Origin: Peptococcaceae bacterium
Lineage (GTDB): Bacteria > Bacillota > DSM-12270 > Thermacetogeniales > Thermacetogeniaceae
DNA: 35,908 bases
Assembly (NCBI GenBank): GCA_023249405.1
Contig: JAHFCR010000031.1
Coordinates: 1 to 35,908 of the forward strand
Direction: 5' to 3'
A model generated the notes under the pieces. It saw only the letters and a program-made list of their open reading frames with translations, did not search any database and had not been told where the DNA came from. Below, one piece after another: positions 1 through 35,908 of the stretch. Within the stretch, counting starts at the first letter, position 1. Each line of letters begins with the position of its first letter. Position numbers and translations under genes: made by a program.

Positions 1-139
1 GACGGTTGAAACCCAACATCTTGAGATACGGGTTGGCATTCAGATCCTATTAATGAGGTATTGTTGAAAGAATTATAAGTTATAATGCACCGGTCAGCGC
101 CATCACTGCACACCCTGTTTATTGGTGTCGCATGCAAAC
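1..139. other. Left-edge non-coding stretch
   Basis: Downstream of the SLH protein gene. No terminator or gene is visible to me here. Confidence 0.4.
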
Positions 140-1540
140 TCAGCTTTTTGACGTTGGCCTGCTGGTGACTGCTATTTCCAGCGGTATCTCATCATCGATC
201 TGGCCGGGATCCGGATCAAGATAAGTCACTTTTATGCTGTCACCCGCCTGCACGCCTCCAAGGGAATCTCCGTTGCTGTCTACCACCCGGGCGCGATCCC
301 AATAATTGAACCAGCCTGGCTGGTTTTTGGATACTTTTGTGCTGAGCAGGAGGCGGCCCCCGGTAAAACTCTGCACCTTGGCCGATACTTGTTTTGTAGC
401 CAGGGGGACAACCTTGATCACCTTTCCGTCCGCCAAAGAGACATCGACGTAGGCTCCTGCCTGCAAGCTCTGAAATCCGGCAGCCTGACTCTTGTTTTTG
501 CTTTCAATCACAGCATTCCAGGCAATCGGGAAGTTCTTTTCCTGGCATTGGAGATCGCTGATCGCGAGATAGCCCTCCACTCCCAGCGCAACGGTCTTGA
601 TCGTACCCCTGACCGTTTCGTTCGTGGATGTTTTCGGGTGTTGTTCCAGCATCGATATGCACGCCGCCTGGTTGGCGCTGTCCAAGAGAAGTTCTACCCT
701 GTCGCCCATAATATCCTGAAGTGAGCTTTCCTTGCCCCCGGCAAAGCAGGTTACAGATGGAGACAGGTTGATGGCCTTGGCCCCTTGCAGCGAAACCAGC
801 TCGAGGGCCTGAGCCTTTTTCCCGGAAGAGGAACTCCTGATCCATCCCTCAGCCCTTCTGTTGGCGGGCAACTGAGCCCAGCCCAAGTCGATCAGTCGAG
901 CGATGATGGCGGCCACCTCTCCCCGGGTAATGCTTTTTTGGGGAGCAAAACTGCCGTCGCTGTATCCCTCGATCAGTCCTGCCTTGGAAATCGCTGCAAT
1001 GTAAGGAATGTAGTCAGGTGGGGCTGCGCTCAGGTCGGTAAGAGCGCTGTTCGCTGCCGATGGCCCGGAGACCGGAAGCTGGAGCAGGCGGCAGAGCATG
1101 ACTGCGACCTGGCCCCTGGTCGCTGGCGCATCCGGATCGAATGCGCTTAAGAGGTCTTGCGGAATGATGGCGTTAGCGACAGCGGAGTCGATGTACGACT
1201 GGCCCCAGGGTACTTGCAGTGCGCTGTGCGCAGGGCTTGTCGCCGTACTGGTCTTCTGCCGGGAATCTTGGACTGGGCCGCAGGCCTTGGACAGCAGCAC
1301 AACTGATTCCAGCAGCGATACTGGCCGATCCGGCATGAATTGACCGGAAGGATAGCCTGTGATCAGATCCAGGGTGGCATCCCGGACAACTGCCTGGCAT
1401 GACCAGTGGCCCTGCAGATCGGTAAATGCAGCTGCTGATGCTGGTGCTGGTGCGCTGAACATCAGGACCGATAAGGCTGTCAGCATGATGATCAGTTCCA
1501 GCTTTAATTCTTGTTTCCATACCTGTTTGTAGCCAAGCAT
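140..1540 (-). CDS. SLH-domain secreted cell-surface protein
   Basis: A 466-residue exported protein. A hydrophobic stretch at about residues 14-37 ending in APASAAA is a signal peptide. Three S-layer-homology modules follow at about 39-86, 108-155 and 167-220, with typical ITGYPSGQF, TRGQVAVML and IEGYSDGSF-TRGEVAA motifs. SLH modules bind pyruvylated secondary wall polymer, so the protein is probably wall-anchored on the outside. The C-terminal half (about 240-466) is beta-rich and I do not recognise it. I chose the ATG at 1540 because GAGG lies 6 nt upstream and an earlier start at 1585 would overlap the preceding gene. It follows the beta-propeller gene by 10 bp, so the two are probably co-transcribed. 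SLH assignment is confident; the specific role is unknown. Confidence 0.85.
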   Translation of the reverse strand: MLGYKQVWKQELKLELIIMLTALSVLMFSAPAPASAAAFTDLQGHWSCQAVVRDATLDLITGYPSGQFMPDRPVSLLESVVLLSKACGPVQDSRQKTSTATSPAHSALQVPWGQSYIDSAVANAIIPQDLLSAFDPDAPATRGQVAVMLCRLLQLPVSGPSAANSALTDLSAAPPDYIPYIAAISKAGLIEGYSDGSFAPQKSITRGEVAAIIARLIDLGWAQLPANRRAEGWIRSSSSGKKAQALELVSLQGAKAINLSPSVTCFAGGKESSLQDIMGDRVELLLDSANQAACISMLEQHPKTSTNETVRGTIKTVALGVEGYLAISDLQCQEKNFPIAWNAVIESKNKSQAAGFQSLQAGAYVDVSLADGKVIKVVPLATKQVSAKVQSFTGGRLLLSTKVSKNQPGWFNYWDRARVVDSNGDSLGGVQAGDSIKVTYLDPDPGQIDDEIPLEIAVTSRPTSKS

Positions 1541-1550
1541 GACGACCTCA

Positions 1551-2696
1551 TTATGCCGGTGTTTTAATCTTGTAAAGATTCCCATTGTCTGTGACTACGT
1601 ACAAAAAACCTTCAGCGTCAATCAGCGGCGTCCGGCTAATCGCCCCATCAAGGCCCAAATCCCAATCCATCCGCCCTGTGGAACCCACTGCTATCAGCCG
1701 TCCATCGCTGCAGCCTGCGTAGATGCAGCCGGTCTTATTATCCGTTGCGGGAGGTGACGCTAGTTTGCCATAGGGTGATTTCCATAGGATGGCACCTGTT
1801 TTAGCGTCTAAAGCGTACATTTCCCCTTTCATCGTCAGATACAGAGATCCTGCAGCCGATCTGGTCAGGCCCAGGAAGTTATTGTCGGAAATTATAGTTT
1901 GCCACTGTGGCTGGGTGTTGTTGGGGGCAAAAGAGCATACCCGGCCCTTATTGGACTGCTCTGCTTTTTTATTTTCAGCGGCGACAAAAACAGTTCCATC
2001 AGCGCCGGTCAGCAAGTAGGCCTGTTTCAAGGCGCCCAGCCAGTAGCTCCACAGGCTCGCGCCCTGCATGTCGAAAACCGACATTTGGAACCGATCGGCG
2101 CCTGTGCTCTCGATGGCGTAGCAGTCAGATCCGGCTGCCAGGCAAGCCATGCTAGCGAATGGGGATGGCTGCTTTGTCGACCGCAATTCACTGGGGTTCC
2201 AGTGGGCGAGCGAAACCAGGCGACCGGTGGAGTCGAGGGTGTATAACCCGGAAGCCTGAGGGAAATACAATTTGTTTTGGCCATAGGCCAGGTATGAATT
2301 CTTAGAACCGTTCGCGGTTGGGTAGACCGAGAAAGCCCACCCGGCAACCCCGTTAGGGTTGATCTCCTGGACGGATGATGGGCCCGAAACGAAAATTGAC
2401 CCATTTTCAGAAACAACAGGGTATCCGTTACTACCCACTATCTTGATGCCCCACTTTATTGCGCCCTGCGTGTCGATTGCTGTCAGTTGGCCAGCTTGCG
2501 GCAGCAGGATGTTTCCATTGGGGATGAATTGCAGATCGGCGGACGGTTTTCCCGCACCTTTCAACTCCCAGAGCACCTGGGCCTGGTTATCGGCGCCGGT
2601 CTTTGCGCTATATTTTTCTAGAGAGGGGGCAGCCTCTGCTATTGGAAGCTGAATTATAAACAGGATTATTATCAAAGCGGCTAACAAGCGTTTCAC
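1551..2696 (-). CDS. Secreted PQQ-like beta-propeller repeat protein
   Basis: A 381-residue protein that begins with Lys-Arg and a strongly hydrophobic run ending IAEAA, a signal peptide. The body has repeated blades of the form G-x-x-x-W ... G-x-(I/L)-(Y/F)-(V/A), for example GAIKWGIKIVG, GAILWKSPYG and GFLYVVTDNGNLYKI, typical of PQQ-binding-like or BamB-type beta-propellers. Nothing shows that PQQ is bound; many Gram-positive members are structural or binding proteins. I chose the GTG at 2696 because GGAGG (complement of 2706-2710) lies 9 nt upstream and the start gives a clean signal peptide; an in-frame ATG at 2723 has no such site. It is the first gene of a two-gene unit with the downstream SLH protein, suggesting a joint surface function. 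Confidence 0.8.
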   Translation of the reverse strand: MKRLLAALIIILFIIQLPIAEAAPSLEKYSAKTGADNQAQVLWELKGAGKPSADLQFIPNGNILLPQAGQLTAIDTQGAIKWGIKIVGSNGYPVVSENGSIFVSGPSSVQEINPNGVAGWAFSVYPTANGSKNSYLAYGQNKLYFPQASGLYTLDSTGRLVSLAHWNPSELRSTKQPSPFASMACLAAGSDCYAIESTGADRFQMSVFDMQGASLWSYWLGALKQAYLLTGADGTVFVAAENKKAEQSNKGRVCSFAPNNTQPQWQTIISDNNFLGLTRSAAGSLYLTMKGEMYALDAKTGAILWKSPYGKLASPPATDNKTGCIYAGCSDGRLIAVGSTGRMDWDLGLDGAISRTPLIDAEGFLYVVTDNGNLYKIKTPA

Positions 2697-2822
2697 GTAA
2701 TCATGCCTCCGCATCCACCGCATTCCTTTTCTTATTCGTCAACCGATACCAAAATCCTATTGCTCGATGGAAAAACCGCCACTTTTTGGCGTTACTCAAA
2801 ATCAGGGCGCCAACAGCCAGTT

Positions 2823-2859
2823 AAAAAAACTCTCTCCAAATTTAGGTTGGAGAGAGTTT
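2823..2859 (-). terminator. Intrinsic terminator of the cold-shock gene
   Basis: On the minus strand an 11-bp stem (AAACTCTCTCC against GGAGAGAGTTT on the plus strand, 2827-2837 with 2849-2859) is followed by a run of seven T. It lies about 20 nt past the cold-shock stop codon. Confidence 0.85.
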
Positions 2860-2880
2860 ATCCGGTTAAACCTTTTAACC

Positions 2881-3078
2881 TTACAGCCGTTCGACGTTGG
2901 CTGCCTGGGGTCCGCGATTGCCCTGGACGACGTCGAATCTTACTCTTTCGTTCTCATCGAGGGATTTATAGCCTTCACCCTGAATTGCGGAGAAGTGTAC
3001 AAAAACATCGCCGCCGTCTTCTTTCTCGATGAAGCCAAACCCCTTTTCGGCGTTGAACCACTTTACCTTGCCTTCCAT
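2881..3078 (-). CDS. csp: Cold-shock domain protein (CspA/CspB family)
   Basis: A 65-residue single OB-fold protein, the usual bacterial length. It starts [18 protein letters not shown] and contains both nucleic-acid-binding motifs, RNP1 (KGFGFI) and RNP2 (VFVHF), with the aromatic residues that stack on single-stranded RNA or DNA. It acts as a cytoplasmic RNA chaperone. AAGGAGG lies 10 nt before the ATG. It is monocistronic, with its own terminator downstream and about 120 nt of probable leader upstream, as is common for csp mRNAs. Family assignment is certain; whether it is cold-induced cannot be told. Confidence 0.97.
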
Positions 3079-3413
3079 TACGAATACGCCTCCTTCCGTA
3101 CCAGTTCATGCAAAAGCGGAAAACCTTCGAGCGTCTTTTTGTCCTGCTGTATAACAGGAGGCTGCAAGACTTTCAGTTCTTCCAGGCTCTTTGACATGAC
3201 GAGACGAGCATAGCATATTAAAATGATAATAGCAAATATAAATGACATTTTATAGGACGGCAGGGCATTTGCGCAAAAGCGGTTAGCCTTGAGTTAGACA
3301 ACTGGTTGGTCTATCATAATGCTGAGCACGGCAATGAGTGAGGCTGACGGGAGTTTGTGGCATGGCCGTTATAGCCGCTATTCTAAAATAAGACCGGGAT
3401 TGAGGTGGATCAG
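3079..3413. other. Divergent intergenic region between csp and the PP-loop gene
   Basis: About 335 bp without a gene. It holds the csp leader and probable promoter (minus strand) and, on the plus strand, a weak promoter candidate TTGAGT-17-TATCAT at 3289-3317 about 95 nt before the PP-loop ATG. I see no strong terminator or known riboswitch here. Confidence 0.5.
3207..3235 (-). promoter_or_regulatory. Candidate csp promoter
   Basis: Read on the minus strand: TTGCTA, 17-nt AT-rich spacer, TATGCT. Position implies a leader of roughly 120 nt before the csp ATG. It matches sigma-A consensus moderately; by-eye call only. Confidence 0.35.
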
Positions 3414-4277
3414 ATGAATGATCTTGCCGGAAAAGGCTGTGAGATCCTGGTCCCTGCGAGTGAGCGGGATTCTCTCGAGGAGATCGAGCGCAGCATCATT
3501 ACCAGGTATAGAAAACATACCTGGACGAAGTTCGTCAAGGCGATCAAGGATTATCAGTTGATCGCCGACGGGGATCGGATTGCCGTTGCCGTCTCAGGGG
3601 GCAAGGACAGCCTGCTGATGGCCAAACTGTTCCAGGAGATGCTGCGTCACGGGAAGGCCAACTTCACGGCTGAGTTCATCTCTATGGACCCCGGTTACCA
3701 TCAGGACATCAGGGCGCTATTGGAGGAAAACTGCAGCTTTTTAAAGATTCCCATCCAGATCTTCGAGACCAAGATTTTTGAGATCGCCGGTAAAATTGCT
3801 CAGGATTATCCCTGCTACATGTGCGCCAAGATGCGCCGCGGGGCCTTATACGCCAGGGCCAGGGAACTGGGGTGCAATAAGCTGGCCCTGGCCCATCACT
3901 TCAACGATGTGATCGAGACGACACTGTTGAACCTGCTCTACGCAGGCAGCTTCAAGACCATGCTGCCGAAGCTGAAGTCTGCGCACTTCGAGGGGCTGGA
4001 ACTGATCCGGCCGCTCTATTATGTTGAAGAGCGGCACATTGAGGAGTACACCAGGGAGAGTGGCATCTGGCCGCTGAACTGCGCCTGCATGATAGCGGCA
4101 GGCAAGACGGGGAATAAGCGCTACGAGATCAAAGCGCTGATCGCCGATCTGGGCAAGCGGTTCAAAGATGTGGACCGGTTTATCTTCAAGGCCGCCCAGA
4201 ACGTCAATATGGACTGCATCCTGGGTTGGCAGAAAGGTGGCCAGCATCACTCCTACCTGGATTTTTACGACGAGTAG
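3414..4277 (+). CDS. TtcA/TilS-family PP-loop ATPase, probable tRNA thiolation
   Basis: A 287-residue cytoplasmic protein of the adenine-nucleotide alpha-hydrolase superfamily. The PP-loop SGGKDS is at residues 61-66 and binds and adenylates with ATP. A C134-x-x-C137 pair (CYMC) and a later C223-x-C225 pair resemble the iron-sulfur and thiolation cysteines of the TtcA group, which makes 2-thiocytidine at tRNA position 32. AHHFNDVIETT (from 160) matches the family's GHxxdDxxET motif. I chose the ATG at 3414, with GAGG 8 nt upstream, rather than an in-frame GTG at 3405 inside that site. The family is clear; the exact tRNA target is inferred, since Clostridia carry several TtcA-like paralogues. 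Confidence 0.85.
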   Translation: MNDLAGKGCEILVPASERDSLEEIERSIITRYRKHTWTKFVKAIKDYQLIADGDRIAVAVSGGKDSLLMAKLFQEMLRHGKANFTAEFISMDPGYHQDIRALLEENCSFLKIPIQIFETKIFEIAGKIAQDYPCYMCAKMRRGALYARARELGCNKLALAHHFNDVIETTLLNLLYAGSFKTMLPKLKSAHFEGLELIRPLYYVEERHIEEYTRESGIWPLNCACMIAAGKTGNKRYEIKALIADLGKRFKDVDRFIFKAAQNVNMDCILGWQKGGQHHSYLDFYDE

Positions 4278-4388
4278 ACTGTGCAGAGACATTGAGATTA
4301 CCTGCCGGTTGGAATATCATTAACGGCGAGTATTAAAAAATTGGCTGCACTTGGCAACGGAATGGACGGTTGTAGAGAGAGGGGAAGA

Positions 4389-5345
4389 ATGAGCATGAGG
4401 GTGCTGGTAGTGGGGCTGGGCGCCCTGGGCACGGTATTTTCCTGCCTGCTCAAGGAGCGGGGGCACTTCGTGGCCGGGCTTGACCGGGAGCCTGTGATTG
4501 CAGTTGTCAGGCAGCAGGGCCTTCAGGTTGCGGGAATCTGGGGGGAGCATGCCGCCAAACTGGATGAACTGGCAACGGACTCCGGGCAGTTCAATGGCCG
4601 CAAGTTTGATCTGATAGTCCTGACGGTGAAGTCTTACGATACAGACCGGGCGGCATCCGGGATCGCCGGGATCGTGGAACCTGATACCTATATCATGTTA
4701 GCCCAGAATGGCTATGGCAATTATGAGGCTGCGGCCAAACGCATCCCCGAACGGCAGATCATGCTCGGACGGGTGATCTTCGGAGCGGAGACAGTGGCGC
4801 CGGGAGTTTCCAAGGTGACTGTGATCGCCGATGATGTGGTGCTGGGTTCACCCGGAAAACTTATTGAGAGCCGGGCTTTAGAGCAGTTTGCCCGGATCTT
4901 CAACGATGCCGGAATTCCCACCCGGGTATCCGACCGCGTGCTGGAGTACGTGTGGGGCAAGATTACCTATAATTCAGCCCTGAACACCCTGGGGGCGATC
5001 CTGGAGGTGAACTACGGGAAACTGGCCGAGAGCGAGCACTCCCGGCTGCTGATGGACGGCATCATCCGGGAGATCTTTGCCGTGCTGAAGGAGATGGGGC
5101 AGGCAACCCTGTGGCCCGATGCCGATACCTACCTGCAGGAGTTTTACGGGAAGCTGGTGCCTGTCACCGCTGCCCACCACGCCTCCATGCTGCAGGATAT
5201 CCAGCATGGCCGGAAGACAGAGATCGATGCTCTGAACGGGGCGGTCATCGCTTTAGGAAAGCAGTTTGGAGTGAGCACGCCGGTCAACGAGGTGATCGCC
5301 GCGCTGGTTAAGGCCAAGGAGAGCCTGATGCTACAATCTCAATAA
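4389..5345 (+). CDS. panE: 2-dehydropantoate 2-reductase (ketopantoate reductase family)
   Basis: A 318-residue NADPH-dependent reductase that would convert 2-dehydropantoate to pantoate in coenzyme A synthesis. The N-terminus MRVLVVGLGALGTVF is a Rossmann GxGxxG motif (G9, G11, G14). The WGKITYNSALNT segment contains the family's catalytic lysine (K191) and asparagine. Length fits PanE/ApbA. I start it at the ATG at 4389; a second ATG six bases on is equally possible (GAGAGGGG just upstream), and the longer frame from 4341 needs a TTG without a ribosome site. Many genomes have several PanE-like paralogues with other 2-oxoacid substrates, so the pantothenate role is probable, not proven. No other pantothenate gene is adjacent. 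Confidence 0.85.
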   Translation: MSMRVLVVGLGALGTVFSCLLKERGHFVAGLDREPVIAVVRQQGLQVAGIWGEHAAKLDELATDSGQFNGRKFDLIVLTVKSYDTDRAASGIAGIVEPDTYIMLAQNGYGNYEAAAKRIPERQIMLGRVIFGAETVAPGVSKVTVIADDVVLGSPGKLIESRALEQFARIFNDAGIPTRVSDRVLEYVWGKITYNSALNTLGAILEVNYGKLAESEHSRLLMDGIIREIFAVLKEMGQATLWPDADTYLQEFYGKLVPVTAAHHASMLQDIQHGRKTEIDALNGAVIALGKQFGVSTPVNEVIAALVKAKESLMLQSQ

Positions 5346-5361
5346 GTGAAGGGAATGGCGT

Positions 5362-5589
5362 TCAATCAGGGAAGTCGGCTACGGTTGCCCAGCCCTGCTC
5401 GACCGCCTTCTGCATCCCAATCTGTTCTGCCTCGGTGTCGGACTTGGCGGAAAAGTACTCCGGGGCCTGGAGATCCAGGTCGGCTTTATCTGGGGCATAC
5501 GCCACCGCATATTCATTGGCATCGGACAGGATGCTCTTCCACAGCTGGATATCCCGGCTGAGAGCCTTGATAAATATGAAAGTGTTCAT
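5362..5589 (-). CDS. Small protein of unknown function (75 aa)
   Basis: A 75-residue soluble acidic protein without Cys, signal peptide or membrane segment. I do not recognise a family. The ATG at 5589 is supported by GGAGG 10 nt upstream; a longer frame from 5631 has no such site. It converges on panE with only 16 bp between stop codons. Coding likelihood rests on the good ribosome site and plausible composition. Confidence 0.6.
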   Translation of the reverse strand: MNTFIFIKALSRDIQLWKSILSDANEYAVAYAPDKADLDLQAPEYFSAKSDTEAEQIGMQKAVEQGWATVADFPD

Positions 5590-5912
5590 CTCGAATCGCC
5601 TCCAGGTTTCAGTTAAACTTCCACTGCCCAAAAGTAATTGGCCTGATTCTACTATACCGGAGGAGAACGGCCATTATTCTTTCAAAGGATCATAGTCTGA
5701 TTGTCTGCCCGATAGACGAGTTCGGCTTTCACCGACGGCTGTTTTTTTATTTCAGCTAGAGGGATACTATAAAGCTAGTCTGATGCGATCAATTATGGTA
5801 TTGACGCGCCGTGATCATTTTGCCATATTGAAATTAGTAAAAAAAATGGGCTAGCTAGAAGGATTATATTATTTATTTGCAGAACTAGTCATAACAATTA
5901 AATAAAAACCAG
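5590..5912. other. Intergenic region upstream of the cobalamin riboswitch
   Basis: About 320 bp, AT-rich towards the riboswitch, without a supported gene. It must hold the promoter of the cobalamin operon (candidate given separately) and that of the divergent small gene. Confidence 0.5.
5801..5829 (+). promoter_or_regulatory. Candidate promoter of the cobalamin operon
   Basis: TTGACG, 17-nt spacer, CATATT, about 85 nt upstream of the riboswitch P1 stem. Other AT-rich -10-like elements lie between, so the true start may be closer. Confidence 0.3.
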
Positions 5913-6062
5913 TACAGGGAGCTTTTACAAAGCTAATGGGGAAGCCGGTGCAAGTCCGGCGCGGTCCCGCCACTGTAAGGGGGATTGCCTTACAAATGCC
6001 ACTGGGTCAACCCGGGAAGGCGTAAGGTGGATATGAACCCGAGTCAGGATACCTGCCCTGTA
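5913..6062 (+). promoter_or_regulatory. Cobalamin (adenosylcobalamin) riboswitch
   Basis: A B12-riboswitch aptamer. The closing P1 helix pairs TACAGGG (5913-5919) with CCCTGTA (6056-6062). Inside are the conserved core GCCGGTGCAAGTCCGGC, then GCGGTCCCGCCACTGT, and at the 3' side the B12 box GAGTCAGGATACCTGCC. These are the hallmark elements of the family. A terminator hairpin follows at 6117-6144, so ligand binding most likely ends transcription before the surface-protein and transporter operon. It is strong evidence that the downstream genes respond to corrinoid. Confidence 0.97.
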
Positions 6063-6093
6063 TGGCTAATGCGCCTTTACTCTACGCGAGATA

Positions 6094-6144
6094 GGGGGGT
6101 GGCTTTTGTATTGAACCCCGGTCTACGATGGACTGGGATTTTTT
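6094..6144 (+). terminator. Riboswitch expression platform: terminator with possible antiterminator
   Basis: CCCGGTC (6117-6123) pairs with GACTGGG (6131-6137, one G-U), followed by six T at 6139-6144. GGGGGG at 6094-6099 can pair with CCCC at 6116-6119, which would break the terminator stem and serve as an antiterminator. The arrangement fits an OFF switch when cobalamin is bound. Confidence 0.8.
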
Positions 6145-6213
6145 GTTTAGCGGCTTCGGTGCAATGCAATGTCTTAAAATCTCTAAACATTTTGGAAAGG
6201 AAGGATAACGCCA

Positions 6214-8733
6214 ATGAGGAGAAACAATCCCCTGGTACTATTGCTCGTTGCCTTGACAATCTGCGCCACTCTTACCCTGCAGATAGGCTTGGGGCAAGCG
6301 CAGGCGACTGAGGCCAACCTGGCTGACAAAGCCGTCAATTATGTATATAACCAGTACCTGGTCAACGGAGCACAGTTCGATAGTACCGTTAACGGCGCTT
6401 ACGTTGCCTACATTCTCACTTCTGCAGGAGTGGACGTGAGCGGTTGGGTATATAACGGCAAGAATATGCCAGACGCGGTGGTTGATTTAATAAATCAAGA
6501 TCTGCAAGGAACTGGCAGTTCGGCGAAACGTCTTGCCGGGGACCTGATCGCCATGCAGGCGCTGGGCAAGGATACTGCTCAACTGCAGTCGCTTTTATTA
6601 AGCAGGGAGAGCATTACAGGGCTCGATCAGGGGCTATACAGTATTTACAGTAACGCACCCGCCTACGACCTATTGGGGAGAGCGGGCAAACTTGGTGGCA
6701 ATAACAGCGTTTTCAATGTCATTTATGCCAGGACTTATATTCTGGGGCAGCAGGGGACTGACGGGTCCTGGGGATACGCTGATTTCCAATCCACGACAGA
6801 GGCAATACGGACGCTGGCCTATCTGGATCCTGCTAAAAGTGATTCTACTGTCCAGCAAGCCATTAGCAATGGTTGCAGCTGGCTTCAACAACAGCAGCAA
6901 TCCGATGGCAGTTTTGCAGTATCATCCTGGGACGATCCTCTAACGGATACAACTGAGGCTATTGCAACACAGACAGTGCTGGGCATCGGTCCTGCATCCT
7001 GGAAGAATGCTAGCGGCAAGAGCGCGGTCGACTATTTGAATGATAAAGCCCTGAACTCTGACGGCAGCTTCGGTACCAGCGGAAATGTCATGGATGCCGC
7101 CTGGGCTTTAGATGCTCTCCACCAGTTGGGGCAGAATCCGCAGGGCGTATATTTTGTCGTCACCCCTAACAGCAAGACGCTATCGGTGGGAGACACCCTT
7201 CAGTTGAACGCATCCCAGTTGAACGCATCTCTCCAGGGGACTGATGTCACGCAGGATACTGACTGGTCTGTCGCAGACAGCAGCATAGCATCAATTAATG
7301 ATCATGGTCTGGTAACTGCAAATAAGCAGGGCGCAACTGTGGTGACTGCTGTTTATGATGGTTTTAGTGTGCCTGTCTCTTTAACTATTCAATCTAATTC
7401 TAGCGGTTCTTCGGGCATCACGGTCTATGTCACTGTAATTGGTGACAATAATCAATATCTTTTCGGACCGGATCAGGCAGTGACGCTATCCTCCAGTAAT
7501 CCGACAGCCTTAGAAGCGCTTGCTGCTACAGGCTTGTCATATCAAACGTCGACCACCTATTCAGGATTCGTCACTTCAATCAACAACCTTGCCAATGTTG
7601 GACAGCAAGGCTGGATGTATTCTGTCAATGGCCAGCAGCCTGGAGGTATCGCCGGCAACGTTTCGGTTCATGATGGCGACAAGGAGCGCTGGTGGTATGG
7701 TACGGCCACCGATTTAAGCTCTGGATCAGCAACAACCTCTTCTTCAGGTAGCGCTACTGTCGATCCTGCCACGGGGGGAACTGTCGGGCTGGGGAGCGAG
7801 GCCTCGGTCAGCATACCGGCGGGCGCCCTGAACGGGACTACGGCGGTGGATGTTGCTGTCCAGAAGGTGAGCGCACCCCCATCGGCGCCTACGGGCTTTC
7901 AGACGCTCGGTTCCGTCTTCGAATTTACCGTGGGCGGCAACTCCGGCTACAAGTTTGCCAAGCCGGTCACCCTGACCTTCAGCTTTGACCCGGCCGCCCT
8001 GTCTCCCGGAGAGACACCGGCCGTCTATTACTACGACACGACAGCCTCGCAGTGGGTCGGTCTGGGTGGTACTGTTTCCGGCAGCACCATCACGGTGAAC
8101 GTTGACCACTTCACCAAGTTCGCGGTGCTGGCTGGAAAGGTGGAGACGCCGGTAGCGCCTGCCGTGGCACTTCCTACAGCGCCTGCATTCTCCGATGTCT
8201 CCGTATCCTACTGGGCATATAACGCCATCGGCAGCTTGTGCGGCTTGGGATATGTTGCCGGCTATCCGGACGGTACCTTCAAGCCGGATAACCAGATCAC
8301 CAGAGCGGAGTTCATTTCCATCCTGAACAAGGTGCTGCAGCCGCCGGCCTACAACCCGGCAACGCCTGACTTCAGCGATGTGGCCCCCGGAGACTGGTGC
8401 TACGGATCGGTGGAGAGTGCCGTCTATGCCGGTGTCGTAAAAGGCGACGGCCGTGCCTTCAGCCCGAACGCGCAGATCACCAGGGAGGAGTTGGCGGTCA
8501 TCCTGGCCAATGCCCTGGGCAAACAGGATGAAGCCAGGCTAAACTCAAATAACATGACAGACTTTACGGATGACACCGGTATCTCATCCTGGGCACGGGG
8601 CTGTGTGACGGTAGCAGTCAAGGATGGCCTGATCAAGGGCTATCCGGACGATAACAGCTTCAGACCGCAGAACGGCGCCACCAGGGCTGAAGCCTGCACC
8701 GTGATCAACAATTTCTTGAACGTTCACAAGTAG
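6214..8733 (+). CDS. SLH-anchored transcobalamin-like surface protein (alpha-barrel, Ig-like, DUF4430, ZU5-like, three SLH)
   Basis: An 839-residue exported modular protein, first gene after the riboswitch. Domains in order: signal peptide 1-31; alpha/alpha-barrel repeats of the prenyltransferase/squalene-cyclase type about 35-310, with QW-like motifs TDGSWG (182), SDGSF (230) and SDGSFG (282); BIG2-type Ig-like domain about 314-393; DUF4430 about 401-497, with GWMYSVNG and DGDKERWWY; a ZU5-like beta-domain about 512-642; SLH modules about 658-705, 718-765 and 782-835. DUF4430 is related to the C-terminal domain of transcobalamin/intrinsic factor, whose N-terminal domain is an alpha6/alpha6 barrel. 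Context plus domains suggest wall-bound corrinoid capture (inference). ATG at 6214 follows AAGGAAGG by about 9 nt. Confidence 0.88.
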   Translation: MRRNNPLVLLLVALTICATLTLQIGLGQAQATEANLADKAVNYVYNQYLVNGAQFDSTVNGAYVAYILTSAGVDVSGWVYNGKNMPDAVVDLINQDLQGTGSSAKRLAGDLIAMQALGKDTAQLQSLLLSRESITGLDQGLYSIYSNAPAYDLLGRAGKLGGNNSVFNVIYARTYILGQQGTDGSWGYADFQSTTEAIRTLAYLDPAKSDSTVQQAISNGCSWLQQQQQSDGSFAVSSWDDPLTDTTEAIATQTVLGIGPASWKNASGKSAVDYLNDKALNSDGSFGTSGNVMDAAWALDALHQLGQNPQGVYFVVTPNSKTLSVGDTLQLNASQLNASLQGTDVTQDTDWSVADSSIASINDHGLVTANKQGATVVTAVYDGFSVPVSLTIQSNSSGSSGITVYVTVIGDNNQYLFGPDQAVTLSSSNPTALEALAATGLSYQTSTTYSGFVTSINNLANVGQQGWMYSVNGQQPGGIAGNVSVHDGDKERWWYGTATDLSSGSATTSSSGSATVDPATGGTVGLGSEASVSIPAGALNGTTAVDVAVQKVSAPPSAPTGFQTLGSVFEFTVGGNSGYKFAKPVTLTFSFDPAALSPGETPAVYYYDTTASQWVGLGGTVSGSTITVNVDHFTKFAVLAGKVETPVAPAVALPTAPAFSDVSVSYWAYNAIGSLCGLGYVAGYPDGTFKPDNQITRAEFISILNKVLQPPAYNPATPDFSDVAPGDWCYGSVESAVYAGVVKGDGRAFSPNAQITREELAVILANALGKQDEARLNSNNMTDFTDDTGISSWARGCVTVAVKDGLIKGYPDDNSFRPQNGATRAEACTVINNFLNVHK
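7201..7230 (+). repeat. 15-bp tandem duplication within the Ig-like domain
   Basis: Two adjacent 15-bp units differing only at the last base encode QLNAS-QLNAS at residues 330-339 of the surface protein. The duplication is in frame and probably lengthens a loop or strand edge. Confidence 0.8.
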
Positions 8734-8742
8734 CGCCAGAGG

Positions 8743-8780
8743 CGCCCGCTCCCGGTCGCGCAAGACAACGGGGGCGGGCG
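8743..8780 (+). other. Strong intergenic hairpin
   Basis: A 12-bp stem with one G-U (8743-8754 with 8769-8780) and a 14-nt loop, 10 nt after the surface-protein stop. There is no T-run, so it is more likely an mRNA-processing or stability element lowering downstream expression than a terminator. Confidence 0.55.
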
Positions 8781-8904
8781 TATTGCTGCGGTCTGATTGG
8801 TGCTGGCCGCTGTCACCGTCCCCATAGCGAGGCGAGGGATGGGGAATGGTAATGACATGAAAAGGCGATCCATGTAATATAAGCAAGTGAAGAAGGGTGA
8901 TACG

Positions 8905-9513
8905 ATGAAGAAACCCTACATGCTGATCCCGTTGGCGGTGTTGCTGCTGCTGGGGCTCCTGATTCCGGTCTTCTATCGTGGCGGCGCCGGGCAGGCGTTG
9001 CCACAGCAAGATCGGAAAAATAGTACCGTTAACGAGAACGGGTCGGCCGGAGGCCAAGCGGCCTCTCCCGTACGACAGGAGCAGGCAGGAGCCCCGGCCG
9101 GCTCCTCTGTTGGCAGCAGTGTTCCGATCGCATCCAAGGAGACCGAGCGGAACCCTCAGCCAACGAACCGCATCACGTTGGAAGCCGCGGTGGTGGGAAA
9201 AGACGGCAAACTGCTGTTCGGGCCTGGCGATGTGAGCATTGCCAGGGATGATTCCCATACCGCCAATGCCCTGGACGCCTTGGGCGCCACCGGCCTGCAG
9301 TATGCCATGTCGACGCGTTTTCCGGACCTGGTGTTCTCTGTTTCAGGACAGCATAACGAGGGGCAGTCCGGTTGGATGTACGAGGTTAATGATGGGATTC
9401 CCAGCGTGTCCGCCGTCAGCACTCCGGTCAAACAGGGGGATCGCCTTATCTGGTGGTATAGTAAAGGACTTGAAGTGCCGGCGCCCAGGTGGAATGACCT
9501 GGGCAAGCAGTGA
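8905..9513 (+). CDS. Membrane-anchored DUF4430 (transcobalamin C-terminal-like) protein
   Basis: A 202-residue protein: an N-terminal hydrophobic segment at about 5-23 without a lipobox cysteine, a low-complexity Ser/Gly/Pro/Gln linker at about 24-88, and one DUF4430 domain at about 89-187. GWMYEVND and QGDRLIWWY align with GWMYSVNG and DGDKERWWY of the large SLH protein upstream, so the two domains are clear paralogues. It is probably tethered outside the membrane by an uncleaved N-terminal helix. It has a beta-domain but no alpha-barrel; the next gene has the reverse. The ATG at 8905 is preceded by AAGGGTGAT; an upstream GTG at 8887 is less likely. Corrinoid binding is inferred from family and operon. 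Confidence 0.85.
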   Translation: MKKPYMLIPLAVLLLLGLLIPVFYRGGAGQALPQQDRKNSTVNENGSAGGQAASPVRQEQAGAPAGSSVGSSVPIASKETERNPQPTNRITLEAAVVGKDGKLLFGPGDVSIARDDSHTANALDALGATGLQYAMSTRFPDLVFSVSGQHNEGQSGWMYEVNDGIPSVSAVSTPVKQGDRLIWWYSKGLEVPAPRWNDLGKQ

Positions 9514-9559
9514 TGGGCTTGATGAGAATTGCAGCTTATTGCCTGAAGGAGGGTTTGTA

Positions 9560-10927
9560 ATGAAGAGACTGCTGACGCTTATTCTGGTGATGGCAATGCT
9601 CACAGTGCCCGTTGTGCCCGCTCTCGCTTCGACCGGGGCGCCGCAGGACCTGAAGCCCCGGATGGAGCGGACGGAGAATGCTCTACTGCAACTAGAGAGG
9701 CAGAGTAAGACAGGCCTGCTCTCGCCTTGGAGTTATATAGCCCTGTTAGGGGCGGGCAACAGTACGGCAGCTGCCTCGGCACTGCGTGCCTGCGACCTGT
9801 TATACAACGACGAGCAGTTGCAGGCGGGGGATACCAACAGCTACGCTCTCCTGATCCTGGCTCTGGTTGCAGCGGGGATAGACCCATCCAGCTTCCATGA
9901 TCAGAACCTTGTTGCCAGGCTGCAGCAAGCCCAATTGCCTGATGGCAAGTTTGCGGACAACCTGGCCGGTTCCGGGGAGGACATGGAAAATGCCCATATC
10001 TGGTCGTCGTTAGCCCTGACCGCTACCGGGACTCAGATACCGGACCGGGAGAAGGCTCTGGCCTGGCTGATCGGGATGCAGCATCAGGACGGCTCTTTTG
10101 CCTGGGATGCTGCAGACACGAAAACCTCGGATCCGGATTCCACCGGAATGGCCCTGATGGCCATGGGCGCTCTGGGAGCAACCGGCAGCGACCCCGGCGT
10201 GCAGAAGGCGATCGCCTTCTTGCGGCAGGCACAGCTTGAGGATGGCGGTTTCCAGTCCTGGGGGGCAGCCAACTCAGAAAGCTGCAGTGCGGTGATCGAG
10301 GGATTGCTGGCGGTGGGGATCGACCCGTTCGGCGATCAGTTCAGCAAGACTCAGGGTAATCCTGTAACGGCACTGTTGGACTTTCAACGGGCCGACGGGT
10401 CTTTTGAGCACATCAAGGGCGGAGGAACGAACGAGATGGCCACCAATCAGGCCCTCATGGCTCTCTCGGACCTGACCGCCGGCCGCATTCTGCCCCTCCG
10501 CCTGGCAGAAAAAAGCGGTGGCGCCGGGCAGACGCTGATCACATTTACGGTGGGCAGCCAAAATTACTCGGTGGTCAGATCTGGCAAAGAGGAGAGCGCC
10601 AAGATGGACCTGGCGCCTTTTGTCGATAACGGGCGCACCTATCTGCCGGTCCGGTTCCTGGCCTCCGCCTTGGGAGTCAGGCAGCAGGATATAGTATGGG
10701 ACGAGGCCAGGGGAAGCGTGAGCCTGACCATGTCTGGCACCGTTCTCCAACTGACGATCGGGTCACAGGCGCTGCTCGTGAACGGCGCAGCCGGAAAGGC
10801 CATGGATGCCTCTCCGGTGATCGTCCAGGGCAGGGTCTGCCTGCCGGCCAGATTTGTGGCTGAAGCATTCGGGTACCGGGTCAACTGGGACCAGCAGCGT
10901 CCGAATGATGTCATCATCACCGGATAG
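9560..10927 (+). CDS. Secreted alpha/alpha-barrel (prenyltransferase-repeat) protein with copper-amine-oxidase-N-like domain
   Basis: A 455-residue exported protein. Signal peptide 1-24. Alpha/alpha-barrel repeats about 35-310 carry QW-like motifs PDGKF (127), QHQDGSF (174), LEDGGF (226) and RADGSF (277). The C-terminal region, about 328-455, matches the copper amine oxidase N-terminal (stalk-like) domain: VDNGRTYLPVRFLASALG, then VQGRVCLPARFVAEAFG. That domain usually acts in Gram-positive surface attachment or binding rather than catalysis. The ATG at 9560 has AAGGAGGG 7 nt upstream; longer frames from 9239 are not real starts. Nothing points to terpene chemistry. With the preceding DUF4430 gene it looks like a split version of the fused receptor upstream, supplying the alpha domain (inference). 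Confidence 0.85.
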   Translation: MKRLLTLILVMAMLTVPVVPALASTGAPQDLKPRMERTENALLQLERQSKTGLLSPWSYIALLGAGNSTAAASALRACDLLYNDEQLQAGDTNSYALLILALVAAGIDPSSFHDQNLVARLQQAQLPDGKFADNLAGSGEDMENAHIWSSLALTATGTQIPDREKALAWLIGMQHQDGSFAWDAADTKTSDPDSTGMALMAMGALGATGSDPGVQKAIAFLRQAQLEDGGFQSWGAANSESCSAVIEGLLAVGIDPFGDQFSKTQGNPVTALLDFQRADGSFEHIKGGGTNEMATNQALMALSDLTAGRILPLRLAEKSGGAGQTLITFTVGSQNYSVVRSGKEESAKMDLAPFVDNGRTYLPVRFLASALGVRQQDIVWDEARGSVSLTMSGTVLQLTIGSQALLVNGAAGKAMDASPVIVQGRVCLPARFVAEAFGYRVNWDQQRPNDVIITG

Positions 10928-10940
10928 AGGCGGAAATCAG

Positions 10941-11870
10941 ATGTTGGAAACGCTGTGCTACGAAGAGAAGGACGCCCTCCTTCAAAACAGCCATCCCGCG
11001 GCGGTGATGCTTTTCCTGGCGGTGCTGTTCTTTCAGGCTCTGCTCTTTGCGCATCCCCTGTACCTGATGGGCATTTTTATCATCATCATCCTGGCGGTGG
11101 TTGTTTCCGGCGCCTACGAGAAGTGTGAGCCGTACCTGGCCATGAGCCTGTGGGTGGCCGTGCTGCTGGTCATTGTTAATACTCTGTTCGTGCACACCGG
11201 CCAGACGGTGATCTGGCGCAGCCCCGTCCTGCCGGTGCTGGGACGGCTGGATATCAGCCTGGAAGCGATCTGCTATGGGGCGGTCATGGGAGTGCGTTTT
11301 CTGATCGTGCTGCTGGCATTTGCGCTCTACAATGCGGTAGTGCATCCGGACAAGATCATGAGTGTCTTCTCACGTTTTGCCTTCAAGTCCGCCCTGGTTC
11401 TATCGTTGTCGACGAGAATGCTCCCGGCGGTGGCCAGGGATCTGACCAATGTCATGGAAGTGCAACAGATGAGGGGAGTGCAGTTCGGCACGGGCAACCT
11501 GAGGGAGCGCCTCCGCAAGTATTCATGGCTGTTGGAAGTGATCCTGATCTCCTCTCTGGAGGGTTCCCTGCAGATCGCTGAAGCTATGCAGGCCAGAGCC
11601 TTTGGCTCGGGCCCCCGCTCCCGTTATCAGCGTTTTCCGGTGCGGCCGCGAGACGGTATCATCGGTCTGGCGAGCATCCTGTCTGTCACCCTGGCCGTCT
11701 ACGCCAAGGCTAGGGGGTTTGCCGATTATGTCTACTATCCGCAGTTGGGGACGCTGGCGGGGAATTTCCCGGCGCTTGTTTGGCCGGGCCTGATCGCACT
11801 GGCTCTATTGCCAGTAGTCCTCATGGGTTGGGGGTGGCGCCATTGTCTCTCATGGAGATCCAAAATCTGA
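10941..11870 (+). CDS. ecfT: ECF transporter transmembrane component EcfT
   Basis: A 309-residue integral membrane protein with several hydrophobic segments (about 24-41, 43-60, 67-85, 115-135 and two or more near the C-terminus). The cytoplasmic coupling helices carry the two Ala-Arg-Gly-type signatures of EcfT: EVQQMRGVQF and EAMQARAFGSG. EcfT links the ATPase pair to the substrate-binding S component in group I/II ECF importers. The ATG at 10941 follows GAGG by 10 nt and begins 13 bp after the previous stop. It overlaps the ATPase gene, implying translational coupling. Because it is encoded beside its own S gene, this is probably a dedicated transporter. Confidence 0.92.
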   Translation: MLETLCYEEKDALLQNSHPAAVMLFLAVLFFQALLFAHPLYLMGIFIIIILAVVVSGAYEKCEPYLAMSLWVAVLLVIVNTLFVHTGQTVIWRSPVLPVLGRLDISLEAICYGAVMGVRFLIVLLAFALYNAVVHPDKIMSVFSRFAFKSALVLSLSTRMLPAVARDLTNVMEVQQMRGVQFGTGNLRERLRKYSWLLEVILISSLEGSLQIAEAMQARAFGSGPRSRYQRFPVRPRDGIIGLASILSVTLAVYAKARGFADYVYYPQLGTLAGNFPALVWPGLIALALLPVVLMGWGWRHCLSWRSKI

Positions 11871-13558
11871 CCTATTATTATCCGGACAGCCCAAAGCCGG
11901 CCATGAAGAATATCGACTTTACCCTGGATGAGGGCGAGTTCATCCTCGTGGCGGGCAGTTCCGGGTCCGGTAAATCCTCGCTGGCCAGGGTTCTGGCCGG
12001 GCTGATCCCCGATTTCTATGGAGGCAGGTTGATCGGCAGGGTCTTCTTCAACGGCAGTGAACTGCGCGACGCTGAGCGCCGCTTACTATGCTCCAGCGTC
12101 GGTATAGTGTTTCAGGACCCGGAAAAGCAACTGGTGATGACCTCGGTCGAAGCCGAGATCGCTTTCGGCCTGGAAAACCTGGGCCTGCCGCAGGATGAGA
12201 TGTTCCGGCGCATCTCCGAGGTGATGAGCTTTCTTGGTCTGTCCCCTCTACAACAGGAGTTCACTGCCAATCTCTCCGGCGGCCAGAAGCAGAAAGTGGC
12301 GCTGGCGGCAGTGCTGGCCATGCAGCCGCGCCTGTTGATTCTGGACGAGCCCACCTCCCAGCTCGACCCGATGGCGGCGGAGGAGTTCCTGAACCTGGTG
12401 GAGCGCTTGAACAAGGAGCTGGGATACACGGTGCTCCTGATCGAGCAGCGTCTGGAGCGCTGTTTTCACTTAGCGGATCGCCTGCTGGTGATGGAACGGG
12501 GGGAGATCGTCTGCGATGCGCCTGCAGCCGAGGCCGCCCGCTGGCAGGTGGCCCATGCCCATGGCTTCATCCCTCCGGTGGCCAGGTTGTTTGCCCTGCT
12601 CGATTGCGGCGCCATTCCCCTCACGGTCAAGGATGGACGCCGGGAATTGAAAAGAATGCTCCCCGCATCCACATATTCCGCAGCCCAACCGGCTGCAAAC
12701 AAGATACCGCAACGCCAGGCGCCCAGAGAGAAACTCAGCCAGAACCCGGCCGTGCTGGAGGCCAGAGACCTCTGGTTTACCTATCCCAACGGCAGGGAGG
12801 CCCTGAAGGGGATCAACTGCAGCATCGGCAGGGGGGATTTTGCAGTCATTCTGGGGGAGAATGCGGCCGGCAAGACCACCTTCCTGAAGCAGGCGGCGGG
12901 GTTATTGAAACCTGGCAGAGGCAGTGTGGCCGTCGTCGGGAAGGACACCAGGGCGGCATCCCTGCCGGACCTGGTGCGGCACATCGGCTACCTGTCCCAG
13001 AATCCCAACGACTACCTCTTTCAGGATACCGTGGAGGAGGAATTGCGTTTTACGCTTGATAATTTGGGGATCTATGACCATGGCGTTATTGAAAACGTTT
13101 TAACGCAACTCGGACTATCCGCCGTGCGCGGCGTCAACCCGCGCGACCTGAGCGGCGGGGAGCGCCAACGGGTGGCCCTGGCCTCTGTGCTCGTGGCCAA
13201 TCCGGAACTCCTGCTGCTGGACGAGCCGACCCGCGGGATCGATTATCTTTTGAAGGCCGAACTCGGAGTGCTGCTCCAGCGGTTGAATCGCCAGGGTATG
13301 ACGATCGTAATGGTGACCCATGACGTGGAATTTGCAGCCGAGTATGCCAGCCGCGTCATCCTGATGTTCGATGGGCGGATTGCCAGTGACGGCACGGCAC
13401 GCCAGGTGCTGGAGAACTCCCTGTTCTATTCTCCACAGGCGGCCAGGCTGTTCAGGGGTTTTGCGGATGATGTGCTGACTGTGAGGGATGGCATCGAGGT
13501 TGTTGGAAAGATAATACGTACGGGTGGTGAACTGGTCAATGCCAGCAAGCCAAAATAA
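11852..13558 (+). CDS. Fused ECF transporter ATP-binding protein (two ABC domains, EcfA-EcfA')
   Basis: A 568-residue protein with two complete ABC ATPase domains in one chain. First: Walker A GSSGSGKS (35-42), signature LSGGQKQK, Walker B LLILDEPTSQLDP. Second: Walker A GENAAGKT (335-342), signature LSGGERQR, Walker B LLLLDEPTRGID. Both keep the catalytic Glu and a switch His, so both sites look competent. Such fusions replace separate EcfA and EcfA' and power substrate release by the membrane T-S complex. The ATG at 11852 overlaps ecfT by 19 nt; a TTG at 11843, better spaced from GGGGTGG, is an alternative. The S component overlaps its 3' end. Confidence 0.93.
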   Translation: MEIQNLTYYYPDSPKPAMKNIDFTLDEGEFILVAGSSGSGKSSLARVLAGLIPDFYGGRLIGRVFFNGSELRDAERRLLCSSVGIVFQDPEKQLVMTSVEAEIAFGLENLGLPQDEMFRRISEVMSFLGLSPLQQEFTANLSGGQKQKVALAAVLAMQPRLLILDEPTSQLDPMAAEEFLNLVERLNKELGYTVLLIEQRLERCFHLADRLLVMERGEIVCDAPAAEAARWQVAHAHGFIPPVARLFALLDCGAIPLTVKDGRRELKRMLPASTYSAAQPAANKIPQRQAPREKLSQNPAVLEARDLWFTYPNGREALKGINCSIGRGDFAVILGENAAGKTTFLKQAAGLLKPGRGSVAVVGKDTRAASLPDLVRHIGYLSQNPNDYLFQDTVEEELRFTLDNLGIYDHGVIENVLTQLGLSAVRGVNPRDLSGGERQRVALASVLVANPELLLLDEPTRGIDYLLKAELGVLLQRLNRQGMTIVMVTHDVEFAAEYASRVILMFDGRIASDGTARQVLENSLFYSPQAARLFRGFADDVLTVRDGIEVVGKIIRTGGELVNASKPK

Positions 13559-14261
13559 CATCCCGGTCAGGTTGCTCCTGTTCCTCTCCCTGGCCATTGC
13601 CATGATAGCCCTGCTACTCTGGAAGTACAGGACTCTGTTGATCCAGGACTGGGGTCTGACGGCGACGCTCCTGATCGTGCTGGCTTTGCTGTTTCTGTAC
13701 CTGGGATTCGAGCGCAGCGCCGTGTCGGTGCGCGAGATCGGGGTGATCGCCGTATTGGCAACGGTAGCTGCAGTTGCCAGGGTGCCCTTCGCGGTGATCC
13801 CCGGTGTCCAACCAACCACATTCCTGGTGATCGTGTCTGGTTTTGTTTTCGGGCCGCGGGCTGGCTTCATGGTCGGAGCCACAGCGGCCCTGGTTTCCAA
13901 CCTGTTCCTGGGGCAGGGTCCCTGGACGCCGTTCCAGATGCTGGTCTGGGGCCTGGTGGGGGTCAGCGCCGGTTTTCTGGGCCTGCTCGCTCCCCGTACC
14001 GGCCGCATCGGGATGTCCATCTTCAGTCTGGTCTGGGGCTACCTGTTCGGGTGGTTGATGAATCTCTGGTTCTGGGCCTGCTTCGTTCAGCCCCTGACCT
14101 GGCAGACATTCCTGGCGACCTATGCCGCCAGCTTTATCTTCGATACCCTGCATGCCTCGGGCAATATCGCGCTGTATATGATTCTCGGCCCTCAGGTGGT
14201 TAAAGTCCTGAAGCGCTTTCAGAGAAAGCTGGTCTTTACTATAACCCCGACAAACCCTTGA
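13539..14261 (+). CDS. ECF transporter S component, probable cobalamin (CbrT-like) specificity
   Basis: A 240-residue membrane protein with about six or seven hydrophobic helices. The central segment VREIGVIAVLATVAAVAR and then VSGFVFGPRAGFMVGATAAL is typical of S components (small-residue helix packing against EcfT, and a substrate pocket). The last gene of the operon, it overlaps the ATPase gene by 20 nt (start ATG 13539 with GGTGGTGA upstream; GTG 13524 also possible). Known cobalamin S components include CbrT; the riboswitch and transcobalamin-like binders make cobalamin or a corrinoid precursor the most likely ligand. Sequence alone does not fix specificity. Confidence 0.85.
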   Translation: MPASQNNIPVRLLLFLSLAIAMIALLLWKYRTLLIQDWGLTATLLIVLALLFLYLGFERSAVSVREIGVIAVLATVAAVARVPFAVIPGVQPTTFLVIVSGFVFGPRAGFMVGATAALVSNLFLGQGPWTPFQMLVWGLVGVSAGFLGLLAPRTGRIGMSIFSLVWGYLFGWLMNLWFWACFVQPLTWQTFLATYAASFIFDTLHASGNIALYMILGPQVVKVLKRFQRKLVFTITPTNP

Positions 14262-14286
14262 GCCCGCAGCTACCTGCTGTTTTACG

Positions 14287-14310
14287 GGCGCTACGTTTGT
14301 TAGCGCCTTA
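14287..14310 (+). terminator. Possible terminator of the ECF operon
   Basis: GGCGCTA (14287-14293) pairs perfectly with TAGCGCC (14301-14307), loop 7 nt, followed only by TTA. A competing hairpin, GCCCG...CGGGC, overlaps it. It lies in the convergent gap between the S component and the isomerase gene. The weak T-run lowers confidence. Confidence 0.4.
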
Positions 14311-14366
14311 TCTGATCAGCATGTTATTTGTCAGCAGTGCTTTCATTTAAAATAGAGAGCGCTTTT

Positions 14367-15143
14367 TCATCGGCTTGCAGAACTGACGATCATCCCCTTT
14401 AATCTGTTCAGTACGTTGAGCTGCAACTCAAAGTCCGCCTGCGCCTCGCTGATCAGATAGATCTCCTGACAAGCAGCGAGCGCCCGGGAGACATTTTCAA
14501 AATCGATGCTCCCCTGTCCGGCCACTAGGTGGCTGTCATCGATTCCGTCGTTATCGGTGATATGAAAGTAACGGCCCTTGATTGCGGCAATCCAGGCCTC
14601 TGGTTTGATCGCGGATAGACAGTGGCAGTGGCCCACGTCCAGGCAACTGGTAAAATAGGGCGTGTTCAATTCAGATATGAGCCTGGCGAAGGTAGCCGGC
14701 CGTTGATCGTGGCAGTTTTCGAACATGATGGCGATTCCACTGCATTGTATTTTTTTCAGAAAGCCGCTCCAGAACTCCAGATTATCTCTTAACCATGCCT
14801 CATCGTAGCCTGAATATCCTGACTTCTGATCGTAATAGGAATGAACGACCATCTTGCTGGCGCCGATTTCTCCGGCAATGGCAACGGCTTGAAGGTATCT
14901 CAGCTCGGCCACTGCTCTGACTCTATAATCAAGGCTGGTGGGAACCAGGTTTATATATGGCCCGTGCAGGGTAATCTCTCCTGCAAAATCGGCCAGTATA
15001 CGTTTGTAGTCCTGAATAATAGACGTATTCTCCAGATTGGAAGGCATGACGAAGTCTTGCAGTTCCAGGACATCGAGATGTTTGAGACAAAAATCCAGGT
15101 TGTTAAGGAACAGTTCCTTATAAGATCCGATCCCCAGTTTCAC
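14367..15143 (-). CDS. Sugar phosphate isomerase/epimerase-like TIM-barrel protein
   Basis: A 258-residue protein of the xylose-isomerase-like/AP-endonuclease-2 TIM-barrel superfamily. Conserved pieces are ITLHGPY, KMVVHSYYD, GIAIMFENC, TSCLDVGHCHC and YFHITDNDGIDDSH, giving the His/Glu/Asp metal-binding set of that fold. Substrate is unknown; members include sugar epimerases, isomerases and endonuclease IV. A GTG at 15143 lies 9 nt after AAAGGA; the ATG at 15152 would abut that site, so I prefer GTG but both are possible. It is monocistronic and unrelated to the convergent cobalamin operon as far as I can see. Confidence 0.8.
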   Translation of the reverse strand: MKLGIGSYKELFLNNLDFCLKHLDVLELQDFVMPSNLENTSIIQDYKRILADFAGEITLHGPYINLVPTSLDYRVRAVAELRYLQAVAIAGEIGASKMVVHSYYDQKSGYSGYDEAWLRDNLEFWSGFLKKIQCSGIAIMFENCHDQRPATFARLISELNTPYFTSCLDVGHCHCLSAIKPEAWIAAIKGRYFHITDNDGIDDSHLVAGQGSIDFENVSRALAACQEIYLISEAQADFELQLNVLNRLKGMIVSSASR

Positions 15144-15184
15144 AATAGACATTCCTTTCTAGATTGTTGATGCCCACAGTGGCT

Positions 15185-15398
15185 TTATCCGATAGCTAAC
15201 CGCCGCGAAGACTCCCGCTTCTTGAAGCGGGAGCGCCGTATCCGGGCTGGCGCCCGGCCTGAAGGCAGCCCGGCCCACCAAAGGTGGGCGCCCCGACTTC
15301 GTCTCAGCCTCAAAGGACGGCTGCACGTCAGAAAACGGCACAGGTAAGCGGCGCTAAGCCGGGTACCCTTTGGGTGGGATAACATCTTAGAAGATGTT
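15185..15398 (-). ncRNA. Hairpin-rich element; possible IS200/IS605-type remnant or structured RNA
   Basis: Nested and tandem hairpins: CTCCCGCTT/AAGCGGGAG (15212-15233), CCGGGCTG/CAGCCCGG (15242-15273) enclosing GGCGCCCGGCC, GCCCACC/GGTGGGC (15273-15289), ACCC/GGGT (15365-15375), and a perfect palindrome AACATCTT-AG-AAGATGTT (15381-15398). GC content is far above the flanks. On the minus strand the run of hairpins ending in a short strong stem resembles the right end of TnpB-type IS200/IS605 elements, where an omega RNA is encoded; a free-standing structured RNA is the alternative. No transposase gene is present. Strand and class are uncertain. Confidence 0.4.
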
Positions 15399-15552
15399 TA
15401 TTAAGTATAATTCAGCTGCCCGGGGCGCATTTCCTCTATGGACAATAACGGCGCCAAGCCCAGTTGGCAATCCTGTGCTAAATATGACCATTTTAAACAA
15501 TTAAAGATATTAGGCTGCCAATCATGCTAATTAGCAGGAGATCATAAAAAAG

Positions 15553-15580
15553 TTGTAGAAAAGTTTTTTAGTTCTATACT
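15553..15580 (+). promoter_or_regulatory. Candidate promoter of the response-regulator/kinase operon
   Basis: TTGTAG, 16-nt T-rich spacer, TATACT. It leaves a leader of about 120 nt that contains the hairpin at 15643-15668. Confidence 0.4.
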
Positions 15581-15642
15581 GAGTGATGGGATGAAAAGAA
15601 GAAAAGTAAATATATGGATCTATAGTGGGATTAGGCAATAAT

Positions 15643-15674
15643 CAATCATGATGTAAGCTCCGTGATTGCTTTTT
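15643..15674 (+). terminator. Leader hairpin with T-run (possible attenuator)
   Basis: CAATCATG (15643-15650) pairs with CGTGATTG (15661-15668, one G-U), followed by CTTTTTA. It lies between the candidate promoter and the response-regulator ATG, so it could attenuate that operon; the stem is only moderately stable. Confidence 0.4.
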
Positions 15675-15706
15675 AAATAAATTTATAGAAGGAGCAAGGA
15701 AGGAAA

Positions 15707-16150
15707 ATGAGCAGAAATAGCATCCTGCTGGTTGAGGATAACCCCAATGATGAAAAGCTAACTGTGCTTGCGCTCAAGGAGAGCAGCGTCGTCAATGAGA
15801 TCGTGGTAGCCAGAGATGGGGCCGAAGCGCTGGACTATCTGTTCGGCGACGGAAAATACCAAGGCCGCGACACGCGCATTATGCCAGTAATCGTATTGCT
15901 GGATTTAAAGCTGCCAAAGGTCGACGGTCTTGATGTTCTGCGAAGAATACGTGCGGACGAACATACAAAATGCTTGCCGGTAGTAGTCCTCACCACATCT
16001 ACCGAGGATAAGGACATTACCGAGAGTTACAATTTGGGCGCCAACAGCTACGTGTGCAAGCCGGTGGATTTTAATGAGTTTATCACTGCGGCAAGGCAGC
16101 TGGGGTTATATTGGATGCTCTTGAATGAGTCTCCTATGGCGAGGAGTTAG
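15707..16150 (+). CDS. Rcp1-like single-domain response regulator
   Basis: A 147-residue stand-alone receiver domain. The acidic pair is E10-D11, the phosphoacceptor D66 ([11 protein letters not shown]), the Thr/Ser switch in VVVLTTSTE and the lysine K118 (VCKPVDF). Extra loop residues after [15 protein letters not shown] are typical of the Rcp1 type, which pairs with phytochrome-like or PAS kinases and has no DNA-binding output. AAGGAAGGAAA precedes the ATG. It ends 6 bp before the hybrid kinase, its probable partner. Its last codons (SPMARS) lie inside the 488-bp repeat. Confidence 0.93.
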
Positions 16151-16614
16151 GCCTAGATGATAAATAGAGCCTTGAAGGTTCTGATAGTAGAGGATTCAGA
16201 ATATGATGCCAAACTCCTGCTCTATGAACTGGAGCGGGGATGTTACGATCCCCTTCATGAACGGGTGGAGACCTATGAAGCGATGGCCGGCGCCCTGGAA
16301 AGGCAGGAATGGGATCTGATCATCTCCGATTACGTCATGCCGCATTTTAGCGGGTTGGAAGCCCTCGGGCTGGTGAAAGAAAGAGGCCTCGATCTTCCCT
16401 TCATCATCGTGTCCGGAAAGATCGGTGAGGACGTGGCGGTGTCAGCCATGAAAGCGGGCGCCCACGACTACCTGCTCAAAGATAACCTGACCAGGCTCAA
16501 TCTGGCTATCGAGCGGGAACTGCGCGAGGCTGTAGTGCGCCGGGAACACAGGCAGGCGGAGCAGTCCCTGAAAGAGACGCAGCAGCAGCTTTTCCAGGCG
16601 CAGAAAATGGAGGC
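16127..16614 (+). repeat. 488-bp direct repeat, copy 1
   Basis: Matches 31956-32443 base for base except for G at 16579 (A at 32408), by direct comparison. It covers the last codons of the response regulator, the ribosome site, and the receiver domain plus linker of the hybrid kinase. It ends exactly where the two kinases diverge after the QKMEA linker. Confidence 0.97.
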
Positions 16615-18136
16615 GGAACAACGCTTTTTAAAAGCCTTCAGATCAAGTTCCATCAGTCAAACTATCAGCGCCCTGGGTAGCGGTCAATATATCGATGTAA
16701 ACGAGCGCTTTGAACAGTTGACCGGATACAAGCGAAAAGATGCACTCGGTCACACGCCCGAAGAACTGAATCTCTGGGCAAAACCGGAAAATCGTCTGCA
16801 GATGATGCAATTGTTGAAAACGGGCGGAGAAGTTCACGATTTTGAATATGAGTTGCACACAAAGACAGGTAAGATTCGTACTGTTTTATTATCTGCCGTA
16901 GTAGTTAGGCTAAATAATGAGCCGTGCATGCTGGCTTCAACTATCGATATCACCGAGCGCAAGCAGACGGAAGAGAGGCTGCACCTGGCACAGAAAATGG
17001 AGGCAATTGGCCAACTAGCAGGTGGTGTGGCCCATGAACTTAATAATCAACTGACCATCATCCAGACTTGTATGGATCTGCACTCACAACGCTTTCCTCT
17101 GGACAGTTTTGTATACGACACTTTTATGAATATCAGAAAGGCAACTGAAAAATCAGCCAACCTCACCCGTCAGTTGCTCCTGTTCGGACGAAGACAGCCG
17201 CAGTTCAAAGCGCCCATCAACCTCAACCAGACCATCCAGGATAATCTGAAAATGTTGGACCGGCTGATTGGAGAGGATGTAACAATCAAGTACTCCTTCG
17301 AGCCGGGTCTGTGGACAATCTATGCAGATGCTTCCAGCCTTGACCAGGTACTCATCAACCTTGTGCTCAATGCCCGGGACGCTATGCACAAGGGTGGTAT
17401 CCTGACCATCAAACTGAAGAACATGATTCTTTCCAAAGAACGTCTGGAGCATTCGGGCCACACTAAGCCAGGCCGATATGTCTGCCTGTCGGTGGGTGAC
17501 ACCGGTACGGGGATTGATAAACAGGTCTTGCCGAACATATTCGAACCATTCTTTACCACGAAAGAACTGGGCCGGGGAACAGGCCTGGGCCTGTCCGTCG
17601 TTTATGGCATCATCAAGGATCATGATGGCTACATCAATGTTAAAAGCGCAACCACCCGTAATCACGGCACCACTTTCAGGGTATTCCTGCCCGCATTCGA
17701 ATTTGAATCCCAGCCGGTCCTTACAAAAGATAGCCCCATGCGCCTGGACCAGCTACGCGGCCATGGGGAAAAAATCCTGCTGGTCGAAGATGAACGGGAT
17801 CTCATGAATCTGACCAGGGATCTGGTGACTGACAACAACTATGTGGTTCATTCGTGCAGGGATGTATCTGATGCAGAGTTCGTTTTCACCCGGGAAAAAG
17901 GCTCTTTTGACCTGTTGATCAGCGATCTCGTCCTTCCCGATGGCAGAGGGACCGATCTGTCTGTGCAACTGCGCAAGAAAAACCCGTCATTGGCAGTAAT
18001 CCTGGTCAGCGGTTATACTGATGAGCGGGCTGATCTGGAGCGTATTAGAGAAGAAGGGCTGCCTTTTCTGGCCAAGCCCTACACTGCCGAGATCCTGCTG
18101 CGTAAGATCTCGGAGGTATTGAAAACGTCTAGCTGA
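16157..18136 (+). CDS. Hybrid histidine kinase REC-PAS-HisKA-HATPase-REC
   Basis: A 659-residue cytoplasmic kinase without membrane segments. N-terminal receiver about 5-122 (acid pair E12-D13, D58, K108); coiled linker about 123-155; PAS about 156-275 with terminal DITERKQ; dimerisation/phosphoacceptor domain with H293 (AHELNNQ); HATPase with N-box NLVLNARDAM and G-boxes DTGTGI and GRGTGLGLSVVYG; C-terminal receiver about 538-655 with D590. An N-terminal receiver as input means it is controlled by phosphorylation from another kinase. ATG 16157 follows GAGGAG. It forms an operon with the response regulator. Its first about 152 residues are identical to those of the kinase at 31986. A 14-bp repeat brackets the PAS domain. 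Confidence 0.93.
   Translation: MINRALKVLIVEDSEYDAKLLLYELERGCYDPLHERVETYEAMAGALERQEWDLIISDYVMPHFSGLEALGLVKERGLDLPFIIVSGKIGEDVAVSAMKAGAHDYLLKDNLTRLNLAIERELREAVVRREHRQAEQSLKETQQQLFQAQKMEAEQRFLKAFRSSSISQTISALGSGQYIDVNERFEQLTGYKRKDALGHTPEELNLWAKPENRLQMMQLLKTGGEVHDFEYELHTKTGKIRTVLLSAVVVRLNNEPCMLASTIDITERKQTEERLHLAQKMEAIGQLAGGVAHELNNQLTIIQTCMDLHSQRFPLDSFVYDTFMNIRKATEKSANLTRQLLLFGRRQPQFKAPINLNQTIQDNLKMLDRLIGEDVTIKYSFEPGLWTIYADASSLDQVLINLVLNARDAMHKGGILTIKLKNMILSKERLEHSGHTKPGRYVCLSVGDTGTGIDKQVLPNIFEPFFTTKELGRGTGLGLSVVYGIIKDHDGYINVKSATTRNHGTTFRVFLPAFEFESQPVLTKDSPMRLDQLRGHGEKILLVEDERDLMNLTRDLVTDNNYVVHSCRDVSDAEFVFTREKGSFDLLISDLVLPDGRGTDLSVQLRKKNPSLAVILVSGYTDERADLERIREEGLPFLAKPYTAEILLRKISEVLKTSS
16601..16614 (+). 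repeat. 14-bp direct repeat left of the PAS module
   Basis: CAGAAAATGGAGGC, encoding QKMEA, recurs in frame at 16991-17004, 390 bp later. Together they bracket the PAS domain of the hybrid kinase. Confidence 0.9.
16991..17004 (+). repeat. 14-bp direct repeat right of the PAS module
   Basis: Second CAGAAAATGGAGGC, immediately before the histidine-kinase dimerisation domain; partner of 16601-16614. Confidence 0.9.
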
Positions 18137-18185
18137 ACATCTTTCCAAATGCCATATGAGGATCTGCTAAAAAAAATTCTTATAT

Positions 18186-18214
18186 TTGACATGGGACAAG
18201 ATGGATAGTATAAT
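18186..18214 (+). promoter_or_regulatory. Perfect consensus sigma-A promoter
   Basis: TTGACA, 17-nt spacer, TATAAT: an exact match to the vegetative consensus at optimal spacing. It directs transcription towards the small gene at 18419 through a leader of about 200 nt. Confidence 0.85.
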
Positions 18215-18287
18215 ACATTCAAGAATTTGATTTCCCTTTTTTACTTCCTCAATTATCCTTCCTTTATCCCTTTGTACCCAACTTAAT

Positions 18288-18308
18288 AAATGCATTATAG
18301 CAGCATTT
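18288..18308 (+). other. Leader hairpin between consensus promoter and small gene
   Basis: AAATGC (18288-18293) pairs with GCATTT (18303-18308), loop 9 nt, downstream of a pyrimidine-rich tract. It resembles in layout the leaders at 18745-18767 and 33747-33767. Confidence 0.4.
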
Positions 18309-18418
18309 GTATTTATTCGCGGGGCAGCTTTCTGGTGTTTGTCTATCGCTTTCTCCCGACGAGTATGCTTTCGGCGACCCCTTATAAAAATCAAAAATAG
18401 AAAAGGAGTGATTTCAGA

Positions 18419-18691
18419 ATGGAAGAATTGCGTAATCATCGAGGAGAGTTGGTAGTTGATGCCGGCAATAAAGCCTTTATGGTTGAGTGGGTGGAACGCG
18501 GTCAGGAAAAACCATTTGTCAGCCGGAATTTCCGGTTCCATGTCTTTACAGAACTTCCTCAAGGGACGGTATCGGGGTTGCTGCAAGAGCAATTCGGTTG
18601 CGCTGCTTGTAATAACCCTAACGAACTGCTGGAGATCTACCCGATTGCAGACGGTTATTATGTCTTCATCAGGGAAAATTACAGCGCTTAG
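18419..18691 (+). CDS. Small protein of unknown function (90 aa)
   Basis: A 90-residue soluble protein; I do not recognise a family. It begins MEELRNHRGELVVDAG and has a CAAC cysteine pair near residues 60-63, which could bind metal or form a disulfide. The composition is that of a small folded alpha/beta protein. GGAG lies about 11 nt before the ATG. It sits behind a perfect consensus promoter, so it is probably abundantly transcribed. It precedes the glycosyltransferase gene by about 160 bp, which holds another hairpin leader. Confidence 0.7.
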   Translation: MEELRNHRGELVVDAGNKAFMVEWVERGQEKPFVSRNFRFHVFTELPQGTVSGLLQEQFGCAACNNPNELLEIYPIADGYYVFIRENYSA

Positions 18692-18744
18692 CTTTTGCCT
18701 TTCTTTTTATCCATCCTTTTCTTTGAATCCAAACTTTATAGCAG

Positions 18745-18767
18745 CAAATGGTCAGAATATCCATTTG
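18745..18767 (+). other. Leader hairpin upstream of the glycosyltransferase
   Basis: CAAATGG (18745-18751) pairs with CCATTTG (18761-18767), loop TCAGAATAT, after a pyrimidine-rich stretch. A similar hairpin, CAGATGG/CCATCTG with loop TCAAGAT, is at 33747-33767. Confidence 0.45.
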
Positions 18768-18849
18768 GCTTTAGTGCCCTGTGCATATGGAGACCTATCC
18801 ATGCTTCGATAATCGGCGTTTTAGAATAATTTTTAAGGAGGGATTGAGA

Positions 18850-20004
18850 GTGCATTTTCTCAACCTCAGTACATACTTGCCGAAACAGTGCGGTATCGCC
18901 ACCTTTTCCAAGGACTTGAGGGACAATTTGACGAGATTGGGAGAGCAGGTTTCTGTGCTAGCCGTGTCTGATCCGTACTATACCTATGACTATCCGGAGG
19001 AGGTGTCGCACGTCATCCAGCAGCAGAGCAGGGATGATTATATCAGAGCGGCATCCGCTGTCAATAAAAACAGTGATATTGATCTGGTGATCGTGCAGCA
19101 TGAATATGGCATTTATGGCGGTAATGACGGGGATTATCTGCTGGAATTCACGTCCCGCCTTACCAAGCCATATACGGTTGTCAGTCATACCGCCCTGCCC
19201 TGCCCGAGCGCCAACCAGAGAGCGGTCCTGAGCGAACTGTGCCGGAAGGCGGAGGCGGTTGTGGCCATGACCAAAAACTCAGCCGATCTCTTGTCTCGCA
19301 TCTATAGGGTGCCCCAGAAAAAGGTGTACATAATTCACCACGGCGTGCCTGCCTTTACCTCAAAAGACCGGAGATCGCTGAAGCAGGAATACGGTTTTGC
19401 AGGTAGGGAACTGGTTACCACGTTCGGCTTGATCGGGCCGGGAAAGGGTATTGAAATAGGGATCATGGCCCTGAAAGAACTGATTGTGAAGCATAGCAAC
19501 AAGAACTTGCTCTACTTGATAGTGGGCAGGACCCACCCCATGTTGATCAAACATGAGGGAGAGCGGTACAGGGAAATGCTATATAACCTTATAAGTAGTT
19601 CAGGTCTTCAGGATCATGTCAAATTTATCAACAAGTTTCTGGAACCGGAGGAGCTGGGCGCATACTTGCATATGACCGATATCTACCTGAGTCCCTATCC
19701 CAATAAAGATCAGGCAATCAGCGGGACTCTTGCCTTTGCCCTGGGATGCGGACGGGCGATCGTCTCCACTCCATATACATATGCCCTAGAAATGCTATCG
19801 CAGGGGCAAAGAGGCCTGGTAGCCGCTGATGCCACTCCGGAGGCTCTTGCCGAATTACTTGACCGTGTTTTATCCGAACCGGGGCTTAAAAATCTGCTTG
19901 AGAACGGAGCGGCTAGACTGGGTGAAAAAATCAAGTGGCCATATATCGCCAAGCAATATGCCAGCCTGGCCGAGGGGGTTCTGGAATCCAAGATAGCCAT
20001 CTGA
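18850..20004 (+). CDS. GT4-family glycosyltransferase
   Basis: A 384-residue soluble GT-B fold glycosyltransferase. The N-terminal domain opens LNLSTYLPKQCGIATFSKDL, with the Gly-Ile-Ala loop typical of the acceptor-side domain. The C-terminal domain contains TTFGLIGPGKGIE, YLIVGRTHP, and DIYLSPY... ALGCGRAIVSTPYTYALEML, the nucleotide-sugar-binding part ending in the conserved Glu. It probably transfers a hexose from a nucleotide sugar to a glycan or small acceptor; the product is unknown. The GTG at 18850 has AAGGAGGG 7 nt upstream; the frame extending to 18781 lacks such a site. No other glycan gene is adjacent. Confidence 0.88.
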   Translation: MHFLNLSTYLPKQCGIATFSKDLRDNLTRLGEQVSVLAVSDPYYTYDYPEEVSHVIQQQSRDDYIRAASAVNKNSDIDLVIVQHEYGIYGGNDGDYLLEFTSRLTKPYTVVSHTALPCPSANQRAVLSELCRKAEAVVAMTKNSADLLSRIYRVPQKKVYIIHHGVPAFTSKDRRSLKQEYGFAGRELVTTFGLIGPGKGIEIGIMALKELIVKHSNKNLLYLIVGRTHPMLIKHEGERYREMLYNLISSSGLQDHVKFINKFLEPEELGAYLHMTDIYLSPYPNKDQAISGTLAFALGCGRAIVSTPYTYALEMLSQGQRGLVAADATPEALAELLDRVLSEPGLKNLLENGAARLGEKIKWPYIAKQYASLAEGVLESKIAI

Positions 20005-20102
20005 GTTACTTCCGGGCTTTGAAGAGAACAAATCGAGAAATGCGGTGCCGCATCGGTGGCGCCGGCAATGCATAAAAAAACCAAATTGAAAGGAAGGTAG
20101 TT

Positions 20103-20264
20103 ATGGAAAAGTACGAGTGCTCAGTTTGCGGTTATGTCTACGATCCGGTTAAAGGCGACCCGGACAACGGGGTAGATCCAGGAACCCCATTCGAACGACT
20201 GCCTGCAGGATGGGTTTGCCCAGTTTGCGGCGCTGGAAAGGACGAGTTTGAGAAAACAGAGTAG
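20103..20264 (+). CDS. rub: Rubredoxin
   Basis: A 53-residue classic rubredoxin. It has CSVCGY (C6, C9), the [14 protein letters not shown] loop, [17 protein letters not shown] (C39, C42) and conserved aromatics, giving one Fe(SCys)4 site. It is a cytoplasmic one-electron carrier that in anaerobes feeds rubrerythrin, superoxide reductase and FprA, all encoded within 4 kb downstream. AAGGAAGG precedes the ATG. Identification is certain. Confidence 0.98.
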
Positions 20265-20348
20265 GCGGATAGAGTAAGGTTATACTGTCATTGTGGTGGA
20301 TTGGCAGACGGCTGGTAATACAAAAATAATTATATGAGGTGATGGCAG

Positions 20349-20867
20349 ATGAAAACTATAGACAATCTGTGGGCGGCCTTTGCCGGTGAAAGCCAGGCGC
20401 GCAACAAGTACACTTTTTTTGCTTCAATAGCCAGGAAGGAAGGATGGCAGGAATTGGCGGAGTTCTTCGAGGAGACTGCGGCCAATGAAAAGGAACATGC
20501 TGAAATTATCCTGAAACTGCTGGATAAAATAGGAGATTCCAGGCAAAACCTGCAGACTTGCATCGATGGCGAGAACTATGAGTGGCAGCAAATGTACCCA
20601 GATTTTGCTCAGGTTGCAGAGCTGGAAGGTCAGGCAGAGGCTCTCGATTTCTTCAGAAGAGTGGCTACTGTAGAAAAACGGCATGCTGCTCGATTCCAGA
20701 AGCTGCTGGACATGCTGGAAAAGGATGAATTGCTGAATCGGGAACCTCCAATCAAATGGCAATGCCGGGAATGCGGTTACATTTATGAAGGAGCCGAGCC
20801 GCCTGAGATCTGTCCTCTTTGCGGCAATTCCCACGAATATTTTAAACCGTACTACGAGTCCTATTAA
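20349..20867 (+). CDS. rbr: Rubrerythrin
   Basis: A 172-residue protein combining a ferritin-like diiron domain (about 1-130) and a rubredoxin-like C-terminus. Diiron ligands fall in AGESQARNKY (E14), ANEKEHAE (E47, H50), ELEGQAE and TVEKRHAARF. The rubredoxin domain has C139-x-x-C142 and C155-x-x-C158. It reduces hydrogen peroxide to water using electrons from rubredoxin. The ATG at 20349 follows GAGGTGATGG. It lies 84 bp after rubredoxin. It is slightly short of the common 190-residue form but all key motifs are present. Confidence 0.97.
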   Translation: MKTIDNLWAAFAGESQARNKYTFFASIARKEGWQELAEFFEETAANEKEHAEIILKLLDKIGDSRQNLQTCIDGENYEWQQMYPDFAQVAELEGQAEALDFFRRVATVEKRHAARFQKLLDMLEKDELLNREPPIKWQCRECGYIYEGAEPPEICPLCGNSHEYFKPYYESY

Positions 20868-20999
20868 TAACAGCACGGCTCAGTTTAGTCAAACCTGATA
20901 GGGCATGTATCCAAAGAAAGACCGGACATAGAATCTTGTGCTATAGCAATACTTATATTGATTGCGATGTCTTAGCCAAATAAAAGAAAGGGGAGAAAG

Positions 21000-21380
21000 A
21001 TGATGACCGAACTGAATCAGGTTTATAAGTGCGATGTGTGCGGCAATATCGTAGTGTTGGTGCATACCGGCCAAGGAAAATTGGTCTGTTGTGGGCAACC
21101 GATGGAGTTGTTGGTTGAAAAAACCGAGGATGCCGGCAAGGAGAAACACGTTCCCGTAATCGTCGCCGCGGATGGAGAAACAGTTGTCAAGGTTGGCAGC
21201 GTTCCTCATCCAATGGAGGAAAAGCACTACATCGAGTGGGTTGAGGTGACTGTTGACGGAGTTACCGAGCGTGAGTTCTTAAAGCCGGGAGCAGTGCCTG
21301 AAGCCAAATTCTGTTCCTGCGGTGAAGTTTCCCAGGCGAGAATCTTTTGTAATGTTCATGGCCTCTGGAAATCATCCTGA
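21000..21380 (+). CDS. dfx: Desulfoferrodoxin (2Fe superoxide reductase)
   Basis: A 126-residue two-iron superoxide reductase. Centre I (desulforedoxin-like) uses C11, C14, C30 and C31. Centre II, the catalytic site, has H50 (HVPVI), H70, H76 and C117-N-V-H120 in the CNVHGLW signature. It reduces superoxide to peroxide without making oxygen, taking electrons from rubredoxin; rubrerythrin next door would remove the peroxide. Two adjacent ATGs (21000 and 21003) follow GGGGAG, and either may be used. Confidence 0.97.
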   Translation: MMTELNQVYKCDVCGNIVVLVHTGQGKLVCCGQPMELLVEKTEDAGKEKHVPVIVAADGETVVKVGSVPHPMEEKHYIEWVEVTVDGVTEREFLKPGAVPEAKFCSCGEVSQARIFCNVHGLWKSS

Positions 21381-21431
21381 AGTATCCTGAAGCCGGAGAT
21401 AGCCATCTAAGTATGAACAGGAGGAATGAAA

Positions 21432-22004
21432 ATGGCGGATACCAGCCTTAACGTTAGAGTGTTGGGTTTTGCCGGCAGTTTGCGCAGGGATTCTTATAAC
21501 CGGGCAGCTTTGCGGGCGGCGCAGGAATTGCTGCCCCCGGGCATGACGTTGGAGATCTTCGATCTGGCTCCGATTCCTTTATTTAATGAGGATGTGGAGA
21601 GAGATGGAGTCCCGATGGCGGTGAAAGAGTTCAAAGAGCGTATTGCTGCAGCTGATGCGCTGCTGATCGCTACTCCGGAATACAACTATTCCATCCCGGG
21701 AGTGCTTAAAAACGCCATTGACTGGGCCTCACGCCCGCCTGGTCAGTCTCCCCTGATCGGCAAGCCACTGGCCATTATGGGGGCATCCTCCGGTTATTTC
21801 GGATCGGCCCGGGCCCAGTATCACCTGCGCCAGGTCTGCGTTATTTTGAACATGCATCCCGTTAACAGCCCTGAGGTCTTTATCTCGGGAGCAGCTTCCA
21901 AGTTTGATGAAACCGGGAAACTAACAGACGGGATGTTCCGGGATGGCATCAGCAAACTCTTAAAGGCGCTACAGGAGTGGACCATCAGGCTGCAAAGGGC
22001 TTGA
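21432..22004 (+). CDS. NAD(P)H-dependent FMN reductase (ChrR/SsuE-like)
   Basis: A 190-residue flavodoxin-fold protein. FAGSLRRDSYNRAAL is the phosphate-binding loop for FMN; PEYNYSIPGVLKNAIDWASRP is the family signature. It reduces flavins, quinones or metal ions with NAD(P)H and is often linked to oxidative or chromate stress, which fits its neighbours. I chose the ATG at 21432 because AGGAGG lies 7 nt upstream; the ATG at 21426 is too close. A strong hairpin follows the stop. Confidence 0.92.
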   Translation: MADTSLNVRVLGFAGSLRRDSYNRAALRAAQELLPPGMTLEIFDLAPIPLFNEDVERDGVPMAVKEFKERIAAADALLIATPEYNYSIPGVLKNAIDWASRPPGQSPLIGKPLAIMGASSGYFGSARAQYHLRQVCVILNMHPVNSPEVFISGAASKFDETGKLTDGMFRDGISKLLKALQEWTIRLQRA

Positions 22005-22009
22005 CAAAG

Positions 22010-22050
22010 ATTGGCCCCCGTCTTGCTAAAAAGCAAAGACGGGGGCCAAT
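22010..22050 (+). terminator. Hairpin terminator after the FMN reductase
   Basis: ATTGGCCCCCGTC pairs with GACGGGGGCCAAT, with an inner TTGCT/AGCAA stem and an AAAA loop. It is very stable, with only a short T-rich tail. It extends into the open frame of the truncated oxidoreductase fragment that follows. Confidence 0.7.
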
Positions 22051-22428
22051 CTTAAATGGGCTGTGTATCTGTCCTTCGTGGCCAGGGGATACCCATCCCG
22101 GATTGAACATTTCCAGAGTTTGGTCAAGGATGCCATCAGGCGCAAGGGATTCTCCCTGGTCGACGTCCTCCAGGTCTGCGTGAGCTATAACGATCTCTAC
22201 GATTTTTATGACAAGCATGTTTATGAGGTCCAGGTTGCAGATCCTGGCAACTTTGAAGAAGCGTGGCGGGTGATCCGGGAATGGGACTACAATTCCGCAG
22301 GCCCTGTCCCCATCGGCAAGTTCTATGAGATCGACCGGCCGGGCTTCGAAGAGTTCCTTCCACGGCATGAACCCCAGAAGGCGGACAGAGAAGCCAAGCT
22401 GCAAGAGGCCATTTCCAGGCTCATCTAA
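22030..22428 (+). pseudogene. Truncated 2-oxoacid:ferredoxin oxidoreductase beta subunit (C-terminal fragment)
   Basis: About 120 residues match only the C-terminal third of the TPP-binding beta subunit. Family-like pieces are FVARGYPSRIEHFQSLVKDA, KGFSLVDVLQVCVSYND, VPIGKFYEIDRPGFEEFL. Complete subunits are about 250-300 residues; the TPP-binding GDGD/NN region is absent. In frame, a stop at 22027-22029 precedes the fragment, and its first codons are part of the terminator hairpin. A GTG at 22063 could start a 121-residue peptide but has no ribosome site. No alpha or gamma subunit gene is nearby. I read it as a remnant left by deletion or recombination. Confidence 0.8.
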
Positions 22429-22455
22429 AAAATGGCGCGCAGTCTAGCCTGACGC

Positions 22456-22474
22456 TCCCTGTTTTAATCAGGGA
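22456..22474 (+). other. Small hairpin downstream of the oxidoreductase remnant
   Basis: TCCCTG pairs with CAGGGA around TTTTAAT. It has no T-run. It may be the old terminator region of the lost gene. The rest of 22429-22655 shows nothing I recognise. Confidence 0.35.
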
Positions 22475-22655
22475 TGAGGTTGCGAAGATTTTAGAACCGC
22501 ATGGATGTGATGACTGACATTGAAAACTAACCGGAGTGGAATCCTAACGTGGAGAGCGCTTCGCAACGCGAAAGACAACAAGCCACAGATTCTACAACGA
22601 AAGTTATTAAAGCAGATTTTAGCCAAATTAATTAAATCTCAAGGAGGAATGCGTT

Positions 22656-23834
22656 ATAAAACCGATAGAAATCAAACCAAATGTCTACTGGGTTGGCGGC
22701 ATCGACTGGAACCTGCGTTACTTTCACGGTTACCAGACGCCCCGCGGCTCAACCTATAATGCCTACCTGATTCTTGATGACAAGATTGTTCTGGTCGATA
22801 CCGTCAAGCATTACCTGGCCGATGAGATGCTGAGCCGGATCAGCGATCTGATCGACCCGAGCCGGATCGATTACCTGCTGGTTAATCACGTGGAAATGGA
22901 TCACTCCGGCAGCTTGCCCGCTGCAATAAAGGCAGCTCCCAAAGCCAAAATCATCACTTCCCCCAAAGCCAAAAAGGGGCTGGAGCGTCACTATAAGCAG
23001 GATTGGGAGTATATTCTGGTCAACTCCGGCGACGAGTTTAACATCGGTTCCCGCACCCTGAAATTCGTGCATACCCCCATGGTGCACTGGCCGGACAACA
23101 TGGTCACCTATATCCCGGAGCAGAAGCTGTTGCTTCCCAACGACGCCTTCGGACAGCACATCGCCAGTGCCGCCCGCTATGATGACGAGATCGGTTGGGA
23201 TATCCTTCGTGAGGAAGCAGCCAAGTATTACGCCAACATAGTCTTCCCTTACGGAGAACAGGTGCAGAAGGCTTTGGATGTGGTCTCCCAGCTGGATATA
23301 GATATGGTTGGTCCGAGCCATGGCGTTGTCTGGCGCAGCTACTTGCCCCGGATTATCGAGTGCTACCGCAGGTGGGCCGGCAACGAGTCCGTTGTCAAGG
23401 CATTGATCGTCTATGATACCATGTGGGGATCCACACAGAAGATAGCCTTGGCCCTGCAGGCCGGACTAGAAGAAGTGGGTATTCCGGTAACGATGAGGTT
23501 TTTGCAAACCAGCCACATCTCCGAAGTAGTCCCGGATCTGCTGGAATCCAAGCTGGTGCTTTTGGGAACTCCCACCCTCAATAACGGCATGCTACCGACC
23601 ATGGGCGCCTTTCTTACCTATATCAAAGGTCTGCGTCCGAAGAACAGGATCGGATTTGCCTTCGGATCCTATGGCTGGGGTGGGCAGGGTGCCAGGGAAG
23701 TGGCTGCTGTTCTCAAGGAGATGGGTTGGGAACTCCCTGAAGAGACGGCCAATATACCTTACATACCGGACGAGAGCGAACTGGAAACAATCAAGGCGGT
23801 GGGCGCCAGGCTTGGCAAACTGATTTTGCCCTAA
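22656..23834 (+). CDS. fprA: FprA-type flavodiiron protein (oxygen/NO reductase), with ATA at the start position
   Basis: A 392-residue A-type flavoprotein, full family length. The metallo-beta-lactamase-like domain has the diiron set H78-x-E80-x-D82-H83 (NHVEMDHSG), H144 region (TPMVHWPDN), LPNDAFGQH and GPSHGVVWR. A flavodoxin domain starts near 246 with VYDTMWGSTQKIA. It reduces oxygen to water, or NO, with rubredoxin electrons. Oddly, the frame has a stop at 22629-22631 and then no ATG, GTG or TTG before conserved sequence; ATA at 22656 sits 8 nt after AAGGAGG and encodes the expected N-terminus (then KPIEIKPNVYWVGG). Starting at the ATG at 22827 would delete 57 conserved residues. A mutated start, true AUA initiation or a sequence error are the options. 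Confidence 0.88.
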   Translation: MKPIEIKPNVYWVGGIDWNLRYFHGYQTPRGSTYNAYLILDDKIVLVDTVKHYLADEMLSRISDLIDPSRIDYLLVNHVEMDHSGSLPAAIKAAPKAKIITSPKAKKGLERHYKQDWEYILVNSGDEFNIGSRTLKFVHTPMVHWPDNMVTYIPEQKLLLPNDAFGQHIASAARYDDEIGWDILREEAAKYYANIVFPYGEQVQKALDVVSQLDIDMVGPSHGVVWRSYLPRIIECYRRWAGNESVVKALIVYDTMWGSTQKIALALQAGLEEVGIPVTMRFLQTSHISEVVPDLLESKLVLLGTPTLNNGMLPTMGAFLTYIKGLRPKNRIGFAFGSYGWGGQGAREVAAVLKEMGWELPEETANIPYIPDESELETIKAVGARLGKLILP

Positions 23835-23904
23835 ATGTGGTTCTTGGCCGGCTCGCTACCTCAGGAGCATGCAGATCTATAGAGAGTAGAAAGGGGGAGA
23901 AAAT

Positions 23905-25362
23905 ATGGATGATCGGATTCTTACCACCAACCAGGGCATTCCAGTCGCTGATAACCAGAACTCGCTGACCGTGGGGGAACGCGGTCCCGTTTTGCTGCAG
24001 GATGTGCAGATGATTGAGAAACTTGCTCATTTTGATCGTGAGCGGATTCCTGAACGGGTGGTGCATGCCAAAGGGGCAGGCGCCCATGGATACTTCCAAG
24101 CCTATAGAAGCATGGCGCAATTTACGAAGGCCAGTTTTCTGCAAGACCCGGAGAGGCAGACGCCTATTTTCGTACGGTTCTCTACAGTTGTGGGGGCTAA
24201 AGGTTCTGCAGATACTCTCCGGGACCCGAGAGGCTTTGCCGTAAAATTTTACACAGAGGAGGGCAATTACGATCTGGTCGGGAACAACCTCCCGGTTTTC
24301 TTTATCCGGGATGCCATCAAGTTTCCCGATATGGTGCACTCCTTCAAACCGGCTCCAGAGAACAACATACCAACCAGTTCCTCGGCCAACAGCCGCTTCT
24401 GGGATTTCATATCACTCACTCCAGAGTCCACGCACATGATCACCTGGCTGTTCTCCGACCGGGGAACGATCAGGAGCTATCGCACCATGGAAGGGTTTGG
24501 CGTCAACACCTACAAGTGGGTCAACGCGGCGGGCAAAGCCGTCTATGTCAAGTATCACTGGAAACCTGCGGCCGGGATTCACACGATAGACAGGCATGAG
24601 GCAACGCGCCTGGCGGGCGAAGATCCCGATATAGCCACCCGTGACCTCTATGACACCATCGCTTCCGGTCAGACGGTGGAATTCGAACTCAATGTTCAGA
24701 TCATGGAGATCGCCGACGAGTTGAAGCAGGATTTCGATCCGCTGGACGCCACCAAGACCTGGCCCGAAGACAGGTTTCCCTTGATACCGGTAGGCAAGAT
24801 GGTCTTGAACCGCAATCCGGAAAATTTCTTTGCCGAGACCGAGCAGGCGGCCTTTTGCCCGGCCTCTGTCGTGCCGGGCATTGAATTCTCTGCCGACAAG
24901 CTGCTGCAGGGCAGAACCTTCTCCTATGCGGACACGCAACGCTACCGTCTGGGTGCCAACTATCTGCAGCTTCCCATCAACCGCCCCAGGGTGCCTGTCT
25001 ACAACAATCAGCGCGACGGGGCGATGCAGTATGGGCCCTACGGAGGCGGCACCGTGAACTATGAGCCCAACAGCCTGGCCGGCGGCAACCCGCACGAAGC
25101 GTCGGTTGCCCACCCGGAGGTTTACCATCTCGATGGCGATACGGTGCGGCAGAAAATTCATCTCGCCAACGATTTCACCCAGGCGGGTGAACGGTATCGC
25201 TCCCTGGATAAAACTGATCAGGACCACCTGATCGACAACATCACCAGCTCGCTCGGACATGCAGAGGTGGTCATCCAGGAACGCATGGCGGTAAATCTCG
25301 CCAAGGCGGACCCGGAACTTGGAAGGCGCGTCCGTGAGGGGCTGGGCCTCCAGGATGCGTAG
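23905..25362 (+). CDS. katA: Monofunctional haem catalase
   Basis: A 485-residue small-subunit (clade 3-like) catalase that disproportionates hydrogen peroxide. Visible are the active-site histidine H54 in ERVVHAKGAGAHGYF, the distal asparagine in NLPVFFIRDAIKFPD, and the haem-ligand tyrosine in RTFSYADTQRYRLG. GGGGGAG precedes the ATG. The C-terminus lacks the extra flavodoxin-like domain of large catalases. Ferritin follows closely, suggesting a joint role in limiting Fenton chemistry. A long antisense open frame here is a codon shadow. Confidence 0.97.
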   Translation: MDDRILTTNQGIPVADNQNSLTVGERGPVLLQDVQMIEKLAHFDRERIPERVVHAKGAGAHGYFQAYRSMAQFTKASFLQDPERQTPIFVRFSTVVGAKGSADTLRDPRGFAVKFYTEEGNYDLVGNNLPVFFIRDAIKFPDMVHSFKPAPENNIPTSSSANSRFWDFISLTPESTHMITWLFSDRGTIRSYRTMEGFGVNTYKWVNAAGKAVYVKYHWKPAAGIHTIDRHEATRLAGEDPDIATRDLYDTIASGQTVEFELNVQIMEIADELKQDFDPLDATKTWPEDRFPLIPVGKMVLNRNPENFFAETEQAAFCPASVVPGIEFSADKLLQGRTFSYADTQRYRLGANYLQLPINRPRVPVYNNQRDGAMQYGPYGGGTVNYEPNSLAGGNPHEASVAHPEVYHLDGDTVRQKIHLANDFTQAGERYRSLDKTDQDHLIDNITSSLGHAEVVIQERMAVNLAKADPELGRRVREGLGLQDA

Positions 25363-25453
25363 TCGCCATTTTGCGCGCGCCCAGGGATCAGGGCAGAGCG
25401 CTGTCAACGAAAACAATCTCATTAAGTCAAATAACTCAGGAGGATTGATCACC

Positions 25454-25984
25454 ATGCTAAGCGAGAAACTGACACAGAAGTTGAACGAGCAGGTCGTGAA
25501 GGAATTCTACTCGGCATATCTCTACCTGTCCATCGAAGCCTACCTGGCGTCCTTGAACCTGCCGGGATTTGCCAACTGGTTCCATGTCCAGGCCCAGGAG
25601 GAGCGGGATCATGCAATGCTCATCTTCAACTATATAGTCAAGGTGGGCGGGAAAATCAGCCTGGGAGCCATTGATGCGCCGCCATCCGACTTCCCTTCAA
25701 TTGGGGAAGCCTTGAAATTGACTTATGCGCATGAGGTGGATGTCACCAGATCGATTTACAGCATTTTAGACGTTGCCTTGGAGGAAAAAGATCATAAGAC
25801 CGCTGCTTTTCTGCAGTGGTTCGTCAATGAACAGACGGAAGAAGAGGAAAATGCCGACAACAACGTCAAGAGATTCAATCTGGTCGGGAGTGATGGCAGG
25901 GGTATCCTCATGTTGGATGCTGAAATGGCTGCCAGGGTCTACGTTCCTGTAATTACAGTACAAAACCAGGTGCCGGCTGTGTAA
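25454..25984 (+). CDS. ftn: Ferritin
   Basis: A 176-residue four-helix-bundle ferritin. Ferroxidase residues are visible in NEQVVKEFYSAYLYLS (E17), QAQEERDHAMLIFNY (Glu and His), and NEQTEEEENADN. It stores iron as a 24-mer mineral cage in the cytoplasm. The ATG at 25454 has GGAGG about 10 nt upstream; longer frames reach into the catalase gene and are not real. It follows catalase by about 90 bp and may be co-transcribed. Confidence 0.96.
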   Translation: MLSEKLTQKLNEQVVKEFYSAYLYLSIEAYLASLNLPGFANWFHVQAQEERDHAMLIFNYIVKVGGKISLGAIDAPPSDFPSIGEALKLTYAHEVDVTRSIYSILDVALEEKDHKTAAFLQWFVNEQTEEEENADNNVKRFNLVGSDGRGILMLDAEMAARVYVPVITVQNQVPAV

Positions 25985-25997
25985 TCGGTTTTATACA

Positions 25998-26026
25998 AGC
26001 GCCTTGACGAACGCCGCGCAGGCGCT
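25998..26026 (+). other. Hairpin after ferritin
   Basis: AGCGCCT (25998-26004) pairs with AGGCGCT (26020-26026). No T-run follows, so a terminator role is uncertain. Confidence 0.3.
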
Positions 26027-26075
26027 GGTGATAATCAATATGGCGTAGCCATTCACACTGGAGGGAGGTTTCAAA

Positions 26076-26594
26076 ATGAAGAGGCATGGATTGTTATCGC
26101 CAGAAGTTGCTTGGACGCTTGTGCGGCTCTTTTTAGGGTTTTCCTTTGTGCGATCCGGTTATGAAAAGCTGGCGGGCAATTTCAACGGCCAGGCCCTGAC
26201 GGGGACCCTCACTTCTTGGATCAATGGCGGGGGCAAAGTACCGCCCGATCCCAATCTCTGGTATGTCGGTTTTTTAAAGGGAACGGTCATTCCGCATGCC
26301 GGTTTGTTTGCCAGTCTGGTGATCTATGGTGAGATCCTGGTTGGTATTGCCCTCTTTCTGGGTTTGCTCACCAGTATCGCAGCTCTTGCCGGAGCCTTCC
26401 TGAACCTCAACTACTACCTGGCTGCCGCCCATACCGGCGCCTCAACACAGGGCATCAACGCCCTGTATATAGTAGTGCAGCTCCTGTTCATCCTCGCCTG
26501 CGTGGGACAGTATTACAGCGTAGATCAATATATATTCGGCTTTTTTGGGCGTCGTCGAGCTGATGAGCATGCCGAAACCGGAGAGAGCTGTTGA
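26076..26594 (+). CDS. DoxX-family membrane protein
   Basis: A 172-residue inner-membrane protein with about four hydrophobic helices. ALVRLFLGFSFV-like (WTLVRLFLGFSFVRSGYEKL) at the N-terminus is the DoxX signature. DoxX proteins are linked to quinone or thiosulfate metabolism and to membrane-associated redox stress complexes, but the biochemical role is poorly defined. GGAGGGAGG precedes the ATG. Its place at the end of the oxidative-stress set is consistent with a stress role, which is an inference. Confidence 0.88.
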   Translation: MKRHGLLSPEVAWTLVRLFLGFSFVRSGYEKLAGNFNGQALTGTLTSWINGGGKVPPDPNLWYVGFLKGTVIPHAGLFASLVIYGEILVGIALFLGLLTSIAALAGAFLNLNYYLAAAHTGASTQGINALYIVVQLLFILACVGQYYSVDQYIFGFFGRRRADEHAETGESC

Positions 26595-26777
26595 TCGTCT
26601 GGTTAACAGCCCTCTGCATTTACGGTTACGGCTCACTCTGATCATTCTTAGATTGATTGAAACTATTCCACCATTTTACGATCTGTTCCATTCAATCACG
26701 ATCCCCTATAGAAGCACCCGGGACACCGGTTTTTAAGCATCCGCCTGAAGGCCACCCCACTGACTGTGAGGGATTAG

Positions 26778-28085
26778 ATGATGAAGAGGCTCTTGAGGGT
26801 TCTGATGGTGGAGGATTCAGAATATGATGCCAGACTCCTGCTCTATGAACTGGAGCAGGGAGGCTATGACCCCCTTCATGAGCGGGTTGAGACCTATGAA
26901 GCGATGGCTGGCGCCCTGGAAAATCAGGAATGGGATCTGATCATCTCAGATTACGTCATACCGCATTTTAGCGGGTTGGAGGCCCTCAAACTGATGAAAG
27001 ACAGAGGGCTCGATCTTCCCTTCATCATCGTGTCCGGGAAGGTTGGTGAGGACGAGGCAGTGACAGCCATGAAAGCGGGCGCCCACGACTACCTGCTCAA
27101 AGATAACCTAACCAGGCTCAATCTGGCCATCGAGCGGGAACTGCGCGAGGTCGTGGTACGCCGGGAACGCAAACAGGCAGAAGAGGCGTTATATCAAAAA
27201 GCTGCGGAACTCCAGGCAGTTTTTCGGGCCATTCCGGATCTCTATTTCAGATTAAAAACAGATGGCACATTTCAGGAATTACTGGCAGGGGACTCTGCTG
27301 ATTTGTACCTGCCCACAGTGGACTTGCTCGGAAAGCGCGTTCAGGATGTTTCCCAAAGAGTAGGCCAGCAATTTCAGCAGGCGATTGGTCGGGTTCTAAG
27401 AACAAAATCCCTGGTGATGATTGAATACAGCCTTAAGATCAACGGAGAGAGAAAATTCTTCGAAGCACGTTTCCTGCCGCTGCTCGAAGATCAGGTCGTC
27501 GCAGTTATACGCAACATCACTGAACGCAAGCAATTAGAGGAGCATCTCAAATATTTGTGCTTCCATGATATCTTGACAGGAATCTACAACCGGTCCTTCT
27601 TCGAGGAAGAACGTAAACGCCTGAATACGAAAAGGCAGTTGCCGTTAAGCATAATTATGGGTGATGTCAATGGATTGAAGCTGGTCAACGATACCCTTGG
27701 CCATCAGGCCGGTGACGAACTGCTGATCCATGCCGCTAAAATCCTTAAGGAGAACTGCCGCAAGGAAGATATAATCTGTCGCTGGGGAGGTGATGAATTT
27801 GCGGTTCTGCTGCCTCAAACGGATAAAGACACTGTCGCTAGGATCTGCAACCAGCTAAGAGAAGCCTGCAAGAAAACAGAAAAAGAATCAGTACCCGTCA
27901 GTTTTGCCTGGGGGGTTGCTACAAGGGATCATATCACTCAAGACTTCGATCTTGTTCTCCGGGATGCCGAAGGCTTGATGTACCAGGACAAACTGCTAAA
28001 CAGCAGAAACGCCCGTCTCTCCACGCTCTCTTTATTTCAAAGATCTTTAACTGAGGAATCTGCAGAGACGCTGGAAAATGATTAA
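26778..28085 (+). CDS. REC-PAS-GGDEF diguanylate cyclase
   Basis: A 435-residue cytoplasmic protein. The receiver domain (about 6-123) closely resembles those of the two hybrid kinases in this window but is more diverged (for example MPHF becomes IPHF). A PAS-like domain at about 145-255 ends NITERKQ. The GGDEF domain has an intact GGDEF (337-341) and an RxxD inhibitory site (RKED, 328-331) exactly five residues earlier, so it should make cyclic di-GMP from GTP and be product-inhibited. No EAL domain. The ATG at 26778 follows GAGGG. Phosphorylation of the receiver probably controls cyclase activity. Confidence 0.94.
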   Translation: MMKRLLRVLMVEDSEYDARLLLYELEQGGYDPLHERVETYEAMAGALENQEWDLIISDYVIPHFSGLEALKLMKDRGLDLPFIIVSGKVGEDEAVTAMKAGAHDYLLKDNLTRLNLAIERELREVVVRRERKQAEEALYQKAAELQAVFRAIPDLYFRLKTDGTFQELLAGDSADLYLPTVDLLGKRVQDVSQRVGQQFQQAIGRVLRTKSLVMIEYSLKINGERKFFEARFLPLLEDQVVAVIRNITERKQLEEHLKYLCFHDILTGIYNRSFFEEERKRLNTKRQLPLSIIMGDVNGLKLVNDTLGHQAGDELLIHAAKILKENCRKEDIICRWGGDEFAVLLPQTDKDTVARICNQLREACKKTEKESVPVSFAWGVATRDHITQDFDLVLRDAEGLMYQDKLLNSRNARLSTLSLFQRSLTEESAETLEND

Positions 28086-28127
28086 TGAATCAAGCAGATG
28101 GGCTTATGCCGCAGGGAGGTTATGCCG

Positions 28128-28913
28128 ATGAGCGTTAATTATAACATGCCGGTGCTGTTCCTGGCCCATGGTTCGCCGCTGAACGCCATTCTGGACAACG
28201 AGTTCACCCGCAGCCTAAAGAGGCTGAGAGGCAGGCTCCCTCGACCCAGGGCGATTTTAGTGGTGTCTGCCCACTGGTTGACATCCGGTACCTATGTTAC
28301 AGGCAATAAAAAACCAAGAACTATCCATGATTTCTACGGTTTTCCCCGGGAATTATACGAGATCGATTATCCTTGCCCCGGAGCGCCTGCCGTGGCCGAA
28401 ATGATTATAAAGACAGTGAAAAGCCCGGATATAGAAATCTCTGAGGAATGGGGCCTAGATCATGCCTCCTGGTTAGTGTTGAAACACCTCTATCCAGAGG
28501 CTGACATACCAGTTTTAGAATTAAGTTTGGATGCAGGTAAACCGCCCCGCTACCACTATGAATTGGGTAAAGAGTTGGAACCGTTACGGCAGGAGGGCGT
28601 GCTTATTATCGGAAGCGGCAACATTGTACACAACCTGAGTCTTGCCAACTTCGAACGAATGGATGCCACTCCATATAGCTGGGCGTTTGAGTTTGACACG
28701 CAAGTACGGGAGCATCTTGTAAACCGGAACCATCAAGCCCTGGTCGATTACAATTTGATGGGAAGAGCAGCCACGCTGTCCATTCCTACTACCGAGCATT
28801 ATCTGCCACTGCTCTATGCGGCCGCAGCGCAGGACCCAAACGATGAGACGGTCTTCACGTATGAGGGCATACAGAATGGCTCTATCTCTATGCGTTGCAT
28901 CTTTTTCGGGTAA
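28128..28913 (+). CDS. Class III extradiol dioxygenase family protein (4,5-DOPA dioxygenase/YgiD-like)
   Basis: A 261-residue protein of the LigB superfamily. Candidate metal ligands are His in VLFLAHGSP and VVSAHWL; LDHASWLVLKHLYPEADIPVLELS and IIGSGNIVHNL are family motifs. Members open aromatic diols with oxygen or have unknown roles; an oxygen-dependent enzyme would be unexpected in a strict anaerobe, so the real reaction is open. I chose the ATG at 28128 (GGGAGG 8 nt upstream); an ATG at 28122 is too close. It lies between signalling genes without an obvious partner. Confidence 0.85.
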   Translation: MSVNYNMPVLFLAHGSPLNAILDNEFTRSLKRLRGRLPRPRAILVVSAHWLTSGTYVTGNKKPRTIHDFYGFPRELYEIDYPCPGAPAVAEMIIKTVKSPDIEISEEWGLDHASWLVLKHLYPEADIPVLELSLDAGKPPRYHYELGKELEPLRQEGVLIIGSGNIVHNLSLANFERMDATPYSWAFEFDTQVREHLVNRNHQALVDYNLMGRAATLSIPTTEHYLPLLYAAAAQDPNDETVFTYEGIQNGSISMRCIFFG

Positions 28914-29117
28914 AAGCTCTTATTATTAACCTTTTCTTTAAGAAAGTTCAAGGTATGAGAGACTCAGACTAACAGTTATTGTGTGCCGCTCGATCCGAAA
29001 GGGTGAGAGAGAGATTCAGATGCGATATGGTGGAAAATCACTAAGATGCAGGAATTACTTTTGATGTGAACGAATTTTTTCTACCTGGATGACCCTCGAA
29101 AGGAGAAAATAAGCTGG
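28914..29117. other. Intergenic region before the multi-PAS kinase
   Basis: About 200 bp. An imperfect hairpin around 28930-28956 (CTTT/AAAG with flanking ACCTT/AAGGT) may end the dioxygenase transcript. I see no convincing promoter. Confidence 0.35.
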
Positions 29118-31943
29118 ATGGATGATCAAGAAAATCGTGAATATGGGCCTATGATACATCCCGATGAAGCAAAAGTCTTGACAGGCCAGCGGCCAAATAA
29201 AGAAGCAACAGGAAAAGAAATTGTATCGGACTCTAGCTTTTTAACAGCAGTAATAAATACAGTGCCTGCCGGCGTTTCCATTGCTGCAGATGTTACCTGC
29301 ACGAATATCCGGCATAATCCTGTTGCGGCTGATTTTCTGAGAATCCATCCCCGGGATAGCCTGTCCCATTCGGGGATCAACCCTTCGGCGCTCAGGTTCT
29401 ACCATCAGGGCAAGGAATTGACACTAGACAAGAGACCAATGCAACTGGCTGCCTGGCGCGGCATTGAGGTTAAGGATTTTGAAATGGAGTTAGTTTGGGA
29501 TGATGGCACTCATAAGAGTTCGTTATGGAATGCCAGCCCTCTGTTTGACGATCTGGGCAACATCGCCGGAGCAGTGGCAACCTTTAAGGATATAACTGTA
29601 CAGAAGCAGATAGAAGCTGAGCATGAACAGGCTGCGGAGGAACTCCGCAGGGCGAAACAGGAATGGGAACTTACCTTTGACTCCGTGCCTGATTTAATTG
29701 CCATTCTGGATGCAGAAAATCATATCATCCGGGCGAACAGAGCGATGGCACGGCGATTAGGCGTGCGACCAGAACAGTGCATCGGGCTTTACTGTTTCCA
29801 ATGCATCCACAATCTCCCAAGTCCACCGGCATTCTGCCCTCATGCGCTCACCTTGATGGATGGAAGGGAGCATATCGCAGAGATTCATGAAAGCAACCTC
29901 GGCGGCGACTTCCTGGTCAGCACCACCCCCTTGCTTGACCATCAGGAAAAAATTATCGGCACAGTACACGTGGCTAGAGACATCACCGGGCGCAAACAGG
30001 CCGAAGAGGCCCTAAAAAAATCACATGAAGATTTGGAATTGAGAGTCCAGGAAAGGACAGCCGATCTGGAAAGGCTCAACGAGGCGCTGCAGGTGGAAAT
30101 AGAAGAGCGCAAGCGGGCCGAGAAGACTGTGATAGCTGAACGGAAGCGGTTCAACGATGTCCTGGAACTGTTGCCGGCTTACCTGATACTGTTGACTCCC
30201 GATTACCGGGTGTCCTTTGCCAATCGCTTCTTCCGGGAGCGATTCGGAGAATCCGGCGGTAGGCGTTGTTTTGAATATCTGTTCGAGCGCAACGAGCCTT
30301 GCGAGAATTGCGAGACGTATAAGGTACTGCAGACCAATGAGCCGCATCGCTGGGAATGGACCGGACCGGACGGTCGCAATTACGATATTTATGATTTTCC
30401 TTTCACTGATGCCGATGGTTCTCCCCTGATCATGGAGATGGGCATCGATATCACTGAGCGCAAGCAGGCAGAGGAAGCACTACAAAAGAGTGAAAACCAG
30501 CTCAGGTTGATCACGGACTCCTTGCCCTCTTGTGTTTCATATCTAGATTTGCAGTTGCGCTACATGTTCGTTAATAAGGCTTATGAGACCTGGTTTGGCC
30601 ATCCCATACAAGATCTGCTAGGAAAATATACCTGGGAAGTGATTGGAGAAGAGGCTTACCTCGAAGTACAGAAATATATGGATGCAGCTTTATCGGGGGA
30701 AAGGATAGCATATGAGCTTGAATTGCCTTATAAAGATGGCGGCACGCGTTACATCTATAGTCTTTATGTGCCTGATATCGATGAGCATGGAAAGGTAAAG
30801 GGCTTCATTGGGCTAGTCAACGACATGACTCAGTTTAAAGAGATGGAACGAAAGATCGCCGAAACCCTGGAGTTCAATCAGAAAATACTGGAGTCTTCGC
30901 CGCTGGGCATCAACACTTTTAATTCCTCGGGACAGTGCGTTTTTGCGAACGATGCCAGCGCAGAGATCTCCGGGGGAACGAAAGAGCAGATTCTGCTGCA
31001 GAATTTTAACTTTATCGAATCGTGGCGCCAAACGGGATTATTAGACATGGCCAAGCGCGTGCTGGAGACCGGGATTACAGAACGAAAGCAGATGCACATT
31101 AAAAGCATCTTCGGCAAAGCGCTTTGGATCGAGCACAGGTTAATCAGGCTTAACTCCGGCGGAGAGCCGCACCTGCTGCTTGTGTTTGACGACATTACAG
31201 AGCGCAAGCAGGCAGAGGAAGAGATCAGGAAACTTAATGTAGATCTCATTCGCCGTGCTGAAGAGCTTACCCATATCAACAAAGAACTGGAATCCTTCAG
31301 CTACTCCGTCTCGCATGATCTGCGCGCTCCTTTGCGGAGCATCAACGGGTTCAGCAATATTATTCTTAATAAATATCAGGATAAGCTCGACGAGACAGGC
31401 CAGGAATACCTGCAGATCATTCACTCCGAGTGCAACCATATGGGCAATCTGATCAACGGCCTACTCGATCTCTCCCGTATGTCCCGGAGAGAGGTAAACC
31501 GTGAAGAGGTCGATATAAGCGCTATTGCTGAAAACATGGCGACGGAGTTGCATAGAAGAGAGCCGGAAAGGCTCGTAAACTTCATCATCGCCCCCGGAAT
31601 TAAAGTATATGGAGACAAGGTGCTGCTGCAGTCGGTGCTAGAAAACCTGATCAATAATGCCTGGAAATTTACCAGTAAACACTCTCAAGCCAGAATAGAA
31701 TTCGGCAGCACCGATCACGAGGGAAAAGTGGCGTATTTTGTTCGTGATGACGGGGCCGGATTTGACATGAAATACACCGAGAAGCTGTTTCGCACCTTTC
31801 AGCGCTTGCATGGAGTGGACGAGTTTCCCGGAAACGGCATTGGATTGGCGATTATCCAGCGCATCATTCGCCGTCACGGCGGACAGGTTTGGGCGGAGGG
31901 CGCTATTGAAGAAGGCGCCACCTTTTATTTTACTTTGGAATAA
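29118..31943 (+). CDS. Soluble sensor histidine kinase with about five PAS domains
   Basis: A 941-residue kinase without membrane segments, so it senses cytoplasmic signals. PAS-like modules lie at about 35-155, 175-292, 348-450, 463-580 and 592-712, several ending in DIT-(E/G)-RKQ; a coiled coil spans about 295-345. The HisKA phosphoacceptor is H733 (SYSVSHDLRAPL); the HATPase domain runs about 825-941 with ENLINNAWKF, DDGAGFD and GNGIGLAIIQ. Two PAS modules carry cysteine clusters (CFQCIHNLPSPPAFC and CFEYLFERNEPCENC). It has no receiver, so it must pass phosphate to another protein, perhaps the receiver of the hybrid kinase just downstream. AAGGAG lies about 13 nt before the ATG, longer than usual. 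Confidence 0.93.
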   Translation: MDDQENREYGPMIHPDEAKVLTGQRPNKEATGKEIVSDSSFLTAVINTVPAGVSIAADVTCTNIRHNPVAADFLRIHPRDSLSHSGINPSALRFYHQGKELTLDKRPMQLAAWRGIEVKDFEMELVWDDGTHKSSLWNASPLFDDLGNIAGAVATFKDITVQKQIEAEHEQAAEELRRAKQEWELTFDSVPDLIAILDAENHIIRANRAMARRLGVRPEQCIGLYCFQCIHNLPSPPAFCPHALTLMDGREHIAEIHESNLGGDFLVSTTPLLDHQEKIIGTVHVARDITGRKQAEEALKKSHEDLELRVQERTADLERLNEALQVEIEERKRAEKTVIAERKRFNDVLELLPAYLILLTPDYRVSFANRFFRERFGESGGRRCFEYLFERNEPCENCETYKVLQTNEPHRWEWTGPDGRNYDIYDFPFTDADGSPLIMEMGIDITERKQAEEALQKSENQLRLITDSLPSCVSYLDLQLRYMFVNKAYETWFGHPIQDLLGKYTWEVIGEEAYLEVQKYMDAALSGERIAYELELPYKDGGTRYIYSLYVPDIDEHGKVKGFIGLVNDMTQFKEMERKIAETLEFNQKILESSPLGINTFNSSGQCVFANDASAEISGGTKEQILLQNFNFIESWRQTGLLDMAKRVLETGITERKQMHIKSIFGKALWIEHRLIRLNSGGEPHLLLVFDDITERKQAEEEIRKLNVDLIRRAEELTHINKELESFSYSVSHDLRAPLRSINGFSNIILNKYQDKLDETGQEYLQIIHSECNHMGNLINGLLDLSRMSRREVNREEVDISAIAENMATELHRREPERLVNFIIAPGIKVYGDKVLLQSVLENLINNAWKFTSKHSQARIEFGSTDHEGKVAYFVRDDGAGFDMKYTEKLFRTFQRLHGVDEFPGNGIGLAIIQRIIRRHGGQVWAEGAIEEGATFYFTLE

Positions 31944-31955
31944 TATAGAAGAAGA

Positions 31956-32443
31956 GAGTCTCCTATGGCGAGGAGTTAGGCCTAGATGATAAATAGAGCC
32001 TTGAAGGTTCTGATAGTAGAGGATTCAGAATATGATGCCAAACTCCTGCTCTATGAACTGGAGCGGGGATGTTACGATCCCCTTCATGAACGGGTGGAGA
32101 CCTATGAAGCGATGGCCGGCGCCCTGGAAAGGCAGGAATGGGATCTGATCATCTCCGATTACGTCATGCCGCATTTTAGCGGGTTGGAAGCCCTCGGGCT
32201 GGTGAAAGAAAGAGGCCTCGATCTTCCCTTCATCATCGTGTCCGGAAAGATCGGTGAGGACGTGGCGGTGTCAGCCATGAAAGCGGGCGCCCACGACTAC
32301 CTGCTCAAAGATAACCTGACCAGGCTCAATCTGGCTATCGAGCGGGAACTGCGCGAGGCTGTAGTGCGCCGGGAACACAGGCAGGCGGAGCAGTCCCTGA
32401 AAGAGACACAGCAGCAGCTTTTCCAGGCGCAGAAAATGGAGGC
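31956..32443 (+). repeat. 488-bp direct repeat, copy 2
   Basis: Near-identical to 16127-16614. The first 23 bases are the last codons and stop of the response regulator at 15707-16150, but here they follow the stop of the multi-PAS kinase and are non-coding, so copy 2 is probably derived from copy 1. Confidence 0.97.
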
Positions 32444-33572
32444 CGTTGGTCAGGTTGCAGCCGGTATGGCTCATGAAATAAATAATCGTCTGACTGTCGT
32501 TTTAGGCTATCTCGATCTCTGCCTGGAACGCGTCGCCCAAAAGAATGCGCTGTATCAATCCTTGTTGGCGGTGCGAAGAAATATCCAGTTGGCCGGCAGA
32601 CTAAGCAACAAGCTCCTGGTGTTTGGTCAGAAACAGCTGCAGTTTAAAACACCGATCAACCTCAATGATAATGTCAGGGAAATGCGGGATATGATGAAGA
32701 GGCGGTTGATTGACGATAACATAGGCCTTCGCTTCTATCTTTCAAAAAGCCTATGGAAGATATATGCAGATAGCCCCAACATGGATGAGGTTCTTATCAA
32801 TCTGGTTCTTAACGCTCGCGACGCCATGCCGGATGGCGGTTCCATATCCATCAAAACCGAGAACATCTACATTTTAAAAAAACGCGAAACAGGAGCATCA
32901 GAACCTGACAGCAAGAAACGATACGTGTGTTTCACCATCAGCGACACGGGAACCGGAATGGACGAGTCGGTGCTTCCTCACATCTTTGAACCCTTTTTTA
33001 CTACCAAAGAGCGCGGCAAGGGAACCGGCCTGGGGCTCTCGGTCGTTTATGGCATTGTCAAGTCTCACGACGGCTGGATTGATGTTTCCAGCAGTCCCGG
33101 TGAGGGCAGCATGTTTAAGGTCTTCCTGCCTGCAATTGTAAATAAGAAGATCAATGTTTTCCCCACCCAGTCTGTCTTCGAGCAATTTGAAAGCCAGGAT
33201 GAAAGAATCTTGCTGGTGGAAGATGACCCCGAGGTGCTGAGTCTGACCAGGAAGGTGCTCAAGAAGAACGGTTACCTGGTGTATTCGTGCAGGACAATGG
33301 CTGATGCGCTTAATGTCTTTGCGCAGGAAAAAGGATGTTTTGACCTGGTCTTGTGCGATATCATTTTGCCCGATGGCAGGGGAACAGAATTGGTGGTAAA
33401 GCTCAGGGAAATGCAACCATCCGTGAATGCGTTGCTGGTTAGTGGATATGCCGATGAACGGGATATGCCGGATCGGCTCAAACTGCAGGAGATACCTTTT
33501 CTGCCAAAGCCCTATGCCTTTAACGACCTGCTAAAGTATATCCAAATGCAGAGCTTGCATAATAAAGTTTAA
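31986..33572 (+). CDS. Hybrid histidine kinase REC-HisKA-HATPase-REC
   Basis: A 528-residue cytoplasmic kinase. N-terminal receiver about 5-122 (D58, K108), identical in sequence to that of the kinase at 16157. The phosphoacceptor is H163 (AHEINNRL); HATPase motifs are NLVLNARDAM, DTGTGMD and GKGTGLGLSVVYG; the C-terminal receiver has D458 (LVLCDIILPDG). Unlike its sister it lacks the PAS module between linker and kinase core, so it probably responds only to phosphate on its own receiver. The ribosome site and spacer are part of the duplicated segment. It lies 42 bp after the multi-PAS kinase, the likely upstream donor. Confidence 0.93.
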   Translation: MINRALKVLIVEDSEYDAKLLLYELERGCYDPLHERVETYEAMAGALERQEWDLIISDYVMPHFSGLEALGLVKERGLDLPFIIVSGKIGEDVAVSAMKAGAHDYLLKDNLTRLNLAIERELREAVVRREHRQAEQSLKETQQQLFQAQKMEAVGQVAAGMAHEINNRLTVVLGYLDLCLERVAQKNALYQSLLAVRRNIQLAGRLSNKLLVFGQKQLQFKTPINLNDNVREMRDMMKRRLIDDNIGLRFYLSKSLWKIYADSPNMDEVLINLVLNARDAMPDGGSISIKTENIYILKKRETGASEPDSKKRYVCFTISDTGTGMDESVLPHIFEPFFTTKERGKGTGLGLSVVYGIVKSHDGWIDVSSSPGEGSMFKVFLPAIVNKKINVFPTQSVFEQFESQDERILLVEDDPEVLSLTRKVLKKNGYLVYSCRTMADALNVFAQEKGCFDLVLCDIILPDGRGTELVVKLREMQPSVNALLVSGYADERDMPDRLKLQEIPFLPKPYAFNDLLKYIQMQSLHNKV

Positions 33573-33643
33573 AAGGGTTTATGCGCAAAAGCATCTACAC
33601 GAGCAGGACTCATGACAAGAATATTTGTATTGTTTTCATATAT

Positions 33644-33673
33644 TTGACATCAGGCTGGATTGAATGCTATAAT
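33644..33673 (+). promoter_or_regulatory. Consensus sigma-A promoter
   Basis: TTGACA, 18-nt spacer, TATAAT. It shares the sequence TATATTTGACAT with the promoter at 18186. It points to the 48-residue gene through a leader of about 265 nt. Confidence 0.75.
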
Positions 33674-33746
33674 CTTGTTAGCATAAATTTTTAAGTGCCC
33701 TTCTTTTTACCCCTCCTTACCCCAGTTAATTTTCCTTTACCGAACA

Positions 33747-33767
33747 CAGATGGTCAAGATCCATCTG
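33747..33767 (+). other. Leader hairpin
   Basis: CAGATGG (33747-33753) pairs perfectly with CCATCTG (33761-33767), loop TCAAGAT, following a pyrimidine-rich tract. Similar to the hairpin at 18745-18767. Confidence 0.45.
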
Positions 33768-33945
33768 GCCAGGCATCTTATCGCCTTTTCTCTACCCTTG
33801 CGGCCTTTAATTAAAAAATCAGGGGGGTGATCTCAGGAAGCTGGAATTTGATCCTAGGCGATCGGTCTTCTTTGGTGTTGTTGGCAACTAAGAGTTTGAA
33901 TGAAAAGCATCTTTATCAGTAAAAATATTAAGGGAGGTGTTATTA

Positions 33946-34092
33946 ATGTCCTGCGGCAAAGATCACGATGCAGATGCCAAGAAAGTTGATGAGGATCTCC
34001 AAAAACAACAGGAATGGGAGAAGAAGAACCCCGGGTGTTCACCGACCATCGACAAAGAGTGCCCTCATGGCCACGACGCCCCAGAGAGATAA
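33946..34092 (+). CDS. Small Cys/His-containing hydrophilic protein (48 aa)
   Basis: A 48-residue protein starting MSCGKDHDADAKK, with C3, C31, C39 and H7, H41, H43 (ECPHGHD at the end), and a charged helical middle (EDLQKQQEWEKK). The Cys/His pattern suggests metal binding, but I do not recognise a family. AAGGGAGG about 9 nt upstream, its own promoter and a perfect terminator support it as a real, well-expressed gene. Confidence 0.75.
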   Translation: MSCGKDHDADAKKVDEDLQKQQEWEKKNPGCSPTIDKECPHGHDAPER

Positions 34093-34108
34093 CGCCATTG
34101 CTCGATAA

Positions 34109-34153
34109 TACGCAGTGCCCCGGTCTTTTGCTGGCCGGGGCACTGCGTATCTT
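34109..34153 (+). terminator. Intrinsic terminator
   Basis: A perfect 15-bp stem (34109-34123 with 34135-34149), 11-nt loop, followed by TCTTT. It lies 16 nt after the small gene and just before the convergent glycosyltransferase, so it may serve both strands. Confidence 0.8.
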
Positions 34154-34175
34154 TAAGAGGGCGTATTGAGGCGAG

Positions 34176-35908
34176 CTACGGGATCAGCTTTTTAAGGCTG
34201 ACAGCGGGCCTCTGGCCGGCTACGATCTGACCGATGAAATAGGCTGGTTTACCGGCCGCTCCTTTGACGATCTTGTTGTTCTGCCAGTTGAGGTGAAAAT
34301 GCTGGGTCAACTTGTCGGCGTCGTCGGGAGTCAGCAGATACCAGACCCTTGTCCCTTGCTGTAGGATGATGTGGCCCCACTGGGTGAAGTCCTGAGCAGA
34401 CAATGCTGCCCTATTCTTATTGAACAGATTGGCCAGGCTGGTTTTTAATTTTCCGGCTAGGGCTGCCGGGATGGTGGCAGGCCTCTGGCCTGCCACCATT
34501 TTGCTAGTCAAGCCTTCCATGGCAAGCATCTGCGACAGAGCGCCGGATTGGGCGGCCTCAGCATCGACCAGCACCGGCAACTGGGCATCATCCCTGGTGG
34601 CCAGTTCCTGCGCAGTCTCGAAGGCGGCTGAGTTGTCATTGCCCGACTCCACCTGTGAGGCTGCATAGACGTAGAAGTTCTGCAGGGGCAACATGAAGAA
34701 TACGAGCAGGGCGGTGAGCGCGATCATGCCCACTCCGAGGCGGCGCGCCCAGGATGGACGCAGCGGTGACTCCCAGAAGGGCAACGTTATCAGCTTGCTT
34801 ATCCAGCCGTTGAACCCGATGGCGATGGCCACGAAGCAGGGCGGGAACAGACAGACGATGTATTGCGAGGAGACCATGAAGCTCAAATTATGGTCGAATG
34901 CCGGCATCAATATCAGCGCCGAGATCAGGACTGATGGCAGGAGCGGTCCGCCGCGCCTCCTCCAGAGCTGAGCTGTGCCATTGAGCAATCCGGCCGCCAG
35001 AGCGATGACCAGAATGATACCGATCCACCAGGACGGGCCGTGGTTGGGCGGTAGGCTCGCCAGTGACCGGCCCAACTCGCTGAGCGTGTTCCCCAGGTCT
35101 CTGATGAATAGTTGAGGCGAGGGGTGGCCGGTGAAGGTATAGCCCTGACGGTGCACCCAGGCCAATGAATCCAGTGGAATGACGATGTTGCTGATAATCA
35201 TGTTGCTGTAGCCGATCAGAAAAGCTCCCGCGGCAGACCAGAAACGGGCGTCTCTATAGAAAGAGCGCCATCCCAGCGAGCACAGAAAGTAGATAAAAAC
35301 ACCGGGCAGCAACGCCAGCACTGAGGAATGAGTCTGCAAGGCCAGCGCCCATATCAGGCCGGCAACGGCAAACCAGCTTGGCCGGATCTGGTTGGCGGCC
35401 TTTACAGAGACCAGTATGGCCAGGGCTACAAAAAAAGGTGTGGTGTCGTTGGACCAGGCCATGTGGGTGACCAGGATGTGGACGGCATTGCCGGCCAGCA
35501 ACAGGGCGGCTGTGGCGGCGACAAACCGTGGGGCCCACTGTCTGGCGATCCAGTAGGTGAGCGCCACTGTGGCGGCGCTGAGAATGGCCACGAACAGCCT
35601 GGGCAGAAAGATGTTTGACCCGAACAGGGTGAACAGACCGGCCAGCAGGTAGTTATAGAGAGCGCCGATATCGTGGGCGGCATTGTGCAGAGGCCAGGCC
35701 TGGCCAAGGGCGATCTTGTGCCCGATCAGTACCTCGCCCCATTCATTGCTAAAGTTGGGCACGTCGTAGAGATAGGGCAGCCGGACACCCAGGGCCAGAA
35801 TAAACAGAATGATGCTGGCGGTCCAATCAGAAAAACCGGTGCTGGGTTGAGACGCCCGCAGGGTGCTCCTCCATAATTGATAGCGGAATTGCAATAGGCT
35901 GAACAGGG
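34176..35908 (-). CDS. GT39-like membrane glycosyltransferase (ArnT/PMT type), 5' end outside window
   Basis: At least 572 residues with about ten or more hydrophobic helices and a C-terminal soluble part. The N-terminal region RLPYLYDVPNFSNEWGEVLIGHKIA resembles the first periplasmic-side loop of GT39/ArnT enzymes, where the acidic residue is catalytic; NIFLPRLFVAILSAATVALTYWIARQW follows. Such enzymes transfer sugars from polyprenyl-phosphate donors to proteins or lipids outside the membrane. The frame is open to the window edge; the only in-window start is a TTG at 35894 without a ribosome site, so the true start is probably beyond. Substrate unknown; it could serve the surface proteins seen elsewhere in the window. 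Confidence 0.82.
   Translation of the reverse strand, partial: LFSLLQFRYQLWRSTLRASQPSTGFSDWTASIILFILALGVRLPYLYDVPNFSNEWGEVLIGHKIALGQAWPLHNAAHDIGALYNYLLAGLFTLFGSNIFLPRLFVAILSAATVALTYWIARQWAPRFVAATAALLLAGNAVHILVTHMAWSNDTTPFFVALAILVSVKAANQIRPSWFAVAGLIWALALQTHSSVLALLPGVFIYFLCSLGWRSFYRDARFWSAAGAFLIGYSNMIISNIVIPLDSLAWVHRQGYTFTGHPSPQLFIRDLGNTLSELGRSLASLPPNHGPSWWIGIILVIALAAGLLNGTAQLWRRRGGPLLPSVLISALILMPAFDHNLSFMVSSQYIVCLFPPCFVAIAIGFNGWISKLITLPFWESPLRPSWARRLGVGMIALTALLVFFMLPLQNFYVYAASQVESGNDNSAAFETAQELATRDDAQLPVLVDAEAAQSGALSQMLAMEGLTSKMVAGQRPATIPAALAGKLKTSLANLFNKNRAALSAQDFTQWGHIILQQGTRVWYLLTPDDADKLTQHFHLNWQNNKIVKGAAGKPAYFIGQIVAGQRPAVSLKKLIP

Follow-up and report, generated by a model that had tools for sequence, protein, structure and literature searches.

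A cobalamin riboswitch operon encoding transcobalamin-like wall proteins and a CbrT-like ECF transporter suggests corrinoid scavenging in a Peptococcaceae bacterium

To our knowledge, corrinoid capture ahead of ECF uptake has been little studied in single-membrane bacteria. In animals, the carriers transcobalamin, intrinsic factor, and haptocorrin are extracellular proteins in which an alpha/alpha barrel is followed by a beta domain of the DUF4430 type, and their uptake proceeds by receptor-mediated endocytosis. The resemblance of DUF4430 to the transcobalamin C terminus is already recorded in domain databases, so this link is not itself new. CbrT of L. delbrueckii is the S component of a transporter (ECF-CbrT, PDB 6FNP) with EcfT and two EcfA/A' ATPases, and its transport of cobalamin and cobinamide has been demonstrated (PMC5997447); no extracellular capture proteins belong to that system as described. 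Bacteroides dedicates surface B12 binders (BtuG, BtuH, and DUF4465 proteins) to capture for an importer (PMC6143338, PMC10404256, PMC8941943, PMC13398666), with B12 passing to the TonB-dependent BtuB in the outer membrane.

The window analyzed here, a stretch of 35,908 nucleotides from a Peptococcaceae bacterium, contains a confirmed operon consisting of a cobalamin riboswitch, a terminator, and six genes. The original prediction read this locus as wall-bound corrinoid capture followed by ECF import, an interpretation that our results support, although corrinoid binding, domain closure, and hand-over are not shown. We favor, with a probability of roughly 0.75, a corrinoid-repressed scavenging operon in which transcobalamin-like proteins trap corrinoids at the wall and an ECF-CbrT-type transporter imports them, both binding and hand-over being inferred.

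Riboswitch, gene order, and transporter

5900-6074, + strand: cobalamin riboswitch aptamer (RF00174; cmscan 112.7 bits, E 1.1e-27, full-length model 1-189)
6117-6137, + strand: intrinsic terminator-like hairpin, then T6; presumed expression platform (terminator scan and folding)
6214-8733, + strand: P1, SLH-anchored secreted alpha/alpha-barrel protein with Big_2 and DUF4430, 839 aa (Pfam, AF2, Foldseek)
8905-9513, + strand: P2, DUF4430 protein with N-terminal hydrophobic membrane anchor, 202 aa (Pfam DUF4430, 38.4 bits; start inspected)
9560-10927, + strand: P3, secreted alpha/alpha-barrel protein, Cu_amine_oxidN1 at its C terminus, 455 aa (Pfam, NCBIfam, AF2, Foldseek)
about 10941-11870, + strand: EcfT, CbiQ-family transmembrane coupling subunit (Pfam CbiQ, 5.2e-13)
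about 11828-13558, + strand: fused EcfA-A' ATPases, start at TTG 11828 or ATG 11852 (NCBIfam ECF_ATPase_1, 1.4e-117, two stretches)
13524-14261, + strand: ECF S component, CbrT-like (Pfam ECF_trnsprt; PDB 6FNP chain A)
14367-15152, - strand: convergent gene for an AP_endonuc_2 TIM-barrel protein with distant similarity to CbiR (NCBIfam CbiR, E 2.7e-7)

The aptamer scores far above its gathering score of 31.5 bits, and the hairpin, with its T run, folds when folding is checked, so that the riboswitch first proposed is present, together with a terminator-like hairpin. Because about 0.8 chance sites per shuffled region would be expected from the terminator scan by itself, the location of the hairpin downstream of the aptamer is its main support. 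Judging from the riboswitch family, low cellular cobalamin would permit read-through transcription. The genes P1, P2, P3, EcfT, fused EcfA-A', and S follow 3' of the riboswitch. They had been described as tightly spaced, which holds for the overlapping T, AA', and S genes but not for every junction, as P1 and P2 lie 171 bases apart.

Curated cutoffs were exceeded for DUF4430, SLH, Big_2, CbiQ, and the ECF S family, while the P1 barrel stayed below its Pfam cutoff by sequence and was recovered by structure prediction. P1 thus comprises a signal peptide, the weakly supported barrel, Big_2, DUF4430, and three SLH domains, in agreement with its predicted character as an SLH-anchored barrel-DUF4430 protein; the description of P2 as a membrane-anchored DUF4430 protein was likewise borne out. 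For P2, we prefer the start at 8905, the reading frame being open also from GTG 8887. P3 carries a signal peptide and then a prenyltransferase/squalene-cyclase-like barrel by Pfam (NCBIfam SCO2321_fam at 7.9e-19, under cutoff). It is therefore a secreted barrel protein as proposed, but the barrel is of a generic alpha/alpha kind and not transcobalamin-like in particular. The Big_2 spacer between barrel and DUF4430 in P1 and the Cu_amine_oxidN1 domain in P3 are additions to the earlier domain description.

The predicted T, fused A-A', and S components of an ECF transporter were all identified by their family matches, and the S component belongs to the CbrT family: 6FNP chain A (CbrT) is its sole significant PDB match (E 1.6e-12), the next standing at E 0.4. 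As S matches CbrT, an identity as the alpha-ribazole S component CblT is not preferred. In contrast to the L. delbrueckii system, the operon has a dedicated T and a fused A-A' together, and it encodes extracellular capture proteins. Import of the BtuFCD type was also considered and rejected, as the six genes include neither a BtuF-type binding protein nor BtuC/FecCD, the FecCD genes lying on other contigs. The product of the convergent gene matches CbiR, a cobamide remodeling phosphodiesterase, only weakly (30.4 bits against an NCBIfam cutoff of 105); going by sequence, the gene is possibly a functional neighbor of the operon, and its membership is not established.

Likeness of P1 to animal B12 carriers

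All of the 12 best PDB matches to the predicted P1 ectodomain are transcobalamin or intrinsic factor (Foldseek over ~500 columns, best E 2.8e-8), at an identity of only 10-14%. When the two domains of the model (AF2, pLDDT 73, apo) are compared with transcobalamin as one body, however, rmsd is ~25 A and TM ~0.4, and because of this failure to superpose, the two-domain interface is not shown. The anticipated structural resemblance was therefore recovered in the ranking of matches and not in the placement of the domains. With P3 as a control barrel (AF2, pLDDT 84), terpene cyclases and farnesyltransferase rank first, and transcobalamin and intrinsic factor appear among the alpha/alpha-barrel matches. 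The P1 barrel has no match to the eukaryotic cobalamin-binding Pfam family, hmmscan listing squalene cyclase/prenyltransferase barrels only. We rejected P1 and P3 as terpene cyclases, since the type II cyclase DxDD motif is absent from the barrels.

The proposed relationship of DUF4430 to transcobalamin and intrinsic factor received separate backing from a profile built from 20 bacterial DUF4430 domains, for which seven of eight PDB matches were TC-2 (E 0.0017), intrinsic factor (E 0.011), and TC-1, or haptocorrin (E 0.056), values that are weak but consistent. In contrast to the animal carriers, the bacterial proteins are tethered to the wall by SLH domains, mostly with a Big_2 spacer, have an ECF transporter in place of endocytosis, and have an alpha domain that the animal family model does not match; their ligand binding is inferred.

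On these grounds, P1 would be secreted and held at the wall through its SLH domains, and its barrel and DUF4430, ordered as in transcobalamin and intrinsic factor, may sandwich a corrinoid. P2 and P3, as membrane DUF4430 and secreted barrel, could act together as another, divided pair close to the membrane and hand the ligand over, and the CbrT-like S component with its dedicated EcfT and fused EcfA-A' would import it by ATP hydrolysis, the substrate being inferred from homology to CbrT. Should P1 bind B12, as suggested by its fold, bacteria would have wall-bound, riboswitch-controlled structural counterparts of the animal carriers, which bears on the origin of intrinsic factor and transcobalamin, and DUF4430, a domain of unknown function, would gain a specific and testable role.

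Genomic context and competing explanations

The survey of co-occurrence went as the original prediction anticipated. This genome has four DUF4430 domains, each of them in one of two riboswitch/ECF operons. Across the family, 37 of 53 such domains are found at most 11 kb downstream of a same-strand B12 riboswitch, against ~1.2 expected, and the association spans 14 genomes; the class appears to contain one family, of about 20 species. Among CbrT-like loci of named relatives, 14 had 5.5 kb or more of upstream sequence, and DUF4430 genes were present at 12 of these. Two Dehalococcoidia loci (L042 and L044) have the ECF genes but no DUF4430. A riboswitch heads the operon at L027, L031, L033, L034, L035, L041, L043, and L045. 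Moorella has the same layout, variants of which occur in Tumebacillus and in one actinobacterial MAG, and the P1 of L035 lacks Big_2, its barrel being joined straight to DUF4430 as in transcobalamin.

Omp85 was not found in the genome, so the one-membrane cell that had been assumed can be graded as probable. The domain families of the Bacteroides surface binders differ from those of the operon proteins, and an ECF importer takes the place of outer membrane BtuB. De novo cbi genes stand under other riboswitches; as the organism builds corrin rings itself, the operon would supplement this synthesis or bring in foreign corrinoids. Nor need it be the sole corrinoid route, since several FecCD permeases are encoded on contigs other than that of the operon.

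It is possible that only the ECF part handles corrinoid and that P1 to P3 are co-regulated wall or adhesion proteins, or binders of another ligand. SLH and Big_2 are surface modules of a general kind, generic alpha/alpha barrels rank first for P3, and evidence of a ligand is absent; we nevertheless consider this unlikely, because DUF4430 is tied to B12 riboswitches in 14 genomes and, among the named relatives, to CbrT-like genes, the structures nearest to P1 are transcobalamin and intrinsic factor, and the barrels lack the DxDD motif. More improbable still is that the operon imports, instead of a complete cobamide, only a building block of B12, such as cobalt, cobinamide, or alpha-ribazole/DMB. 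B12 riboswitches also govern cobalt and precursor uptake, and riboswitch control on its own is compatible with such import too. A second cobyric acid synthase in a paralogous cluster and the CbiR-like gene adjoining the operon point the same way. Against it, cobalt is served by separate CbiM/CbiQ/CbiO genes, and the S component resembles CbrT, which accepts cobalamin and cobinamide (PMC5997447). Cobinamide as substrate fits the scavenging reading too.

A different doubt concerns ancestry, as the transcobalamin resemblance might be fold convergence with a coincidental pairing of domains, which would be compatible with corrinoid scavenging as the function. Both folds, the alpha/alpha barrel and the small beta domain, are common, identity is low, no closed two-domain superposition was obtained, and the animal carrier Pfam family misses the alpha domain. 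The sequence profile, however, matches the beta domain independently, and domain order is conserved in the same ligand context, so that we give convergence a minority share of belief, one too large to dismiss. Against corrinoid scavenging itself we count the lack of binding data, the failure of the P1 model to superpose on transcobalamin, the unmatched alpha domain, the weakness of the DUF4430-transcobalamin sequence links (best E 0.0017), and the two Dehalococcoidia loci whose ECF genes have no DUF4430 beside them.

A paralogous riboswitch operon with cohesins and dockerins

Elsewhere in the genome, a larger, paralogous riboswitch operon (C64) combines DUF4430 with beta-propellers, the fold of BtuG, and with a cohesin scaffold anchored by SLH domains. 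Each of the cohesins and dockerins identified in this genome sits on a contig with B12 riboswitches (C64 or C18). As in a cellulosome, there is an SLH-anchored two-cohesin scaffold, with four dockerin proteins bearing duplicated calcium loops. Unlike in a cellulosome, the dockerins are carried by proteins with propellers, barrels, and Ig-like domains in B12-riboswitch loci rather than by carbohydrate-active enzymes, and no glycoside hydrolase domains were found in these proteins. Cohesin loci of other Firmicutes families had no B12 riboswitch nearby (0 of 20, within the 9 to 15 kb examined per locus), so no further instance of the arrangement came to light beyond this genome; loci of family relatives (L048-L053) were read by eye only. 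In the open-access literature, we found nothing linking bacterial DUF4430 or cohesin-dockerin pairs to B12 capture.

What is new here is this paralogous cohesin/propeller operon, hinting at a cellulosome-like corrinoid collector. Together with the C64 version, the operon suggests an unstudied way for single-membrane cells to harvest B12. We tentatively envisage, at somewhat less than even odds, a two-tier collector in which the transcobalamin-like operon is joined by a riboswitch-controlled, cellulosome-like assembly, whose dockerin-tagged propellers and barrels would bind corrinoids and supply them to a second ECF-CbrT. If true, a plug-and-socket principle known from the breakdown of polysaccharides would also serve the capture of a vitamin. 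The four dockerins are mutually 69-83% identical, as a single cohesin specificity would require.

The riboswitch-headed operon and its transporter

The operon in the window comprises six genes on the same strand, the last ending at 14261, behind a riboswitch and hairpin:

5900-6074, + strand: cobalamin riboswitch, complete
6117-6137, + strand: terminator-like hairpin, from sequence scan and folding
P1, 839 aa: signal peptide, alpha/alpha barrel, Big_2, DUF4430 and three SLH domains
P2, 202 aa: N-terminal hydrophobic anchor and DUF4430
P3, 455 aa: secreted; barrel of the prenyltransferase/squalene-cyclase type plus a Cu_amine_oxidN1 domain
EcfT, fused EcfA-A' and S component: downstream of P3, with overlapping gene ends

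Signal peptides and anchors were assigned by reading the sequence, without a prediction program. The original observation of a cobalamin riboswitch is borne out, with a terminator-like hairpin behind it; the tight gene spacing also noted holds for the overlapping transporter genes but not between P1 and P2, where 171 bases form the only sizeable gap.

Of the S component's PDB matches, the only significant one was 6FNP (E 1.6e-12), the Lactobacillus delbrueckii CbrT. CbrT has both cobalamin and cobinamide as ligands and transports them (PMC5997447). Corrinoid, as originally proposed, is thus the best prediction for its substrate, although transport has not been shown. Convergent with the S gene is a gene (14367-15152, - strand) for a TIM-barrel protein distantly resembling the cobamide-remodelling CbiR, far under the family cut-off.

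Gene content, riboswitch, homologies and co-occurrence are established. In the mechanism that we infer, with a probability of roughly three in four, corrinoid would repress the operon through the riboswitch, P1 would trap corrinoid at the wall, P2 and P3 would relay it onward, and the ECF transporter would import it. Most of the remaining doubt is whether P1 to P3 bind corrinoid at all. A one-membrane cell, also proposed originally, is consistent with our failure to find Omp85 in the source genome by a search that gave a signal in seven control genomes. The organism probably both synthesizes and scavenges corrinoids, because contig C152 bears riboswitch-controlled cbi genes for corrin synthesis. 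FecCD permeases are encoded elsewhere in the genome, and other uptake routes are therefore possible.

ECF-CbrT, B12 riboswitches and surface B12 binders (BtuG, BtuH, DUF4465) are already known kinds. Their combination with transcobalamin-like wall proteins did not turn up in our search of the open-access literature.

Likeness of P1 to transcobalamin and intrinsic factor

The model of P1 residues 31-500, based on these residues aligned to four orthologues, reached pLDDT 73. The 12 best Foldseek matches in the PDB were all transcobalamin or intrinsic factor (best E 2.8e-8). The P3 barrel, modelled better (pLDDT 84) and used as a control, ranked terpene cyclases and farnesyltransferase first, with the carriers only from rank 20 down; the ranking of the modelled P1 is thus not merely what any barrel would give. 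Independent evidence came from a profile built on 20 DUF4430 domains from bacteria, for which seven of eight PDB matches were transcobalamin-2, intrinsic factor or transcobalamin-1 (E 0.0017-0.056), in line with the claimed relationship of DUF4430 to the carriers' C-terminal domain. In the proposed structural comparison, the two domains of the P1 model do not superpose together on transcobalamin (rmsd ~25 A). Identity is 10-14%, and Pfam does not assign the P1 alpha domain to the animal cobalamin-carrier family. The Big_2 spacer is dispensable, since a P1-type protein at another locus (L035) lacks it and joins barrel to DUF4430 by a short linker.

Co-occurrence of DUF4430, riboswitches and ECF genes

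All four DUF4430 domains of the source genome lie within two riboswitch/ECF operons, in the window and on contig C64. Across 14 genomes of the family we located 53 DUF4430 domains and >100 B12 riboswitches; 37 of the domains had a same-strand riboswitch <=11 kb upstream, against ~1.2 expected by chance. Of the remaining domains, many are close to a contig end or, in genome G016, somewhat further from a riboswitch. A scan with the window S component gave 21 loci. Of these, 14 had 5.5 kb or more of upstream sequence; DUF4430 genes accompanied 12 of them and were absent from the other two, both in Dehalococcoidia (L042, L044). A riboswitch heads the operon at L027, L031, L033, L034, L035, L041, L043 and L045. 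Moorella retains the six-gene layout or a variant minus P3; in Tumebacillus and an actinobacterial MAG, a barrel gene lies downstream of S. G016 (2.9 Mb) shows an expansion of this gene type: B12 riboswitches matched 26 times, and 13 DUF4430 domains are present, several within ORFs of 1,400-2,600 aa.

Paralogous loci with cohesins and dockerins

Two further contigs of the source genome, C64 and C18, each carry B12 riboswitches. Features of C64, in order:

4857-5040: riboswitch
SLH protein bearing two cohesins
PQQ-type propeller with DUF4430 and SLH
propeller bearing a dockerin
DUF4430 protein whose C-terminus carries a hydrophobic segment
EcfT, EcfA-A' and another CbrT-like S, which shares 42% identity with the window S
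another propeller-dockerin protein
cobyric acid synthase
long dockerin protein with barrel-like stretches

Features of C18, downstream of a riboswitch:

protein with a weak DUF4430-like stretch
barrel-Big_2-dockerin protein

In whole-genome searches of the source genome, all cohesins found were on C64, and all dockerins on either C64 or C18. The cohesin scaffold and four dockerin proteins (L013 and L022 on C64, L014 on C18) partly adjoin the second ECF-CbrT operon; the four dockerins share 69-83% identity over 48-54 residues. Binding between these parts is inferred. The arrangement with B12 riboswitches is so far confined to a single genome, since none of 20 fetched stretches around cohesin loci from other Firmicutes families held a B12 riboswitch, and no dockerin was found at L046, which has the propeller/DUF4430 version.

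In the window itself (140-2723, - strand), an ORF for a PQQ-type beta-propeller shares 35 bases with an SLH ORF read in another frame; a frameshift may have split a single surface protein into these two. At a locus from another Firmicutes family (L061 8927-9353, G375:C13), a divergent pair of molybdenum/tungsten riboswitches is flanked by two SLH-cohesin proteins; a cohesin-RCC1 protein comes next. At L052 6680-7966 (G003:C20), a metal/siderophore-type binding protein adjoins BtuC/FecCD- and BtuD-like genes and seems, by eye and by a dockerin match, to hold a dockerin-like calcium-loop pair near its N terminus.
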